The notes beneath the pieces are model-generated. The model worked only from the letters and a program-made list of their open reading frames with translations. It was not told where the DNA came from and ran no database searches. 64,000 bases of DNA from a virus, in the IMG/VR virus record IMGVR_UViG_3300035150_000164, positions 1-64,000 of that record; one strand, 5' to 3'. This document shows, piece by piece, positions 1 through 64,000 of the stretch. Numbering within the stretch: position 1 is the first letter of the stretch; every line of letters starts with the position of its first letter. A program made the translations under genes and the position numbers.

Positions 1-1922
1 CCAGCGTATATGTTTACTTCTCCTCCACCAGAATTAACACTAACATCAACATACCCCTTTGTGGTCCACGAAGCCTCACCTTCAGAAACCATAATTGCTG
101 AAGCATATGAACCACTATCATCTATATACCGATAATTGGTGTAAGCCCTACTATTCCCAGCACCATCAGACAAATCACCATGTCCGTAAGACATTGATCC
201 AGCAGACCATATAAGGTGTCCCATCACCTGATAGTCAGTTGTTCCACCACCTGCATCACCCTGAATATAAACAGCCTTGTTATTGTTCCCAAGCGTACTG
301 TCATCATAAATCTGTAATATCTCGTCATAGTAAGTACCACCTGAAAGCCTTTCCAACCCCAGTGCCCCATTTGCATCCACCCCAGCACACACCATCCTAA
401 CTGCTCCGTCACTGGTATATATCGTGCGTCCAAGTCCGGAACCTCCATAGTCATAAGCATCATCAAGTGTTCCTCCTGCTCCTCCTGTAGATGCTGCTGC
501 TAAAATCGCAGCAAATATAGAACCCTCTCCACCTATAAGGGTTTCTATATTAGACCACTCAGCCTCAGTTGATGACAACAATATACCATCAGACGACCAT
601 CCAATTGGATTGTTGTCATCAGTAAAAGGAGTAGAATTCAAATCAATATACGACCCATCTACAGATATTCCCGTAGCAGATGTTATAAGAATATTTTCAC
701 CATAAGCTGTACCTGTCTTTGCCCTTACTGTTATATAATTCACAGGACTAGCTGCCGTATCAGCCCATATTCTAGTATATCCAGATCCACTAGATATAGA
801 ACTACTATTAATACCAGAATCTTTTCCGCTATCAACATCAGTAACAGCATCAAACAACGCATTTCGGTAACCACCGTTATCATCGTCAGCATGAAAAATA
901 ATATTAGATTTAGATGATCCAGAACTTGTCGTTTCAGCCTCTACTGTTACTGTAGCTGTATTACCTGAACCTGTAGCACGACTCTTGTAAAGTGAACTAA
1001 TATTCCCAATTGCTGAATTATTTCCAACAACAAAATCATCATTAGAAAAAATTACAAATCCATCACTAGAACCACCACTGCCCCTCATATAGATAGAGTA
1101 TGCCTGGTTATCATACCAATCCTGTGCTGAAGATGCATTCTGTACAATCTCTAAAACATGGCTGTCATTAGTGTCATCATCTTGAGTCAATGTTAGAGCA
1201 GATGCATTTCCTCCATCTTGTATCAATATCTCTACAGAATCACCTACATTAAGCGGACTAAGTACAGTACCTGTTCTAGTCCAATATCCTGTTCCTGTAG
1301 CATCTACTAAAATACTCTCATTTGCTCCAGGATTCTGTACTGTAAACGTAACACCAGATCCCTGAATTATCTTGCTACTCAAATACCCTGGAGTAGTATC
1401 AGCAGCAGTCGTCATTACTCTATATGTATCTCCACCACCAGCAGTACTCTTAAAACTAAACATCTGGCGTGAAGGATCACCCTGCTCAAGAGTTGACCCG
1501 TTAAACCAATTGATAGTATAAGCATCATCTATATATCCAAATATCTGTATTGAAGGATCAATCTCTACAGAACTATATAGTTCAAAAGCAGTATCCTGCG
1601 GACCAACTGCACCAGGCGTAAGCACAACCCCAATCATATACCCAGCCTGCAATTCTAAATCAGTGGACGAATCAATTGTAATAGATGTATTTAAAGTCCT
1701 GGAAACAATAACCAAATCACCAGTCATAACCAATTTAGGAGTTCCAGCGTCGTCTATTACACTAGCATTAGGAATCGACTGAAATATGACCTTTAGATTT
1801 TCTGTATTAGTAAATACAGTAGAATCTTGATCATTTACAAGATCTAAAAATTGTTGCTGCCAAAGTTGCCAATCAGCACTCCATGGCGGTATTGGCCATT
1901 GATTCCTTGGTGTTTCCTGCAT
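1..1922 (-). CDS. Tail fibre/appendage-like virion protein, 3' end outside window
   Basis: An uninterrupted frame of about 640 codons runs off the left edge, so the C-terminus is not visible. The ATG at 1922 has an AAGGG ribosome site 7 nt upstream and follows the stop of the baseplate J-like gene by 4 nt. The N-terminus (MQETPRNQWPIPPW) is Pro/Trp-rich. The rest is rich in Gly, Ser, Thr, Asp and Asn with short beta-type repeats and almost no Cys, typical of fibrous phage proteins. Position directly after the gp6-like baseplate gene suggests a tail fibre or other baseplate-attached appendage. This is inferred from composition and place; no enzymatic or receptor-binding domain was recognised. 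Confidence 0.7.
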   Translation of the reverse strand, partial: MQETPRNQWPIPPWSADWQLWQQQFLDLVNDQDSTVFTNTENLKVIFQSIPNASVIDDAGTPKLVMTGDLVIVSRTLNTSITIDSSTDLELQAGYMIGVVLTPGAVGPQDTAFELYSSVEIDPSIQIFGYIDDAYTINWFNGSTLEQGDPSRQMFSFKSTAGGGDTYRVMTTAADTTPGYLSSKIIQGSGVTFTVQNPGANESILVDATGTGYWTRTGTVLSPLNVGDSVEILIQDGGNASALTLTQDDDTNDSHVLEIVQNASSAQDWYDNQAYSIYMRGSGGSSDGFVIFSNDDFVVGNNSAIGNISSLYKSRATGSGNTATVTVEAETTSSGSSKSNIIFHADDDNGGYRNALFDAVTDVDSGKDSGINSSSISSGSGYTRIWADTAASPVNYITVRAKTGTAYGENILITSATGISVDGSYIDLNSTPFTDDNNPIGWSSDGILLSSTEAEWSNIETLIGGEGSIFAAILAAASTGGAGGTLDDAYDYGGSGLGRTIYTSDGAVRMVCAGVDANGALGLERLSGGTYYDEILQIYDDSTLGNNNKAVYIQGDAGGGTTDYQVMGHLIWSAGSMSYGHGDLSDGAGNSRAYTNYRYIDDSGSYASAIMVSEGEASWTTKGYVDVSVNSGGGEVNIYA

Positions 1923-1926
1923 AATG

Positions 1927-4110
1927 TTACCCTTGCAACAAGTTAATAGTAAGACTTCCGTATACTATAACCTGATTTTCCTCTGGTACTAAGTTGCCAC
2001 CAGTTAAAAAAGCACTAGGTCCTGTAATCTCTATATTCACATAATCAATTCCTGGAATCTGCTTAACAACCTCGTACAACGAATCTAAATACAACGGACT
2101 ATTAAAATCACGTCTTTTAAGAATACCTAAAATAACAGCTCTAACTTGAGATTCAACAGCAGATGGTACATAAGAAGATACCACAGTACCATTTACACTT
2201 ATGTCAGCAGGTACCAATGAAGTTGATCCATCTACTACTTCTACCACCTGCGTAACCTCTTTTATTCTGTTCAGTTCTGTTTGTAACGCATTCTTTAATC
2301 CTATAGATGGAGCAACGTAATTACCGTCAAGATCAAGAGAAAGTATTGGAACCTGAACATAATTTGACAAACAATCATCTGAAAACAAACTAGCTACATG
2401 ATTTGCTATTCCATCTGTTCCATTTAATTTTGAATCTATATCACTAGATATAGAATCACTCTCATCTTCTATTAAAGATATTTGATTTTGAATACTTGAT
2501 ATAGTAGTATTCATCAACCCAATATTTGATGACATAGAATCCAATTGATCTTCTACATACCCACTATTTTCTAAATAATCATTTAAACTTCTTAAATTTG
2601 GAAATACACTACTATATATAATACTTTTTGCACTAGTAGCTGCTATCCTGGAATTTTGACTCTCTTCATTTGCTGATGTAGCAGAATAAATAATTGAATT
2701 AACATAATCAAGTATCTCCTCTGTAGTTGCTCCTCCTGTTTCAATTAGGGTCTTTAAACTATTCGCAGCATTCAATGCTTCCATACTCTGATACTCAGCA
2801 GTAGAAGACCTCGTCTCTGATATCTCTATATTTGTAAGCACATTTTCTGCTCCACTATTAGCAGCTCCTACAAAACCAAACATCGTTAATCTATAAGTAT
2901 CCAAAACAGAATGTATAGTTGTAATCGCATCAAGTATCGTTCCCAATTCATCAGAATCACTATCTAATAAAGCATTAATAGATGAAATATTTGTATCGAA
3001 ATTACTCAAAATATCAGTAATGTCATCAATCAATGCGTTCAATACAATATCATCATATCTACTTCTTGGATTTATAGCATATGCCTTTGCCACACCTCCA
3101 AATGAAGCATCTCTAAAACTATTCGCCAATGCCTCATAATCCTGTTGTGTTATCGCAGCACCTCTAGCAGCAAAACTAACAGGTGCCCACCTTTTAGCAC
3201 TCTCAGCCTTTTCAGGATCTAACCCATTTGCAGATCTGGCATTCGTAATTGTAAAATTTACTGGCTCTCCAGCAATAGTTAATGTATCTATAGATTTCTT
3301 AATTGAATCAGATGTAACACTCCCCTTCGCACCATCTATAATTAAAAATCTAATCTTTACTTCAGCTCCTACTGGAGGAATATTTCCAGCTAAACCGTCA
3401 CCAAATCTTACAATAGGTGGATTAGCCAAATAACTAACCTCATAATGATTTGGAGTATCAGATCCGAATTCTAAAAAATCCAACTCGGTCCACAATGTTC
3501 CATCAACCCATACTTCTATGTTGTTGTAACCAAGAAAGCGGTCTTCATCAATACTAGCCAATCTATACGTCTGATTTTTGGTTCCATCAGCCGTATATGT
3601 AAGTGTCCTAGTTTCACCCTGCCTAACATCAATATCAACTGTATCACCAGCACTCAACGCAGTTGATTGGATATATTTTTCGTAAGATTCATACTGATAT
3701 CCACTTGTACTCTGATACCTCCATCTGTCTTTCATCTCAAACGGACCACTGGTACCGTCTGGAAATGTCAATGTAACTGTAGTAGATCCAGCAGAAGCTG
3801 GAGTCATTTTGTATCCAATTTGCTCTACAAGACGTTCTACCGCAGCTCTAGTTCTAGCTGTCTCTAGATATCCGTCAGATGCTTCCCTATCCAAATACCA
3901 TGAAAGTGCAGCATAAGCCCATGATACAAGCTCAATAAGCATAACACCCTGATTAGTAGTAGCATAATCGTTGTATACCTCTTCGTATTCAACCTTCAGT
4001 CTTCTTAATAGATCATCAAATATTGATGCAAAATCCCTAGCGGAATATCTTATAGAATTCAATGGCTTTCTATCTTGAACTAATGGACTATACTGATCTT
4101 CTGTCGCCAT
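1927..4110 (-). CDS. Baseplate wedge protein, gp6/J-like
   Basis: 727 aa. The first 100 residues (RYSARDFASIFDDLLRRL, then a VMLIELVSWAYAALSWYLDR segment) match the N-terminal pattern of T4 gp6 and phage P2 gpJ baseplate proteins, which form the wedge ring of a contractile tail. Residues about 210-300 carry the beta-rich segment with RFGDGLAGNIPP usual in this family. A long Ser/Asn-rich helical insertion (about 370-580) is unusual. The C-terminus has YVNIEITGPSAF. It ends 4 nt before the fibre-like gene and starts 1 nt after the gp25-like stop, within the baseplate operon. Confidence 0.88.
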   Translation of the reverse strand: MATEDQYSPLVQDRKPLNSIRYSARDFASIFDDLLRRLKVEYEEVYNDYATTNQGVMLIELVSWAYAALSWYLDREASDGYLETARTRAAVERLVEQIGYKMTPASAGSTTVTLTFPDGTSGPFEMKDRWRYQSTSGYQYESYEKYIQSTALSAGDTVDIDVRQGETRTLTYTADGTKNQTYRLASIDEDRFLGYNNIEVWVDGTLWTELDFLEFGSDTPNHYEVSYLANPPIVRFGDGLAGNIPPVGAEVKIRFLIIDGAKGSVTSDSIKKSIDTLTIAGEPVNFTITNARSANGLDPEKAESAKRWAPVSFAARGAAITQQDYEALANSFRDASFGGVAKAYAINPRSRYDDIVLNALIDDITDILSNFDTNISSINALLDSDSDELGTILDAITTIHSVLDTYRLTMFGFVGAANSGAENVLTNIEISETRSSTAEYQSMEALNAANSLKTLIETGGATTEEILDYVNSIIYSATSANEESQNSRIAATSAKSIIYSSVFPNLRSLNDYLENSGYVEDQLDSMSSNIGLMNTTISSIQNQISLIEDESDSISSDIDSKLNGTDGIANHVASLFSDDCLSNYVQVPILSLDLDGNYVAPSIGLKNALQTELNRIKEVTQVVEVVDGSTSLVPADISVNGTVVSSYVPSAVESQVRAVILGILKRRDFNSPLYLDSLYEVVKQIPGIDYVNIEITGPSAFLTGGNLVPEENQVIVYGSLTINLLQG

Positions 4111-4111
4111 A

Positions 4112-4540
4112 TTATTGCCCCTGTGCAGTTGGTGTATAAACTACTTGCTGCTGATGCGTCTCTCCACCAACTGTATATTCAATATCAAAAACTATATCAG
4201 TACCAAGTCCTTCTTGATACTCAACTTGACTGGATCTGACATTGTTAACTCTAACTCCTGGAACAAATGTCTCTATTGCATTTGATACCTGATTGGCAAT
4301 CCTTACCTTCTGTATAGGTGTCATATTGGAAAATACATATTCATATAAATTAACACCAAGATTGTAATGCATTATCCTCTCACCAATACCTGTCATCATA
4401 AGAGATACTATATTTGCAAATGAACCATTTGTTGCACTAGCCATTGCTGGAAATCCAGATGGACCCTTCTGAAAAGGAAACGCAAACGTCTTAACAAGTT
4501 TACGATCATCAGTAGATGGTACTGTGTTTACAAATCCCAT
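4112..4540 (-). CDS. Baseplate wedge protein, gp25/W-like
   Basis: 142 aa. The sequence has the gp25/GPW order: an N-terminal FPFQKGPSGFPAMA segment, a helical part with IGERIMHYNLGVNLYEYVF, then IANQVSNAIETFVPGVRVNNV and a C-terminal beta strand pair. This family of small proteins sits in the baseplate wedge and nucleates sheath attachment. The start ATG overlaps the TAA of an 18-codon upstream frame (TAATG), so translation may be coupled. Confidence 0.87.
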   Translation of the reverse strand: MGFVNTVPSTDDRKLVKTFAFPFQKGPSGFPAMASATNGSFANIVSLMMTGIGERIMHYNLGVNLYEYVFSNMTPIQKVRIANQVSNAIETFVPGVRVNNVRSSQVEYQEGLGTDIVFDIEYTVGGETHQQQVVYTPTAQGQ

Positions 4541-4596
4541 TATTCAAACCTACCACAATATCTTAAAATTTGCGATTTACTATAATTCTTTATCAT
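4540..4596 (-). CDS. Possible 18-aa leader peptide upstream of gp25-like gene
   Basis: ATG at 4596 has a GAGG ribosome-site-like sequence 8 nt upstream and begins 16 nt after palindrome copy 4613-4626. The peptide would be MIKNYSKSQILRYCGRFE, and its TAA overlaps the next ATG. It is the only reading frame in the 91-nt gap and is placed as expected for a coupling leader. Such a short frame can arise by chance, so expression is uncertain. Confidence 0.3.
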   Translation of the reverse strand: MIKNYSKSQILRYCGRFE

Positions 4597-4612
4597 GTCA
4601 ATATCCTCAAAA

Positions 4613-4626
4613 CGAACTTAAGTTCG
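4613..4626. repeat. 14-bp palindrome copy 1 (perfect, centre TA)
   Basis: CGAACTTAAGTTCG, a perfect dyad. It lies 5 nt downstream of the stop of the IP-repeat gene and 16 nt upstream of an 18-codon leader ATG. First of 19 copies of the family CGAACT-YR-AGTTCG in this window. Confidence 0.95.
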
Positions 4627-4631
4627 CATAA

Positions 4632-4976
4632 TTAATCCAAAGGACACCCAGGAAGTTTCGGCAAACCTGGCAAATTAGGTATCGCTGGAAGACTAAACGG
4701 AATCTGTGGTATCGGTATAGCTAATTTCGGTGTCGGTAAAGATATACTGATTCCTGGTATACTTACACTTATACCTATAGTAGGTAATTTAGGAATCGCA
4801 GGAAAACTAAACGGAGGTTGTGGTATAGGTATCGATATCTTCGGTATCGGCAAACTAACATTTGGTATATTAGGAACGCTTGGCAAAGTAGGTATCGCAG
4901 GGAGACTGAATGGTGGCTGCGGTATCGGTATCGATATCCTAGGTATCGGTAGAAATGGTATCCTGCATCTACTCAT
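4632..4976 (-). CDS. Ile/Pro repeat protein next to the spike gene
   Basis: 114 aa, built from about five imperfect copies of a unit of roughly 22 residues reading SIPIPQPPFSLPAIPTLP, with every second or third residue Pro or Ile and almost no charge. It starts inside the end of the spike gene (4-nt ATGA overlap) and precedes the gp25-like gene. In other contractile phages this place often holds a small spike-tip (PAAR-type) protein, but no PAAR motif is seen. The regular hydrophobic/proline pattern suggests a beta-helical or polyproline rod. I know no family name for it; a role at the tail tip is an inference from position. Confidence 0.75.
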   Translation of the reverse strand: MSRCRIPFLPIPRISIPIPQPPFSLPAIPTLPSVPNIPNVSLPIPKISIPIPQPPFSFPAIPKLPTIGISVSIPGISISLPTPKLAIPIPQIPFSLPAIPNLPGLPKLPGCPLD

Positions 4977-5926
4977 GGAATAAATACCTTTTCACTTAAT
5001 TCTTTGTAAAGCATAGGAGGAGGTGTAGCACCTGGTGTTGTAGGAGACCCAGGGGGGCCACTAGTATGCTGATGTATTAGTCCCCATCCCAATGCAAAAG
5101 CATTCCCTCTAACAAGTGGCTGGCTGGCACCCTTCCCAAGCATTACAGTTCCTGCGTCAGCATTAAATTGTTTAGCACAATTTGCTACTACATTGTCACC
5201 AGTTAATAAAATATCCTTTCCATCTATCCCTATAGCACCTCCTGATTTAGTCATCAGCGTGATCTTATCATCTCCCAAAAACAACATTGATAATACATTA
5301 CCCTGATCATCCAATGTCTGAATAGTCGTCTCATCGTCTTCTGCATTCATGTATACCATAGACCCTTTATCATTAGTAATTAGAGTGTTTCCATCTTTCG
5401 TTAGGCTTATAAATTGAGATGTAGGTTCTCCCTCACCATCTCCTCTAGCGATAGTTATCTCAAGATTATCTGGATCATCATTAAATCTAATAAAATGACC
5501 GGACTTCGTTCTTATGCCCCTCTTCGAGGGGCCAACATCTTCTATATCGTCAGAATGAAATGTATCTGCAGTCTGATTTGTAGTTATAAACCCTCCCATA
5601 TAAATGGGACTCTTTGGATCTCCAAATTCAAATTGCACCCAAATATTCGTACCAATATCTGGAGGATGAAACATCCCAGTAGTTTGACCATCTGGTGTTG
5701 TTCCCATGCCATTCATACTCGGCATCATCCAAAATTTACTCGGCACATCTGATTCTTTCGGCATATAGATAGCTGGACAAGTTGCCCTTACACGCCCTCT
5801 GTTATCTGGATCATTGTTGTCTATAACCCTACCTGGATAGGTACCATAATATCTACCACAAAAACGCTCTAGACCCCTCGTGACATCTCCGAGATAATCC
5901 CTCAACCAATTCAATACAACACTCAT
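4973..5926 (-). CDS. Central spike / baseplate assembly protein, gp5/V/VgrG-like
   Basis: 317 aa. Residues about 25-120 (YPGRVIDNNDPDNRGRVRA, then IWVQFEFGDPKSPIYMGGF) form the OB-fold typical of gp5, gpV and VgrG spike proteins. The C-terminal half (about 140-270) has alternating short strands of the kind that build the trimeric beta-helix. No lysozyme domain is present, unlike T4 gp5. It lies between the gp27-like hub gene (4-nt overlap) and the IP-repeat gene, the usual hub-spike order. The protein is the membrane-piercing needle of the contractile tail. Confidence 0.88.
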   Translation of the reverse strand: MSVVLNWLRDYLGDVTRGLERFCGRYYGTYPGRVIDNNDPDNRGRVRATCPAIYMPKESDVPSKFWMMPSMNGMGTTPDGQTTGMFHPPDIGTNIWVQFEFGDPKSPIYMGGFITTNQTADTFHSDDIEDVGPSKRGIRTKSGHFIRFNDDPDNLEITIARGDGEGEPTSQFISLTKDGNTLITNDKGSMVYMNAEDDETTIQTLDDQGNVLSMLFLGDDKITLMTKSGGAIGIDGKDILLTGDNVVANCAKQFNADAGTVMLGKGASQPLVRGNAFALGWGLIHQHTSGPPGSPTTPGATPPPMLYKELSEKVFIP

Positions 5927-7233
5927 TGCATCTGACCACCCTTCGTTTCTTTCTTTTCATCAGCTGTAGATTTTGTACCACGACGATGTACGTTAAGTGT
6001 CATATCCCATGTACCTAAACCCCAAGAATGTACAATTTTGTCAATATAATACGGTCCATCATAAATCAATCCAGCCATATGAAGATGACATATATTACCT
6101 ACTTTTTCTTCATTATGACCTATCGTTGCTATTTCCATTTGTAAACCAGGATTACCATACTGGTTAAATTGCTTAACTTGGTACTCAAATAATTTAGAAC
6201 CACCTGGTAATAATGGAGCACTAATAAACGTAGCAGATCTTTCATCACCCTTTAAATTATCTATAACATATCTCTCAAACTCAGCATCCTTTGGTTTGAG
6301 ATCTTTCGGTACATCATTCTCTATAGTTCCTACAATAGCCTCTTCGCTATCTTCAGGAGATGTTATTATCTCTACATCTTCACCAGTTTCTTTGTCTATA
6401 GCAGTTGCCTCAGTTCCACTAGCAGCAGCACTCGCATTTCCAGTTACCCAACCTATCTCATCTCCTTGTGGCGTAAAAGAATAGCAAGGATACTGATGAT
6501 TTCCATGATCTATTCCACCTCTAATTACATACTTATTTGAAACACCAGAATTATCAGCCAAAATACCCTTTGTCTGATCTTCTATAGTACAAACAGTCAA
6601 ATATTTTATGCTGTTTTTCGTAACAATTACAAATTTACAATAGTTTTCTTTACATATTGTTTTCAATGCATCCCAAACACTTTTATTAGCTAAACCACCA
6701 TAAAATTCATCTCCATTAATTTCATCTGAAGATGAATCAAGATTTTCACGAGCCCTATCTGTTATATCTACTTTCATACCGAGATCTGATACCAAACCTT
6801 CTATCCATTTTACAGCATCGTTTCCAGCAGTATCAAAAAGAGTCTTTGACACAGTGTATCCAAGAGACTTAATAGGAATTGGATTAATATCTATAGACCC
6901 AGAAAGACCATCTGGAGTCATACTTAACCCCTTGGCACCATTAACCATATTACCGTAGTACCAATCTATAAATCCACCACTTGCATATCCTATACGTGCC
7001 TTTACATAGTTTTTTTGCTTAAATGGCGTATCATTTGGATTCATTATCTTCAATGCATAATCATAGGGTATATCAAGTCCTATTATAAACTTCTCTATAA
7101 CCATCTCTCCACCAAATGTCATAGATACAGAAGTCAAAAATGGTAAACCTCCAGGACCTAAATTCCACCTAGTTCCACTCTCCCAATCTACTATTACTAC
7201 CTGAGCAATAGGATCTGTAAAAAGAATACTCAT
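5923..7233 (-). CDS. Baseplate hub protein, gp27/gpD-like
   Basis: 436 aa. Position directly before the spike gene, length and sequence (WYYGNMVNGAKG, LVSDLGMKVDITDRA, a C-terminal YYIDKIVHSWGLGTWDMTLNVHR) fit the gp27/late control D hub family that forms the trimeric base for the spike. Overlaps both neighbours by 4 nt, so the LysM-hub-spike genes are translated as a unit. A low-complexity Glu/Asp/Ser stretch near residues 265-300 looks like a linker. Confidence 0.83.
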   Translation of the reverse strand: MSILFTDPIAQVVIVDWESGTRWNLGPGGLPFLTSVSMTFGGEMVIEKFIIGLDIPYDYALKIMNPNDTPFKQKNYVKARIGYASGGFIDWYYGNMVNGAKGLSMTPDGLSGSIDINPIPIKSLGYTVSKTLFDTAGNDAVKWIEGLVSDLGMKVDITDRARENLDSSSDEINGDEFYGGLANKSVWDALKTICKENYCKFVIVTKNSIKYLTVCTIEDQTKGILADNSGVSNKYVIRGGIDHGNHQYPCYSFTPQGDEIGWVTGNASAAASGTEATAIDKETGEDVEIITSPEDSEEAIVGTIENDVPKDLKPKDAEFERYVIDNLKGDERSATFISAPLLPGGSKLFEYQVKQFNQYGNPGLQMEIATIGHNEEKVGNICHLHMAGLIYDGPYYIDKIVHSWGLGTWDMTLNVHRRGTKSTADEKKETKGGQMQ

Positions 7234-7610
7234 CGTTCTATATAATTACTAACCTGTGCCAATAACTTACTATCAATCCAGTTTTTAGACGGTATTTTTA
7301 ACCGCGTTCCTTTGCGTATTGATACATCCGGTAAATCTAAATTGTTTCTAGCCGCTATTACCCAATACAACTCTTGCCTATCAATACCCCAAAATCTAGC
7401 GGCCATCTTATCCAACCTATCATTTGGGTCCTCTACTATATATGTCCTCTCTTCCTCTTCTACTCCATCCCAGTTAGGCATTTCAAACATCATACGAAAT
7501 CTAACCAATTGTTCTGTATCCTTATCATATATCAATTGTTCAGGCATAAAATTCATAAATGAATATGGACGTGCTTTTAAAGTGTTCTTTCTTGGTTTTG
7601 GCTCAGACAT
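7230..7610 (-). CDS. LysM-type baseplate protein (gp53-like)
   Basis: 126 aa. The middle (DPNDRLDKMAARFWGID, then LYWVIAARNNLDLPDV, then RKGTRLKIP) is a LysM-like fold as found in gp53-type baseplate wedge proteins and phage tail proteins that follow the tape measure. It probably connects the tube or hub to the baseplate and need not bind peptidoglycan. Overlaps the hub start by 4 nt and follows the tape measure stop by 9 nt. Confidence 0.75.
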   Translation of the reverse strand: MSEPKPRKNTLKARPYSFMNFMPEQLIYDKDTEQLVRFRMMFEMPNWDGVEEEERTYIVEDPNDRLDKMAARFWGIDRQELYWVIAARNNLDLPDVSIRKGTRLKIPSKNWIDSKLLAQVSNYIER

Positions 7611-7619
7611 ATAATCCCC

Positions 7620-10600
7620 TTAAACTGCCGGAATCCCCTCCGATGTCAATGATCCAACTGGAGTTTTCTTACCAAGAACAGCAGCTGTAGTACGTACGTT
7701 CTCCTCTAGTATACTCTTTAACATCTTTCTCGTTGATGCACCCTCGTTAGTAATAGCAAGAACTACAGAAGCCAAACCAGGTAAACTCATAGCAGTCTTA
7801 AAACTCTTTTTTACGTTTACATTTGCTTCTGTATCGTCAGATTCTATCTGTACATCAGTAAGATCTTTAACCATAGATTTAGCTACATCAGCAAGGAACG
7901 TCCTCTGTGATGCCAATTCTCTCATTTTCGTAGCATATGTATCCAATGAAAGTATAACAGACTCGTCTAATGCATTCTCTGTCGCTATCCTTATCATATC
8001 TGTACTATCAGTTATTCCATTAGCAAATTGCTCCATTACAAAATAACCACCACGATATGCAGCATTCGCATCCCCTGTCCCTGCTAATGGTCCATATTCT
8101 ATTGGAGAATGCGCCGTAGCAGAAGATGTTGCTTCAGCAAGTTTATCCGAAACCAAATCCTTCCCTTTTTCAAGTGAACTACTAATACCCTCTATAAACT
8201 GATCTCCAGTCGTCTGACCACCTAATAATACACCTTCTGCCTCTTCTGGTGTCATCATAGTAGAAGACCCAAATAAACCCTCTACAAGGTTTCCACCTGA
8301 AAACTCCCTAACATTAGATGTTTGATTTTCTGTTGCAACTTGTGACTGAATATCCTTCATAGTCTTTAAAACAGAAGACATCTTCTTTATAGCTTCAATA
8401 TCTGGAAACCATGCCTCTTCAGTTTCCCATTTTAAAGCCTTCTCAATATCCGCAACTGATTTTGCCATCTTATTGGGATCCATAGCCCAACCACGTCTAA
8501 TATCCTCCTTGCTCCACTTGAGCATTCCTTCTGCCATACCAAGACCCCTACCAGAAACTCCACCACCACTAAGATGAGACGCAACTTCCTTTCCAAGCAA
8601 TACTCCAGCAGCTAAGGCAATAGCACCTATTCCTGTAGTAGGATTTGATAATACACTCATAAAAGAACCACCACCAAGCGCAGCTAAACCAACAAATGCA
8701 GCACCAATCTGACCTCCTGTACCAAACGCTTCTCCAAATCCATCCAGTATTGAACCAACAACATCTTTTATAGATCCTACAATACCCTTTATTATAGGTG
8801 ACCAATCTAATTTAGAAAGTGATTTAGCAAGTTTACCAACTACAAAAGTAACACCCTCTAAAAATCTCTGCCAAGGAAAAATATCAACAACGTATCCAAA
8901 TGCTTTTGATAATCCATCAACAATATCACTTACTACTCCTGAATCTACAAGGTTTTTAAATCCTACTTTCAAATATCCTAATACTTTCCCAAACCCTACC
9001 TTTAATTTTCCAAATAATTCCGAAAAAGGACTCAACATCTTCTTTCTGTCGCCAGAATCCATTGCAAACAAACTTGATATTCCAACTGCTCCAGCACCTA
9101 AAACACCCAATGGTCCAAACATACCAACCAACTGCATTACAGGACCAAGTTCATCTCCCAACTGCTTCATAGTACTTGTTATAAGACCAAACTTTGCACC
9201 AAATTTAGACGCTCCTTTTGCCCCTACTCCTGTAGATTGAGCTAATGACGAAAACAAACCACCCATTCCCATTTGCTTGAATTGAGATAGCATATTTACC
9301 CAAGGACCCCACGTCTTGTCTGATCCTAAAGTCCTAAGTTCTTTACCTGCTTCTCTCATACCAGATGTTTGCTTCTTAACCAATCCTTTAACTTGAGTTC
9401 TAGCAATACTTCGTATAGTATTATCAAACGCCAAAGTAGCTCTGTCATATGTATCCTGAAGTGTTAACCCTGAACTATAAGCATCTTTTCCAAACTGTTT
9501 TAAAGCTCCGGCCCCTTTGACACTAACACGAGCCATCTCGGAAAGCGCAGCCGTCCCCTTTGTAGTATTCTGAGCAAGATACGATAATCCAGCAGATCCC
9601 TCACCTAATGCACCTGATAATCCAGACAGTGCCCTTTGAACTTGCGGTGAAGCATTATCTCCAAAACGAGCATACAGATCGTTGATGCGCTGCATACCCA
9701 TCACGGTATCCTTGCTACCAGTCAAAACGATGTCTCTTGCCTCGTCAAATCCTATACCTAATTGTGTCAAGAATTTTATAAGAGGATTGTCAGCTAACGC
9801 TCTTTCATCTCCAATAGCAAGCGCTTTCTCAACATGCACTGCCTGCTCAGCAAACATTCTCGCCACAGTGTTAGCCTTAGATATAGCTTCTTCCTGCGTA
9901 TCTCCCATCTGACGAAACACACCTGACATCCTAGCTGAGGACTCCATTAGACTCATTATCTCTTTAGACGACCTAGCCATACTAGGTGGAAGGTCCTTGA
10001 ATACTTCTCCGAGCTCGTCTAATTGAACCTTGGCATTCTTTATAGCACCTGCACCAGTACCCGCTACTTTACCTATAGCCATCAGGTTATCTAGCATCTT
10101 TGCAGCTTCTTTAGGAGATGCCCCCCAACTCGTCGTCATATCTCCAAGAATTGCCGTATAATAATTCATAGGAACATTGGTAGTCTGAACAACCTTTACC
10201 CAATCCTTGGTGCTCATTCCGAGAGCATCCATCGCATCCTTAGCACCTTTGTTCGCGACATGAATAGAAGCCATAGTATGTGCTACAGCATCAGCACTAG
10301 TATTCATTCCATACGCCATACCGGCAGCTCTACCTGCAAACTTCTTCATCTCGTTACTAGATAAATTCAACTCAGCAGCTATCGGCTTAGTCGTCTGCAT
10401 CATAGACGTCATCGTAGCCTCAAGACTATTAGTAAGATTCCCTGACTCACCAGTAAGCGTTTTCATATTCTGAGCAATATTAGCAACATTAAACTGCATT
10501 ACTCGATTCTGAATCGACTTCATAGCCTTCTTTACACCACCAGAAAGTTCAGAAAATCCTCTTCCCGCTTTCTTGGTAGCTTTTTCAGATTCGTCTCCAA

Positions 10601-10775
10601 AATCCTCCATCTCATCGCTAGCATCCCCAAATGCTTTCTTGAGATCTTTAATGACATCAACCTGATCATCCAATAGTTCGTTTATTTTATCCAGATTTTT
10701 AGCAGCAGAAGCAGACGCTTTTTTCATCCCAGCATCCGCTGCACCCATCTGAAAAGATATCCCAAGAAAACTCAT
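7620..10775 (-). CDS. Tail tape measure protein
   Basis: 1051 aa, the longest gene of the tail module. Residues 1-130 are charged and coiled-coil-like. The middle is a long helical region with Gly/Ala-rich hydrophobic stretches near 541-566 and 685-725, as in tape measure proteins that set tail length and cross the inner membrane. It directly follows the frameshifted chaperone pair, the conserved order in long-tailed phages. By the usual 0.15 nm per residue the tail would be near 155 nm. The ATG has no clear Shine-Dalgarno sequence; a palindrome ends 10 nt upstream. Confidence 0.9.
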   Translation of the reverse strand: MSFLGISFQMGAADAGMKKASASAAKNLDKINELLDDQVDVIKDLKKAFGDASDEMEDFGDESEKATKKAGRGFSELSGGVKKAMKSIQNRVMQFNVANIAQNMKTLTGESGNLTNSLEATMTSMMQTTKPIAAELNLSSNEMKKFAGRAAGMAYGMNTSADAVAHTMASIHVANKGAKDAMDALGMSTKDWVKVVQTTNVPMNYYTAILGDMTTSWGASPKEAAKMLDNLMAIGKVAGTGAGAIKNAKVQLDELGEVFKDLPPSMARSSKEIMSLMESSARMSGVFRQMGDTQEEAISKANTVARMFAEQAVHVEKALAIGDERALADNPLIKFLTQLGIGFDEARDIVLTGSKDTVMGMQRINDLYARFGDNASPQVQRALSGLSGALGEGSAGLSYLAQNTTKGTAALSEMARVSVKGAGALKQFGKDAYSSGLTLQDTYDRATLAFDNTIRSIARTQVKGLVKKQTSGMREAGKELRTLGSDKTWGPWVNMLSQFKQMGMGGLFSSLAQSTGVGAKGASKFGAKFGLITSTMKQLGDELGPVMQLVGMFGPLGVLGAGAVGISSLFAMDSGDRKKMLSPFSELFGKLKVGFGKVLGYLKVGFKNLVDSGVVSDIVDGLSKAFGYVVDIFPWQRFLEGVTFVVGKLAKSLSKLDWSPIIKGIVGSIKDVVGSILDGFGEAFGTGGQIGAAFVGLAALGGGSFMSVLSNPTTGIGAIALAAGVLLGKEVASHLSGGGVSGRGLGMAEGMLKWSKEDIRRGWAMDPNKMAKSVADIEKALKWETEEAWFPDIEAIKKMSSVLKTMKDIQSQVATENQTSNVREFSGGNLVEGLFGSSTMMTPEEAEGVLLGGQTTGDQFIEGISSSLEKGKDLVSDKLAEATSSATAHSPIEYGPLAGTGDANAAYRGGYFVMEQFANGITDSTDMIRIATENALDESVILSLDTYATKMRELASQRTFLADVAKSMVKDLTDVQIESDDTEANVNVKKSFKTAMSLPGLASVVLAITNEGASTRKMLKSILEENVRTTAAVLGKKTPVGSLTSEGIPAV

Positions 10776-10785
10776 GATTCTAAAA

Positions 10786-10799
10786 CGAACTCAAGTTCG
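10786..10799. repeat. 14-bp palindrome copy 2 (centre CA)
   Basis: CGAACTCAAGTTCG. It begins right after the stop codon of the chaperone second frame and ends 10 nt before the tape measure ATG, leaving no room for a normal ribosome site. Confidence 0.95.
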
Positions 10800-10994
10800 C
10801 TATCTCCTACGCCTAGGTACTGGTCTTTTTTGTTTCTGCCTAGCCTGAGCCTCTTTCTCCATCGTATATTTTTTATCTACAAATCTTCGCCTTCTTGAAT
10901 ATGGCATATTCATAACAGAGTCATAAGTCTGGCTTTGTCGCTCCATCAAAAAAAAGACCTCCTCCTCTAATGTTTCTTGGAGGCCGATGGGAAG
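10800..10994 (-). CDS. Tail assembly chaperone, T frame (reached by -1 frameshift)
   Basis: 64 codons in the -1 frame relative to the upstream gene, beginning at the slip site. The product would be residues 284-347 of a G-T fusion: LPIGLQETLEEEVFFL followed by a strongly basic tail ending RRRR. This frame has no well-placed start codon of its own: its first ATG (11033) lies deep inside the upstream frame. Placement right before the tape measure gene is the hallmark of the frameshifted T segment in lambda-like and T4-like tail chaperones. Confidence 0.8.
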   Translation of the reverse strand, partial: LPIGLQETLEEEVFFLMERQSQTYDSVMNMPYSRRRRFVDKKYTMEKEAQARQKQKRPVPRRRR

Positions 10995-11000
10995 AAAAAA
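10956..11000 (-). promoter_or_regulatory. Programmed -1 frameshift site T_TTT_TTC with stem
   Basis: On the minus strand codons GGT TTT TTC at 11002-10994 contain the slippery heptamer T TTT TTC. After an 8-nt spacer a stem follows: GGCCTCC (10985-10979) can pair with GGAGGTC (10962-10956) with one G-U. Slippage by -1 leads into the 64-codon T frame and gives a 347-aa fusion in place of the 291-aa product. Confidence 0.82.
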
Positions 11001-11842
11001 CCAGATTGCCCTACGTTCATCTCGCCTTCCCATTCATGCTGGCACTCATCACAGACATATTCAACTTTTGTATCTACAGAACCCTCTTCGGTTTCAAAAA
11101 TGTTCCTCAATGCAGATCTATCATTAATAGATAAATCTTTTAGTGCCAAAATAGCATTTTTGTACTTCTTACTACGATCTAATTTCACACCATTAATAGC
11201 ATCTACACGAGATAAAAGACCTAGTGTCAGTTGATCTCTCTTCTTTTTCGCCTGTGTCGTCAACCATTCCTCATCTTCTGTACGGATTACATGCCACTTA
11301 ACCTCTGTACCACTAGGTAGTGTATCAACTCTCTCCCTTGTCATTCTATCAGGCATCGGAATTATTTCAATTTCTGATAAATTCAGTGTCATATGCTGTT
11401 CTACATTACACTCAGGACACGTAACCTTGCAGTCATAATAATCACCTAGCGATATCCTCCTAATAGCAATTAAGATCGCCATTCTGTCACCTGCTGTAAG
11501 TTTATATGCAGCTTTTTTCAAAACACTCTTATCAGTTATACTACCAATACCCTCAAGACAATTCCCTATAACCATATTCAGTCTAGATACAATAGACCCC
11601 TTTCCTGCTAAAACATCCTCTTCATGCCCCCTCATCTCTCGAACAACAGACGTAGAATGCAACTCTCCCTCGTGTATATATCCAGCAGGAAGCTCAACAG
11701 CCAAACATCCCGGACCTACATCTAGAACATGCCCCTTCGTTCTATCTTGAATAATTTTCTCTTTCTTTCCAATAACTTCAACCGTTTCATGCTCTTCTTT
11801 CATCTTTTTCCTCATTAATTTCAGCAAGTTTTCGTTTTTCAC
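10967..11842 (-). CDS. Tail assembly chaperone, G frame (gp26-like family)
   Basis: 291 aa. The central part (RMAILIAIRRISLGDYYDC, then CPECNVEQHMTLNLSEIE) resembles the T4 gp26-type/tail-chaperone family found upstream of tape measures in myoviruses. Cys pairs CPEC (near 146) and CDEC (near 266) suggest bound zinc. The start is GTG at 11842 with GGAGGG just upstream. Near codon 283 ribosomes can slip into the T frame. The two products would coat the tape measure during tail assembly. It overlaps the ribbon-helix-helix gene by 56 nt. Confidence 0.82.
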   Translation of the reverse strand: MKNENLLKLMRKKMKEEHETVEVIGKKEKIIQDRTKGHVLDVGPGCLAVELPAGYIHEGELHSTSVVREMRGHEEDVLAGKGSIVSRLNMVIGNCLEGIGSITDKSVLKKAAYKLTAGDRMAILIAIRRISLGDYYDCKVTCPECNVEQHMTLNLSEIEIIPMPDRMTRERVDTLPSGTEVKWHVIRTEDEEWLTTQAKKKRDQLTLGLLSRVDAINGVKLDRSKKYKNAILALKDLSINDRSALRNIFETEEGSVDTKVEYVCDECQHEWEGEMNVGQSGFFFPSASKKH

Positions 11843-11969
11843 GAACCCTCCGCTCAGAAAATTCCAAAATCAACATTCGTACCACGTCGCTCACACTTCT
11901 ACCATCCTCATCACATTGATCTTGAAAACGCTTATAAATTCCACTACGTATCTCTACGTTTAGTCTCAT
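11787..11969 (-). CDS. Ribbon-helix-helix (Arc/CopG-type) DNA-binding protein
   Basis: 60 aa. An N-terminal beta strand (LNVEIRSGIYKRFQ) followed by helix-turn-helix-like DGRSVSDVVRMLILEF is the pattern of the ribbon-helix-helix fold, which binds palindromic operators as a dimer; a charged C-terminal tail follows. It opens the tail operon and a 26-bp inverted repeat touches its start codon, suggesting autoregulation. No good ribosome site is visible. It is also a candidate binder of the 14-bp palindromes found throughout the window, but nothing in the sequence proves it. Confidence 0.68.
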   Translation of the reverse strand: MRLNVEIRSGIYKRFQDQCDEDGRSVSDVVRMLILEFSERRVREKRKLAEINEEKDERRA

Positions 11970-11995
11970 GAGTAAATATTACTAGATACTTACTC
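11970..11995. promoter_or_regulatory. Inverted repeat abutting the RHH gene start (candidate operator)
   Basis: Arms GAGTAAATA (11970-11978) and TACTTACTC (11987-11995) are complementary apart from one position, around an 8-bp spacer. The repeat begins at the base next to the ATG. It could be the operator of the ribbon-helix-helix protein, or an RNA hairpin occluding its start. Confidence 0.55.
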
Positions 11996-12032
11996 AATTA
12001 GCTATTTTTTTCTATCTCATGTAATTTTTTTG

Positions 12033-12061
12033 TTGACAAACCTGTTTTTTAGCCATATCCT
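12033..12061 (+). promoter_or_regulatory. Sigma70-type promoter of plus-strand cassette, first
   Basis: TTGACA (12033-12038), 17-bp spacer, TATCCT (12056-12061). It is followed 12 nt later by a hairpin and then the ribosome site of the 75-aa gene. Confidence 0.75.
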
Positions 12062-12072
12062 ATATATAGATA

Positions 12073-12089
12073 GCCAACAAGATGTTGGC
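12073..12089 (+). promoter_or_regulatory. 5'-leader hairpin GCCAAC-aagat-GTTGGC
   Basis: Perfect 6-bp stem with a 5-nt loop located where the mRNA 5' end should be. The second cassette promoter has the same loop with a different but still perfect stem, so base pairing is conserved. Confidence 0.7.
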
Positions 12090-12106
12090 AAAAAAGGAGA
12101 AAAATC

Positions 12107-12334
12107 ATGATAGGCAGAACCAAAACGGTAACATGGGGAGAAGGTGGATGGAGAGCCGAAGTTATTGAAGATGATGACAACGGCAGTGGATTAGGAGACC
12201 ATACCAAAATCGGTTTTTGGTATGGAACAAGAGAAGAATGTAAAAAAATTGATCCATACAAAGTAAAGTTATACAAACCATTTTACAATGATACAGATCC
12301 TTTTGATCTGGCATGTGAAAGGAGATTTGACTAG
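12107..12334 (+). CDS. Hypothetical 75-aa protein, plus-strand cassette
   Basis: Begins [19 protein letters not shown] and has an AAGGAG ribosome site 7 nt before the ATG. Acidic, no membrane segment; [15 protein letters not shown] is the longest helical-looking part. It is the first gene of the only plus-strand cassette and has its own promoter and leader hairpin, so it is probably expressed early or independently of the structural operons. No family recognised. Confidence 0.75.
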
Positions 12335-12376
12335 AACGGACAATCTCTTCCTACCTATTTTTTCACCACTTTTTTG

Positions 12377-12405
12377 TTGACAAACCACTTTTTGAGTTAT
12401 ATTAT
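12377..12405 (+). promoter_or_regulatory. Sigma70-type promoter of plus-strand cassette, second
   Basis: TTGACA (12377-12382), 17-bp spacer, TATTAT (12400-12405). Its upstream T-rich stretch and the TTGACAAACC start match the first cassette promoter. Confidence 0.78.
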
Positions 12406-12418
12406 CTATATATAAATA

Positions 12419-12435
12419 CTCAACAAGATGTTGAG
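12419..12435 (+). promoter_or_regulatory. 5'-leader hairpin CTCAAC-aagat-GTTGAG
   Basis: Perfect 6-bp stem, loop AAGAT identical to the hairpin at 12073-12089 but with two compensatory base-pair changes in the outer stem. It lies between promoter and ribosome site of the pentapeptide-repeat gene. Confidence 0.7.
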
Positions 12436-12450
12436 AAAAGGAGAAATATA

Positions 12451-12873
12451 ATGACAAGAGAAGAAGTGATTACCATTGTATCAATGGCAAGAGAAGAAAA
12501 CAAACAACCTAATCTAAGCGGAACGGACCTGCGTGGGGTTAACCTGCGTGGGGCTAACCTTAGTGGAGCTAACATGCGTGGGACTGACCTGCGTGGGGTT
12601 AACCTGCGTTGGGCTAACCTGAGTTGGGCTGACCTGAATGGAGCTAACCTGCGTGGGGCTGACCTGCATGGAGCTAATTTAGATTTTTCTTGTCTTCCTC
12701 TCTGGTGTGGAGGACAAAATGCTAAAATTGATCAAAAACTAGCAAAACAATTCCTCGCTCATGCCCTATCATTCGTCATCGACGAAGATGATGAATACAA
12801 TAGACTCAAAAAAGAAGCAAAAACATATTGCTCAGAATCACATATAGCCAATCATTTGGATTGGCTCAAATAA
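12451..12873 (+). CDS. Pentapeptide-repeat protein
   Basis: 140 aa. Residues about 22-77 are eleven or so tandem A(D/N)LxG pentapeptides ([19 protein letters not shown] and similar), which fold as a right-handed quadrilateral beta-helix. The C-terminal 60 residues are different and acidic, with Cys and His. DNA-mimicking members of this family (Qnr, MfpA) protect gyrase; others have no known role. The repeat region is short, so gyrase protection is only one possibility. The ribosome site AAGGAG is 7 nt upstream. Confidence 0.88.
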
Positions 12874-12895
12874 AATATGTAAAAGGAGAAACAAA

Positions 12896-13102
12896 ATGAA
12901 GCCAATGTTTATACTAAAGCATGGAAATAAGTACGTCGCAATAGACCATTCAAGTGGTGGTTACCCATATTTAGTCGATAGGTTTGATATGGCTTTCATT
13001 TGGATTGATATTAACTCTTTAAGAGCGTATCAAAAAATGTTTCCCAAATATGTTGCATATCAAATAGAAGTAAAAGAAAAACCAATAAAGGATACAAAAT
13101 AA
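12896..13102 (+). CDS. Hypothetical 68-aa protein, plus-strand cassette
   Basis: MKPMFILKHGNKYVAIDHSSGGYPY, then helical with aromatic residues. AAGGAG lies 7 nt before the ATG and the gap to the pentapeptide gene is 22 nt, so both share a transcript. Family not recognised. Confidence 0.72.
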   Translation: MKPMFILKHGNKYVAIDHSSGGYPYLVDRFDMAFIWIDINSLRAYQKMFPKYVAYQIEVKEKPIKDTK

Positions 13103-13138
13103 AATTGAAACAAAAACTTCAATTCAGATGTGAATACG

Positions 13139-13237
13139 ATGGAAGTCAATGAATGCTATCTCAACGGACTAGCCATTTTCCATATGCTTAACAAGGATGG
13201 TATCAAATACCAGCAGGAAGGATCTAACAATGAATAA
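13139..13237 (+). CDS. Possible 32-aa protein
   Basis: A short frame (MEVNECYLNGLAIFHMLN...) fills the gap between two cassette genes and overlaps the start of the next by 8 nt. GTG at 13130 is an alternative start. No ribosome site is visible, so it may be the remnant of a longer gene. Confidence 0.3.
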   Translation: MEVNECYLNGLAIFHMLNKDGIKYQQEGSNNE

Positions 13238-13412
13238 TCAACTAAAAAACAAAAACCCATGGGAAAAAATATACGAAGACCAAGAATCGTCAACAAAAAA
13301 GATGAAAGTAAAAGACGGGTGGATCGTTAAATATGAAACATGGAATTTAGAAGGGAATATTTCATCAAGTCTCGTATTCGTACGAGATATAGAACATCTT
13401 TGGAATCCATAA
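13230..13412 (+). CDS. Hypothetical 60-aa protein, plus-strand cassette
   Basis: The ATG at 13230 is chosen because AGGAAGGA lies 7 nt upstream; an upstream in-frame ATG has no such site. The product MNNQLKNKNPWEKIYEDQ... is charged and soluble. Last gene of the plus-strand cassette; its stop is 11 nt from the convergent zincin gene and no terminator hairpin is seen between them. Confidence 0.65.
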   Translation: MNNQLKNKNPWEKIYEDQESSTKKMKVKDGWIVKYETWNLEGNISSSLVFVRDIEHLWNP

Positions 13413-13422
13413 AATAAACCGG

Positions 13423-14130
13423 CTAGCCAAGATCAGACATAATTCCTTGCCATAATTGATAAAGCCTCTTTTCAAATTTCTTCTTATTTTTAGTGTTCAG
13501 ATTCTTCAAGAAATCCTGATTCCATACTTTCATCCTAAGCATATTCTCCTTGAATTCCTTAAAACTACCGTCGCCAAATACCTTCTTCCACCTGTCAGCA
13601 GCATGCAACATCGGATTATTTGCCATCCCCTCGACAGAACTCGCACCCTCCTGCCAAAACGCATTCCACTCTGATGGATGATTATAATAAGCACTAGCCA
13701 TCGTCGGATCAACGTCCTTTCCCTTGCCTCGTCCTGGATCAAAGTAATGGATCATCTCATGAACTATAAGACTTTTATGCGTCCTAGTATCTATTCCTGT
13801 TGTGTCCCAAGCACCCCTCAGAACTGGTAAAACCAACACGTCCTTACCCGAGGATCTATGAGTACCCAATCCGCCTGTAATACCTTTTCCTTTTGCACCA
13901 ACAGGTAAATACATTACAAATAGATTGTCAGCACCTTCTCCTGACCAAAATTTTCCGGCCTCTATAACAAATCCTCCACCACTAATCCTCTTCAACTTGT
14001 CAACGTTTTTAGATACATACGAAACAAGCGCAGAATGAAATTTCATGGCATTTTCCCTAGCATCCCTATCCCTAGAAAATGTAGCTTCAGACAAACCCTC
14101 TAATCTACATATTAATGCTCTCATTGTCAT
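13423..14130 (-). CDS. Zincin-type metallopeptidase-like protein
   Basis: 235 aa. HEMIHYFD at residues 124-131 has the HExxH zinc site with a following Asp, and HPSEWNAFWQEG about 25 residues later can supply the third ligand Glu (154). The motif order fits zinc-dependent peptidases of the HExxHxxD type. No signal peptide. It lies at the downstream end of the lipoprotein/adhesin cluster, convergent with the plus-strand cassette. A structural-protein protease or a host-directed enzyme are both possible. Its ATG overlaps the stop of a 15-codon frame. Confidence 0.68.
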   Translation of the reverse strand: MTMRALICRLEGLSEATFSRDRDARENAMKFHSALVSYVSKNVDKLKRISGGGFVIEAGKFWSGEGADNLFVMYLPVGAKGKGITGGLGTHRSSGKDVLVLPVLRGAWDTTGIDTRTHKSLIVHEMIHYFDPGRGKGKDVDPTMASAYYNHPSEWNAFWQEGASSVEGMANNPMLHAADRWKKVFGDGSFKEFKENMLRMKVWNQDFLKNLNTKNKKKFEKRLYQLWQGIMSDLG

Positions 14131-14174
14131 GATCCGTATCTAATACCCATGACATCGCTGATAATACTATTCAT
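14127..14174 (-). CDS. Possible 15-aa leader peptide
   Basis: MNSIISDVMGIRYGS; the TGA overlaps the ATG of the zincin gene (ATGA). No ribosome site is evident. Listed because the overlap is the arrangement used elsewhere in this window; chance is not excluded. The rest of the 165-nt gap holds nothing I recognise. Confidence 0.2.
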   Translation of the reverse strand: MNSIISDVMGIRYGS

Positions 14175-14295
14175 GGTTACAGTCGTCTGAGTAGTTTGAG
14201 TAGTAGGTCTCCACACTCTGCAGCTCGGTCAAGTTCCCGTTGTAGGTCTCAGTTAGATACCGGCATGTAAATGGTCAATCCTGCACACAATCATC

Positions 14296-14841
14296 TTAGA
14301 TGCAATCATCCGGCTCTATGTTGTCACAGTAGTCTTCCATTGCATCCTCCCAACCAGGTCCCCAGTTACTGACATCTACTTCGATATCCTCCGGATCAAC
14401 AGACGAGTCAGCGGCAAATGGATACCAATAGCTACTATAATACAGATAGGATGTCATGTCATAAGGCTGATTTACGGAACCGGTCTGTATAAACGCAACG
14501 AAATCATCTCCAGTAGGGTCTCCATCGTCACGAGCCAGTGCCTTCCCCTTGGATCCATTCATCCTGCAAATCTCAGGATACCCCCAGAGATTACACTCAA
14601 TTACGGCAAGTTTATTGACACCAACATCAATAGCAAAAAATGGCTTTGCGTACTTAGTTCCACCATCATCTTCACCACTCTGAACTACCTCACCACCGAG
14701 AACAGCATCAATTAGCGCATCCTGTTCATCGCTAGTATTTGAATCGCAGGAAGAAAACGACACTAAGAGGAGAACTAATAAAATTCCCCATACAGATCCC
14801 ATTATGGACATTACCTTGTTTGCAAAATAAAAGTTTTTCAT
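14296..14841 (-). CDS. Secreted or lipid-anchored protein, paralogue of 14895-15518
   Basis: 181 aa. An N-terminal hydrophobic segment (VWGILLVLLLVSF) is followed by SSC, a weak lipobox (Phe at -3). The mature part is acidic. A block near residues 85-103, WGYPEICRMNGSKGKALAR, matches FGVPECTRLDGTKGRAIVR in the next upstream gene, so the two are paralogues. Phage lipoproteins commonly block superinfection or receptors; no specific family is recognised here. Confidence 0.7.
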   Translation of the reverse strand: MKNFYFANKVMSIMGSVWGILLVLLLVSFSSCDSNTSDEQDALIDAVLGGEVVQSGEDDGGTKYAKPFFAIDVGVNKLAVIECNLWGYPEICRMNGSKGKALARDDGDPTGDDFVAFIQTGSVNQPYDMTSYLYYSSYWYPFAADSSVDPEDIEVDVSNWGPGWEDAMEDYCDNIEPDDCI

Positions 14842-14894
14842 TTTTCACCACCTTTAGGTTAATGGACCTTTGTCCACCAGTTCAGATACATTTA

Positions 14895-15518
14895 TCAAAC
14901 TCCCCCGTCCGCTCCGCCCTCGTCCTGGTGGCATAAATGCGGGTTCTTTTCCTGGCACCACCCAAGACGCTTGCCATGGTAAGACGGATGCCCCGCCCAT
15001 CGGTCAATCTGATTTTGTATTCTATTCCGCAACTGATTTCGGTCCGACGAAACATCATCTACAGGTGAGTACGGACCTTCTAAGCAATAGGTTACTCCTC
15101 CTATATCGCCAGGCCATGCATCGCTTTCATCTTCCCAGTATATCGTAAAATCGTCGTCTACTACTCTGACGATTGCGCGGCCCTTTGTCCCGTCAAGGCG
15201 AGTGCATTCCGGAACACCGAAGCACCCAGTTGTAAGGGGATTCTTTATTTGAACAATCCCCTTATCTGCCTGCACCCTTTCCGCGAGGGTGGCGTTATAG
15301 TCCATGACCCCAGTATAATGAAATGTCCCGGTATACCGACCAGCGACGATCCCATTGTCAACTATCACCTCTTTTTCAACAACAGTAACGACCCGCTGGT
15401 CTAATATCGCGTTCCGAATCCAGCTGTCATCGCACTCTTTCTCTGGCTCGCACGCCAGAACCAATAATGACAGCAGCATCATCATGAACAACCCGAGTGC
15501 CTGTGAAATTTTCAACAT
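14895..15518 (-). CDS. Lipoprotein, paralogue of 14296-14841
   Basis: 207 aa. The signal peptide MLKISQALGLFMMMLLSLLVLAC ends in a good lipobox with the anchor Cys at about residue 23. The mature part shares the (F/W)GxPExxRxxGxKGxAxxR block with its neighbour. GGAAG lies 6-8 nt before the ATG. Codons here are more GC-rich than in the flanking structural genes, suggesting recent acquisition. Probable site: the outer membrane of a Gram-negative host. Role, for example superinfection exclusion, is inferred only. Confidence 0.75.
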   Translation of the reverse strand: MLKISQALGLFMMMLLSLLVLACEPEKECDDSWIRNAILDQRVVTVVEKEVIVDNGIVAGRYTGTFHYTGVMDYNATLAERVQADKGIVQIKNPLTTGCFGVPECTRLDGTKGRAIVRVVDDDFTIYWEDESDAWPGDIGGVTYCLEGPYSPVDDVSSDRNQLRNRIQNQIDRWAGHPSYHGKRLGWCQEKNPHLCHQDEGGADGGV

Positions 15519-15855
15519 TCTTTCTTCCTTTCAATTTCTGGTGGGTTGGCGTTTTTGCCTCCACCGTTGTTTTAACAGCCGTGATAGAATCTCCAGCGTA
15601 GATATCTCGCTCGTGGTTCGGAGAGATGTAGGTTACCGTACACGGCCCTGTTGGTGTCCCGGCACCATCTCCATTGAGACGCTCAATCGGCTCTCCATCG
15701 GCGCCAATTCCGTCGACGCATTCTACTAGTAGACCTGTCGCCTTGTCCACCTCTGACCATTTCATGACAACGTACCGCCCGAGTTGGTGACCAACAATCA
15801 CCGTAACCCCGGCCGTCCTTGCTTCGTCATGCATTTTTTTGTTTTTGTGTACCAT
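15427..15855 (-). CDS. Hypothetical 142-aa protein
   Basis: The frame begins MVHKNKKMHDEARTAGVTVIVG and overlaps the lipoprotein start by 92 nt, longer than other overlaps here, so the C-terminal 30 residues are doubtful as conserved sequence. It has regular beta-type segments (CTVTYISPNHERDIYAGDSI) and no membrane segment. GC-rich like its neighbours. No family recognised. Confidence 0.5.
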   Translation of the reverse strand: MVHKNKKMHDEARTAGVTVIVGHQLGRYVVMKWSEVDKATGLLVECVDGIGADGEPIERLNGDGAGTPTGPCTVTYISPNHERDIYAGDSITAVKTTVEAKTPTHQKLKGRKNVENFTGTRVVHDDAAVIIGSGVRARERVR

Positions 15856-15868
15856 GTCTATGTGCCAT

Positions 15869-16708
15869 CTACTCGTTTATCTGTAGGGTGTTCAATCCGA
15901 CCGTTACGAACCACGCAACAGCGGCGTCAGATGCCGACGAGCGTGCCGGGTTCGTACCATCGAGGTATGTCGTGGTGTTTCGCCACTCCGCGTACCCAAC
16001 AGACAAATCAATCATCACCTGATCTACTTCACCGGAAGTGGTTAATGCAGAGTCCAATTTATACCGACCGGTTGTTTTAGTAGCCCAAGTGTAACCAGAA
16101 TAACTAATTGGGTTAGAAGTAAGTATCAATAAACGATTAAGGGAAGTATTGCCGACTATAGGAGAAATATCTGATATATTATTACCAGAAATATACAAAT
16201 AAGGCATTGGGTGCCCACTAACAGGTGTTAAATCTACAATATTGTTATTGTATAAATAGCATTCGGTAATCGTCAACGTACTTGCTAATGATTGTATATT
16301 TACAATGTCGTTATTGGAAAATTCTAAAATACTTACTGATGTTTTTGATAAATCAAACGAAGTTATGTTATTTCCATAGTAAGCTAACGCCCATTCTATA
16401 TCTAATAAATCACCTGTTATAGTTATAGTCTTTTCAACACCAGATGAATATGTATGATTCGCTGGAACATTAGTACTGGACCCCAGAAGAGTAATTTCAC
16501 TTGGCGCGCCCCCATCCCCCCAATCAAACGTCAGCTTGGCTTGATCTGTACCACGCCAGTTCGAAGTAAACGTCCCATCCTTGGTAGTCGTGATCGTCGC
16601 GGTAGGAACAGTAACTCCACCTATAAGAATGCCATCAGCATAAACCCTATTACCAGGACTACCTGTCCCACTAATTAGTATACCATCGGCATAAATACGG
16701 TTACTCAT
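15869..16708 (-). CDS. PKD-like plus leucine-rich-repeat virion protein
   Basis: 279 aa. The N-terminus repeats NRIYADGILISG and NRVYADGILIGG. Residues about 45-95 look like a PKD/Ig-like domain (LTFDWGDGGAP ... HTYSSG). Residues about 110-200 are short leucine-rich-type repeats with N-x-I/L steps (YLYNNNIVDLTPVSG, YLYISGNNISDISPIVG). Such proteins bind surfaces, so a receptor-binding or decoration role is likely. It overlaps the next gene by 8 nt. Confidence 0.65.
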   Translation of the reverse strand: MSNRIYADGILISGTGSPGNRVYADGILIGGVTVPTATITTTKDGTFTSNWRGTDQAKLTFDWGDGGAPSEITLLGSSTNVPANHTYSSGVEKTITITGDLLDIEWALAYYGNNITSFDLSKTSVSILEFSNNDIVNIQSLASTLTITECYLYNNNIVDLTPVSGHPMPYLYISGNNISDISPIVGNTSLNRLLILTSNPISYSGYTWATKTTGRYKLDSALTTSGEVDQVMIDLSVGYAEWRNTTTYLDGTNPARSSASDAAVAWFVTVGLNTLQINE

Positions 16709-17267
16709 ACACTACGTTACTTCCTACCAAAAGATCTTCATCATCCGTATTTGCAAATTCTATCTCTAAAACTTCATCGCTAAACAACTCACAACTGTCC
16801 ATTACAAACAAAAACTGTGTAGCCGTAACCTCAGAAGGATCTACTGCCTGCAAAAACCTGTTCTCAGCATCCAATATCAAATACCTATCTCCAGTATCCC
16901 AGTCGTCATCAGTTCCCCCTCCAAGAGATGCAGTAACTGTATCAGCAGTATTATCAGTTATTGTTCCTGCGCTTCCATCTGTAACATTGTAAACTCTTTT
17001 ACCTATTAGCGCATCAACAACCCAAGCCTTATTAGAATCAGTCAAAACAGCAGCTCCATTAGCCCCAGTATGTCCGCCACCTTCCGCTCTTTTTGTCTGA
17101 ATATTAATGTTTTCACTCGTTGTAATCGCTCCAGATAAATTCAAAAATACGCTCTTTATGCTTTTCGAAAAAAGATGGCTACCAACACCAAACTCGTTTA
17201 TTGCAAAAATATCTGCAACTCTCAAAATAGGTATCGCAGATAATCCTTCAAAATCATATCTATTCAT
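16701..17267 (-). CDS. Virion protein with repeat domain shared with the sheath insertion
   Basis: 188 aa. Residues about 72-135 (AVLTDSNKAW ... IGKRVYNVTDGSAGTI ... DWDTGDRYLI) match the pattern of a segment in the tail sheath insertion at about 26830-27020. This small beta domain is frequent in phage structural proteins. Together with the PKD/LRR gene it forms a two-gene surface-protein unit; probable tail or decoration protein. Confidence 0.6.
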   Translation of the reverse strand: MNRYDFEGLSAIPILRVADIFAINEFGVGSHLFSKSIKSVFLNLSGAITTSENINIQTKRAEGGGHTGANGAAVLTDSNKAWVVDALIGKRVYNVTDGSAGTITDNTADTVTASLGGGTDDDWDTGDRYLILDAENRFLQAVDPSEVTATQFLFVMDSCELFSDEVLEIEFANTDDEDLLVGSNVVYE

Positions 17268-17305
17268 ACACTCACCATCCTCTCATTCTATAAAACAAAT
17301 AGATG

Positions 17306-17836
17306 CTATTTAGCCATAGATCTAACATCTGCCTTAGCAGTAGATGCACCAGCCACTCTCTGTCCTTTTCCTGACAACCAAAGTTTTACAACTGGTATCA
17401 CCTGTTCCATCAAGCCCGTCAAATCACCCTCTGACACCCCAAAACGCTTTAGCATAGCACCTACCCTTGGATTGTATAACATAGCTTCTATAAGCCTGTC
17501 TATAGCACCTTGTGATATACTCTCATCAAGTCCTTCTGACTTCTCAGATCTAACTTGTCTCTTATAATCCCCACCAGCACCCAAGACGTTCAACATTGAC
17601 ATCAAAAAATTCATAGGATTTCTCTTCATCTCATCTGTCAATGCATCAAATATCTTTTGCTCTCTACTTGCTACATCTCTACCTGATCCTTTTTGGGCAA
17701 GAGATCTAAGTTCCTTCACTGAACTTTCTATATGTCTTTGAAGTTTTCTATCTCCAAACTCTTTAGTCCTGTAACCTATCCCTCTTTTCTCCGTCAAATT
17801 CTCAATGCTCTCTATTAATCTTTTCATGTCTGTCAT
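17306..17836 (-). CDS. Hypothetical 176-aa helical protein of the tail region
   Basis: Mostly helical and basic; Gly/Met-rich centre (MNFLMSMLNVLGAGG) and a C-terminal LMEQVIPVVKLWLSG. No signal peptide or catalytic motif. Lies 10 nt from the next structural-operon gene, so co-transcribed with tail and assembly genes. May be an internal virion or assembly protein; function unknown. Confidence 0.65.
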   Translation of the reverse strand: MTDMKRLIESIENLTEKRGIGYRTKEFGDRKLQRHIESSVKELRSLAQKGSGRDVASREQKIFDALTDEMKRNPMNFLMSMLNVLGAGGDYKRQVRSEKSEGLDESISQGAIDRLIEAMLYNPRVGAMLKRFGVSEGDLTGLMEQVIPVVKLWLSGKGQRVAGASTAKADVRSMAK

Positions 17837-17845
17837 AACATCACC

Positions 17846-18364
17846 CTAAAACGCCTTGTTGAACAATATGTAATCGAATTTTGATAAATCACGCTGTGCT
17901 ATAGAATCAATATCTTTTGATAAATCCATCCTGTATTTCTCTAGATTTGAATTCAACGAACCATCAAGTTTCTGAAGTTCTCCAATTATTTCAAATTGCC
18001 TCTCTAGTTTTTTAGACCCAAGCATCTTTGCAGCCAACTGTAAAGCACCTGTATAATCATTATATTTAACCTTCTTCGCTATACGCTCCATTATAGATGG
18101 ATCTAAACTACTAGAAGACTCATCAATTTTTTCATCATCTTCTTTGTCATCCTCTGGAATATCCTCTCCCTCTATAATCATATTCAATTTGTTTATCAAA
18201 GAAATCCCACTAATAGTTTCGTCATCTTCTGTAGATACTTCCTCTACCTTAGAGGACGAAATCAAATTCGCATCGTCTTCCCCTACAACAGAAACATCAA
18301 CTTCATCATCATTATTTCCATAAATAATACGACGTATATCTTCTGCTAATCTTCGAATACTCAT
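17846..18364 (-). CDS. Hypothetical 172-aa acidic protein
   Basis: N-terminal basic helix (MSIRRLAEDIRRIIYG), then a long Asp/Glu/Ser-rich stretch (residues 20-100), then a helical C-terminus. The RRLAEDIRRI start resembles the targeting peptides of T4-like capsid-internal proteins. Ribosome site GGAG just upstream. Function unknown. Confidence 0.65.
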   Translation of the reverse strand: MSIRRLAEDIRRIIYGNNDDEVDVSVVGEDDANLISSSKVEEVSTEDDETISGISLINKLNMIIEGEDIPEDDKEDDEKIDESSSSLDPSIMERIAKKVKYNDYTGALQLAAKMLGSKKLERQFEIIGELQKLDGSLNSNLEKYRMDLSKDIDSIAQRDLSKFDYILFNKAF

Positions 18365-18373
18365 TGTCTCCTC

Positions 18374-18673
18374 CTAAAAATTAAACGGCGGTATCGGTCC
18401 ACTTCCGTCATCTGGAAAAAATATATGTCGCCCTTTTATCGTACGCCATACACCTATCTTACCATTTACCTTGTACTTTTTCTCTTTTTTTTCTTCTAAC
18501 AGAACAGTATCTCCAATAGATATAAGTTCAAATACACATTTTCTTTTTTTCTTCTTTTTCTTTCCAATTATAAAATCATCTAGATTATATACACATCCTG
18601 GAATCGGCTGTCTCCTCAAAGGTTTCCCAATAGGTCTAGGTATTGTTGCTATATTTAAAGATGTTGTCGTCAT
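18374..18673 (-). CDS. Hypothetical 99-aa basic protein
   Basis: Has a lysine run (GKKKKKKRK) near residue 40 and a C-terminal KIGVWRTIKGRHIFFPDDG, a wording often seen in minor phage head or portal-adjacent proteins. Rich in Pro at both ends. Co-transcribed with its neighbours. Function unknown. Confidence 0.6.
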   Translation of the reverse strand: MTTTSLNIATIPRPIGKPLRRQPIPGCVYNLDDFIIGKKKKKKRKCVFELISIGDTVLLEEKKEKKYKVNGKIGVWRTIKGRHIFFPDDGSGPIPPFNF

Positions 18674-18699
18674 ATCTTACCCATCATATCATCAATAAA

Positions 18700-19020
18700 T
18701 TACTCTTCCCTCTCCATCATCCTATCTCTTGCCCTGTCTATATAACTCGCAACAGACTTCCTTCCAGAATTGTACATAGCAGTAGAAAGATCTCGCATAA
18801 TCTCACCAAAAGCTTTATACCCACCATCTGTATCAACAACCCTAAATGCCTTCTCTGCATCTGTAACATGCTGTCTCATAGCAATAACAGCATTCAACAT
18901 AGTATTCTGTAACTTTGAATCTGATATCTCATCTGTTTTTGACTCTGATAATTCTAACCTGTTATTATCAATAAAACTCTTTAACTCTTCTGATAAAATT
19001 CCCATGCTATCCCTCAACAA
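18700..19020 (-). CDS. Hypothetical 106-aa helical protein
   Basis: Predicted all-helical, mixed charge (MLRDSMGILSEELKSFIDNN ... AVIAMRQHVTDAEKAF). Overlaps the start of the downstream side of the zinc-ribbon gene by 14 nt. No motif recognised; part of the tail/assembly transcript. Confidence 0.6.
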   Translation of the reverse strand: MLRDSMGILSEELKSFIDNNRLELSESKTDEISDSKLQNTMLNAVIAMRQHVTDAEKAFRVVDTDGGYKAFGEIMRDLSTAMYNSGRKSVASYIDRARDRMMEREE

Positions 19021-19207
19021 GTAAATTACTAGGCTTACCGTTAAACGTCTCTGCGTTCAATACTTTCGTAGGTCCACTCCAACTCTCACCCTCTCCAAGC
19101 TTTTTATATACCCTACCACATACAGGACACAAAAACTCAACAACTTGTTTACAATCTTCAATACCCTCAGCCTTTAAAGCCATATCAGCTCTGCATTTAC
19201 AAATCAT
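19007..19207 (-). CDS. Small zinc-ribbon-like protein, 66 aa
   Basis: CKC at residues 3-5 and CPVC at 27-30 could bind one zinc ion, the common treble or ribbon arrangement of small phage proteins. A 4-nt overlap with the upstream gene indicates coupled translation. Role unknown. Confidence 0.6.
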   Translation of the reverse strand: MICKCRADMALKAEGIEDCKQVVEFLCPVCGRVYKKLGEGESWSGPTKVLNAETFNGKPSNLLVEG

Positions 19208-19542
19208 ATTTCCTCTATCCTCGGTCTCAAAACCACCTTAGCCCCCCTTTTGGACTCTACCAATGAAACGAACTCAAGTTCGTTATGCTCCATAAATCTT
19301 TTCTCTACGTGATGCCCTACACTCATCGCATGACGTCCCTCCAGCAACATTACCAGCACTGTCCTTCCCCTGATAGATCTAACCTCAAACAAACACTTCG
19401 AAATCTCTCTTCCCTTTGTCGCTCGCTCACCCATCACCTTTAAAGCCCTAAACACAGATCTCTCTAATGGTGTAAGTATACGCTCTCTATTCTGAGGCGT
19501 ATCAGGAATGAATTTCTTTAATCTCTCTGATAATCTTTTCAT
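19204..19542 (-). CDS. Hypothetical 112-aa protein
   Basis: Basic, mixed helix/strand. A 14-bp palindrome copy lies inside the gene, coding the residues ELEF near position 87. Starts 9 nt after the HNH gene stop. No family recognised. Confidence 0.6.
   Translation of the reverse strand: MKRLSERLKKFIPDTPQNRERILTPLERSVFRALKVMGERATKGREISKCLFEVRSIRGRTVLVMLLEGRHAMSVGHHVEKRFMEHNELEFVSLVESKRGAKVVLRPRIEEI
19269..19282. repeat. 14-bp palindrome copy 3 (centre CA, inside a gene)
   Basis: CGAACTCAAGTTCG within the 112-aa gene, 62 nt upstream of the start of the zinc-ribbon gene. Confidence 0.95.
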
Positions 19543-19551
19543 TCTGTAATC

Positions 19552-20358
19552 CTAAACCAATCTTCCTCCCTTGCTCAAGTTCTCGTGCCACCATAGCGGC
19601 TGCAAATTGCTAGCATGAAAAGCCATCCTTTGCTCCTCAAGATTAGAAAGATCAAAATAACTAATCGGCTTAATATGATCAATGTGCCACCCGAATGTCC
19701 CATAGTTCTCCCATGTCATCTCTTCTCCGGTTTCAGGATCGGGATAAAACTGCTGCTCTAGAAACCATTTTACCACTTTAACAGAGCACCCAATCAATTC
19801 AATTGCAGATCTGCTCTTCTTATAACGCCCCCTGACTGCATCTTTAACTCTACACCGCAGGTTCTCCACCAACTTATACATGGGATCCTCGCGTCTTTTT
19901 CGCCTTGTATAATCCCGCAAATATGCATTACGCTTACGCCTAAATCCTGGATCCGACTGATATATGGCCACTTTCTTTTTTATTTCTTCCCTGTTTTTAA
20001 GATAATATCTCCGCTTCCTCTCTAACAAGGTATCCCTGTTTTTGATCCAGTATTCCCGCGCATTCTCCGTCAATCTTTCGCGATTGTCTCTCCTGTATAC
20101 TAGATCGTATTTTCGTTTTACTGCCTTTGCCCTTTCACTAACAACGCGCTCTCCTCTGGCAATCTCGCCACGTACACGACGGTCATATTTTCTCTGCGCC
20201 TCGAGCACTTTATCTCTGTTTTCGTCTCTATATTTCGAATCGTATTTGGATACGCATTTTTTACATCGTGCTGCCACACCACCTATACAATCGCGATGCC
20301 TCCTGAACTCAGAATACGGTTTCACTACACCGCATATGTTGCACCGTTTCTCAGGCAT
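19552..20358 (-). CDS. HNH endonuclease with N-terminal zinc finger
   Basis: 268 aa from the ATG at 20358, which is preferred over an upstream ATG because it overlaps the endolysin stop and follows GAGAG. CNICG near residue 6 and CKKC near 34 form a zinc finger, then a long basic repeat of KYDR/RRYY type, then the HNH core WHIDHIKPISYF ... NLQPLWWHENLSKG. Homing endonucleases of this kind insert next to phage genes and spread between co-infecting phages. Either free-standing homing enzyme or packaging-associated nuclease; homing is more likely here. Confidence 0.82.
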   Translation of the reverse strand: MPEKRCNICGVVKPYSEFRRHRDCIGGVAARCKKCVSKYDSKYRDENRDKVLEAQRKYDRRVRGEIARGERVVSERAKAVKRKYDLVYRRDNRERLTENAREYWIKNRDTLLERKRRYYLKNREEIKKKVAIYQSDPGFRRKRNAYLRDYTRRKRREDPMYKLVENLRCRVKDAVRGRYKKSRSAIELIGCSVKVVKWFLEQQFYPDPETGEEMTWENYGTFGWHIDHIKPISYFDLSNLEEQRMAFHASNLQPLWWHENLSKGGRLV

Positions 20359-21331
20359 CGCTCTCTCGCATAAGGTCTTCCAACATATAGCGCCCATCAC
20401 TATGAGACGCTAGATCCCTGTGCGCTACTACCCCAGGACCTGGAAACTTTACTTTCCTCCTCGTATTCGCAGTAGGAAATTCATATGGAAACAATCCAAT
20501 TTTCTTCACCACCCATGGTATAAATATTCTCGCCGATGCCATCTGATCATCTGTAGGACATACATACTGATTGGGCACCTTCTTTAAGCCCTTTCGCTTC
20601 AATATCTTTTTTATACCTTCTGAAAAAGCACTTGGTTTCCAGGTCCACCATTGCCTCGGTATCCTATTAACCCATAATTCCTCGTCTCTATCTCTAACGT
20701 AGATAGGACTATATGGATTCACTACCTCAATTCCTATACTCCTTGAGTTAAGTTGATTTGCATGTACCATCTGATCCAATACCAAATCTCCATGACACGA
20801 TATCCTCCCCCAAGGATCCATTATCAACTGAACTCCGTATCTTTTACGAGTCAACGTTCTCTTACATCCTTCAGCTGTTGACCCACATGTCTCATGACAC
20901 ACAAAATTTGTTAACGCATGTTTCCTTCTCTTATGTGAAAATCTGGGCTCTCCATCATCCAAATAATTCGTAGCGATATATCCTTTTTTTATCATCTCTT
21001 CAGGTAACTTCACCCGCTTTCCCTGTATTATAATCATATTAGAAGGATCTCTACTATCTACAAAAATAGATGGAGGTGAAATCTTCCTAATCTTCTTTGT
21101 GGTATCTTTCAATTCGTCTATATCTGATTTCATAAACTCAAATGTCTTCGGTCCTATCTTCCCATCTGCTACAAGTTTATTCTCAGTCTGATACGCACAT
21201 ACCCATGCAACGAATTCTGAATCAATAGGTCCATCGCTTAATGGTTCTGGTAATTCATGCAACTTCCACAACTTGTTAACCTTATTACTGTTATACCTTA
21301 CCGCATCCAATGTATTCTTCTTATTTAGCAT
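20351..21331 (-). CDS. Endolysin, N-acetylmuramoyl-L-alanine amidase
   Basis: 326 aa. Residues about 38-68 (FVAWVCAYQTENKLVADGKIG) are a peptidoglycan-binding domain of the PG_binding_1 type. Residues about 140-315 are an Amidase_2/PGRP domain with H146 (NFVCHETCG), the SRSIGIEV strand near 197, and H304 in VAHRDLASHSDG, consistent with zinc binding. It cuts the bond between MurNAc and L-Ala at lysis. No signal peptide, so release needs a holin; a small membrane protein gene lies about 490 nt upstream. Confidence 0.88.
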   Translation of the reverse strand: MLNKKNTLDAVRYNSNKVNKLWKLHELPEPLSDGPIDSEFVAWVCAYQTENKLVADGKIGPKTFEFMKSDIDELKDTTKKIRKISPPSIFVDSRDPSNMIIIQGKRVKLPEEMIKKGYIATNYLDDGEPRFSHKRRKHALTNFVCHETCGSTAEGCKRTLTRKRYGVQLIMDPWGRISCHGDLVLDQMVHANQLNSRSIGIEVVNPYSPIYVRDRDEELWVNRIPRQWWTWKPSAFSEGIKKILKRKGLKKVPNQYVCPTDDQMASARIFIPWVVKKIGLFPYEFPTANTRRKVKFPGPGVVAHRDLASHSDGRYMLEDLMRESDA

Positions 21332-21335
21332 CTAT

Positions 21336-21815
21336 TTACCCCATCATCATTCCGACTCTAGCAGCCCTATCACGTGTTCTAGATTTCTTTATCTTCTGAA
21401 AACCACCCCTGTTCATAGAGGCAACCCTTACCGTTCCATCTGCCGTTATTTTTACAAAAAACATCGCATCCTTCAATCTCTTAAGCAAATCCAGCATTGG
21501 ATCATCTACGTTCTGCAATATAATCTCGTTTCTATACCAAAACCCAAACGCATCCCTTGTCCACTCAACTCTGACTCGTATCGGTATATTCCTATCCTCA
21601 GCAACATAGATCCAAATCCTTATCTCTCCAATTGCCTTACCTGATCCATCCAATAACGGAGATACCAACATCGATATATATCCTCCTGGATATGATGTCG
21701 GCACTGGCGTTATAAATTCTCGTTTCGTCCTACCCGTCATACGCAAATATCCCTTGGCTGCATCTATCATCCTGTCAGCAATATCTCTCCTTGACATCTG
21801 CGTTAAATCACCCAT
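21336..21815 (-). CDS. Hypothetical 159-aa protein next to the endolysin
   Basis: Mixed alpha/beta; beta-rich middle (GKAIGEIRIWIYVAEDRNIPIRVRVEW) and basic C-terminus ending GMMMG. It lies between the holin-like and endolysin genes with 4-5 nt gaps, so it belongs to the lysis/tail transcript. No lysis motif seen. Confidence 0.65.
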   Translation of the reverse strand: MGDLTQMSRRDIADRMIDAAKGYLRMTGRTKREFITPVPTSYPGGYISMLVSPLLDGSGKAIGEIRIWIYVAEDRNIPIRVRVEWTRDAFGFWYRNEIILQNVDDPMLDLLKRLKDAMFFVKITADGTVRVASMNRGGFQKIKKSRTRDRAARVGMMMG

Positions 21816-21820
21816 TTATT

Positions 21821-22099
21821 CTATCCCTCGGTCAATATCCTCTTATCATCCTCGTCTGGCTCAGTTGTGTCTTCCCAGTTTGGTCCGTCTTCATCACCTT
21901 TGGCAATGATAACATCCGATTTCTTTCCTTGATTACCATGATCTGCGATCCCTTGCCCAACTACATACGCAGCAACAAGACCTACAATAGTCAAAATCGC
22001 CTCGTTGGAAATTCCAAGTTTTAACGTGTCATTCAAAACAGTCAATACCGCAGTCAATACAACCGTCAAAAGTTTCCTTGAATTAATCTTTTTCAACAT
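21821..22099 (-). CDS. Holin-like small membrane protein
   Basis: 92 aa. Two hydrophobic stretches (KLLTVVLTAVLTVLND and AILTIVGLVAAYVVGQGIA) are followed by a long acidic, soluble C-terminus (residues 55-92). The second stretch resembles putative phage holins annotated near endolysins. Place, size and topology support a holin, but similar proteins can be virion-associated. Starts 2 nt after the upstream gene. Confidence 0.6.
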   Translation of the reverse strand: MLKKINSRKLLTVVLTAVLTVLNDTLKLGISNEAILTIVGLVAAYVVGQGIADHGNQGKKSDVIIAKGDEDGPNWEDTTEPDEDDKRILTEG

Positions 22100-22101
22100 C
22101 T

Positions 22102-22347
22102 TTATTCTCCTATCAAAGTTTCTACTTTTCTTACTATTACATCATGACCTATCCTACCAATAGACTCAGGATCTCCATCACTCATGGATACAAACATCTC
22201 ACAATCTCCACCTATACCAGCATACTTACTAAATTGTTTCAATGCACTTGCTAAAGCATTAGCATCATCAACCCTTGCCAAGTGAATTACAACTTTTACT
22301 GATTGATCATTCCTTATCTCATCAAGCCTTCTAATAAGATTCTTCAT
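22102..22347 (-). CDS. Hypothetical 81-aa protein
   Basis: MKNLIRRLDEIRNDQSVKVVIHLARVDDANALASAL looks like a small alpha/beta protein. Overlaps the upstream gene by 4 nt. No family recognised. Confidence 0.6.
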   Translation of the reverse strand: MKNLIRRLDEIRNDQSVKVVIHLARVDDANALASALKQFSKYAGIGGDCEMFVSMSDGDPESIGRIGHDVIVRKVETLIGE

Positions 22348-23105
22348 CTTAAATATGCCTTACGAAGAGTTGGAGATTCACCCTTGTACTCATCCACTAC
22401 CTTGTTCATAGCATCTATGTACGCCTGGTAAGCCTCAACCTCTGACTGCATTTTCTTCGCCATCGCAGAAGCAGACCAGTCACCAGTTAACCTCTTGAAT
22501 ACGACCGACCTGTTCTTCATAGCCTTCTTGAATGCCATGTTTGAATTGACCTTCTTCATACCATCAGAGGTGAACATCTTCTCCATTGAAACTGCCTTCT
22601 TCTCAACCTCGTCAAGTTTTGCCTCAACTTCTTTCAGTTTTTTCTCCTCCTTTGGAGTACCGCCTTTTGTTGCTCGCTCTTTCGCAAATAACTCTTCGTC
22701 CCTTTCCTCAATACGGCTAAGTATCTTTGACATTCCTCCTATCCTATTCAATGATTTTCTCATACCTATACCCCTATCCTCAAAAAGTTTAGCCTCTTTT
22801 TTCATACCATTCTTCTTCATTATATCTATAATCTGCTTAGCCTCTTTAGAGTTAACCTCTCCACCCTTTGCCAACACCTTTGCAGCATAAGATAAAATTC
22901 TGTTCTTAGGCTCGTAATACAAAGCAAGATACAATGCGTCTAGTTTATCCCTGTTAATTTCAGGACGTTTTCTCTGCGCACCGAACTTACTTCTAGGACG
23001 TATATGAGTACCACTATACACACCCCTGGAAAATCCCGGAGCACTCCACGAATGACCCTCGTCATCATGTGCTATTCCTTTTTTGTCTATATAGACTTCG
23101 CTCAT
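22344..23105 (-). CDS. Hypothetical 253-aa basic, helical protein
   Basis: Very Lys/Glu-rich with a predicted coiled coil (residues about 140-185). N-terminus HDDEGHSWSAPGFSRGVYSG is distinctive. No catalytic motif. Placed just downstream of the tube genes, so it may be an internal or assembly protein. Confidence 0.65.
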   Translation of the reverse strand: MSEVYIDKKGIAHDDEGHSWSAPGFSRGVYSGTHIRPRSKFGAQRKRPEINRDKLDALYLALYYEPKNRILSYAAKVLAKGGEVNSKEAKQIIDIMKKNGMKKEAKLFEDRGIGMRKSLNRIGGMSKILSRIEERDEELFAKERATKGGTPKEEKKLKEVEAKLDEVEKKAVSMEKMFTSDGMKKVNSNMAFKKAMKNRSVVFKRLTGDWSASAMAKKMQSEVEAYQAYIDAMNKVVDEYKGESPTLRKAYLR

Positions 23106-23106
23106 T

Positions 23107-23394
23107 TTATTCCTCTCTAGTAATATCTTCCCCCAATACCTTCTTGGCAGCTGTTGTCAAAGCATCCGATACTGCACTCAAAAATTTCTTCGCATTATCG
23201 TCTTTGTCAGCAACAGATGCCAAACCCTTAATAAGTTGTGACATCTTAAAAAACGCATCTTTGTCCCTGTAATCAGTATCTCTAAGCGCTTTTATCGTAT
23301 CATCTGTATCTGATGCTTCGCTAATATCACTCTCACAAATTACACCTGACGGAATACCAGATAATTCTCTCAATCTATTTATATCCAATACCAT
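23107..23394 (-). CDS. Hypothetical 95-aa helical protein
   Basis: The N-terminus RLRELSGIPSGV is like the targeting or pro-peptides of capsid-internal proteins in T4-like phages, which the prohead protease trims at (L/I)xE sites. The rest is amphipathic helix. That role is an inference from the motif only. Confidence 0.6.
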   Translation of the reverse strand: MVLDINRLRELSGIPSGVICESDISEASDTDDTIKALRDTDYRDKDAFFKMSQLIKGLASVADKDDNAKKFLSAVSDALTTAAKKVLGEDITREE

Positions 23395-23435
23395 TCTGTT
23401 ACCTCTTTATCTTTTTTCATTTGTTTCTCCTTGAT

Positions 23436-24002
23436 TTATATTGGATCAAGCAAAGTGAACTCAGAAAATGCATCTATATTCAATTCAAGTTCTGAAATAG
23501 ACACCTCGCCACTAGTAGCATCGAAATCGCTACCAGCCTTATATCTTGTCGGAATAGCATTCCATAACAACCATGCTTTACCCGGTAAATACAAACCTGC
23601 CTCTATAGGCAAATCTATTCCCTCCACCAATGACCCATCTAGTCCACCAGCATCGTGTGCTAAATTGATATTAGTAAAATGTAACAACAATAAGTGCCTG
23701 TTTGTTACCTCAAGTCCTATAATAGCCCTGTACATCCAATCCCACATCGTATCATCATACCCGCGAACACCTCTAGTTAGTGTAATAGGTCCAGCAGATC
23801 CGCCAATATAAGAATGCTTTTTAAACATAGAATTTACCTGTTTTATCTCGTCAACCTCCGCAGTATATTCGGGTGCTGTGATAGATTTAAATCCGAAAAA
23901 AGGCGCGCCTAAAACGTAAAAAGGGGGGGCAACAGATGGTACTACATCAAATAACCAAAATCTATGAGTCTGCATAAAATCAGCAATTCGGCTTCTCGCC
24001 AT
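23436..24002 (-). CDS. Tail tube protein, gp19-like (first copy)
   Basis: 188 aa. FGFKSITAPEYTAEVDEIKQ, then GGSAGPITLTRGV and a C-terminal SGEVSISELELNIDAF are the landmarks of the T4 gp19/tail tube family, a beta-barrel that stacks into the inner tail tube. It follows a second tube-type gene by 18 nt. The duplication suggests one main tube protein and one completion or initiator form. Confidence 0.85.
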   Translation of the reverse strand: MARSRIADFMQTHRFWLFDVVPSVAPPFYVLGAPFFGFKSITAPEYTAEVDEIKQVNSMFKKHSYIGGSAGPITLTRGVRGYDDTMWDWMYRAIIGLEVTNRHLLLLHFTNINLAHDAGGLDGSLVEGIDLPIEAGLYLPGKAWLLWNAIPTRYKAGSDFDATSGEVSISELELNIDAFSEFTLLDPI

Positions 24003-24020
24003 ATCACACCTATATTCCCA

Positions 24021-24575
24021 CTATATAGACTCTGAAACAGACTCTGAACCATATAAAATATCAAAATACTCAATAGCCAAATCAACTTCTGCAAGCGAAA
24101 CATCCCCAGTCATTGAATCAAAATCACCAGCTGGCTTCGCTCTAATAGCAAAACATTCTCCACACTTTATCTCACGAGTATCTGTTCCAGGGTCTGCCGA
24201 TGTAGCTAAACTCATCTCGCTACGCTGATAATGATAGATACTAACATCAGAACGATATTCCGTTCCCCTAATACTAGCCATTATCATTTTAAAAAAAGAC
24301 GAATCCCTCTTTGTAATTCCTCTCATCAACGTAATCTCAGATACAGTAGGTGGTCCAGGATATTTCTGAGTCCACTCAAATGTTCCTTCCCTATACTCAG
24401 ATGCTTCTACAGACAATTCAGGAATAGTAACAGATTGAAACCCAGCCTGTACATCGCCTGCTCCTCGTCCGTCAGCTCCATCCTCTACACCCTGAAGTGG
24501 ATCAGTACCATTACTATCGCTAGCAATTACATGGTATCGAAAACCCTGCATAAAATCTGTATTTGCTGCCCTCAT
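24021..24575 (-). CDS. Tail tube protein, gp19-like (second copy)
   Basis: 184 aa with the same order of landmarks as its neighbour: VQAGFQSVTIPELSVEASEYRE, then SEITLMRGI, then SMTGDVSLAEVDLAIEYFDI. Sequences have diverged strongly, so the duplication is old. Inner tail tube component. Confidence 0.83.
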   Translation of the reverse strand: MRAANTDFMQGFRYHVIASDSNGTDPLQGVEDGADGRGAGDVQAGFQSVTIPELSVEASEYREGTFEWTQKYPGPPTVSEITLMRGITKRDSSFFKMIMASIRGTEYRSDVSIYHYQRSEMSLATSADPGTDTREIKCGECFAIRAKPAGDFDSMTGDVSLAEVDLAIEYFDILYGSESVSESI

Positions 24576-24592
24576 TATTAAATCTCCTATCC

Positions 24593-25321
24593 CTACGAGG
24601 TATAAGGCCCCGGAGGTAAATTACTAGCTCCAAGTTGAGGAGCTGCATCAAACATGCTAGTTCCCCATCCTTCACCTAGAACAAACATTATCTGTCCATC
24701 AGAAGTTACAGAGCCTGTCCCTACAACTTGGAATTTACAATCTGGAGGAACTATAACTCCACCATTTAACCATTCTTTGTATCCTACACCTGTTGTCAAT
24801 GTAACATAACCAGCATTAACAGAATTTCCGTCTCTATCTATAATATTAAAATTTACAGCAGTTAGAGTTGGAATATTCACTAAAACAGTTTTGATACTAT
24901 ATCCGTTTCTTGCAATAGTTTCAGGAATATCTATCAACCCACCATCTTCAAGTCCAGAAAATACCCTGTAACGACCACGTCTAATAGTCTCTTCACTATC
25001 CGAATAATTTACTGTTGTAACATCACCATCTACATCGCAAGTTGCGCTAGATGATGTACCTGTAATGGTCAAACCATCACTTGGAGAAACACCTGTAGAT
25101 AGTAATATCACCATACTACCAGTAGCACCATCATCAACAAGCGTACTAAGTATTCCAGTACCTCCAGTCCATGATAACGGCTCACCTAGTGTAAATGGAC
25201 CACTGCCTTCGTTATCATAATCAAAAGAATACGATACTCCAGTAGGTGCAACACCTGTTAGTCCTCCACCATTAAGTACCCTATGTATAATAACACTAGG
25301 TATTACCTTTATAACAGCCAT
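24593..25321 (-). CDS. Hypothetical 242-aa virion protein, sheath-tube junction
   Basis: Gly/Thr/Ser/Val-rich beta protein without charged repeats. The segment GTSSSATCDVDGDV resembles small beta domains in phage structural proteins. It lies between the sheath and tube genes, so a tail-surface or tail-terminator role is likely, but no family is recognised. Confidence 0.65.
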   Translation of the reverse strand: MAVIKVIPSVIIHRVLNGGGLTGVAPTGVSYSFDYDNEGSGPFTLGEPLSWTGGTGILSTLVDDGATGSMVILLSTGVSPSDGLTITGTSSSATCDVDGDVTTVNYSDSEETIRRGRYRVFSGLEDGGLIDIPETIARNGYSIKTVLVNIPTLTAVNFNIIDRDGNSVNAGYVTLTTGVGYKEWLNGGVIVPPDCKFQVVGTGSVTSDGQIMFVLGEGWGTSMFDAAPQLGASNLPPGPYTS

Positions 25322-25329
25322 TCAGTTAC

Positions 25330-28122
25330 CTACCCCTCTGAAGATAAAACTTTTTGACTAAAACGAAATACAAGAAATTCTGCTGGTTTGTTCGTAGCGA
25401 CACCAACATCACAGAAAACGATACCCTGATCTACAGTATTCTGTGGATTGTTAGTCCTATCACAAATGACAAAATATGATTCTGAAGGAGTTGTACCCGC
25501 AAATACTCCAGCCTGATGTTGACCAAGTAAAAACGAACTCACTTGATTTCTAATTCTGTTCCATAATGCAGGTCCATTATTTCTAAACAGGTGAACATGA
25601 GTAGAATTAAACACTGACTTCTCAACAAACATAAGAGTACGTCTCATCTGGATATACGGAAATTCTCCTCCAGATGCATCAAGAGTACGCGCACCCCAAA
25701 CAACCCTTCCAGTGTGAGGCCACTGTACTAAAGCATTAATCTTATCTGTCTTGTAAACTATCCCAACCTGTTCAGGAGTCAAATCCAACTCAAGACCAGT
25801 AGACCAAGCTAAATTTCCTTTCCCCATACCAGCTGGAGCTTCACCAACATTGTTATCATTGTCTGTCCTAGCATATACCCCAGCAACATGACCACCACAA
25901 GGTATATCCAGATTAACTCCACTTACTGGATCCAAAACCTTAACATGAGGATAATACAAAGCTGCATAACTAGACATTTTGTTAAGAGTAAATTTCTTCC
26001 AGTTTACAGCTTCCTGATATGTTAACCCATGAGGAACTGTCAAAAGAACGAACTTGTCTTTCATCAATTCAGCATAATCAACTAAAGCAGCTCCAACCGT
26101 TGAATCTGTCTGGAAATCAGCGGCTACCAGTTGCATAAGAGCATCCACTTTTCCAAACGCATAAATACCAGCCTGGTCAATAGCAAGAGAAGCATCAATA
26201 ATATCAGTACTTGATACCGCTGTACCATCTGTTCCTCCTGCCAAAACAGAAGATACAGAAGTAGCAGGATTCATATAGTAACTAGCCGTTTGAATATAAG
26301 CACCAGCAGGTCCTGCACCTGGATTTCCAGAAATAGCCCAAGTAAGATTGACAACTCCAGTTGTATAGCTTACTGTATTAACCCCGACTGAATTCAAGCT
26401 AAATTTTTGCGGATATCCAGTAGCCTGAGTATCAGATATAGACATATTCCCATTTGCATCATCCTCAAGTGCAATCGCTGTAGCATAAATACAACCAAAT
26501 GTAATATCGCTACTAGCAACCGCAGTATCTGAAGACCATGCTGTTACATCCTGTAACGTAAGAGTGTTAGCAGGTGTACCTGTAATCCCTGTAATCTGCC
26601 CAGTAGTATAATCAATAGTAGCACAAGACCCAGCAACACCGTCCCACAGATTACCATCGCCATCATCAATAATATGGACCGCTCCAGCTCCAGTAAGAGT
26701 CATATCAATCGTAACAGACCCTGGAACAATCGCAGCAGGAACAGATGTGCTACCAGGTGAAACAATTGATTCTTCTCCACCTGCATCTGCTGTAGCCGTT
26801 CCTATCTTAACTACAGGCTCTATAACTGCATAAATGTCACCCGTTGTCCAAGCAACAGGAGTAGCTGTCAAAACACCTGTAATACTAGTTGTGTCATTGG
26901 CAGTAATAATCGCAGATGCTCCACCTGTGATATTCACTACAATCTTACCTACCAATCCATTTGTCGTACCAAAATCAGCAGTAGAATCTGTAAGAACAGC
27001 ATTGTCAGCAGTAGCCGTACCTGTAAACGAAACCAAACCATCCGCCATCTGAAAATCCATACCAAGTGTCATCTCAAACGGTGCATTAGCAAGAGTATAC
27101 TCCCACGCCTTTGTAGCTCCATCGTAAGCCACTGGAGGCGTCGAAGTACTTCCCTGTGGTCTCTGTGTAGCAGTAACAGATTCGTCCGTTACAGCAGTTC
27201 CCTGAAGTGTAGGTGGATTAATCCCGTTTCCATAATCAACTACTTCTATCAGATCAGAACCAGAACCATCAGCGTTAATAACAGTAGCAACATACGATGG
27301 AGATGTAGAATCATCAAATACTAAATCTGCCCATGTCTCTACTGTCGCCCAAGATCTATTTAAAGCATCTTGGTTTACATCCTCGTCAACAATAACTGTA
27401 AACCTTGACCAACTAGCTGTTGCCTGAGTAAGATAGTCGTCGCTGCCCTGAATAATTCTTACCCTATAAAAATTACCAGCAGCACCAGGCCAAGCCATCT
27501 GAAATCTAAAAATAACATAATTATACGTAGCTAATATGTAATCTGTAGTTCCTGTAAATTGAGAAGGATCTGTTAGCTCTACATGTATCTCTCCAGTAGA
27601 TAAATCAATTGTACCAGTTCCTCCGGATGCAGACCCACCAGATGCAGTAGCATCTAAAGTAAGAACTCCATCGTCGTCAGAAACGAAAACATTAACTTCA
27701 GCTGGTGTTCCCGCATTAGAAAACGTCAAAGAAAACCCAGATGACAAAACTGGAGCATAGTCTAACTGCAAATCATATATTCCAGTAGGCTGTACAGTGT
27801 TGTCTACCTGTTCATCCTCTACAGATGCTGGAAAATCCCAATAAGCATCATCGGCATCATCGGCAGTAACACGCACAAAATACAAACGCTGTCCACCGTT
27901 AACAAAGAAGGCATATGCCTCATGAGCTGATATGCTATCTGCTGTGAAAGTACCAAATTTAGATGCCCATTCTGGAAAACTAGTAGAAATAATAGGTTCG
28001 TTAACAGGACCCTTGGTGCTAAACCCAATTAATCCCAAATTTGAAGTTGATACGCCAGTTATCGGACCAGGACCACTTGATACTTCTTGAATATATACTC
28101 CTGGATATGTGTAATCTGTCAT
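25330..28122 (-). CDS. Tail sheath protein
   Basis: 930 aa. The start TYPGVYIQEVSSGPGPI and the C-terminal third (CGGHVAGVYARTD, then NNVGEAPAGMGKG, then NPQNTVDQGIVFCDVGV, then PAEFLVFRFSQK) are typical contractile tail sheath sequence. Residues about 120-600 are a large Gly/Thr/Val-rich insertion, which makes it much longer than T4 gp18 (659 aa) and probably forms extra surface domains. One segment matches a domain in the gene at 16701. The sheath contracts to drive the tube through the host envelope. Confidence 0.93.
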   Translation of the reverse strand: MTDYTYPGVYIQEVSSGPGPITGVSTSNLGLIGFSTKGPVNEPIISTSFPEWASKFGTFTADSISAHEAYAFFVNGGQRLYFVRVTADDADDAYWDFPASVEDEQVDNTVQPTGIYDLQLDYAPVLSSGFSLTFSNAGTPAEVNVFVSDDDGVLTLDATASGGSASGGTGTIDLSTGEIHVELTDPSQFTGTTDYILATYNYVIFRFQMAWPGAAGNFYRVRIIQGSDDYLTQATASWSRFTVIVDEDVNQDALNRSWATVETWADLVFDDSTSPSYVATVINADGSGSDLIEVVDYGNGINPPTLQGTAVTDESVTATQRPQGSTSTPPVAYDGATKAWEYTLANAPFEMTLGMDFQMADGLVSFTGTATADNAVLTDSTADFGTTNGLVGKIVVNITGGASAIITANDTTSITGVLTATPVAWTTGDIYAVIEPVVKIGTATADAGGEESIVSPGSTSVPAAIVPGSVTIDMTLTGAGAVHIIDDGDGNLWDGVAGSCATIDYTTGQITGITGTPANTLTLQDVTAWSSDTAVASSDITFGCIYATAIALEDDANGNMSISDTQATGYPQKFSLNSVGVNTVSYTTGVVNLTWAISGNPGAGPAGAYIQTASYYMNPATSVSSVLAGGTDGTAVSSTDIIDASLAIDQAGIYAFGKVDALMQLVAADFQTDSTVGAALVDYAELMKDKFVLLTVPHGLTYQEAVNWKKFTLNKMSSYAALYYPHVKVLDPVSGVNLDIPCGGHVAGVYARTDNDNNVGEAPAGMGKGNLAWSTGLELDLTPEQVGIVYKTDKINALVQWPHTGRVVWGARTLDASGGEFPYIQMRRTLMFVEKSVFNSTHVHLFRNNGPALWNRIRNQVSSFLLGQHQAGVFAGTTPSESYFVICDRTNNPQNTVDQGIVFCDVGVATNKPAEFLVFRFSQKVLSSEG

Positions 28123-28155
28123 TTTAAAACTCTCCTGAAATGTTTTTCAAGCCGA

Positions 28156-28620
28156 TTAACGGCGTGTTCGTTTACCTTTCTTATTACTATCATCGTTCAA
28201 CACTCCAGCATCGTCAATCTCTTCCACTATTTCAACAGATTTTTTATCATCTTTTTTCTCCTTTTTAGGAGAATAATCATCACCTGTAACATTCAATTCG
28301 TGTTCTGTCATCTCCATTCCAACCTTTGATACTGGTGGCATATTGGATGACTTTGTAATACCCTTCTCTGCAAAAAATCTAGCAAGAGGACTCTTTCCAA
28401 TAGCCTCTTTTATGGTCTTATCAGGAATAGGATCATCACTAACTAAAGACATATTCTTAGGTTTTCCAGTTTTCCTGAGTTGACCTTTTCTGATCAAAGC
28501 TTTAACCTCAATCGTTTCCTCAAGAATCTCAACCTTAGAATGTGGTCTAACTGATTTCGAAAGCCCCCTCTTTACAGGTATAGGCCTTGCTGTCTTTCCT
28601 GAATAGTAATACCAAGCCAT
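28156..28620 (-). CDS. Hypothetical 154-aa protein upstream of the sheath
   Basis: N-terminus MAWYYYSGKTARPIPVKRG, then basic and Ser/Lys-rich with an acidic, disordered-looking C-terminus ending KRTRR. Genes at this place in other myoviruses are often conserved small structural proteins. Family not recognised. Confidence 0.65.
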   Translation of the reverse strand: MAWYYYSGKTARPIPVKRGLSKSVRPHSKVEILEETIEVKALIRKGQLRKTGKPKNMSLVSDDPIPDKTIKEAIGKSPLARFFAEKGITKSSNMPPVSKVGMEMTEHELNVTGDDYSPKKEKKDDKKSVEIVEEIDDAGVLNDDSNKKGKRTRR

Positions 28621-28628
28621 CTTTCCTC

Positions 28629-29315
28629 CTATTCTACACCCATACTTACTGTATTTCGCGGGTCAACCATCGCTGAAGAAACAACATCATCAAACGTATC
28701 AATCTCTGCTCTAACAGTAAATGAAAATGTATATGATTGTGTTCTATCGGCAATATCAGCTAACTCCGATGTATTTGAAATACCTGTTTCTCCAGCATCA
28801 TAATAACGTACATCTCCAAGAGAGTCCACAACTTTAAACTCAAACCAAGGAATTCTCATTACTCTCATAACATATCCAATCATCAAATTCTTTACCTGCC
28901 CTCTTCGGGCATAAACACTTAAATCATAAGATATGTCATAAGGATCTCCCCTCCTCTGCGTCTCATATTTACTCCACCCTGTCTCACCGGTAGGCAACGT
29001 AATAGGAATAGCATCATGAGAAGGACCTCTAGCAACTGTACCAGCATAAGGCTGCCTATCAAATGCTGGAGTCAACGAATTCTGCTTAAAAATAAATGAC
29101 GGTAATATATAATCTTGATAAGGATCTTCTGGTGTATCAAAAAAAACAGGTATCTTGTTCTGAAATCTAGCCATACCAGTATCTATACCATCAATATCAA
29201 CCACATACTGAGCCCTAATTCCACCGTCTATAGTATAAGTAATCACCTCTGCACCAAGCGTAAGAAAACACCCAAGATCCCAATCCCGAATGCTTAAAGT
29301 TCCAAGTACAGTCAT
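28629..29315 (-). CDS. Hypothetical 228-aa neck/tail completion protein
   Basis: Mixed alpha/beta with a beta-rich C-terminus (YTFSFTVRAEIDTFDDV). The segment YDISYDLSVYARRGQVKNL fits neck or tail-terminator proteins that cap the tube. A palindrome copy ends 13 nt before its ATG. Assignment rests on place between neck and sheath genes. Confidence 0.6.
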   Translation of the reverse strand: MTVLGTLSIRDWDLGCFLTLGAEVITYTIDGGIRAQYVVDIDGIDTGMARFQNKIPVFFDTPEDPYQDYILPSFIFKQNSLTPAFDRQPYAGTVARGPSHDAIPITLPTGETGWSKYETQRRGDPYDISYDLSVYARRGQVKNLMIGYVMRVMRIPWFEFKVVDSLGDVRYYDAGETGISNTSELADIADRTQSYTFSFTVRAEIDTFDDVVSSAMVDPRNTVSMGVE

Positions 29316-29328
29316 CTAAATCTCAACA

Positions 29329-29342
29329 CGAACTTAAGTTCG
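29329..29342. repeat. 14-bp palindrome copy 4 (perfect, centre TA)
   Basis: CGAACTTAAGTTCG, between the stop at 29355 and the ATG at 29315. Confidence 0.95.
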
Positions 29343-29354
29343 CATATATTCATA

Positions 29355-29594
29355 TTACTCTTCACCATCTCCACTGTCTTCATCATCTTCGTCTTGTTGC
29401 AGTACTTCATCTCCGCAATCAATATCACAAAGATCTGCATCAGCCATCTGATTAATAAAATCGTAGGCTCGCTCTGCATCTTCTCGACTTCTCTCCAACG
29501 ATCTGTATAACAACTTATTCTCAATGCTACCAAGTGTATTATTCAGATCATCTAGTCTATCATTGTCCTTGTTTCCATCTTTCATCTTTTTCAT
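29355..29594 (-). CDS. Hypothetical 79-aa acidic protein
   Basis: Helical with a strongly acidic C-terminus (DEDDEDSGDGEE). Two Cys near residue 56. Ribosome site AAAGGA upstream of the ATG. Unknown role in the head-tail region. Confidence 0.6.
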   Translation of the reverse strand: MKKMKDGNKDNDRLDDLNNTLGSIENKLLYRSLERSREDAERAYDFINQMADADLCDIDCGDEVLQQDEDDEDSGDGEE

Positions 29595-29603
29595 CCTTTC
29601 AAA

Positions 29604-30446
29604 TCATTTTAAAAATGGAGCGATCTCCTTTGAAAACCCGTATCCGTCTTTTATTACGGATGATCCAATTTTATCATACTTTGGTAAATTAAATATATTT
29701 TTATTTCCAGTCTCTATGTATTTAATTACCTTAAACATGCATTCTTTCGCATATTTCTTTGTGTCCTTAAAAGCTGGTCTCCAGTGAGGATCCTGTTTCT
29801 GACCATCTAAACCAAGTTCTTTCCTCAACACGTTATATCCTAAATCAACATGAGACATCAAACCAATACCATGCTCCGTATACCCTACATGTGGTGATTT
29901 TGCTCCCGCTTTAGATAAGTCAAGTTCTATTTTTGACCTCTGTCTAAATAATCGCTCTGATAATTCCTTTAATTCATCATCTCTCGCCAACCTAGATATT
30001 ACCTTTGACTGATTATTCTCAACTTTTACAGGCACCATATCAGCAGGCCAAGGTCCATATCTCATCAAAATAGATACCCATTTAGGAGATCCGTTATGTG
30101 GCTTAAAATAAAGTACCGTTCTACCCTTGTCATCTGAAGTTATCTCTGCCTTTTCACCATTTAAATATATAGCGATAACATCCTCATCTTCACCCTCTTC
30201 AAGCAATCCAACCCTAAGATCCTCAGCATACTTCCTCTTCTTACCACCTATCTCTATATCTGGAGCTCTCTTCTTAATCTCTTCATACATGTAATTACCA
30301 ACATCCAATAAAAAAAACAACCTAGCCTCTTCAAACCTCTTAGGCCACTCGTTTTCAATATCATGCATCAGTTTTATCGTCTTTTTATCAAAACCAACTT
30401 GAATTATTGTAGATGAATCTCTAGTTGATTTTAATGGCTTCCTCAT
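29604..30446 (-). CDS. Hypothetical 280-aa head-tail region protein
   Basis: Mixed alpha/beta; includes a segment with HNGSPKWVSILMRYGPWP and a basic C-terminus. It overlaps the 91-aa gene by 4 nt. Size and place fit a minor neck or tail completion protein (HK97 gp10-like proteins are similar in layout), but I see no diagnostic motif. Confidence 0.6.
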   Translation of the reverse strand: MRKPLKSTRDSSTIIQVGFDKKTIKLMHDIENEWPKRFEEARLFFLLDVGNYMYEEIKKRAPDIEIGGKKRKYAEDLRVGLLEEGEDEDVIAIYLNGEKAEITSDDKGRTVLYFKPHNGSPKWVSILMRYGPWPADMVPVKVENNQSKVISRLARDDELKELSERLFRQRSKIELDLSKAGAKSPHVGYTEHGIGLMSHVDLGYNVLRKELGLDGQKQDPHWRPAFKDTKKYAKECMFKVIKYIETGNKNIFNLPKYDKIGSSVIKDGYGFSKEIAPFLK

Positions 30447-30715
30447 TCAATATTCAACGCCTTCATAATATCATGCATCGCGTCAACCAAATCTTCTGAA
30501 GCATCCCTGAATTTCCTATGCGCCATATCAAGTTTTCTTGTCGAATCCCCACCAGCATTACTAGCTTTAAGATCTTTCAAAAAATGAAAAATCTCGGTGT
30601 CTAAATCAGCTGTTTTCTTCACTTTATCTTTTATAGAAACCCACGCTTTCTTTACCCTTTCGAGTTTCTTAAAGTCAATATTAAAATTCTCCATCTTTTC
30701 AATCAATTCACGCAT
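30443..30715 (-). CDS. Hypothetical 90-aa helical protein
   Basis: The ATG at 30715 is chosen because AAGGAG lies 8 nt upstream; an in-frame GTG at 30724 touches that site. All-helical, basic then acidic (LERVKKAWVSIKDKVKK). A palindrome copy ends 17 nt before the start. Confidence 0.6.
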   Translation of the reverse strand: MRELIEKMENFNIDFKKLERVKKAWVSIKDKVKKTADLDTEIFHFLKDLKASNAGGDSTRKLDMAHRKFRDASEDLVDAMHDIMKALNIE

Positions 30716-30732
30716 TTTTCTCACTCCTTATA

Positions 30733-30746
30733 CGAACTTGAGTTCG
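30733..30746. repeat. 14-bp palindrome copy 5 (centre TG)
   Basis: CGAACTTGAGTTCG, 2 nt after the stop of the membrane-protein gene (30749). Confidence 0.95.
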
Positions 30747-30748
30747 CA

Positions 30749-31273
30749 TCACTTCCCACGTCTCTTTGGATTCGGAACCCTAACAATCTCTAACTCCTCA
30801 CGAAGCATTCTTCTTATTTCTTTCATGTCTTCCTTGCTACCTGCCTTGCTATCAGACTTCATCTCAACCAGTCTACCCTCCATCCGCTCGTTTGAAGTCT
30901 TTAGTTGACTTACATCAATCTCAATATTCTGTACGCTCTGCTCAACTGTATCCGTCTTCGTTGATGCACGCACCATATAAGCAGCCCCAGATACAATAGC
31001 CATAACTATTGCAATAATCCCTCCAAGTTTAACCGTCTTCCATTTGTTAAGCGATGATTTTATCTCTCTTATACCACCCTCTATACCCTCTATACTCTGA
31101 GACATAGTAGCGATATTAACTCTTTGAATACATGGATGAGGCTTTTTTAACTCAGAAATCTCAACATCAACAACATCTTTATCTTTCTTCTTTTCCAACT
31201 TACTATTCATCCTATCCTCCAGGTCCTTTATCCTAGCATGAAGCGCTTTTATATCACTATCCTTTGGTGGCAT
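30749..31273 (-). CDS. Single-span membrane protein with coiled coils, 174 aa
   Basis: A hydrophobic segment (LGGIIAIVMAIVSGAAYMV, about residues 86-104) separates a basic N-terminal coiled coil from a C-terminal coiled coil (VEQSVQNIEIDVSQL ...). The ATG at 31273 has AAGG 7 nt upstream. Such proteins can be inner-membrane spanin subunits or virion proteins; no lysis gene adjoins it, so the role is open. Confidence 0.6.
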   Translation of the reverse strand: MPPKDSDIKALHARIKDLEDRMNSKLEKKKDKDVVDVEISELKKPHPCIQRVNIATMSQSIEGIEGGIREIKSSLNKWKTVKLGGIIAIVMAIVSGAAYMVRASTKTDTVEQSVQNIEIDVSQLKTSNERMEGRLVEMKSDSKAGSKEDMKEIRRMLREELEIVRVPNPKRRGK

Positions 31274-31300
31274 AGCCACACCTTAATCCCCCTACCCAAC

Positions 31301-31702
31301 TTATGCATCAAAATTAGTAACTGTTTCCTTTATATTAAACTTTGATGGCCCTGCAGCCTGCACTCGCTTCCCACCAACTTCTACAACTAAATCATACCAA
31401 TAATTACCTTCAGTACCTACTGTATCTGAAGGAACAAAATATACCTCAAGAATACCAGATTCAGCATCTGTAATTAATATCTGTGTGTCGTCTCCACCAG
31501 CTGCTAAATTTTCTTTTGTTACAATAGCATTCTCATCCAAATCATCAGGTGTCGTCTTTACAGTTAACCAAACAGAAGCTCCAGTTAAAACAAATGGAAT
31601 ACTAACACCTGAAGATAATGTAGTAAGTGTAAACCTAACAGTATAATCCCTACCAGAAAATAACGAAATAGACCCAACAGTTATACATGTAGAACAACTC
31701 AT
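31301..31702 (-). CDS. Beta-rich virion protein, BppU-like layout
   Basis: 133 aa. Early CSTC, then alternating strands (RDYTVRFTLTTL, VWLTVKTTPDDLDENAIV, YWYDLVVEVGGKRVQ). This order of strands, with ITDAESGILEVYF in the middle, resembles the N-terminal domain of baseplate upper proteins (BppU). Fold assignment by eye only. It overlaps the next gene start by 1 nt. Confidence 0.55.
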   Translation of the reverse strand: MSCSTCITVGSISLFSGRDYTVRFTLTTLSSGVSIPFVLTGASVWLTVKTTPDDLDENAIVTKENLAAGGDDTQILITDAESGILEVYFVPSDTVGTEGNYWYDLVVEVGGKRVQAAGPSKFNIKETVTNFDA

Positions 31703-31890
31703 TAGATTTCTATTCCTATTCCTATTGATTCTTCTACATAACTGTAAACATCACATGACATCTCTATATCGTAATTCATATCCAAATCATAATCTACTAC
31801 TGCTTCGATACTAACATCATTTTCTATACCAATAACAATAGTCGATAATTCTTCTACAGTAGATTCCACTAGTATAATATTGTCAGTCAT
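31702..31890 (-). CDS. Hypothetical 62-aa acidic protein
   Basis: Very acidic and Ile/Val-rich (VEELSTIVIGIENDVSIEAVVD), no Lys in most of its length. Overlaps both neighbours (8 nt and 1 nt). Function unknown; possible structural or assembly peptide. Confidence 0.5.
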   Translation of the reverse strand: MTDNIILVESTVEELSTIVIGIENDVSIEAVVDYDLDMNYDIEMSCDVYSYVEESIGIGIEI

Positions 31891-32260
31891 ATTGTCGCTC
31901 CATAACAGGAACCACTATCTCTTTAACAATTATTCCCTTTTTACCAGACAATATATCTCGCAACCTATCCAAACATGTCTTTCTGCTTGGTCCAATCCTG
32001 TTACATACCCCTATCATACTGCCACCTATATCAACACCTGACGTAGCTTCCCTTCCACAAATAAAGCAATAATTATTCAACCTGTTCTTAAAAGGACCTT
32101 TGTATAATGGAAATCCTTTACCACTTGCCGGACCTCCACAATCTTTTCCACATCCTATGGTACTACCTATGTCCATAGCACAATGCCAATGCTCACACCA
32201 TGCACAAACAAAATTTAAACCAGTACTCATTTCTCTTGCAGCCCTTTCAGCTTTTATCAT
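31883..32260 (-). CDS. Cys-rich zinc-binding protein, 125 aa
   Basis: CAWC-x2-HWHC near residues 19-26, CGKDC near 37-41, CFIC near 65-68 and two further Cys suggest two zinc sites. The start ATG at 32260 has AGGA upstream and overlaps the stop of the preceding gene. Several such small zinc proteins occur in this window; function unknown. Confidence 0.62.
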   Translation of the reverse strand: MIKAERAAREMSTGLNFVCAWCEHWHCAMDIGSTIGCGKDCGGPASGKGFPLYKGPFKNRLNNYCFICGREATSGVDIGGSMIGVCNRIGPSRKTCLDRLRDILSGKKGIIVKEIVVPVMERQYD

Positions 32261-32505
32261 CTCTTCTTCCTCGGAAATATTTTAACCAAATCCCTACTAG
32301 TTACCTCTACTGCTCCAAAACCTACAGCCAAAGATCTTTTTTGTTTGCAAATATCATAATGAGGCAATCTCTCCTTATTCTGAAACCAACGCCTTTTAAT
32401 ACCTATTTTATCTGCCATGTCATGTAACTCTTCAATTGAATCAGCCGCCATATGACACATAATCATCCTTCCAAATTTGTGCTCTGCATCATCAACATAA
32501 ACCAT
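32257..32505 (-). CDS. DUF4031-family protein
   Basis: 82 aa from ATG 32505, which overlaps the TGA of the upstream gene (TGATG). MVYVDDAEHKFGRMIMCHMAA, then LHDMADKIGIKRRWFQ and HYDICKQKRSLAVGFGAV are the conserved parts of DUF4031, a small family of unknown function found in phages and bacteria. A longer frame to 32565 exists but lacks a ribosome site. Confidence 0.72.
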   Translation of the reverse strand: MVYVDDAEHKFGRMIMCHMAADSIEELHDMADKIGIKRRWFQNKERLPHYDICKQKRSLAVGFGAVEVTSRDLVKIFPRKKR

Positions 32506-33089
32506 CACAAATTTACCTTTCTGTCTGGTGTAAATTGCGTACGCTTCTTGAGTTCCAATCTCCATCCTACAGTAACTGCCGTCCCCCTAATATTCCCTGA
32601 CCTTCCTGCCTTCACAACATCCCACCACTCCAAAAACCCATAACAAACATCACCCTCTTTAGGCGTCCTATCTATAATACATGCTACTGTAGTTCCAAGA
32701 TCATCCGTGTAACATTCCCAGTGAAAATCAGCAATCACCAATATGGCATCGTATTCTACGATCTTTCCCTCTGGTCTAACCATCGGATTTCTATTCTCTG
32801 CTTCCACATACTCAAAAGCACATGGAATCGTTAAATAACCGTCTCCAGCCGCTATATCTGGACAAAAATTCCAAGATAAATCATGCGTCTGTGGTGTTCC
32901 TGCCGAGGAACTACCTCCATACAACGGGTCGTTATCCGGCTCACCATACATAGCATCTACATTAGTCCCCCTATTCAAACTATAGTACTCTACTGTAACT
33001 CCAGATTTTTCAATACGCTCTGCCTCAAGTTGCTTTAAATACTCAGCATCTTGAGAACCGTAAATACCACCTGTTCCTTGACATCCCAT
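32505..33089 (-). CDS. Hypothetical 194-aa head-tail joining protein
   Basis: Begins MGCQGTGGIYGSQDAEYLKQL and includes YYSLNRGTNVDAMYGEP, a wording seen in small head-tail joining or completion proteins; the rest is beta-rich with YDAILVIADFHWE. A palindrome copy ends 16 nt before the ATG. Tentative. Confidence 0.55.
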   Translation of the reverse strand: MGCQGTGGIYGSQDAEYLKQLEAERIEKSGVTVEYYSLNRGTNVDAMYGEPDNDPLYGGSSSAGTPQTHDLSWNFCPDIAAGDGYLTIPCAFEYVEAENRNPMVRPEGKIVEYDAILVIADFHWECYTDDLGTTVACIIDRTPKEGDVCYGFLEWWDVVKAGRSGNIRGTAVTVGWRLELKKRTQFTPDRKVNL

Positions 33090-33105
33090 CTGTATTCTAA
33101 CCTAG

Positions 33106-33119
33106 CGAACTTGAGTTCG
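33106..33119. repeat. 14-bp palindrome copy 6 (centre TG)
   Basis: CGAACTTGAGTTCG, 3 nt after the stop at 33123 and 16 nt before the ATG at 33089. Confidence 0.95.
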
Positions 33120-33122
33120 CGT

Positions 33123-33986
33123 CTACATATTCTTGTATAACTCTTTTAACTCCAACAAATACGAAACATCACCCATAGAGAGATCTTCACCCCTCTTCTT
33201 CTTACTTAACGCTTCTGCTACCCGAAAACCTGCTCCCTTATTACCATCCCAGCACCTAACATCTTTACCCTTCGCCCTCGCCGCACGCCCACAAGGATGT
33301 TTTGTGCTACCGTACTTCCCCAATATCCCCTTCTTATCAGCCGTCTTGCCCTTCCCAGTAAATTTCAACTTCCTCTTCCCAATCGCCCAAGAACCACCTC
33401 CTTTAGAAGCATGGTTTTCTACACCAGCAAATTTTCCTGTATCCCTATCGTGAAAAGGATTACCCATCCCTTTCTTTCTCTTTGGTGCTCCTGAAGTCTT
33501 GTTTCTCGTCTCAGTCAAAATATCCGTAAGTTCTCCTATAAAAGACTCAAACGATTCCTCATCCTCGTCTTCTGAAAACTCCATCTGATCCTCATAAGCC
33601 AACATAGCAGCCTGCAACATCTCAGGCTTCGTAATCGCAACATGAGGCATAAATGCTACAGAATATTGACCTTCAATGTCCCGAAATACAATCTCTCCTG
33701 GCTCTAAAAACTTAGACTCCGTCATGAAATCGTACAAGGTCAAAGCATCCTGTTTCTCTTCAAAAAAGAACACAATCTCACTATCGCTATCTTTACCCTG
33801 ATAAGGTACTAACGGCCTACCTGCCATAGGATCGTTATACGATCTCAACTCCCTAGTTACAGATACTGCTGCTTCCTCAAGACACCTATTGTCATCCTCT
33901 ATTCCGTTGAATCTTATAGCCTTTTTATCTAATTCAGATATTGATCTTCTAGCCATATCTAAAAATTTCATAATATCATTTTCCAT
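33123..33986 (-). CDS. Hypothetical 287-aa protein with basic C-terminal domain
   Basis: N-terminal half acidic and globular (residues 1-160, ending in an E/D-rich stretch). Residues about 165-250 are Gly/Lys-rich and include GKFAGVENHASKGGGSWAIG and CGRAARAKGKDVRCWDG. This pattern is reminiscent of DNA- or capsid-binding tails. CGGAG ribosome site upstream. No family recognised. Confidence 0.6.
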   Translation of the reverse strand: MENDIMKFLDMARRSISELDKKAIRFNGIEDDNRCLEEAAVSVTRELRSYNDPMAGRPLVPYQGKDSDSEIVFFFEEKQDALTLYDFMTESKFLEPGEIVFRDIEGQYSVAFMPHVAITKPEMLQAAMLAYEDQMEFSEDEDEESFESFIGELTDILTETRNKTSGAPKRKKGMGNPFHDRDTGKFAGVENHASKGGGSWAIGKRKLKFTGKGKTADKKGILGKYGSTKHPCGRAARAKGKDVRCWDGNKGAGFRVAEALSKKKRGEDLSMGDVSYLLELKELYKNM

Positions 33987-34000
33987 CTTACTCTCCGTAA

Positions 34001-34014
34001 CGAACTTGAGTTCG
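34001..34014. repeat. 14-bp palindrome copy 7 (centre TG)
   Basis: CGAACTTGAGTTCG, 5 nt after the stop at 34020, 14 nt before the ATG at 33986. Confidence 0.95.
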
Positions 34015-34019
34015 CATCC

Positions 34020-34769
34020 TTATCCTGTAAAAATGATCGTCGGCCTTTGTAATTTTTCCATCTTCTCTTCAACGGATATTTCCATAGCCTCCGCATTCGC
34101 CCACAATGTCTCCCCGTCCATGGTAAACGTACCCGTTGCACTCGGCAGATCAGAATACTTCGTCCTTATAACAGACAAAGTCTTCATCGCCTGTGCCAAT
34201 GCATATCTCCTAAACTGATTCCATTCATATGTTCTCATCTTAGTAAAATCAAAACACCTCGATATATATACTACCTTAATAGTCCTAGTATCGCTATTTC
34301 TAGGTGAAATAACCAACACTTTCCTGCTGTCATCCCACTCCCAATCTCTATCTCCAGACATTATTCTATTTGCATCTTCTCGATACATCATAAACTGGTT
34401 TATAGCACTATATCCACCTTCTCTGCTATATACCCATTGGTATGGATTAATCTGGACATCAGCCCATCCAAATACATCGTTAAAACTATCACCTTGTGAA
34501 TCAAAATAAACGTCTACTACACTGTCTACATCTGTACCAATATCAGTATCAGCATACTCTCTTTTTTCATCTGTTATAGTAAGATCAACTGACTTTATAT
34601 TTTCAACCCATTGCATCCAATATTCTTGGGCATCAGTTATAGCGTCCTCCAACTGCTCGTCTGTAAGTTCTAATCCTATAACGTCGCATCCTAGTTTTCT
34701 AGAAATCCAAGTCTTCAACTTCGCTATTGCAGTATCATCAGCCCAATCTTTTCCGCAACTTACTGCCAT
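34020..34769 (-). CDS. Neck/head completion protein (gp13-like layout)
   Basis: 249 aa. LTDEQLEDAITDAQEYWMQW near residue 37 is the usual start of head-tail connector proteins, and the middle strands (RTIKVVYISRCFDF) and C-terminal helices fit T4 gp13-type neck proteins that seal the portal after packaging. It lies two genes from the major capsid gene. Assignment tentative. Confidence 0.6.
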   Translation of the reverse strand: MAVSCGKDWADDTAIAKLKTWISRKLGCDVIGLELTDEQLEDAITDAQEYWMQWVENIKSVDLTITDEKREYADTDIGTDVDSVVDVYFDSQGDSFNDVFGWADVQINPYQWVYSREGGYSAINQFMMYREDANRIMSGDRDWEWDDSRKVLVISPRNSDTRTIKVVYISRCFDFTKMRTYEWNQFRRYALAQAMKTLSVIRTKYSDLPSATGTFTMDGETLWANAEAMEISVEEKMEKLQRPTIIFTG

Positions 34770-34771
34770 AT

Positions 34772-35449
34772 CTAATTTTTCTTTCTAGAAGACAATGAAA
34801 AAGGAGAACTACCTGTCAATATCTTATGAATAGCATGCTGCACCTTAGATGCTACACCGTATATCTCGGTATCCTTTACCCCTGCTCTCTTTAAACTTTT
34901 TACTGTAGCATCACCTATCTCACTCATCACACTATTCAACTGATCCTCGTTCATCTGAGTAGTACTGATAACAGCCTTCTTTATATCGTCAGGTAAATTG
35001 CTCACATCAACAGAACTGTCTGGCTTAGCAATAGGCTTTTTTTCGTCATCATCAGGCTTTTTATCTTTATCTACTTCTGTAGACTTACCTCCATCATCAG
35101 TATCCTTCTTGTCTTTCCCATCATCCCCTTTATCATCCAACTTATCAGCCTCGTAAATAGGAACATCCTCGCCTGCTCTACGTAGCCTTTCAGCCACTCT
35201 ATCATCTGGAGACGAAACTAACATATTCGAAGGACGCAACGCTGGATTCTCTTCTAGTGGAGCAAATAAATACAAATCCCTGTCAAAAAATCCATGCTCC
35301 TTCAAAAAAATTCCAAACGGATTGTTCGCAATAACATCCCCTGTAGCTACATGCTCACCCATTTTCGTTCGTATATCAACACGCTCTCCAATACCAATAG
35401 TTCCCGCGTCTACCGTATTGTCTAACCGTCCCTCAAATAGCGTCTTCAT
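34772..35449 (-). CDS. Hypothetical 225-aa protein, head region
   Basis: N-terminal beta domain (GERVDIRTKMGEHVATGDVI) then Asp/Lys-rich linker (residues about 105-145) and helical C-terminus (DLPDDIKKAVIS type). Starts inside the zinc-finger gene (17-nt overlap). Function unknown. Confidence 0.6.
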   Translation of the reverse strand: MKTLFEGRLDNTVDAGTIGIGERVDIRTKMGEHVATGDVIANNPFGIFLKEHGFFDRDLYLFAPLEENPALRPSNMLVSSPDDRVAERLRRAGEDVPIYEADKLDDKGDDGKDKKDTDDGGKSTEVDKDKKPDDDEKKPIAKPDSSVDVSNLPDDIKKAVISTTQMNEDQLNSVMSEIGDATVKSLKRAGVKDTEIYGVASKVQHAIHKILTGSSPFSLSSRKKN

Positions 35450-35957
35450 TATCTTTATGCCTCTTGGCTATATGCCTATTAATCCAACTCTCTCCCTTAT
35501 ATATTTTACCACAATACAAACACTTAAAACTACCATCGTCCATCTTAACATAATCATCATTAGATTCATCCACATTCTCTTCTGGAATTTTATCAACAAT
35601 AGAATCATCTATATCTTTGATAGAATTAAATTCTTCTACGTCAGTATCAACAGAATATTCTTCACCATGTTCACCATCTGATGTTTTTTCTTCATCAATA
35701 TTTTTTGAAGATTTATTCACAAGTAAATCAGTAAGTTTTTCATGATCAATTAAAGAAGACTCAGGTTGTGGTTCTTTTACTTCTTTAGCAATACCCATAT
35801 CTACCCAACTAGATAAATCATAATTACCTGTGTCCACTACTTTTCCAGGTTCAAATACAAATGTCTTCTTGTTACAAATAATTCTACCGCCCCTGTTTTC
35901 CATAAATAATCCTACCAGCGGCTGCTTTATATTTCCTCTTGCAAGTATGTATTTCAT
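35433..35957 (-). CDS. Protein with C-terminal C2H2 zinc finger
   Basis: 174 aa. An N-terminal globular part (ILARGNIKQPLVGLFMENRGG) and acidic middle precede CLYCGKIYKGESWINRH, which gives C146-x2-C149-x12-H162-x4-H167, a canonical C2H2 finger with the usual hydrophobic spacing. Such fingers are rare in phage structural operons. AGGAG lies 9 nt before the ATG, just past the capsid terminator. The protein may bind DNA or a capsid partner. Confidence 0.72.
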   Translation of the reverse strand: MKYILARGNIKQPLVGLFMENRGGRIICNKKTFVFEPGKVVDTGNYDLSSWVDMGIAKEVKEPQPESSLIDHEKLTDLLVNKSSKNIDEEKTSDGEHGEEYSVDTDVEEFNSIKDIDDSIVDKIPEENVDESNDDYVKMDDGSFKCLYCGKIYKGESWINRHIAKRHKDNEDAI

Positions 35958-35971
35958 TTTTTTTAACTCCT

Positions 35972-36008
35972 AAAAAAATGGGGTCGAGCCGATATCGACC
36001 CGACCCCA
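35972..36008 (-). terminator. Rho-independent terminator after the major capsid gene
   Basis: Minus-strand RNA would form an 8-bp stem TGGGGTCG/CGACCCCA (36008-36001 with 35986-35979), followed by seven T (35978-35972). It ends the capsid transcript or lowers expression of the genes beyond it. Confidence 0.82.
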
Positions 36009-36039
36009 ATACTCGGCCCAAAACCTTCAACCAAAAATA

Positions 36040-37650
36040 CTAAGAAGTAGTCACCGTAGGTAGACCACTACAAGTAATCACACCGTAATCCTCTGGTCGA
36101 AGCATCTTCTTCGCAAACCTAGTCCACATTCCCTTCGTGTGAGTAAAAGTATTCGGATCAAAGAAAGTTGGAGTCATCTGAAGCGGAACAAATGGACAAT
36201 ACGCGTATGCAGCGTCCAAAAAGCTGTTCCCTTTTCGTCCTACCAAAATCTTCGTCTCATCAATAAACGGATCAAGGTAAACAGCCCACTTCCTGCACAA
36301 CGTACCAACCCTAGTAATACCGTAATTAGAAGTCATAGGACCATAACTAGGTGGCACCACGTTCTGCTCAATGGTCGAAAAATCACCATGTGTCGATAAC
36401 TGATCTAACAGATTTGAAACACCAGGACCAACTACCACGAAGTTCGCTGGTGCTCTACGTCCAACCTTGTGAATACGACCAGATACTGAACCTATAATAG
36501 TAAGTAGCTCACGAATCGTCTCTAACTCACCTGGCGTAGTAGAAGCATACGTATAAGCAGCAGCATGCTGTGCTCCAGCAACTAGATCATCTATGATCTG
36601 CCTATCAATTTCTAACATTACCTCGTTAGCAAAATCAGCAACAAGTTCAGTCTCAGCATCCCTACCGTGTTGAGACCTCAAGTCTTCAACACTTGTCTGA
36701 GTCCACTGAGCTTTCAGTTTTGCCTCTTCTGCTATCACAGGAACACTAGTCAAATTCAAACTGATACTAGGAACACTAGCTCCACTGGTCTGAAACACCA
36801 ATTCCCAATTCACAAAATACTGGAAATAGATAACAGTATTATCTACAAACGTACTCGCAACACCAGTCTCGTCATAAGCAGTAATTGACCAGTTTCCGGT
36901 AGTAATATCAAAGGTACCTACAGTCGCCGGTGTCGCTTGATCATCCACCAAATTACCAGATGCATTCATAGTAGCAGTGATAGTAACCTCTCCTGTACCA
37001 GCATTATCCACAACACGATAGATAGCCCTCGTGAAGAAAGTCCGCTGACCAGAAGTTCCGTTGTCTCGAATTGGACTCCAGTCCGTCGTTCTACAATTCG
37101 TAGAAGCCTGGGTAAGTACCGTAGAGCTAGTACCTGTATCTGTACAAACCGAATCATAATCAACAAACTCACTACTGTAGTACTTACCAAAATTCTGCCG
37201 CATATTAGATCCAGCAGTAAGCTCTCCATCATAACTCATGTCAGTAGCGGTACCAGTAATACCATTAGGAGGAAGCATAGTCCCCTTGCGGTCATCGTAC
37301 ACACTCTCTTTGTAGAATACCAAACCTGAAGGACTCGTCATCGGCTGTACCGAAACAAGTTGGTTTGCAATCAGGTTCGGCCACACTCTACGAAGAATCG
37401 GAAATACATACTTGGTGAAATACCCAGTATTCGTGGACAAAGTATCTTCCTGAAGAGCCTTCAGGTGATCCATCTGATTTTCCATCAGAACAGCTGTCAC
37501 CTTCTTGATATACGGATACTTTATTGGATCCCTATCATGAGTCTCTTCCAAAAGATCTTTGTGCTTGTTAATACAATAGTTAGAGTAGTGAGCGTCATAC
37601 ACACTACCTCTCCCTGCCATTTCTAACAGTTGTCTGGCTTCGTCTGGCAT
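36040..37650 (-). CDS. Major capsid protein, gp23-like
   Basis: 536 aa. PILRRVWPNLIANQLVSVQPM at about residue 84, FYKESVYDDRKGTM, then a central beta insertion (about 170-290), then LRSQHGRDAETELVADFANE and the C-terminal IHKVGRRAPANFVVVGPGV ... KILVGRKGNSFLDAAYAYCPF are the conserved parts of T4-type HK97-fold capsid proteins. Expected to be cut at an (L/I)xE site near the N-terminus by the prohead protease. A strong terminator follows. Confidence 0.93.
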   Translation of the reverse strand: MPDEARQLLEMAGRGSVYDAHYSNYCINKHKDLLEETHDRDPIKYPYIKKVTAVLMENQMDHLKALQEDTLSTNTGYFTKYVFPILRRVWPNLIANQLVSVQPMTSPSGLVFYKESVYDDRKGTMLPPNGITGTATDMSYDGELTAGSNMRQNFGKYYSSEFVDYDSVCTDTGTSSTVLTQASTNCRTTDWSPIRDNGTSGQRTFFTRAIYRVVDNAGTGEVTITATMNASGNLVDDQATPATVGTFDITTGNWSITAYDETGVASTFVDNTVIYFQYFVNWELVFQTSGASVPSISLNLTSVPVIAEEAKLKAQWTQTSVEDLRSQHGRDAETELVADFANEVMLEIDRQIIDDLVAGAQHAAAYTYASTTPGELETIRELLTIIGSVSGRIHKVGRRAPANFVVVGPGVSNLLDQLSTHGDFSTIEQNVVPPSYGPMTSNYGITRVGTLCRKWAVYLDPFIDETKILVGRKGNSFLDAAYAYCPFVPLQMTPTFFDPNTFTHTKGMWTRFAKKMLRPEDYGVITCSGLPTVTTS

Positions 37651-37675
37651 TTTAAATTCTCCCGTTCGTTAGTTG

Positions 37676-39337
37676 TTACCCAGGAATCCCAGCTAATCTA
37701 GCCTGATGAGAAATATCGTTTCCTAACTCGTCCTTCCTCTTATCTTTAGGCCTGTCTCGCTCTTCCTCCAATCGTACGCCATCACCTGTCTTTCCTTTAC
37801 CAAGTTTATTTCGCATACGCTGAAGAACTGGATCCCTTACTTCTGTTAACCCGTTCTTTCCAACTAACTCATCTACGCCAGCTCGGTCATGGACTGACTC
37901 CATAAGACCAATCAACTCTCTACCATTTGTTAAACCAACAACCTTATCACGCTTGTAGACTTCCAGTTCCGCATCCTCAACTAGTTTACGAGCATTCTCT
38001 GTGGCTTCATTCGCTTCAGACTTCGCTAATTCAGCCACTTCAATGGCTTCCTCAAGACTCTTCTCAAGCTCTGAAATCCTGTCGCTCATCTCGCTAGTAT
38101 CTTTGACGCGCTGATCGTCTATGCGTTGTCCCAACGTAACAGCTTTCCGCAACTTAACATTCAACTCTTCAACCTTACTTTCCAGCAGGGCTATATTACC
38201 TCGAAGCTCCACGTTTTCCTCGCGGGTCTTCGCCTCTTCCTTAGTTACTATTTCGTCTGCACTTGGCAATTCTGAAATAATCGTATTTAATGCATCCTCT
38301 ACATCTTTTATGTCGTCAAAATTCCTGTTCTTGAACGACTTCCGAATACTCTCTGCCATAGGATGCTTTGATATCTTACGCTCTATATATAACAAATGAG
38401 CTGCTCTCTTCGCAGCCTCAAGAGCCTCATCTCGCTCTCTGTTTGATTCAGATACAGAAAGTTCACTAGCCCTAATAGCATCCTTCACCGCTTGCTGATC
38501 GACATCACCCCTGTATGCACTCACCATCTCCGCTATAGCAGCCAATACACCCTTAGCACCACCAACTTCTGGGTCTTCCTCTAATTCTTCCCGAACCTCG
38601 CTAACAACCTCTTCTCGCATATCAGCAAGCACATCACGTAAATTACGCTCAAATTCCTCCGACATATCTCTACGAATATTATCGTATTCTTTGCTCTTGG
38701 TGCTTTTATTTTTCTTGGACTCCTCTAAAACATCAACAGACTCTGTCCCTTTTATCTCCTCAGCAATATCAGGACAGGCTTCCATCAAAACCTTTGCAAC
38801 AGAACGCATATCAATATCCTCTACATGTACCTCTGGTATCGCTGAACGCATCGCAGGATCAGACACAAAATCAAATGTCTTCAGAATAAAATCGTCTTGT
38901 ACCTCTTCACCCTCTTGAGACCCACGAGCAGGTGCCGTGCTTCCATAACCACGACTGGATACCCCAACCTTAACTTTTGCTTCTATCAGCTTCTTCAGTA
39001 TCTCTCCAGCAGGCGTAGGCAAAATTTCTGCCTCTCCAATCACAATACCATCTTTTATCTTCAGATCGGTAATCAAATGGCTCGCATGATATAGAGATGT
39101 TTTTCCATCGCTTGGATGTTCAATATGCCCCAGCATCCTAGATGTACGGTTGTCCATATCCTCACGAAGCCGCTTAATCTCCCTAGCCATTAACTCTTCG
39201 CGATAAATACGACCGTTCTGTGTCGGTACCCCAACACGTCCAAATTCACCACGTGCTATTACCTTATTCCCAGTATTGCTTTCTACCAATGAAAGCTCAG
39301 ACATAAGCGATTCAGTTAATTCCTGGATCTTATTCAT
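37676..39337 (-). CDS. Prohead protease (gp21-like) fused to scaffold
   Basis: 553 aa from ATG 39337 (GGGGA 4 nt upstream). Residues about 25-135 have the T4 gp21/S80 protease signature: QNGRIYREELMAREI, LGHIEHPSDGKTSL with H71 and a VGVSSRGYGS serine near 127-128. Residues about 190-500 are a long Glu/Lys coiled coil typical of prohead core (scaffold) proteins such as gp22. In T4 the two are separate genes; here they form one protein, as in lambda gpC/Nu3-type protease-scaffold fusions. The core is expected to be degraded after head assembly. Confidence 0.82.
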   Translation of the reverse strand: MNKIQELTESLMSELSLVESNTGNKVIARGEFGRVGVPTQNGRIYREELMAREIKRLREDMDNRTSRMLGHIEHPSDGKTSLYHASHLITDLKIKDGIVIGEAEILPTPAGEILKKLIEAKVKVGVSSRGYGSTAPARGSQEGEEVQDDFILKTFDFVSDPAMRSAIPEVHVEDIDMRSVAKVLMEACPDIAEEIKGTESVDVLEESKKNKSTKSKEYDNIRRDMSEEFERNLRDVLADMREEVVSEVREELEEDPEVGGAKGVLAAIAEMVSAYRGDVDQQAVKDAIRASELSVSESNRERDEALEAAKRAAHLLYIERKISKHPMAESIRKSFKNRNFDDIKDVEDALNTIISELPSADEIVTKEEAKTREENVELRGNIALLESKVEELNVKLRKAVTLGQRIDDQRVKDTSEMSDRISELEKSLEEAIEVAELAKSEANEATENARKLVEDAELEVYKRDKVVGLTNGRELIGLMESVHDRAGVDELVGKNGLTEVRDPVLQRMRNKLGKGKTGDGVRLEEERDRPKDKRKDELGNDISHQARLAGIPG

Positions 39338-39338
39338 C

Positions 39339-39569
39339 TTATCCCCATTTTCTCCACTTTTTGAACCTATATGGTGTTCTTGCAAGTGGATTGCGGTCGA
39401 GCTTTCGCTTGGCTTCTGGAGAGATCTTTCGCTTTGTCTTTTTTCCATCCAACCTAATACTTTTGAGTTGCGAGACAAAACCTATTAACTCCAATCTCCC
39501 CGATGTATACGCCGTTCTTCGTTTCCGCTTACCACCACTCGATTTCTTCTCTGATAAGCGGTCTATTCG
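39339..39569 (-). CDS. Basic 76-codon extension reached by -1 frameshift
   Basis: Open frame, without a good start codon, in the -1 frame after the slip site. It reads RIDRLSEKKSSGGKRKRR, then a basic, Arg/Lys-rich sequence ending in FKKWRKWG, and stops 1 nt before the protease ATG, exactly filling the gap between two genes. A frameshifted product of the upstream gene would be 388 aa with a nucleic-acid-binding-like tail. Confidence 0.62.
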   Translation of the reverse strand, partial: RIDRLSEKKSSGGKRKRRTAYTSGRLELIGFVSQLKSIRLDGKKTKRKISPEAKRKLDRNPLARTPYRFKKWRKWG

Positions 39570-39575
39570 TTTCCC
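39525..39575 (-). promoter_or_regulatory. Candidate -1 frameshift site G_GGA_AAC with stem
   Basis: Codons TTG GGA AAC at 39577-39569 give the slippery heptamer G GGA AAC four codon-bases before the stop (GAA TAG). A 7-nt spacer is followed by the stem CCGCTTATC (39561-39553) with GGTAAGCGG (39533-39525), 9 bp including one U-G, loop 19 nt. Site, spacing and stem all fit a -1 frameshift signal. Confidence 0.65.
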
Positions 39576-40504
39576 AAATCTTCCGTCTTCTCAAGATTCT
39601 CAAGACTCTTTGTTATCAATGAAGTGATCGGCTCTAACTCTGCAATAAATTCACTCCCATCCATAACATCTTCATCCAAACGTCCTACATCATATGCATC
39701 CAGCATATTTTCAACAGCATCCTCGTATATCTGGGTAACTACCTGATCTACAAATTCCTCATTCAGCAATTCAACTATATTAACACAATGCTCTACAATA
39801 TCATCCCTAACACTAACATTATCATTACCATGTACACCCTCTGCTACCTGCATAAGATCCTGTGCAAATGGAGAAATCAAATCTTCACGGCGCATAGCTC
39901 CTCTACGCTTCTCAGCACGGAAACTACGCATCTTACTCATAGTCCCCTTTCCACCACGACTCCATTTTTTCTTCTTCCTGCTCTCCTTACGTAGTTTACC
40001 CATCCCACCAGATACAATATGAGCTGGCCTACACTGGGGACGCCCTCCGCCACTACCTACAGATACCGCACGCTGTCCCTTTGGACACTGAAAACTCATC
40101 TTCCTAGCAGTAGACTTTGCCTTAAATCTACGCTGCCTAGTCGCTGCACCCTCTTTCAAAAGCACCACAACTCGCTCAGCATGCTCTCTTAACTCATCAT
40201 CCCCATCAGGCAATTTCTTTTCTGAAAGCTCGTTCAAAAGCTCCTCAAAATCAGACTCTTCCATCGCATCAAAAGGCAAAGCCTCTATACGATCAAAAAG
40301 TTCTTTCGTAACATAAAGTCCATCAATAGGATCATCAGAATCCTCATCAACTTTCTGCTCTTCTTGCTGCTCTTCTTGCTCTGGCTCTGGCTCTGGCTCA
40401 TCTAATTCACCACTAGGTGTTGCTCTAATGTTACCAATAATAACATTAGAACTAATACCCAGTTGTTCCAAATCTTCCTGTAATGTTGTTTTAAAACGAC
40501 CCAT
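39563..40504 (-). CDS. Prohead-associated protein, 313 aa (frameshift donor)
   Basis: An acidic, Pro/Glu-rich N-terminus (EPEPEPEQEEQQEEQ near residue 40) is followed by a helix, a basic Gly/Lys/Arg-rich centre (residues about 125-200, with CPKGQ and GGGRPQC) and an acidic helical C-terminus. Lies between the portal-side gene and the protease, the place of prohead core proteins in T4-like phages. Its last codons form a frameshift site giving a basic extension. Confidence 0.62.
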   Translation of the reverse strand: MGRFKTTLQEDLEQLGISSNVIIGNIRATPSGELDEPEPEPEQEEQQEEQKVDEDSDDPIDGLYVTKELFDRIEALPFDAMEESDFEELLNELSEKKLPDGDDELREHAERVVVLLKEGAATRQRRFKAKSTARKMSFQCPKGQRAVSVGSGGGRPQCRPAHIVSGGMGKLRKESRKKKKWSRGGKGTMSKMRSFRAEKRRGAMRREDLISPFAQDLMQVAEGVHGNDNVSVRDDIVEHCVNIVELLNEEFVDQVVTQIYEDAVENMLDAYDVGRLDEDVMDGSEFIAELEPITSLITKSLENLEKTEDLGNE

Positions 40505-40509
40505 GTTAA

Positions 40510-41379
40510 TTACTCCTTGTCGTTAGATTGTGCCTTCATACCAATATATTCAGACACAAGCGCCATTGTCCTAGCTCGGTCGGCCAACCTATCATGTGCC
40601 TTCGCTACTAATGGCAAATCACCGTCTTGCCCTGACAACTTATCGGCCTTACCAAGCAGACCAACTATAGCCTGCGACTCAGCAATCAACGATTCACGTA
40701 CGGCACTTAAAAACTCTTGTTTCTCACTAAATGAAAGACCCTGGCATTTTGTTATGAATCCAGAGTATAACTCATTAATAATATTGATAGAATCATATAT
40801 TTCCTTCTTGAATTCTAATAACCTGTTCTCCGCTAATCTCGAATAATGCGTCTTAGGAACTTGACCTTCTATATCTCTAATACGACCATGTAAACTAGTC
40901 CTAATCCGCTCAATATTCGCATCATACATCTTGTACCATTCGGAATCTTCACCTGTAGCCTCATTAATAGATGATACAATATCAGACATCCAATACATCT
41001 CATCCTTACGTACAAAGGGAATCAACTCACGAACTTGAGTTCGTATAGCTTCCGTTATACCATTTCCATTCATAAGCAGATTGGTAATTTTCATCAATTC
41101 ACCAGCTACATGAAAAGGTATGTTGTCATCCTCAATTACCGGTATCGCCTTAGATGCATTGTTGCTCTTTATCTCAAGAACTCCGTCTTCATTAATGTAG
41201 TACGATATTTTCCTGAGACCTTTATCCTTATCAAAAGCCAAAACATAATCTTCAAACGTTGCAACTATATTCAACGGACTATCATATTTAAATTGTACTA
41301 GGTGCTTCACCGTATCAAGACGCTTCTCAATGCTATTTTTTTTCGCTTTTTCAATTGCTGAACCTTGAATAAATGGCAT
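40510..41379 (-). CDS. Hypothetical 289-aa protein between portal and prohead genes
   Basis: Predicted helical (EFKKEIYDSINIINELYSGF) with a beta N-terminus. A palindrome copy lies inside the gene and codes for residues RTQVR. It abuts the portal gene without a gap. No family recognised; capsid core or assembly role likely from place. Confidence 0.6.
   Translation of the reverse strand: MPFIQGSAIEKAKKNSIEKRLDTVKHLVQFKYDSPLNIVATFEDYVLAFDKDKGLRKISYYINEDGVLEIKSNNASKAIPVIEDDNIPFHVAGELMKITNLLMNGNGITEAIRTQVRELIPFVRKDEMYWMSDIVSSINEATGEDSEWYKMYDANIERIRTSLHGRIRDIEGQVPKTHYSRLAENRLLEFKKEIYDSINIINELYSGFITKCQGLSFSEKQEFLSAVRESLIAESQAIVGLLGKADKLSGQDGDLPLVAKAHDRLADRARTMALVSEYIGMKAQSNDKE
41030..41043. repeat. 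14-bp palindrome copy 8 (centre TG, inside a gene)
   Basis: CGAACTTGAGTTCG inside the 289-aa gene, with no internal gene start after it. One of the few copies away from a gene junction. Confidence 0.95.
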
Positions 41380-43074
41380 TTACTTAACTCCCGATACTCG
41401 CCTTCTGTCAATTCTCCTAATAGCCTTACTCACTTTCGGATCAATCTCCTCTACTTTTTTTAACATCCTACTGGATGTTTGTATAGTTTCCTGAACCGAC
41501 TCTTTAATTTTATCAAGTTTTTCCAATACGTCAACATCTTCTGTCTTATTATTATCATCTTGATTCGGAATTCTTACAGACCTTGTGCCAGATCTGCCAT
41601 CCTGCCACCTCGGAATTTCTACACCAGGATACTTACGCTGTATCATCGCCATAACCCTAGCATCATCGTTCATTTTCTTCTCATTTTCACTACTCTTATC
41701 ATTAACTACTACAACAGCATCATCTTGGCTCATGTGAAGAACATTCTGTAACAACCATTCTTCTGAGAAATACTGACTTAACGTTTCTATCAATCCGGCC
41801 TGTGCATTCATTACCTCTATCTGCTGAAGCTCAAAAATGCTACTAGGAACTGTCATCCTCATCTCCCATTCAACAGTATCCGGATCTATATCCAAAGCCG
41901 CTAGGTGAACCCTTATAATCTGCCTCATTCCGTTTTTGAACTCTCTCTGTACACGCATGCAAGTTCTTGCAAATCTAACATCCTTCTGAGCAAGCCCCTG
42001 TTCTGCCTCTGCATCCCCTCCGTAATAACTTCTAGGTATCTTCAGGGCTGTAAACATTTTTTCTCTGAAATATTCTATAGAATCGTTTGACTGCCAATCA
42101 GGACCAGATAATACTTCTACCCTGCTAGATTCCTTCCCTCCCCTTGTGGCAACCCATACATCATCTTCTGGTGACAAAGCGTTGTGTCTAAAATCTATCT
42201 CCCCAGTAGACGGATTAACAAGCGTTCTTTTCTTATATTGTCTACGTGCCTTTTTTAATACAGCATTAGCCTCTGCTGGTGGTAAATCGCCAGTATCAAC
42301 ATAAAATATGTACCTTCCAGGAGATCTGCTAAGCATATATATTAATGATGTATCCTCCAACATCACCAAGCGTTTCCAAATCCAACGCGCAGCCTCCATT
42401 GTAGACCACCCATATAACGATTGAATAAACTTAGATCTCAACCTCCAGTGAACAATCTCCCAGGGCTCAAAAAATATCATCCCCCGCTCTTCAGCTTTTT
42501 TCTTTATAGATTCAACTGTCTCGTCATCCTTTATACTGATACCGAATCTTCCTGACATATCCTGAAGATATCCAATTAACCCACCCTTAGCATCTACCAA
42601 CCTTCTAACCGTTGGCACTGGCAAAAAATTAAGACCTACCACTCCCCTTTCTGTAACAACTATTTCTGCATATAAATTTCCATACTTACAAAGCGCCCTT
42701 ACCGCAATCCAAATATCATCCTCTATCCTAAGCCTTCGGTGTAGACAATCATTAATTATGTTTCGAAGTAAATTATCCTTAGACTCTGCCCATATACTCT
42801 TCCCCCTAACACTATCTGGTATAGTACTGTCATCAGCCATTATATCCAAACTCGCACTGAGTTCAGGGTAATCATCCATATCCTCGTAATCACTATATCT
42901 TTGTAACAACGCATGATCTATAGAAATAGACTCAGATATGGACTTCATCATGCCACCAGGTGCAAACGCCTCACTAGAAGTAGGATCATCTACCGTCTTA
43001 CCACGTCCACCTTCAGCAGCCTGATACGCCTTATCCCTCTTGAATAATCTAGCTATTGACTCTTTAAATCCCAT
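41380..43074 (-). CDS. Portal protein, gp20-like
   Basis: 564 aa. YSDYEDMDDYPELSASLDIMADD at about residue 60, LCKYGNLYAEIVV, RIKSKF-type HWRLRSKFIQSLYGWST and MEAARWIWKRLVMLEDTSLIYM are the signature of T4 gp20-type portal proteins. The dodecameric portal is the DNA entry pore at one capsid vertex, a partner of the terminase. Gene order terminase-portal-protease-capsid is the T4 order. Confidence 0.9.
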   Translation of the reverse strand: MGFKESIARLFKRDKAYQAAEGGRGKTVDDPTSSEAFAPGGMMKSISESISIDHALLQRYSDYEDMDDYPELSASLDIMADDSTIPDSVRGKSIWAESKDNLLRNIINDCLHRRLRIEDDIWIAVRALCKYGNLYAEIVVTERGVVGLNFLPVPTVRRLVDAKGGLIGYLQDMSGRFGISIKDDETVESIKKKAEERGMIFFEPWEIVHWRLRSKFIQSLYGWSTMEAARWIWKRLVMLEDTSLIYMLSRSPGRYIFYVDTGDLPPAEANAVLKKARRQYKKRTLVNPSTGEIDFRHNALSPEDDVWVATRGGKESSRVEVLSGPDWQSNDSIEYFREKMFTALKIPRSYYGGDAEAEQGLAQKDVRFARTCMRVQREFKNGMRQIIRVHLAALDIDPDTVEWEMRMTVPSSIFELQQIEVMNAQAGLIETLSQYFSEEWLLQNVLHMSQDDAVVVVNDKSSENEKKMNDDARVMAMIQRKYPGVEIPRWQDGRSGTRSVRIPNQDDNNKTEDVDVLEKLDKIKESVQETIQTSSRMLKKVEEIDPKVSKAIRRIDRRRVSGVK

Positions 43075-43111
43075 TACTTATAATTTTACCACTCATATTT
43101 TCTTTACTCAA

Positions 43112-43125
43112 CGAACTTAAGTTCG
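43112..43125. repeat. 14-bp palindrome copy 9 (perfect, centre TA)
   Basis: CGAACTTAAGTTCG, 8 nt after a small gene stop and 37 nt before the portal ATG. Confidence 0.95.
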
Positions 43126-43133
43126 CTTACATA

Positions 43134-43289
43134 TCAAAAAAATGGCTCAGGATCATCTCCTTCAGATTCCATTTTTTTCATTAAACTAATGAACGATTCA
43201 TAAGAAATATAATCTTCATTATCACAACTTATACTATTTTCTTCTCTATTAATATATATTTTATCCTTCAACATCAAAATAGCCTTCAT
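43134..43289 (-). CDS. Hypothetical 51-aa protein upstream of the portal
   Basis: MKAILMLKDKIYINREENSI, acidic C-terminus ending DPEPFF. Codon 6 (ATG) is an alternative start, as AAGG lies 8 nt before it while the first ATG is almost adjacent to palindrome copy 10. Reads cleanly between two palindromes. Function unknown. Confidence 0.5.
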   Translation of the reverse strand: MKAILMLKDKIYINREENSISCDNEDYISYESFISLMKKMESEGDDPEPFF

Positions 43290-43290
43290 G

Positions 43291-43304
43291 TGAACTCAAG
43301 TTCG
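43291..43304. repeat. 14-bp palindrome copy 10 (TGAACT variant)
   Basis: TGAACTCAAGTTCG, one arm base differs (C to T). It ends 1 nt before the ATG of the 51-aa gene. Confidence 0.9.
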
Positions 43305-43350
43305 TCATGAGTCATATACATTATGACTAAAAATGTATTCATTGTACAGT

Positions 43351-43809
43351 TTATTTGTTTGTTAAACCATCTGCCTCCTTATCGCTTATGACAACAACAT
43401 GCATGTCGCTGCCAACAATAATGACTTTCGTATCAGGAAAGACCTCTTTGAATGCCCTCAATATTATTTTTGCCTGTTTTTCCTGAATACCCTCAAGACT
43501 CCTGTCCATCGGGGGAAGCGTTACCAGAAGAACCTCACCCGGCCGAATGTTCATCCGCCGAATATCCTGGACCCCGCTACTGTCCGAGGAAAAGACGGGC
43601 ACAAGATGATCTTCTTGAATACTCTCAAAGTATTCACAATGCCCTGTAAACACTAAGTTGTGCTTTTCCATTAAAAGCGTAAGAACATGGCCATCTTTTC
43701 CTACAACCTTGTATTCAGATGAGCCGCGTATCTCCATTCTTGTTACATCAGAATCATTAACAAAAACAGTAAGATCGTGCTTTACCCTTACCTTGTCGCC
43801 TATTTTCAT
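43351..43809 (-). CDS. Hypothetical 152-aa protein
   Basis: MKIGDKVRVKHDLTVFV, a small beta-barrel-like start, then an alpha/beta part (IRRMNIRPGEVLLVTLPP). No membrane segment or catalytic motif. More GC-rich in its centre than the flanking genes. Function unknown. Confidence 0.62.
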   Translation of the reverse strand: MKIGDKVRVKHDLTVFVNDSDVTRMEIRGSSEYKVVGKDGHVLTLLMEKHNLVFTGHCEYFESIQEDHLVPVFSSDSSGVQDIRRMNIRPGEVLLVTLPPMDRSLEGIQEKQAKIILRAFKEVFPDTKVIIVGSDMHVVVISDKEADGLTNK

Positions 43810-43838
43810 GTCCGCACCTATATATCATCTTTCAACTA

Positions 43839-43852
43839 CGAACTTAAGTTCG
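43839..43852. repeat. 14-bp palindrome copy 11 (perfect, centre TA)
   Basis: CGAACTTAAGTTCG, 27 nt after the HicB-like gene stop, 29 nt before the ATG at 43809. Confidence 0.95.
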
Positions 43853-43879
43853 TTCATATATGATTCAAGCATATCAAAA

Positions 43880-44155
43880 TCAGACACCACCAGTGCCTGT
43901 AATCCCAATGGTATTTGATATTCTACAATATTTAAACGGTACTCCAGGCTCTGGAATAGTCAAATGATCACTTTTATAATAGTCAATAACCTCTTTCGTA
44001 ACCTCTCGAAGTAGTGAAATAGCATTTTCTGGACTATCTCCCGTCGCACTACAAGAAACTTTACCAAACTCAGGATGATAAGCCATATAGTATTCATCAC
44101 CATCATCATTGATATAATCTATTATAATTGAATACTTATCTATAAAACTTCTCAT
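43880..44155 (-). CDS. HicB-like protein, 91 aa
   Basis: The ATG at 44155 is chosen for its AAGGAG 8 nt upstream. YYMAYHPEFGKVSCSATGDSPENAISLL is the HicB antitoxin core (a partial RNase H-like fold). No HicA-like partner gene is adjacent, so it is either an orphan antitoxin or a domain re-used as a regulator. Overlaps are absent on both sides. Confidence 0.62.
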   Translation of the reverse strand: MRSFIDKYSIIIDYINDDGDEYYMAYHPEFGKVSCSATGDSPENAISLLREVTKEVIDYYKSDHLTIPEPGVPFKYCRISNTIGITGTGGV

Positions 44156-44176
44156 ATTATTCACTCCTTGTACCAT

Positions 44177-44728
44177 TTAATAATGTCTTATTTCCCATAT
44201 CAAAGTATTTCTATCTTGATAAATACCAACATGTCCTGCCAAAACAGAAAACTCTATAACAGGATATCTACCGTCATCAGTATACATGTCAAATAACTCC
44301 ATCAGATCATCAAAATCTGCTGGTGTACAGTAATTCCTAAGCAATCTTAACACTTCCCACCCATATACATGATGTCCATCGTCAAGCAATGCCTTTCGCA
44401 TATATCCACCAGTATGAGTATAGTACATCCACCATTCACCATTCACCCAACTCAACTCTCCCTGTATTTTACGATTACAATCGTCATTACCAATCGGTAT
44501 ACTGTTAATAACATAATCCCCTTCAGCAATATCACTAACTACCTCTTTCAACTGTTTAAAATGAGTATATGGAGAAACAGGTTTGTTTATCCTTAATCTC
44601 CTTACAGACACATATGGATACAATTTTCTGTACGGCCAATAATCATCTACCGACATCCACATGTTAGGAGTATTTCCACATTTCCCGGAGGAAGCCAATT
44701 TATAAAATGTCCTTTTGTTTCTAATCAT
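44177..44728 (-). CDS. Hypothetical 183-aa protein
   Basis: MIRNKRTFYKLASSGKCGNT then Trp/Tyr-rich (MSVDDYWPYRKLYPYVSVRRL). GAGGGG lies just upstream of the ATG at 44728; two other in-frame starts exist 1 and 4 codons earlier. No family recognised. The start is partly inside the upstream gene. Confidence 0.6.
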   Translation of the reverse strand: MIRNKRTFYKLASSGKCGNTPNMWMSVDDYWPYRKLYPYVSVRRLRINKPVSPYTHFKQLKEVVSDIAEGDYVINSIPIGNDDCNRKIQGELSWVNGEWWMYYTHTGGYMRKALLDDGHHVYGWEVLRLLRNYCTPADFDDLMELFDMYTDDGRYPVIEFSVLAGHVGIYQDRNTLIWEIRHY

Positions 44729-44736
44729 CATACCCC

Positions 44737-44949
44737 TCAAACGAACTCAAGTTCGCTTCTACATAAAAAAACTATCATAACATCCTTTTTCAATACCCAA
44801 AACGGTCTAGAACCTTCATCGACAGGGATAACGTAAATATCATTATTGTACATAGCATCAACTACAAAAAAACCATCCCTTTCATTTATCGTTACAACAC
44901 AACCTATATCTAATCTATTCTTATCAAAATATTGGATCATCATCACCAA
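44737..44949 (-). CDS. Hypothetical 70-aa protein
   Basis: Beta-type (IGCVVTINERDGFFVVDAMY) with a C-terminal CRSELEFV, where the palindrome copy codes for ELEF. Overlaps the terminase gene by 26 nt and the next gene start region. Function unknown. Confidence 0.55.
   Translation of the reverse strand: MVMMIQYFDKNRLDIGCVVTINERDGFFVVDAMYNNDIYVIPVDEGSRPFWVLKKDVMIVFLCRSELEFV
44742..44755. repeat. 14-bp palindrome copy 12 (centre CA, at a gene end)
   Basis: CGAACTCAAGTTCG, in the last codons of the 70-aa gene and 13 nt upstream of the next ATG. Confidence 0.95.
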
Positions 44950-46984
44950 ACATTATAGGCATAAAACCCTCTGCACTGCCACCTTCTTTCGTCATTCTTA
45001 TCTCTTCTGGATTTATTTGATCAGATGGAATCAACGGTGAAACCCATGCATGCTCATGTGATCTAACCTTCTTCTCTTCTATTAATCCATTCATAGGCAT
45101 CTTTGTAGCAGAATTTCTAAGACCCCATAACGCACCACAAACTGCATCACTACAATCCTTACTTTCGTGTTGAGGGTGGTCTACTTTCCCTAATAACCTG
45201 TCATATTCCAATTTTTTTAGCTCATGAACTAAAGGCTCATAAGGATACAACTCTATACGCTTTTCATACAAAGCACTCTTCAACTCATCATAAGGCTCTG
45301 TCGTCCTATCTACAGATATTAAATGAGACGCTATTCCTTTTCTTCTAACCTGCTGTAACATTTCACTACTTTGAAATTGGTCGCACGAGAACCCTATAAA
45401 CCTAAATCCATGCTCCTCAAACTGGTATAACATAGTCCTTAGATCAGGCATGTATATCTGTTCTGACGGTGGAGGCCATATTCTCAACATAAAATCAATA
45501 ACGTAAAATGGCGCTATATCAACATCCCTATTACCCTCGCTATCTCTCCTCACCACATCAACCCATCGCTCTATATGAGCAATACAAAAACCGCTACAAT
45601 CACCAGAAATAGACGTATCTATATGACACCATCTCAATGTAGAAGGATTTCTCCTAGGCCTATACGCTGGCTCTGTAAACCCTCCAGGTAACTGCCTCTC
45701 ATATTTTATACACAATTCATTCCAATTAAACGATCCTGGACTACCTGATATCCACTCTTCCTTACTAAAAGGATGTTCTCTCTCAAAATTCGTACATACC
45801 TGTATCATCTTAGGTCGCTGAATAAACTGTGACACAGCCTCTGTAGAAAAACCTGCAATGTCTCTAAGAGAGTCTTCCATATTTGATTCAAAATCATCCC
45901 TAAACTCTACAGGGATATCCATTACAAAAGCATCGTTAGCCTCTAAATATTCATCTGTTATTAAATCATATTCGTCTTCGCTTAATATCCTACTAGCTAT
46001 CGCTGATGTTGAACATAAAACATAAAAAACATCTCCACAAAAATTTTCAGATGGCTTTGCCGTCCACTGAGTATGATCCGTCAAGAAAAATTCAGGATCA
46101 TCTTTCCTCTCTTTTATTATCCTTTCGGTGAATGACTCCGTGGTAGCAGCAGACGATACCAATATCATCATTCCATTAAAACCACCCCCTGCTTTTTGGA
46201 ATCTAGATTTGATCCTCCTCAACAACCCCCTATACATCTTCTCTACTATATCAAAATGCCCAGGCCTAAGTTTTTGCCCAAATCCAGTAGTAATCTGCTG
46301 ACCTTTTCGATTTGGTGGAAAATTTGTTTCATCAAGAACAACACTTATGACGTCAGTTCCCAAGATTCTATCAGATACATAACTCGCAATATTTATCCTG
46401 ACATTGTTAGGAAAGAGTGTATAATCTTTTCTAAAGTCAGGTGCACATTTTGTCATAAAATATGGACTCTGCTTTATCTTCTCATCTACAGCAGTTTTCA
46501 ATACATCTCTTGCTAGCACCAGGTTCTTTGATACCAGTGGTATTACCAACGTACTTGCAGGAGATAATCCTAACGTCTTTTGTGGAGATATCATACACGA
46601 AAACTCATATACCAACCTACATATAGCTATAGATGCTGCATAGGATTTTCCAACTCCAATCGATCCTGTATTAAGAACCTCCCTGTATGGTCGCTTGAAT
46701 AAACGTATCAAATCATCACGTATCGCTGGATATATTGTTGAACAGGCATCACCTAGATAATAAGGATCATCCAAAAACTGCTCCATAGATACAGGAATTG
46801 TATGATAAGTATGCCTCTCTATCTCTTCACTCATTTTGATGTCATCACACATATCCTTCTGAAGTGCCATCATCAAAATTCGTTCATTCTCAGTCAACCC
46901 AGATATTAAGGCATCAGTCCTAGCATCTATTTCACTAGGTGTTGTTATGGATTTTCTCCTACCGTTTTTTTGCGTTTTTATCAT
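44924..46984 (-). CDS. Terminase large subunit, gp17-like
   Basis: 686 aa. Walker A GSIGVGKS at residues 107-114 and Walker B VISVVLDE at 212-219 mark the ATPase motor. The nuclease part near 450-560 has CHIDTSISGDCSGFCIAHIE and GFSCDQFQSSEML, consistent with an RNase H-fold nuclease. It pumps DNA into the prohead and cuts it. Long spacer between domains and a large size fit T4-like terminases. Starts the packaging/head module; the adjacent portal-module order supports the call. Confidence 0.92.
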   Translation of the reverse strand: MIKTQKNGRRKSITTPSEIDARTDALISGLTENERILMMALQKDMCDDIKMSEEIERHTYHTIPVSMEQFLDDPYYLGDACSTIYPAIRDDLIRLFKRPYREVLNTGSIGVGKSYAASIAICRLVYEFSCMISPQKTLGLSPASTLVIPLVSKNLVLARDVLKTAVDEKIKQSPYFMTKCAPDFRKDYTLFPNNVRINIASYVSDRILGTDVISVVLDETNFPPNRKGQQITTGFGQKLRPGHFDIVEKMYRGLLRRIKSRFQKAGGGFNGMMILVSSAATTESFTERIIKERKDDPEFFLTDHTQWTAKPSENFCGDVFYVLCSTSAIASRILSEDEYDLITDEYLEANDAFVMDIPVEFRDDFESNMEDSLRDIAGFSTEAVSQFIQRPKMIQVCTNFEREHPFSKEEWISGSPGSFNWNELCIKYERQLPGGFTEPAYRPRRNPSTLRWCHIDTSISGDCSGFCIAHIERWVDVVRRDSEGNRDVDIAPFYVIDFMLRIWPPPSEQIYMPDLRTMLYQFEEHGFRFIGFSCDQFQSSEMLQQVRRKGIASHLISVDRTTEPYDELKSALYEKRIELYPYEPLVHELKKLEYDRLLGKVDHPQHESKDCSDAVCGALWGLRNSATKMPMNGLIEEKKVRSHEHAWVSPLIPSDQINPEEIRMTKEGGSAEGFMPIMFGDDDPIF

Positions 46985-47090
46985 CTATATCAACTATACT
47001 AAAAAACAACTCATATTTCACAAGTCAACATTACTATAATGCTAACATGTACACCTTTTATTTTTCAATATTAAAAATGACAAATAGGAA

Positions 47091-47327
47091 CTATATATCT
47101 GTAGACATTCTCAATCTCCAAGACAAGTCAATTTCCTTCTTGTTATCAACGCAGTCTCTCAAATAAAGATTGATTAGTGCCTTATACGGTATGCCGCTTT
47201 TGTCCGATAACTCCTTAAAGTACTCAATCACTTGGATATCAAACCTAATAGAGACTTGTTTTTTCAACCTAGAGACATATGGGTTGCGTTTCCCTTTTGG
47301 GATCAATTCTGAATAGTAATCTCTCAT
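47091..47327 (-). CDS. CopG/BrnA-like ribbon-helix-helix protein
   Basis: About 78 aa from ATG 47327; a longer frame to 47411 lacks a clear start signal. KKQVSIRFDIQVIEYFKELS followed by GIPYKALINLYLRD is the ribbon-helix-helix pattern of CopG- and BrnA-type proteins. It overlaps the preceding gene by 59 nt. No toxin partner is recognised, so it may act as a transcription regulator. Confidence 0.62.
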   Translation of the reverse strand: MRDYYSELIPKGKRNPYVSRLKKQVSIRFDIQVIEYFKELSDKSGIPYKALINLYLRDCVDNKKEIDLSWRLRMSTDI

Positions 47328-47997
47328 CGTTACATTCAAGTTCCTCGGCAGACTGGTGCCGAATGTTCCACACCCATGGGTTTTTCGACCACGGGTATCC
47401 CCTCTTGGCATTTAATGAGTCCCAGAGTGAAATGAACTCATCCAATTTCCGCACTTCAGATTCGCAATCGAGATGACCAAATTGGATTGGATCCAAACCT
47501 TCTTGTATGATTTCATGAGCCTCAATCTGCCAAATCCGCCGCGCCTCAATGCTAATAATCTCTGGCGCGGGCATCATATCGCGGAGCCAGCCTGGCATGT
47601 GCAGCGGGGAACGGATTCGGCCGAACCAGTCCGGTTTTTGGCCGTCGAAGGAGGTCCAGATTCTGGAACGCAATATCCGGGGCAACTGAGACGGCGCCTT
47701 TTTGTCATACTGCAGATCCACAGCCCATGTAGTGAGAAGCTGTAGACGGTCCCCGGGGCCGCCGTAGGGGCACTTGTATTCCGGTATTTTCTTTTTTTTA
47801 ATATCCGGCGGCCCCATTATCCTGCCCCATTTATTTAGGCGTTCAGCGGCATATTCGAAAACCCTTTTCTCGCCGTGCTTGAAAGCATTTGTCACCCATT
47901 TGGGCCAATTTATAACCCGCTGCGTCCGGCACTTCTCCCCTGCAGCGTAACGTTGAGCGCTCCATTGGGAATATATAATATTTTTAACTTTAGACAT
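47269..47997 (-). CDS. ASCH-like phage protein, paralogue of 50581-51240
   Basis: 242 aa. EIISIEARRIWQIEAHEII, then LWDSLNAKRGYPWSKNPWVWNI is the C-terminal hallmark of a phage protein family with an ASCH-like fold that binds RNA or nucleotides. The same layout occurs in the gene at 50581-51240. GC-rich and unlike its neighbours, suggesting horizontal transfer. The ATG at 47997 follows the stop of the upstream gene by 5 nt. Confidence 0.58.
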   Translation of the reverse strand: MSKVKNIIYSQWSAQRYAAGEKCRTQRVINWPKWVTNAFKHGEKRVFEYAAERLNKWGRIMGPPDIKKKKIPEYKCPYGGPGDRLQLLTTWAVDLQYDKKAPSQLPRILRSRIWTSFDGQKPDWFGRIRSPLHMPGWLRDMMPAPEIISIEARRIWQIEAHEIIQEGLDPIQFGHLDCESEVRKLDEFISLWDSLNAKRGYPWSKNPWVWNIRHQSAEELECNDERLLFRIDPKRETQPICL

Positions 47998-48002
47998 CGC
48001 AG

Positions 48003-48410
48003 TTACCATAAGCGAGCCATGCATTTGGGACAATATGCTTGTCCAGTGTCTATATTACATAACCACCCTTGATAAATCGCCATATCTCTCAATTCACGCA
48101 AAGTATTAACCTCGGCTATAAAAACAGAATCACAACATTTGTCTCCTATTATACCATCACAAAAGATCGGCAGGACACAAGGGCCACCGCGAAAAATGTA
48201 CCCCTGCGATCGACACGTTTCTCCCTCAAAATTTTCAACCGAGCAAAGAAAGCTTGGACTGGTGGTCTCTGCGATGGCAAATACATCATTCTGTTTCAAC
48301 CATGTAGTTAGGTTTAAAAGTGTATTGAAAAACTTTGTTTTAATACCACCGTCGTCTATGTTTTCTAAGACTACGGTGTATCCTCTAAATTCATCATGAG
48401 GCTTTATCAT
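48003..48410 (-). CDS. Hypothetical 135-aa Cys-rich protein
   Basis: Nine cysteines, including CDGIIGDKCCDS and a C-terminal CPKCMARLW, suggest one or two zinc sites. N-terminus MIKPHDEFRGYTVVLENIDDGG. AAGG upstream of the ATG. Function unknown. Confidence 0.6.
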   Translation of the reverse strand: MIKPHDEFRGYTVVLENIDDGGIKTKFFNTLLNLTTWLKQNDVFAIAETTSPSFLCSVENFEGETCRSQGYIFRGGPCVLPIFCDGIIGDKCCDSVFIAEVNTLRELRDMAIYQGWLCNIDTGQAYCPKCMARLW

Positions 48411-48449
48411 CTTTACCTTACCAATCTAGGATATACAACCAATCCTATG

Positions 48450-48662
48450 TTAGACGTCGGTTAAAATCCCAAAACAATCATCAAAACATTTATCGCAACA
48501 AGGTGTACAATACGGATTTGGAGAGACAAAATTCATACATTTATTCGACACAATATCCCCACATCCACATCGATAATGATCTTCGTCAACGTACATCTCA
48601 TCATATCTTTTTTCAGCGGCATCTTCCATAGATTCAATTACGTCTATCATATCGTCTATCAT
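48450..48662 (-). CDS. Small Cys-rich protein, 70 aa
   Basis: After an acidic helical start, CGCGDIVSNKC, CTPCCDKCFDDC give eight or nine Cys in 30 residues, likely a double zinc site. Unknown function; part of the run of small accessory genes upstream of the packaging module. Confidence 0.62.
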   Translation of the reverse strand: MIDDMIDVIESMEDAAEKRYDEMYVDEDHYRCGCGDIVSNKCMNFVSPNPYCTPCCDKCFDDCFGILTDV

Positions 48663-48670
48663 ATCTAATC

Positions 48671-48904
48671 CTATTCAGGTGGCCAATTGCATCCACTCGT
48701 CCAGTCTTTTGGCTTTTCACCAATTGTAACATTAAAGTGTTCATCTTTTGAATTCTTAGCTTCTAATTCTGAAATACGCCTTTCTAATTCTTTAATCTTT
48801 CTCTCATAATAAATAAATTTTATAGCTATATTTTCGTATACATTACCACCAAATAACTCCATCGTTTTTTTAAATACTCTTTGCTCTTCCTCTGTGCGTT
48901 CCAT
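48671..48904 (-). CDS. Hypothetical 77-aa coiled-coil protein
   Basis: MERTEEEQRVFKKTMELFGG, then a coiled coil (ERKIKELERRISELEAKN). It starts 3 nt before the end of the small membrane gene. Function unknown. Confidence 0.62.
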   Translation of the reverse strand: MERTEEEQRVFKKTMELFGGNVYENIAIKFIYYERKIKELERRISELEAKNSKDEHFNVTIGEKPKDWTSGCNWPPE

Positions 48905-48907
48905 AGT

Positions 48908-49018
48908 TCACCACCCTTTAGCTAACCCAATAGCCTTAATTACCGCCAAGATAAATGCTACCACCGTAAGCACTACGGTAACCGGTACGAATATCCTTTC
49001 TGTTATCGTTTTTTTCAT
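48908..49018 (-). CDS. Small single-span membrane peptide, 36 aa
   Basis: MKKTITERIFVPVTVVLTVV with a hydrophobic span about residues 10-30 and a short Lys/Trp end. Such small membrane peptides are common in phage accessory regions. Too short for automatic gene callers. Starts 2 nt after the upstream stop; no strong ribosome site. Confidence 0.5.
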   Translation of the reverse strand: MKKTITERIFVPVTVVLTVVAFILAVIKAIGLAKGW

Positions 49019-49020
49019 AA

Positions 49021-49215
49021 CTAATCCAAACCCAAAAGTGTTCTAACCCTCTCTCGTTCTGATTTCTTTCCTTCCAAAAATGCAGCCTCTACAATATCAT
49101 ATATGATATCACAAGAATCTACCTCAACCCATATGCTATCCATAGCCTTCTGCAATTTTTGAGTTTTATACGCCTTTAAAGTCCTATACTCTACATCACC
49201 AATCTTAAATATCAT
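49021..49215 (-). CDS. Hypothetical 64-aa protein
   Basis: MIFKIGDVEYRTLKAYKTQ; ATG 49215 is chosen over an earlier in-frame start because GGTGG lies 5 nt upstream. Acidic then basic C-terminus (KKSERERVRTLL). Function unknown. Confidence 0.6.
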   Translation of the reverse strand: MIFKIGDVEYRTLKAYKTQKLQKAMDSIWVEVDSCDIIYDIVEAAFLEGKKSERERVRTLLGLD

Positions 49216-49265
49216 AAATACCACCAAATCATTTCATCACACATATCCTGTATTATCTTTCAGTT

Positions 49266-49445
49266 TTATACCTCCTCTTTGGATACTGGTTTAGAAACCG
49301 ACAACTCTTCCTCAACAACTTCCAATTCTTCAATGCGATTACGCAATGCATTTGAGGCCATTTCTAGCCACATTATTTCTTCCTCAAGTTGTCCCCGCTT
49401 CTTTATGTTACGCATTAAGCTATCCATCAAATCATGCTTGTTCAT
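49266..49445 (-). CDS. Hypothetical 59-aa coiled-coil protein
   Basis: MNKHDLMDSLMRNIKKRGQL then Glu-rich coiled coil. GAGG precedes the ATG, which overlaps the stop of the upstream gene (ATGA). Function unknown. Confidence 0.6.
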   Translation of the reverse strand: MNKHDLMDSLMRNIKKRGQLEEEIMWLEMASNALRNRIEELEVVEEELSVSKPVSKEEV

Positions 49446-49702
49446 CTTTCATCCTCCATAATACCTCTAATAAAACTCTGTCCAACAGGAGACCCTAGCC
49501 ATTGTATTACTGTTGCAGCAACTAAGCGATCCCTCTCTGATACCTCATCGCATTTTGGATAATTTGAATCATCTGCCAAAAGATATTCTAAGGTTCCATA
49601 ACTTCTAAGATCTGTAGAATTTTGCATTTCCCATCCTTTAGCAAATTTTTCTTCTAATGGATTATCTTTAAAACGATACTGATGTTTCCCTTTGTTTTCC
49701 AT
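49442..49702 (-). CDS. Hypothetical 86-aa protein
   Basis: MENKGKHQYRFKDNPLEEKF, globular, acidic. AAAGGA lies 8 nt before the ATG; a palindrome copy ends 33 nt upstream. No family recognised. Confidence 0.65.
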   Translation of the reverse strand: MENKGKHQYRFKDNPLEEKFAKGWEMQNSTDLRSYGTLEYLLADDSNYPKCDEVSERDRLVAATVIQWLGSPVGQSFIRGIMEDER

Positions 49703-49735
49703 TGTTATATTCCTTTCGTTTTAGTATAATATATA

Positions 49736-49749
49736 CGAACTCAAGTTCG
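49736..49749. repeat. 14-bp palindrome copy 13 (centre CA)
   Basis: CGAACTCAAGTTCG, with TATATTATAC 3 nt downstream on the minus strand and the ATG of the 86-aa gene 33 nt away. Confidence 0.95.
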
Positions 49750-49809
49750 CCTTGCCTTCCACCACAACTATCTTTTATTAAAAATCAATCTGTTTTCTAC
49801 CCCTCATTT

Positions 49810-50010
49810 TCACCAACTACATCTAGTTGGTGTTTCCACAACCTTTTTTATCCGTTCGCTCGGAATTACGGTTTCTTTCCCATATGCATCTTTGATTATA
49901 ACAAACCCTTTCTCGTATCTGATTGACGTACACCAGCTTCCACCTGGCCTACTAGTCTCATCAAATAATTCTTTGCTACCATCTGTATATTCAACTGTTA
50001 TTCTCGACAT
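49810..50010 (-). CDS. Hypothetical 66-aa protein
   Basis: A beta-rich small domain (MSRITVEYTDGSKELFDE). AAAGG 6 nt before the ATG. Function unknown. Confidence 0.62.
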   Translation of the reverse strand: MSRITVEYTDGSKELFDETSRPGGSWCTSIRYEKGFVIIKDAYGKETVIPSERIKKVVETPTRCSW

Positions 50011-50051
50011 TTTTTACCTTTCTTACCAATAATTATTTTTCATGACTCCAA

Positions 50052-50345
50052 TCATGCAAATCCATCATCCTCTTCGGTCACCACCCAATCTGACGGTCCA
50101 CGCCTAAAATACGTCACACCCCACAATGGACCATAAATCACTGCTTCCCATTTATTATCTGGATCTTCTTCAGCCATTTTCTCTGCATCAGCAAGAGTAA
50201 ACGGTTTGTGCTCTTCTTTTGGTTGAACCCCATGTAGTCCATCATAATAATCCTCACAATCCAATACTACCCTGCCATTCTTTTTTATAACAGCATCGCC
50301 AAAACCAACAATGATCGGCGTATCCATATCTACTGAAGAACTCAT
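50052..50345 (-). CDS. Hypothetical 97-aa protein
   Basis: MSSSVDMDTPIIVGFGDAVI; the centre has KPFTLADAEKMAEEDPDN. ATG 50345 overlaps the preceding stop (ATGA), so translation may depend on the upstream frame at 50342-50584, which carries an in-frame TGA. Confidence 0.62.
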   Translation of the reverse strand: MSSSVDMDTPIIVGFGDAVIKKNGRVVLDCEDYYDGLHGVQPKEEHKPFTLADAEKMAEEDPDNKWEAVIYGPLWGVTYFRRGPSDWVVTEEDDGFA

Positions 50346-50584
50346 TTTTCCCACTCTTTTTTTTGATAATCTTGATACTCTTCTATCGTAGTTGGTACCT
50401 CCTCATGATCTACAATTTTAGATACCGGCATTCCTTCAACAGATAAAAAAACTATTTCCCCGTTTTCTGCTGCTTTAATAGCCGATTCACATTCAACCTC
50501 ATTTACAACAAAAAATTCGTTTTCATCTCTTGATATTAGTTCTCCTCCTATGTATCAAACAAACATTTCTCTATCTATAATCAT
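50342..50584 (-). pseudogene. 80-aa reading frame interrupted by TGA at codon 10
   Basis: ATG 50584 has GGGAG 6 nt upstream and overlaps the previous stop (ATGA). The frame reads MIIDREMFV, then TGA (50557-50555), then YIGGELISRDENEFFVVN and a further 50 codons to 50342. All 70 codons after the TGA are open. Behind the TGA an AGGAGG lies 7 nt before an ATA codon. Possibilities are a nonsense mutation, read-through, or re-initiation at ATA. Confidence 0.55.
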
Positions 50585-51240
50585 TTTCTACTCCCTAACT
50601 CATCAGCACTCTGAAATCGTATATTCCATACCCAGTCGTTTCGCTCCCATGCAAACGAACCATAAATTCGGTTCCAAAATGTAGCAAATTCACTTTTATA
50701 CGGACCACCAATATTTACATAATCAACTCCTCCAGGTATAGGAATAACACCTTCTTCCATGCATTCTGATTCAGTAATATCCTGAATCCTACGAACCCCA
50801 ATGCTCAGGATCTCTGGCTCTGGCATCTTCTCTCTAATCCATCCTGGAATGTATTGTCCACCACGTAACCTACCCATAAAACCATACTTTTCATGCAAAT
50901 CAAAATATGACCAAAAAGCATGTTTCAATGTATAATTAGTCTGTAATTCTTCAGATTTTCGGTCATCATAAATGCTTTGAGTTGCCCAATTAGTTAGCAG
51001 TTGTAAGCAGTCATGTTGATTTCCATAACTACATTCACTGCTATAATTAGACCAATACCCTTGCTTATGTTGACATTGCCATTGTCCATAATTTTTTGAT
51101 TTCCTACTTTTATTCATAGATATATAAATAACATCACAGTCAGGCTGAGGGTCCATCGGTAATTGTACTCTACACTTCCTTCCTCTGGCCCAGGACCGAG
51201 CCATTTCTGACGTCATAATTATTGGTGTTATTTTCCTCAT
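50581..51240 (-). CDS. ASCH-like phage protein, paralogue of 47269-47997
   Basis: 219 aa. HKQGYWSNYSSECSYG precedes EILSIGVRRIQDITESECMEEG and FWNRIYGSFAWERNDWVWNIRFQ, which align in order with the paralogue (EIISIEARRIWQIEAHE; LWDSLNAKRGYPWSKNPWVWNI). Two copies with different base composition suggest separate acquisition. Function of the family unknown. Confidence 0.6.
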   Translation of the reverse strand: MRKITPIIMTSEMARSWARGRKCRVQLPMDPQPDCDVIYISMNKSRKSKNYGQWQCQHKQGYWSNYSSECSYGNQHDCLQLLTNWATQSIYDDRKSEELQTNYTLKHAFWSYFDLHEKYGFMGRLRGGQYIPGWIREKMPEPEILSIGVRRIQDITESECMEEGVIPIPGGVDYVNIGGPYKSEFATFWNRIYGSFAWERNDWVWNIRFQSADELGSRK

Positions 51241-51446
51241 TCATCTCCTAAAATAATCCCACGAGGCAATCTACTACATTCAGGACATTTGCTTAATCTC
51301 ACAGGGAAATTCGACCAACATTCCATACAAATTTTAGGCAAAACACCTCTTCGCATGTCATTATTGATCTCCTCACAAAGAGGACACCAACTAACACAAT
51401 CTCCATGTTGATCCGTAATATGCCTATCACTCGATGGTCTACACAT
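51237..51446 (-). CDS. Zinc-ribbon protein, 69 aa
   Basis: CVSWCPLC near 17-24, CMEC near 39-42 and CPEC near 53-56 with a trailing basic segment, a double zinc-ribbon layout. Overlaps the previous start by 4 nt. Unknown function. Confidence 0.65.
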   Translation of the reverse strand: MCRPSSDRHITDQHGDCVSWCPLCEEINNDMRRGVLPKICMECWSNFPVRLSKCPECSRLPRGIILGDE

Positions 51447-51460
51447 TATCTACCCACCGA

Positions 51461-51709
51461 TTATGGTTCAAGAATTTCTCCATCATTCTCTATCTCTGAA
51501 TAACTCCACTCATTAACATCTACATTCAATACATTTCCTTCTGATATATATTGATAAAATTCCCACTCAATTATTGCAACTTTATCCTTCTCGTCTTTAT
51601 AATATTCTTCAATAGCAGATTCAAAAATATCGTCCTCATCATCACTATCAACTTCTGTTGTAACCTGTACATAACCTGCAATTGGTATTTCTACATTATA
51701 TCTTGGCAT
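51461..51709 (-). CDS. Hypothetical 82-aa acidic protein
   Basis: MPRYNVEIPIAGYVQVTTEV, beta-type start, then a Glu/Asp-rich helix. First gene after the promoter at 51792-51820; a short 8-codon frame lies between. Function unknown. Confidence 0.6.
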   Translation of the reverse strand: MPRYNVEIPIAGYVQVTTEVDSDDEDDIFESAIEEYYKDEKDKVAIIEWEFYQYISEGNVLNVDVNEWSYSEIENDGEILEP

Positions 51710-51758
51710 ATCATTTACTCATTTCTTATAAAAAACTCTATTCATTATATCATTCCTT

Positions 51759-51776
51759 TTAAGCATCTTTGCTCAA
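51759..51776 (-). promoter_or_regulatory. 5'-leader hairpin TTGAGC-aaagat-GCTTAA
   Basis: 6-bp stem (one G-U) with a loop close to that of the plus-strand cassette hairpins, placed 15 nt after the -10 box of the promoter at 51792-51820. Confidence 0.55.
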
Positions 51777-51791
51777 TATCTAGCTTTAAAC

Positions 51792-51820
51792 AGGTTAACT
51801 TATGTTTTATGATTTGTCAA
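51792..51820 (-). promoter_or_regulatory. Candidate promoter TTGACA-N17-TAACCT
   Basis: TTGACA (51820-51815), 17-bp spacer, TAACCT (51797-51792). The 21 nt downstream (GTTTAAAGCTAGATATTGAGC) closely match the site at 52705-52733. It would drive the accessory genes from 51709 downward. Confidence 0.55.
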
Positions 51821-51896
51821 CATGAAAAGGCCAAAATTTAAAACTACTGTTACAAGTGTTGGTTACTCTAATTGGCATTTGTTGAAGAGTCTAAGT

Positions 51897-51920
51897 TTTA
51901 AAAGGTGCCGGTGAAGGCAC
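51897..51920 (-). terminator. Candidate rho-independent terminator
   Basis: GTGCC (51920-51916) pairs with GGCAC (51909-51905) on the minus strand, loop TTCACC, followed by CCTTTTAA. It lies between two minus-strand promoters and would end the 52528-51962 transcript. Confidence 0.6.
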
Positions 51921-51961
51921 TGGAATCGCTCTACCCGTCTCATAATAGTGTTGAGAAATCC

Positions 51962-52099
51962 TCAATCCATCATGTTAGGCTTGGAAACAGACGCTGATGA
52001 GGACGCGCTCTTCCTGTGAGTATCAATCACCATGACCACCGAGTAGATAGTCGTGGAAATGCCCACAATCGAAGCAAAAATCAACAGAATATCAGCCAT
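51962..52099 (-). CDS. Small membrane protein, 45 aa
   Basis: MADILLIFASIVGISTTIYSVV; one hydrophobic span, then a Ser/Ala/Lys-rich tail. ATG 52099 has AAAGG 9 nt upstream and is preferred over a longer frame from GTG 52147. Last gene of a small three-gene unit. Confidence 0.55.
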   Translation of the reverse strand: MADILLIFASIVGISTTIYSVVMVIDTHRKSASSSASVSKPNMMD

Positions 52100-52164
52100 T
52101 TGTACATGCCTTTCGTCAGAGTCTTCGCTGGTGCACTTGAACCACACTTACTTTTCAGATTTAC

Positions 52165-52326
52165 TCATCCTGTCTTCTCCTCTCCTGTCTTCCTGAAAAC
52201 CCCGGTCTTTAGTAAACCAGCATCAATGAGTTTCCGTTCTATGCATCGGCACCGCCAACTAAGATACCTGTTGATTATGCTGTAGGCAAAGCGTCTCAAT
52301 TTAGCCAGTCGTTGGGACTTCACCAT
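52165..52326 (-). CDS. Hypothetical 53-aa basic protein
   Basis: MVKSQRLAKLRRFAYSIINR, basic and helical. AGGAG lies upstream of the ATG, within a 16-bp sequence (GAGAGGAGAAGACAGG) repeated again at its end next to a 6-codon frame. Same transcript as its neighbours. Function unknown. Confidence 0.5.
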   Translation of the reverse strand: MVKSQRLAKLRRFAYSIINRYLSWRCRCIERKLIDAGLLKTGVFRKTGEEKTG

Positions 52327-52345
52327 TTTAACCTGTCTTCTCCTC

Positions 52346-52528
52346 TCATCGCTTTTCGTGTATGAAATACTCGCAATTATTTACGGGTAACGGAATATCC
52401 GGTTTAATATATTTACGACTTTCGCACTTAATAGGCTTGTCGCCATCAAAAAAACCCTTCTCATATCGAGCACATTTCCACCTGTGCTCACATTCATGTT
52501 GCTGGCAATATGCAAAATCTCTATTCAT
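52346..52528 (-). CDS. Cys-rich 60-aa protein
   Basis: CQQHECEHRWKC near residues 8-19 with CES and a later CEY, a likely zinc site. First gene after the promoter at 52705-52733, about 175 nt of leader. Function unknown. Confidence 0.55.
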   Translation of the reverse strand: MNRDFAYCQQHECEHRWKCARYEKGFFDGDKPIKCESRKYIKPDIPLPVNNCEYFIHEKR

Positions 52529-52704
52529 AACGTACCATCCGTATACGTGCGCGTGCGCGCCTCTGTTTCTGCCCCTATTCTACCACCTAAAAACGCCAGA
52601 GAGCAAGAGGTGGAGCATGTAACCGGAAAGTATGGATTAAAGTGTGGGATTTACCAATTCTTTCATCGGCTCCGCCAGAGTTGCTCAGTATCTGAGTTTT
52701 AAAC

Positions 52705-52733
52705 ATGTTGCACTATATTTACCGGTTTGTCAA
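52705..52733 (-). promoter_or_regulatory. Candidate promoter TTGACA-N17-CAACAT
   Basis: TTGACA (52733-52728) and a weak -10 CAACAT (52710-52705). A perfect 5-bp hairpin CTCAG-ata-CTGAG (52696-52684) follows. About 25 of 36 downstream positions match the 51792-51820 site. Confidence 0.5.
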
Positions 52734-52760
52734 CACTTTTTGTATTTTTTAATATCAATT

Positions 52761-53258
52761 CTAAAACGCAAACATCCCAATAAGCAATCCTGCTGCGAGA
52801 GCCACAACACCACCACCAACCCCATAAAATACAGCCCTAATTCTTTGCTTCTTCGCCAATTCTTTACCTTTTTTCAAATCACTCTCTCTTAATTTATATA
52901 CAAAAGCCCTGTCCTCTTCAGAGTCAGCCAACGTAACTTCACAATCGTTTATTGATTCCTCTAGAATAACGATGTCTTCATCAAGTAACGAAATCTCTTC
53001 TGTTAAATCTAAATGTAAATCACCTAACGTCTGATAGGTACTATATATCTTAAGAATAGCCCTAAAACCTTCTTCCTCAATCCCATACCAATTGTCTTCA
53101 CTAATTACAAACTTCTCAAACGGTGGAAGATCTAAATTAAGATCTATTTCTATTCCGCTTTCTCTGTCTGTTTCGCTCCCGTAACTGTTCAGCGATAGAA
53201 AGCAACTCATCAGAATCAGCACTATCAACCCTTCGGATAATATCCTCGTGTTCTTCAT
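52761..53258 (-). CDS. Spanin-like lipoprotein with C-terminal membrane span
   Basis: 165 aa from ATG 53258 (AGAGG upstream). The signal segment SEGLIVLILMSC ends in a lipobox-like LMSC, and a C-terminal span (YGVGGGVVALAAGLLIGMF) follows a coiled-coil-like middle. A lipoprotein anchored at one end and a transmembrane helix at the other is the layout of unimolecular spanins, which fuse the two Gram-negative membranes at lysis. The overlapping upstream gene is an alternative inner partner. Confidence 0.55.
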   Translation of the reverse strand: MKNTRILSEGLIVLILMSCFLSLNSYGSETDRESGIEIDLNLDLPPFEKFVISEDNWYGIEEEGFRAILKIYSTYQTLGDLHLDLTEEISLLDEDIVILEESINDCEVTLADSEEDRAFVYKLRESDLKKGKELAKKQRIRAVFYGVGGGVVALAAGLLIGMFAF

Positions 53259-53541
53259 TTGTCCTCTTAATTTCATCTTTTATTTCCTGTCTCTTTTTTT
53301 TCAACTCTACTCTTTTATATTTCCTTGATGATTCTCTTCCTACATATTCTTCAATCTGCTTATCTGTCTTTCTCTTGTTTCTATCTACAAGTATATTGTC
53401 GCTGATTTCTTCATTCCTCCTAAATACATTCAATGCATAAATACCTACAATCAACAACAATATTACTCCACCAAACAATATCTTCCAATACCAAGGAAAA
53501 GATTTTAGTCTTTCCCATAAACTCTCAATCTTATTCTCCAT
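53137..53541 (-). CDS. Inner-membrane coiled-coil protein (i-spanin-like)
   Basis: 134 aa. One hydrophobic span (ILFGGVILLLIVGIYAL, about residues 21-37) is followed by a charged coiled coil (KKKRQEIKDEIKRTNEEHED) ending in Arg/Lys. It overlaps the spanin-like gene by 122 nt, an arrangement seen with Rz/Rz1 pairs. Ribosome site GGAGAG upstream. Role in lysis is inferred from layout and overlap. Confidence 0.55.
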   Translation of the reverse strand: MENKIESLWERLKSFPWYWKILFGGVILLLIVGIYALNVFRRNEEISDNILVDRNKRKTDKQIEEYVGRESSRKYKRVELKKKRQEIKDEIKRTNEEHEDIIRRVDSADSDELLSIAEQLRERNRQRKRNRNRS

Positions 53542-53779
53542 TACATCTCTCCAATTTCTTTATACGCATCCACAACAACGTTGCCAGCTCTACCACTCCA
53601 AATATTTTCCATTCCAAAAGTTGTTCCTTTGATCTACTTCTAGGTAAAAGTTCTGAATACATACTATATGCCTCATCCACTAATTCCGAATGAACAGCTG
53701 TCTTCTTTCCAGGAACACCAATGTCAAGTTGAACCCTTACTTTTTCTCCACATGGCCAATCTTGTTTACGCTTCGTCAT
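53531..53779 (-). CDS. Hypothetical 82-aa protein
   Basis: MTKRKQDWPCGEKVRVQLDI, then helical with LLEWKIFGVVELATLLWMR; overlaps the next gene by 11 nt. No family recognised. Confidence 0.6.
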   Translation of the reverse strand: MTKRKQDWPCGEKVRVQLDIGVPGKKTAVHSELVDEAYSMYSELLPRSRSKEQLLEWKIFGVVELATLLWMRIKKLERCNGE

Positions 53780-53782
53780 GAT

Positions 53783-53980
53783 CTAGTTACTCCTATGTCT
53801 ATTTTTGTATTTTTTTAAACTAATTACATTATCATTATTATTCTTTGGTGGTAAAGCAAATTGCAAATATGTTTCATCTTCAAATTTGACAACAAGAACA
53901 CCATCTTTTGTCCATGATTCTATACAAATAGAAAGCCTATCATCTTTATACAGGTACCCATATTTCTTTCTTTCTTCCAT
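53783..53980 (-). CDS. Hypothetical 65-aa protein
   Basis: Small beta-type protein (LSICIESWTKDGVLVVKFED) with a basic C-terminus. Ribosome site not strong. Function unknown. Confidence 0.58.
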   Translation of the reverse strand: MEERKKYGYLYKDDRLSICIESWTKDGVLVVKFEDETYLQFALPPKNNNDNVISLKKYKNRHRSN

Positions 53981-53992
53981 AGCACCAAAACC

Positions 53993-54277
53993 TTATTTTG
54001 CCCCTATAAATCTAGAATCAACATCTTCTATTATCTCATCTACAGCCGAACCAAATGCCTCTTTCTCAAACACACCAAACTCTTGCTCTTTGCGAAAATT
54101 AGCCGCTTCAACAGGATCTGGGTCTGAAATACTAAAATGCTCGTTTTCGTATGCCTCAATCTTATCTATTAATTCTTTCCGCTCCTCCCAGTCATCATCA
54201 CCTGGTCTAGCATTCCAAATTTCATCCATACGACACAAGGCTGCTTCTAAATCTGTATCATTACTTATTATCCACAT
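53993..54277 (-). CDS. Hypothetical 94-aa protein
   Basis: MWIISNDTDLEAALCRMDEI, acidic and helical. AGGAG lies in the leader, and a palindrome copy ends 18 nt before the ATG. Function unknown. Confidence 0.62.
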   Translation of the reverse strand: MWIISNDTDLEAALCRMDEIWNARPGDDDWEERKELIDKIEAYENEHFSISDPDPVEAANFRKEQEFGVFEKEAFGSAVDEIIEDVDSRFIGAK

Positions 54278-54295
54278 CTTTAATCTCTCCTAAAA

Positions 54296-54309
54296 CGAAC
54301 TTAAGTTCG
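54296..54309. repeat. 14-bp palindrome copy 14 (perfect, centre TA)
   Basis: CGAACTTAAGTTCG, 27 nt after the methyltransferase stop, 18 nt before the ATG at 54277. Confidence 0.95.
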
Positions 54310-54336
54310 CGTCTTGTCAAATGATTGCATCTGTAT

Positions 54337-55050
54337 TCAATCTACTTCTCCTGACAAAATCCGAAAAGCTGTAGCCATGCAGATTGGAACCTGTCCGTTG
54401 CCAATGGCTCTAAACCTGTCCATCCTATTGGCCATCCCATCATCCACTCTTGGTTTTCCGGGGTTGGTTTTCCAAATACTTGCACAGAATTTTGACAACA
54501 CTTGTGTTTTTGCATAGACTTTGCCGACCAATTTGCTTTTGTCGTTGGAGTATGCAAATAACCACCACCTTCTCCTAATATGGTCAGCACCCAAGTCTGA
54601 CGCTCCAATGGGAGCCCGTAATGTTTTATATCCACAACATTTAAGATCGATTTGTACTGAGCCAATCGATGACTCGCTAACATTCTCGGCCAAAATGTAA
54701 GCTGGGCATACTTGTCCAATAATTCTAAGCATTTCAACCCACATGTCTCTCGCCGTATTTCGTCCATGTGCTGCATTGCTAAATGCTTGGCATGGAAACC
54801 CTCCCGATACCACGTCAACAACTCCTCTCCAAGGTCTTCCGTCAAACGTTTCAATGTCCGACCAAATAGGGAAGGGGGGCAGGATTCCATCATCTTGTCT
54901 CTGTGCCAAAACAGCCGCACAGTAGGCATCACGCTCCACTGCGCAAACTGTTCGCCATCCGAGCAACAGTCCTCCAAGGATTCCACCACCGGCACCCGCA
55001 AAGAGTGCAAGTTCTCGAAGTCTCTCATCATTACTTTGCTGATCAACCAT
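54337..55050 (-). CDS. DNA (cytosine-5) methyltransferase, short
   Basis: 237 aa. Motif I LALFAGAGGGILGG (15-28) for S-adenosylmethionine, motif IV SGGFPCQAFS with catalytic C87, motif VI AENV (121-124), motif VIII DHIRRRWWLFAY (156-167) and motif X RFRAIGNGQVP (212-222) are in order. The target-recognition region is very short, well under usual lengths. No restriction nuclease is adjacent, so it is an orphan that may shield phage DNA. A second 237-codon frame 5 nt offset is a shadow. Confidence 0.9.
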   Translation of the reverse strand: MVDQQSNDERLRELALFAGAGGGILGGLLLGWRTVCAVERDAYCAAVLAQRQDDGILPPFPIWSDIETFDGRPWRGVVDVVSGGFPCQAFSNAAHGRNTARDMWVEMLRIIGQVCPAYILAENVSESSIGSVQIDLKCCGYKTLRAPIGASDLGADHIRRRWWLFAYSNDKSKLVGKVYAKTQVLSKFCASIWKTNPGKPRVDDGMANRMDRFRAIGNGQVPICMATAFRILSGEVD

Positions 55051-55083
55051 GTCATCTTTCCAATCCTACTAAGTGCTTACACA

Positions 55084-55097
55084 CGAACTTGAGTTCG
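55084..55097. repeat. 14-bp palindrome copy 15 (centre TG)
   Basis: CGAACTTGAGTTCG, 33 nt before the methyltransferase ATG. Confidence 0.95.
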
Positions 55098-55153
55098 TCA
55101 GTCATAAACTCCTTCTCAACTTCTGATAAAAAACATACCTTGGTACATTAACG

Positions 55154-55519
55154 TTATTGTGTATCATATTTAATTCCTCCGCGATTATTATCAAAAACAT
55201 ACCTTGGTGCACCAAAGTCAGCTATAAGCCATCTCTCCAACTCTTCAGCTGTCATCGTTGTATCCTCTTCGTTTCTCTGAACTGTTGCACCCTGACCTGT
55301 TATATCAATAATAATCGGAACTATTCCTGACCTGTAAGCAGCCGCAATACGATGAGAACCCTCAGCTGCATACCATACACCTTTACTCTCATTCCAAATT
55401 GCTCTGATTTTAGGCACCCCAAGCCTCTTCATCTCTTCTGCTACATACTCTAGATGCTCTTGGTCTGGAAGATTTGGTGCTACAATAACCATACTCTTAC
55501 TTCTCATTTTACTTGTCAA
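55154..55519 (-). CDS. ParB/sulfiredoxin-fold protein
   Basis: 121 aa. VWYAAEGSHRIAAAYRSGIVPIIIDI is the GxHR core of the ParB-like nuclease/sulfiredoxin fold, here as a small free domain. The start is TTG at 55519, preceded by AGGAGG at 5 nt spacing. It lies just upstream of the methyltransferase, where such domains commonly accompany DNA-modification genes; whether it cleaves DNA or binds a cofactor is not known. Confidence 0.72.
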   Translation of the reverse strand: MTSKMRSKSMVIVAPNLPDQEHLEYVAEEMKRLGVPKIRAIWNESKGVWYAAEGSHRIAAAYRSGIVPIIIDITGQGATVQRNEEDTTMTAEELERWLIADFGAPRYVFDNNRGGIKYDTQ

Positions 55520-55598
55520 TTATTCCTCCTTCAGACTCTTGAGACAAACTTGGTCTATTCTTACTTGTTTGAAATCTTCACAATGATTCAATATGCTC

Positions 55599-55880
55599 CT
55601 ATTCTAAAGCATCCCTAACAGCATCAAAAAACGTATCAACATCACTCTCTTCTTGTAATCCACGCCAATAATAATTCCATGCTTCAGTTATCTTTCTAAG
55701 AGCAATCATTTCATTACTTTCTATTGTACCTGGTATTGGCTTACCTTTTATCCACCCCTTGTTTTCTATTCCTCCTAATTCTGCTTGCTGACACGAAAGC
55801 ATTACATACACACTTCCATCATCACATACTGCAATAAGATTTCCAGCCCCATCATTTGAAATAATAATCGGTTTCCTCAT
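55599..55880 (-). CDS. Hypothetical 93-aa protein
   Basis: MRKPIIISNDGAGNLIAVCDD resembles the start of a small beta-propeller or nucleotide-binding strand set; then acidic. Tight 2-nt gap to the upstream gene. Function unknown. Confidence 0.62.
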   Translation of the reverse strand: MRKPIIISNDGAGNLIAVCDDGSVYVMLSCQQAELGGIENKGWIKGKPIPGTIESNEMIALRKITEAWNYYWRGLQEESDVDTFFDAVRDALE

Positions 55881-55882
55881 CT

Positions 55883-56332
55883 TTACTCCTTTTCAAGTAT
55901 CAAAAGTCCACTCTTTGTTAAACCACATCGCTTCCACCCTGCTTTTTTAAAACAATATCCAGGGTTAATTGATTTGACTTTTTCCGCATTAACATAGGTA
56001 TAGTGCCGCAAACCAGGCCAGCAGAAATCAGCAATGGCGTCAGCCTGTCTGATAAGGACTGAACTTTTGATTTTACTTTCGTTCCTGAAAAAACAGCAGT
56101 TGACACCTGCTTGTGGTTTTCCTGTCCGCTCATCTATACAACCATCAATAAACTTTCTCCATGCAAATATTGCATCACACTCCCACGTTCGTAATACAAT
56201 ATGTTCTCCTGGACCAATAAATTGCTTCGATTTACATCCACAACGCCTAGAATAATGACGATCAAATAATTCTCTAACATAATCATCACCATCTTTTGTA
56301 ACCCACCAATAACTTGAATCTCTTCTATTCAT
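55883..56332 (-). CDS. GNAT-like phage protein
   Basis: 149 aa. RCGCKSKQFIGPGEHIVLRTWECDAIF, then GVNCCFFRNES, SSVLIRQADAIADFCWPG and GYCFKKAGWKRCG match a family of GNAT-fold proteins widespread in phages and their hosts. An acetyl-CoA binding role is likely but the P-loop-like motif is not clear by eye. Cys pairs may bind zinc. Confidence 0.6.
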   Translation of the reverse strand: MNRRDSSYWWVTKDGDDYVRELFDRHYSRRCGCKSKQFIGPGEHIVLRTWECDAIFAWRKFIDGCIDERTGKPQAGVNCCFFRNESKIKSSVLIRQADAIADFCWPGLRHYTYVNAEKVKSINPGYCFKKAGWKRCGLTKSGLLILEKE

Positions 56333-56419
56333 TTAGAACAAGGAAAATGCCTTTTTTCATCTGCATAAAATCCACCATTTTCAACTATCATTTCAGCCCA
56401 GAAAAGTTCAAAATTATTG

Positions 56420-56872
56420 TCAACAACCCTTATCATCACAATCAACCTTTGGTATTTCCGACCCAATTTCACACTCATCAGTTAACTCTTTCCCTTTTGT
56501 CTTGCGCGGCTCAGTCACTGATGGCATCTTTGGAAATTTACTAGGTGGTGGCAAACCTCTTTCAGATAAAAAAACTTTACATGATCCTTCTAGTACACCC
56601 TTTCGATAGGCCTTAAATAATTTATTTATTTCCAAAAATGCTTCATCTTTAGCAATCTCAGCATGAGAATCTGCAAGGCAATACCGATCTATCCACTGTT
56701 GCGATTCTTCTATAATCTCAGGAACACTGTCAGATGAAATTTCAAACTGCCTATGAATTACCTCTAAAATACCCTTTCTATAATAGGCCTCAGCTACTTT
56801 CCTAATTGCCTTCATAACAATATTACATTGTTCTAAACTGTCTTGTTCTAGATCTTCTTTCATCCTACTCAT
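56420..56872 (-). CDS. Hypothetical 150-aa helical protein
   Basis: Helical, acidic with a Lys/Pro-rich end and a C-terminal CDDKGC. A palindrome variant ends 14 nt before the ATG. Function unknown. Confidence 0.6.
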   Translation of the reverse strand: MSRMKEDLEQDSLEQCNIVMKAIRKVAEAYYRKGILEVIHRQFEISSDSVPEIIEESQQWIDRYCLADSHAEIAKDEAFLEINKLFKAYRKGVLEGSCKVFLSERGLPPPSKFPKMPSVTEPRKTKGKELTDECEIGSEIPKVDCDDKGC

Positions 56873-56886
56873 TTACCTCATATTCA

Positions 56887-56900
56887 CGAACTTAAGTTCA
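56887..56900. repeat. 14-bp palindrome copy 16 (TTCA-arm variant)
   Basis: CGAACTTAAGTTCA; last base differs. It starts 14 nt upstream of the 150-aa gene and 1 nt after the stop of the 56-aa gene. Confidence 0.9.
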
Positions 56901-56901
56901 C

Positions 56902-57072
56902 CTAATCAACTGAACCACAAGAATCATCACCCTCTCTAAGTCTTTTCAACTCATTACGATCCATATCAATAAGATGCTCTAACCTAACTTTATTAATACG
57001 CATTTTTTCCAACTCCAATAAAGAGTTCGTTATTCTCTCTTGAAGTTCTATTATTCTTTCTAGTTTGTTCAT
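56902..57072 (-). CDS. Hypothetical 56-aa coiled-coil protein
   Basis: MNKLERIIELQERITNSLLEL, a leucine-heptad coiled coil, with a C-terminal DDSCGSVD. GAGG lies 6 nt upstream of the ATG. Too short for automatic callers. Function unknown. Confidence 0.6.
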   Translation of the reverse strand: MNKLERIIELQERITNSLLELEKMRINKVRLEHLIDMDRNELKRLREGDDSCGSVD

Positions 57073-57165
57073 ATAATATCCTCACCCAACCTCAACTAAA
57101 ACTATATACAGTATACTCTGTAAACATCTTTCCTCATAGTATTTTTTCATCCTTTACCGTATCAA

Positions 57166-57366
57166 TCAAAACATAGATGTCTGAACATTACACGGACAAA
57201 TTGGCTCATTACTGTAGTACCACCCTTCAATTGGAACCATCGGAGACGGAAAATTACTGGTACGATCAAAATGCTTTCCGCCAGGGCATACCATTCTGCG
57301 GGCATCATCATACGTGTTAGCGAAAACACTCCATAGAAGACGCACACCAAAAGGCTCTCCTGGCAA
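57166..57366 (-). CDS. Hypothetical 66-aa protein, TTG start
   Basis: PGEPFGVRLLWSVFANTYDDA, then Cys/Pro-rich. The TTG at 57366 has GGGAG 8 nt upstream and lies 1 nt after the stop of the next gene, so translation is probably coupled. It is in the +1 frame of that gene and may be a split product of one longer protein. Confidence 0.5.
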   Translation of the reverse strand: MPGEPFGVRLLWSVFANTYDDARRMVCPGGKHFDRTSNFPSPMVPIEGWYYSNEPICPCNVQTSMF

Positions 57367-57367
57367 C

Positions 57368-57550
57368 TCAACAACTCCCAAAATGAAAAGATATAAATCC
57401 TTCTGAATCTTCGTCTTCAATGAACTCAAGATCTTTAAGGCGACTCTTTTCCTCATCAGTAACAACAGATGGATCTACAGCTACAAAGAAAACATCATGC
57501 GAACAGTTTGTTGGCCACTCATCCTTGTTGTATTTAGAAAATATTTTCAT
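57368..57550 (-). CDS. Hypothetical 60-aa protein
   Basis: MKIFSKYNKDEWPTNCSHDVF ...; ATG 57550 is preferred to a TTG at 57562. Acidic C-terminus. The palindrome copy 17 ends 25 nt upstream of this ATG. Function unknown. Confidence 0.6.
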   Translation of the reverse strand: MKIFSKYNKDEWPTNCSHDVFFVAVDPSVVTDEEKSRLKDLEFIEDEDSEGFISFHFGSC

Positions 57551-57575
57551 ATCATAACCCAACCAATTCTAAAAA

Positions 57576-57589
57576 CGAACTCAAGTTCG
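57576..57589. repeat. 14-bp palindrome copy 17 (centre CA)
   Basis: CGAACTCAAGTTCG, 2 nt after the stop of the 82-aa gene (57592). Confidence 0.95.
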
Positions 57590-57591
57590 TA

Positions 57592-57840
57592 TCATTTCCT
57601 ACGCGCTCGTCTCGCTGCCTTGTTGCGTTTTCTCCTCTTTTTCTTCTCCTTTACTTTGGCTGCAAATTCCAACAACTTCTTTCCAGACTTAGTACTAGAT
57701 TCAGCAACACTTTCATCTTTGTCTTTCAAAACTGCCTTAGCATCCTCTACCAAATAATCTGGTACCTCTATACAATGCTCCAACCTATCTTTAGGTATAT
57801 CACCAATATTGCGATATACCTTACCAGTTTCTGTATCCAT
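57592..57840 (-). CDS. Hypothetical 82-aa protein with very basic tail
   Basis: A compact N-terminal domain (MDTETGKVYRNIGDIPKDRL) is followed by an Ala/Lys/Arg-rich tail ending KRRKRNKAARRARRK. Such tails bind nucleic acid or the capsid interior. GGAGAA precedes the ATG. Confidence 0.62.
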   Translation of the reverse strand: MDTETGKVYRNIGDIPKDRLEHCIEVPDYLVEDAKAVLKDKDESVAESSTKSGKKLLEFAAKVKEKKKRRKRNKAARRARRK

Positions 57841-57869
57841 CTCTATTCTCCTTCACATTTATGAAATAT

Positions 57870-58268
57870 TCAACATGGCCAAAAATAACATAAATCATCT
57901 GATTCTGTCCAACCAAGCTTCCCGTAAAAACCCTTGTCCTTGCGCAAAAGATTGCTCCTATGCGCTGCATGAAACCGATCTTCCCCAAACCACCAAGGAA
58001 ACTCAACCGAATCTATCGCTACACCTGAAAGAGACATATTGTTGTTGAAACCACGCCTCTTCCACTCAATAATCATGACATCCCCATAAACTTGTAAAGC
58101 ATCTTCGTAACCTACCCACATCTTTACGGCAGGATGCTTGCGCCAACTGTTGTTTGTCCGTATCGAATTATAGATCTGCCTCGCCTCTACCCTCTGTTTA
58201 CCAAGACGCCTCCAATCCAATACTTGTGCTGATTTTAAGAAATCTGAATAAGGTAAAAATGTCTGCAT
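57870..58268 (-). CDS. Pyrimidine-dimer DNA glycosylase-like protein
   Basis: 132 aa. MQTFLPYSDFLKSAQVLDWRRL, then KQRVEARQIY, HPAVKMWVGYEDALQVYG and FHAAHRSNLLRKD follow the conserved order of a small DNA-glycosylase-like family (PF03013-type, also called MSMEG_6728-like). The order of aromatic and HP/HR motifs is close. AAGGA 5 nt before the ATG; a palindrome copy ends 24 nt upstream. Probable base-damage repair role. Confidence 0.72.
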   Translation of the reverse strand: MQTFLPYSDFLKSAQVLDWRRLGKQRVEARQIYNSIRTNNSWRKHPAVKMWVGYEDALQVYGDVMIIEWKRRGFNNNMSLSGVAIDSVEFPWWFGEDRFHAAHRSNLLRKDKGFYGKLGWTESDDLCYFWPC

Positions 58269-58292
58269 TAAATTCCTTCACCTGTCAAAAAA

Positions 58293-58306
58293 CGAACTCA
58301 AGTTCG
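58293..58306. repeat. 14-bp palindrome copy 18 (centre CA)
   Basis: CGAACTCAAGTTCG, 24 nt before the ATG at 58268. On the minus strand its TGA is the stop of the 31-aa frame upstream. Confidence 0.95.
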
Positions 58307-58393
58307 CCTGCCCTTATTCTCCATCCACTCTTTCAGAATCTTATCAACCCGCTCCCTGGCGATGCTGTCAAGCTCTTCTTTTATTAATACCAT
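58298..58393 (-). CDS. Small 31-aa protein, stop codon inside palindrome
   Basis: MVLIKEELDSIARERVDKIL ...; GGAGG lies 8 nt before the ATG. The stop codon is provided by the palindrome. Another 21-codon frame (58424-58489) lies upstream. Function unknown. Confidence 0.45.
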   Translation of the reverse strand: MVLIKEELDSIARERVDKILKEWMENKGRRT

Positions 58394-58500
58394 CCAGACG
58401 ACCTCCGATGGACATCTCGCCCATCATTTATAGGTAACTTTACCACCCTTATGGGCAACCGCTTTCTTTTTTGCCGCCAAGAGTTCCATCACTGCTTATC

Positions 58501-58911
58501 TCAATCCGGATTTCTAAACGACCCTTTTGATACCTTCGTAATCCATTCATCGAGGGCGTCAACAAGCTCGATATCATTTCGAACGAACCTTTCATTGACT
58601 AGAATATCTCCGTTTTTCTTTAGAGCAATTTCGAGCCTCGCTCCATTCTCACCAACAAGAAACAGTGCCACACTCGCTGGATCTTCATTTGCCCTCAAAT
58701 CAATCGTTACATCGTTCTCTGACATTTGACTCCTTGCTCGCGCCTTCTCCGAATTACATTCACCAAACTCTTCATCGTAAGACCGACATCTACCACAAGA
58801 GTCAATATGTTTTGCCCTTTCGAAAAAGTCACAGTTCACCCTTCCATTTCTCTCACCGTATCCACCGTATTCGCAAACTAAAAGATTCATAATTTTACAT
58901 CCGTTTTTCAT
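58501..58911 (-). CDS. Hypothetical 136-aa Cys-rich protein
   Basis: N-terminal Cys cluster (CEYGGYGERNGRVNC ... CGRC ... C) then an acidic second half with DEWITKVSKG. Zinc binding likely. GGAGGAG upstream of the ATG. GC-richer than neighbours. Function unknown. Confidence 0.58.
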   Translation of the reverse strand: MKNGCKIMNLLVCEYGGYGERNGRVNCDFFERAKHIDSCGRCRSYDEEFGECNSEKARARSQMSENDVTIDLRANEDPASVALFLVGENGARLEIALKKNGDILVNERFVRNDIELVDALDEWITKVSKGSFRNPD

Positions 58912-58961
58912 TATTCTCCTCCATTTACCTCCGCTCAGACTAAAACTCCTACTCTTAATCT

Positions 58962-59838
58962 ATGACACAATCACTTACCGCTCCTGCTAACGCTCTCGCT
59001 CCCGCGCCCACTCCCGCTCCTGCTACCGATCCCGCTCCTACGCCCGCTCCTACTACCGCTCCATCTCCTACTCACACTCCATCTCCAGTTCCCGCTACCG
59101 CTCCCGCTCCTGCTAACGCTCCAGCCCCCACTCACGCTCCAGCCCCCACTCACGTTCCTGCTACCGCTTATGCTCCAGCTCCTGCTCCCGTTCCCACTCC
59201 AACTCCAACTCACGATCCTGCTCCCACTTCTGCTCCAGTTCTTGCTCCCGTTCCAACTCCAGATCCAACTCCCGCTACAACTCCCACTCCAACTCCTGCT
59301 CCCGCGACCACTCCTGCACCTACGCCTTGATGAAAATATCATTTTCCGCTCCCGCTCCTGCTTATGCTCACGCTCCCACTCACGCTCCTACGCCCACTCC
59401 AACTCCTGCTCCCGCTTATGCTCCAACTCCTGCTCTCGTTCCCACTCCCGCTCCAACTCCCATTCCAATTCCCGCTTCTGCTCCAACTCCAATTACTGCT
59501 ACAACTCACGCTCCTGCTTATGCTCCCTCCCACGCTCACGCTCACATTCCAACTCCTGCTCCTTGATGAAAATATCATTTTCCGCTCCCGCTCCTGCTTA
59601 TGCTCACGCTCCCACTCACGCTCCTACGCCCACTCCAACTCCTGCTCCCGCTTATGCTCCAACTCCTGCTCTCGTTCCCACTCCCGCTTCTGCTCCAACT
59701 CCCATTCCAATTCCCGCTCCTGCTCCAACTCCAATTACTGCTACAACTCACGCTCCTGCTTATGCTCCCGCTCCTGCTCCTGCTCCCGCTCACGCTCATT
59801 CTCACATTCCAACTCCTGCTCCTTGATGAAAATATCAT
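58962..59838. repeat. Hexanucleotide-repeat tract with tandem 240-260 bp units
   Basis: About 870 bp of imperfect RCTCCN repeats (plus strand GCTCCN, ACTCCN). Two longer units begin at the motif TGATGAAAATATCAT (59329, 59565, and again 59825), giving tandem units of 236 and 260 bp. The plus strand reads as Ala/Thr-Pro repeats in three frames ending at that motif (59327-59566 and others), and the minus strand as Ser-x-Ser repeats. The variable base is mostly silent in the plus frame. Neighbouring genes are all minus-strand. Coding status of either strand is open. Confidence 0.85.

Positions 59839-64000: not shown

What the first reader, a model, noticed from the sequence alone, without database searches (positions are those of the whole stretch)
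39525..39575. Second candidate -1 frameshift, G_GGA_AAC, in a prohead gene
The slippery heptamer G GGA AAC occurs at the correct phase just before the stop codon of the 313-aa gene. It is followed by a 7-nt spacer and a 9-bp stem (one wobble). The -1 frame stays open for exactly 76 codons and ends 1 nt before the next ATG, adding a basic, Lys/Arg-rich tail. That open frame lacks a start codon of its own, so the extension would be made only by slippage. I know of no frameshift described at this place in T4-like prohead genes.
Basis: partly seen in the sequence, partly recalled or inferred. Interest (0 to 1): 0.86.

Follow-up and report, generated by a model that had tools for sequence, protein, structure and literature searches.

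The report
Conserved frameshift in phage capsid-core gene
In a widespread but uncultured group of T4-like phages, ribosomes appear to slip back one base at the end of a capsid-core gene and add a strongly basic tail that has no start codon of its own, a device not previously reported for this gene and one that relatives have kept while repeatedly changing the exact slip site.

Summary
It is not chance. The same basic extension was found in 38 distinct phage loci (26 clusters at 70% identity), between portal and prohead protease, and in 37 of 38 it lies in the -1 frame of the upstream gene. It is under strong purifying selection in that frame (pN/pS 0.18, against 1.5 and 2.0 in the other two). 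Canonical slippery heptamers occur in phase in 28 of 37 loci (1 and 2 in the other phases; codon shuffles average 5.6). Six of the nine loci without a heptamer carry an in-phase C_CCT tetramer, shift-prone in E. coli. The slip site has been replaced many times while the -1 relation stayed. In about half the loci the extension has no usable start codon; one lineage has turned it into a separate gene with its own ATG. Best explanation: genuine programmed -1 ribosomal frameshifting giving a minority core protein with a basic tail (0.9). Cleavage of the tail by the prohead protease is inferred only. No protein or reporter evidence exists.

The parts
39563..40504 (-). 0-frame gene, 313 aa, putative prohead core protein (acidic N- and C-terminal parts, basic middle)
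   Evidence: ORF; homologous in relatives at 30-60% identity; lies between portal and protease in all loci long enough to show it; mostly helical AF2 model, mean pLDDT 66
39569..39575 (-). slippery heptamer G GGA AAC, in phase
   Evidence: same motif in phase in 17 loci including the window, other canonical heptamers in 11 more
39563..39565 (-). 0-frame stop TAG, 3 nt after the heptamer
39562..39568 (-). 7-nt spacer GAATAGA
39553..39561 (-). 5' arm of stimulatory stem CCGCTTATC
   Evidence: all 27 pair cells kept in window, L005 and L006, one compensatory A-U to G-C change
39525..39533 (-). 3' arm of stem GGTAAGCGG
39339..39569 (-). -1 frame extension, 76 codons plus stop TAA, basic (charge about +22)
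   Evidence: conserved as protein in 38 loci; pN/pS 0.18 over 16 pairs in this frame
39549..39557 (-). Leu-Ser-Glu at the start of the extension; the Glu is conserved in nearly all relatives (candidate prohead-protease cleavage site, inferred)
   Evidence: alignments (Glu invariant in 13 of 13 rows; only L018 lacks it in the 38-row alignment)
37676..39337 (-). prohead protease fused to scaffold-like region (gp21/gp22-like), 553 aa
   Evidence: Peptidase_S77 E 1.8e-11; phrog_207 over residues 13-450
40510..41379 (-). 289-aa gene between portal and core gene
   Evidence: synteny; no significant family hit
41380..43074 (-). portal (gp20-like)
   Evidence: Portal_T4 E 2e-61
36040..37650 (-). major capsid protein (gp23-like)
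   Evidence: Gp23 E 1.7e-56

Best explanation
Programmed -1 ribosomal frameshifting. Most ribosomes finish the core protein at TAG. A fraction slip back one base on G GGA AAC (tRNA-Gly re-pairs on GGG, tRNA-Asn on AAA), helped by the stem 7 nt downstream, and add a 76-residue basic tail, then stop one base before the protease start codon. Shown by sequence: heptamer, phase, stem, open frame, conservation and purifying selection of the extension in the -1 frame, and recurrence of different known slip motifs in relatives. Inferred: that slippage occurs in the native host, its rate, and the role. The most likely role is to make a fixed minority of core proteins with a polycationic tail that contacts the acidic scaffold or the DNA inside the prohead. 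The tail may later be freed by the prohead protease at the conserved Glu.
For: In 37 of 38 distinct loci the extension is in the -1 frame of the upstream gene. In-phase canonical heptamers occur in 28 of 37 loci, against 1 and 2 in the other phases; codon shuffles give a mean of 5.6 and a maximum of 12 in 2000. Purifying selection: pN/pS 0.18 in the -1 frame, 1.47 and 2.01 in the others. Synteny portal - core/extension - protease - MCP is kept wherever the locus is long enough. In about half the loci no ATG/GTG/TTG lies near the junction or in the first part of the conserved block. Stem: z -2.67 in the window; 27/27 pair cells kept in the three nearest loci with one compensatory change; in the next group a different 10-bp stem kept in all 7, with a compensatory C-G to A-U change in two; mean z -1.4 over 34 loci. 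The motif classes used are among those measured in E. coli as able to shift (PMC4066793). On a protease tree the slip-site class needs at least 12 changes while the -1 relation is kept.
Against: No protein, ribosome-profiling or reporter data. G_GGA_AAC is of low efficiency in E. coli (PMC4066793), and the host of this phage is unknown. Three clusters (L026, L056, L067) lack a clear in-phase slip motif. L046-48 and probably L067 express the extension from their own ATG; L024 and L055 also have an ATG near the junction. Stems are not strong in every locus (z near 0 in L042, L051, L052, L061).
Confidence: 0.9

Rival explanations
1. The extension is a separate small gene translated by termination-reinitiation or coupling from a non-standard start codon (e.g. 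ATA at 39564-39566 or the internal TTG at 39492-39494), not by slippage.
For: L046-48 have it as a separate ORF with its own ATG about 30 nt after the upstream stop; L067 has an ATG overlapping the stop; some loci have GTG or TTG in the extension.
Against: About half the loci have no ATG/GTG/TTG near the junction or in the first conserved block, and conserved residues (R-L-S/G-E) lie upstream of the first TTG here. Reinitiation predicts neither in-phase slip motifs nor a constant -1 frame relation.
Confidence: 0.07
2. Transcriptional slippage rather than ribosomal slippage produces the fusion.
For: It would also fuse the two frames.
Against: No long A or T run at the junction in the window or most relatives; the motifs are GGGAAAC, GGGAAAA, CCCTTTC and C_CCT. 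Only L055 has A AAA AAG.
Confidence: 0.015
3. Assembly or sequencing error: a single indel split one long gene in two.
For: The records are metagenome-derived.
Against: The same frame break occurs in dozens of independent assemblies from different samples, with different sequence and position, always -1.
Confidence: 0.005
4. Chance heptamer and chance open frame, no function.
For: 106 in-phase heptamers occur in window ORFs.
Against: The extension is a conserved protein under purifying selection in distant relatives.
Confidence: 0.005

Closest known systems
Phage capsid-gene -1 frameshifts (T7/T3 gene 10, Lactobacillus phage A2 major head protein)
   Same: -1 slippage near the end of a head gene adds a C-terminal extension to a minority of the product (PMC5009743)
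   Different: There the major capsid protein is extended, by an Ig-like domain in T3 and A2; here a core/scaffold-region gene gets a short polycationic tail, in T4-like phages
Tail assembly chaperone frameshift (lambda G/GT)
   Same: Conserved -1 slip in an assembly gene; frame relation kept across distant phages; lambda's motif is of the same G GGA AAN type (own knowledge)
   Different: Different gene and place: between portal and prohead protease, not upstream of the tape measure
T4 genes 67 and 68 (prohead core)
   Same: Same position between gene 20 and gene 21; acidic and strongly basic core components
   Different: In T4-type phages these are separate ORFs with no frameshift annotated (IME08); no detectable similarity of core protein or extension to IME08 gp68
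IS3/IS1 family transposase frameshifts
   Same: Use the same kinds of motif, including G_GGA_AAC and Z_ZZN tetramers (PMC4066793)
   Different: Unrelated genes

Membership tests
Programmed -1 ribosomal frameshift site (bacterial X_XXY_YYZ type) | Slippery motif in phase with the 0 frame, within the overlap | tested here: met
Programmed -1 ribosomal frameshift site (bacterial X_XXY_YYZ type) | Downstream stem or pseudoknot a few nt after the motif | tested here: met
   Window: 7 nt, 9 bp, z -2.67; kept with one compensatory change; not strong in all relatives
Programmed -1 ribosomal frameshift site (bacterial X_XXY_YYZ type) | -1 ORF encodes a conserved protein | tested here: met
Programmed -1 ribosomal frameshift site (bacterial X_XXY_YYZ type) | Trans-frame fusion protein is made | not testable with these tools
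   needs mass spectrometry or a reporter
T4-type prohead core gene (gp67/gp68) | Position between portal gp20 and protease gp21 | tested here: met
T4-type prohead core gene (gp67/gp68) | Sequence homology to gp67 or gp68 | tested here: not met
   hhalign to IME08 gp68: probability 0.4% and 0.1%; gp67 was not compared; no significant Pfam hit and only a weak PHROG of unknown function
Substrate of gp21-type prohead protease | Hydrophobic-x-Glu site at the start of the extension | tested here: inconclusive
   Glu nearly invariant; the residue two before it is often L/V/I/A but not always; no cleavage data
Tail assembly chaperone frameshift (G/GT) | Lies just upstream of the tape measure gene | tested here: not met
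   The gene lies in the head module

The most novel reading that the evidence does not exclude
Frameshifting sets a fixed ratio of plain to basic-tailed core protein in the prohead, and the tail is then cut off by the prohead protease after the conserved Glu, leaving a polycationic peptide packaged with the DNA. The slip site itself is freely replaced in evolution (Gly heptamers, Pro heptamers, C_CCT tetramers) while the -1 output is conserved, and one lineage has replaced slippage by an independent gene.
Probability: 0.3. Interest if true: 0.78.

Novelty: new member of a known kind. Interest (0 to 1): 0.66.

Why it matters
It would be the first conserved programmed frameshift that I know of in the prohead-core region of T4-like phages. 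It exposes a 55-80-residue basic structural protein module that ordinary gene callers miss, because it often has no start codon. The family is a natural experiment on how frameshift sites turn over while their output is kept.

Tried and rejected
Named phages: tblastn with four extension sequences (window, L004 type, L027 type, consensus) found no real match. Genome contigs: none. A local profile search of the head regions of RM378, Mel-JY01, a 595-kb uncultured phage, LIS04, IME08, P-TIM68 and immuto found no convincing counterpart. Homology to IME08 gp68 rejected. AF2 of the extension gives a low-confidence, disordered-looking model (pLDDT 54), so no fold search was run. The 600-aa TTG-started form of the protease ORF overlapping the extension is taken as a shadow frame: pN/pS is above 1 in both other frames. 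In the tree the rows L015, L043 and L049 look wrongly extracted (very long branches), so only well-supported sister pairs should be used. The third viral-contig scan with A3 gave no new contigs.

Full report
Observation. The gene is on the minus strand, 39563-40504, ending TTG GGA AAC GAA TAG. The heptamer is followed by 7 nt and a 9-bp stem. The -1 frame runs 76 codons and stops one base before the ATG of the protease gene. The only correction concerns start codons: there is no ATG or GTG in the extension, but it has internal TTG codons.

Where it lies. Pfam and PHROG scans identify the neighbours as T4-type head genes: portal (Portal_T4), prohead protease (Peptidase_S77) fused to a scaffold-like region, and major capsid protein (Gp23). 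The 313-aa protein and its extension have no meaningful family match. The record is a 74.8-kb virus contig.

Relatives. A scan with the 313-aa protein gave a 44% identical relative, L004, whose gene ends TTG GGA AAC TGA. Its -1 frame encodes a 61% identical extension. Scans with extension alignments gave further loci; a third scan added no new contigs. After removing identical copies 38 loci remain including the window, 26 clusters at 70% identity of the extension. Most share the motif E-A-W-R-x-R-R-T-A-Y-x-S-G-R-x-E or a close form. In every locus long enough to show it, the order is portal, core gene plus extension, protease, MCP.

Frame relation. In 37 of 38 loci the extension is in the -1 frame of the upstream gene. 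The exception, L046 (with its copies L047 and L048), has it as a separate ORF with its own ATG, about 30 nt after the upstream stop. L045, its sister on the protease tree, uses the -1 arrangement.

Slip sites. Canonical in-phase heptamers: G GGA AAC (17 loci including the window), G GGA AAA (6), C CCT TTC or TTG (4), A AAA AAG (1), together 28 of 37 loci. (The count takes any X_XXY_YYZ within 240 nt of the stop.) The other two phases have 1 and 2. Codon shuffles average 5.6 loci and never exceed 12 in 2000. Of the nine without, six have an in-phase C_CCT tetramer; in the last 75 nt of all loci C_CCT occurs 10 times in phase and 0 and 4 times in the other phases. The tetramer class was noticed after the fact and is weaker evidence. 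L026, L056 and L067 remain unexplained, though L056 and L067 have a GGG GAA close to the stop and L067 has an ATG overlapping the stop. Sharma et al. 2014 (PMC4066793) measured all Z_ZZN and X_XXZ_ZZN motifs in E. coli: C_CCU is among the shift-prone tetramers, C_CCU_UUC is named as a high-level motif, and G_GGA_AAC works at low efficiency yet is common in insertion sequences.

Selection. Over 16 pairs, pN/pS in the extension is 0.18 in the -1 frame and 1.47 and 2.01 in the other two frames read on the same alignment. The alignment was made on the -1 translation, which favours that frame somewhat, but several pairs align without gaps.

RNA structure. Window z -2.67. The 9-bp stem is kept in L005 and L006; L005 carries TTA to TTG and GGT to GGC changes that are both synonymous and together restore a pair. 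Seven loci of the next group share another 10-bp stem 8 nt downstream, with a compensatory change in two of them. L008 has an 11-bp stem 7 nt after C CCT TTG; L043, L044 and L054 have long stems. Because this region also codes, some compensation could arise from codon constraint, and several loci show no notable stem. With three sequences the pair count does not exceed its own shuffles and rests on the slid controls.

Mechanism and role. I commit to programmed -1 frameshifting (0.9). In T4 the core is built from gp22, gp67, gp68, gp21 and internal proteins in hundreds of copies, and gp21 cleaves gp22, gp67 and gp68 (PMC5694885). By analogy the frameshift would set the share of core proteins carrying a basic tail (charge +8 to +23). 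The near-invariant Glu at the start of the extension, often preceded two residues earlier by L, V, I or A, fits cleavage after Glu by a gp21-type protease. This is inference only. One lineage makes the module as a separate protein, which fits a function of the tail as a free peptide.

Literature. Searches of the held library found no report of frameshifting in T4-type prohead genes; the passages of the main review that were read list tail chaperone and capsid cases only. The library is partial, so this is not proof of novelty.

Evolution. On a protease tree the slip-site classes need at least 12 changes, with supported sister pairs of different type (L021 C CCT TTC and L028 G GGA AAA). Three rows in that tree are unreliable.

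Noticed in passing
10994-11000 (-): T TTT TTC in phase near the end of a gene with a baseplate-hub family hit (10967-11842), directly upstream of the tape measure gene; the -1 frame runs 64 codons with a basic end.
   Followed up: partly
L004 148-2880: The portal ORF of L004 carries extra stretches that look like inteins (HNS and CNS junctions).
   Followed up: no
L015, between about 4190 and 5571: About 1.4 kb inserted between the extension and the protease match, absent in its close relatives.
   Followed up: no
37676-39337 (-): Protease and scaffold-like region in one ORF (gp21 and gp22 are separate in T4-type phages).
   Followed up: partly
39563-40504 (-) and relatives: Core proteins of most lineages share an N-terminal motif like T-T/S-L-x-E-D-F/L-x-x-I/L-G-L, possibly a core-targeting signal.
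   Followed up: no
32508-32514 (-): A AAT TTG immediately before the stop of a 194-aa ORF, with 83 open codons in the -1 frame; may be an ordinary gene overlap.
   Followed up: no
63352-63426 (-): ARAGORN reports a tRNA-like gene with a four-base anticodon (ccgt); may be degenerate or spurious.
   Followed up: no
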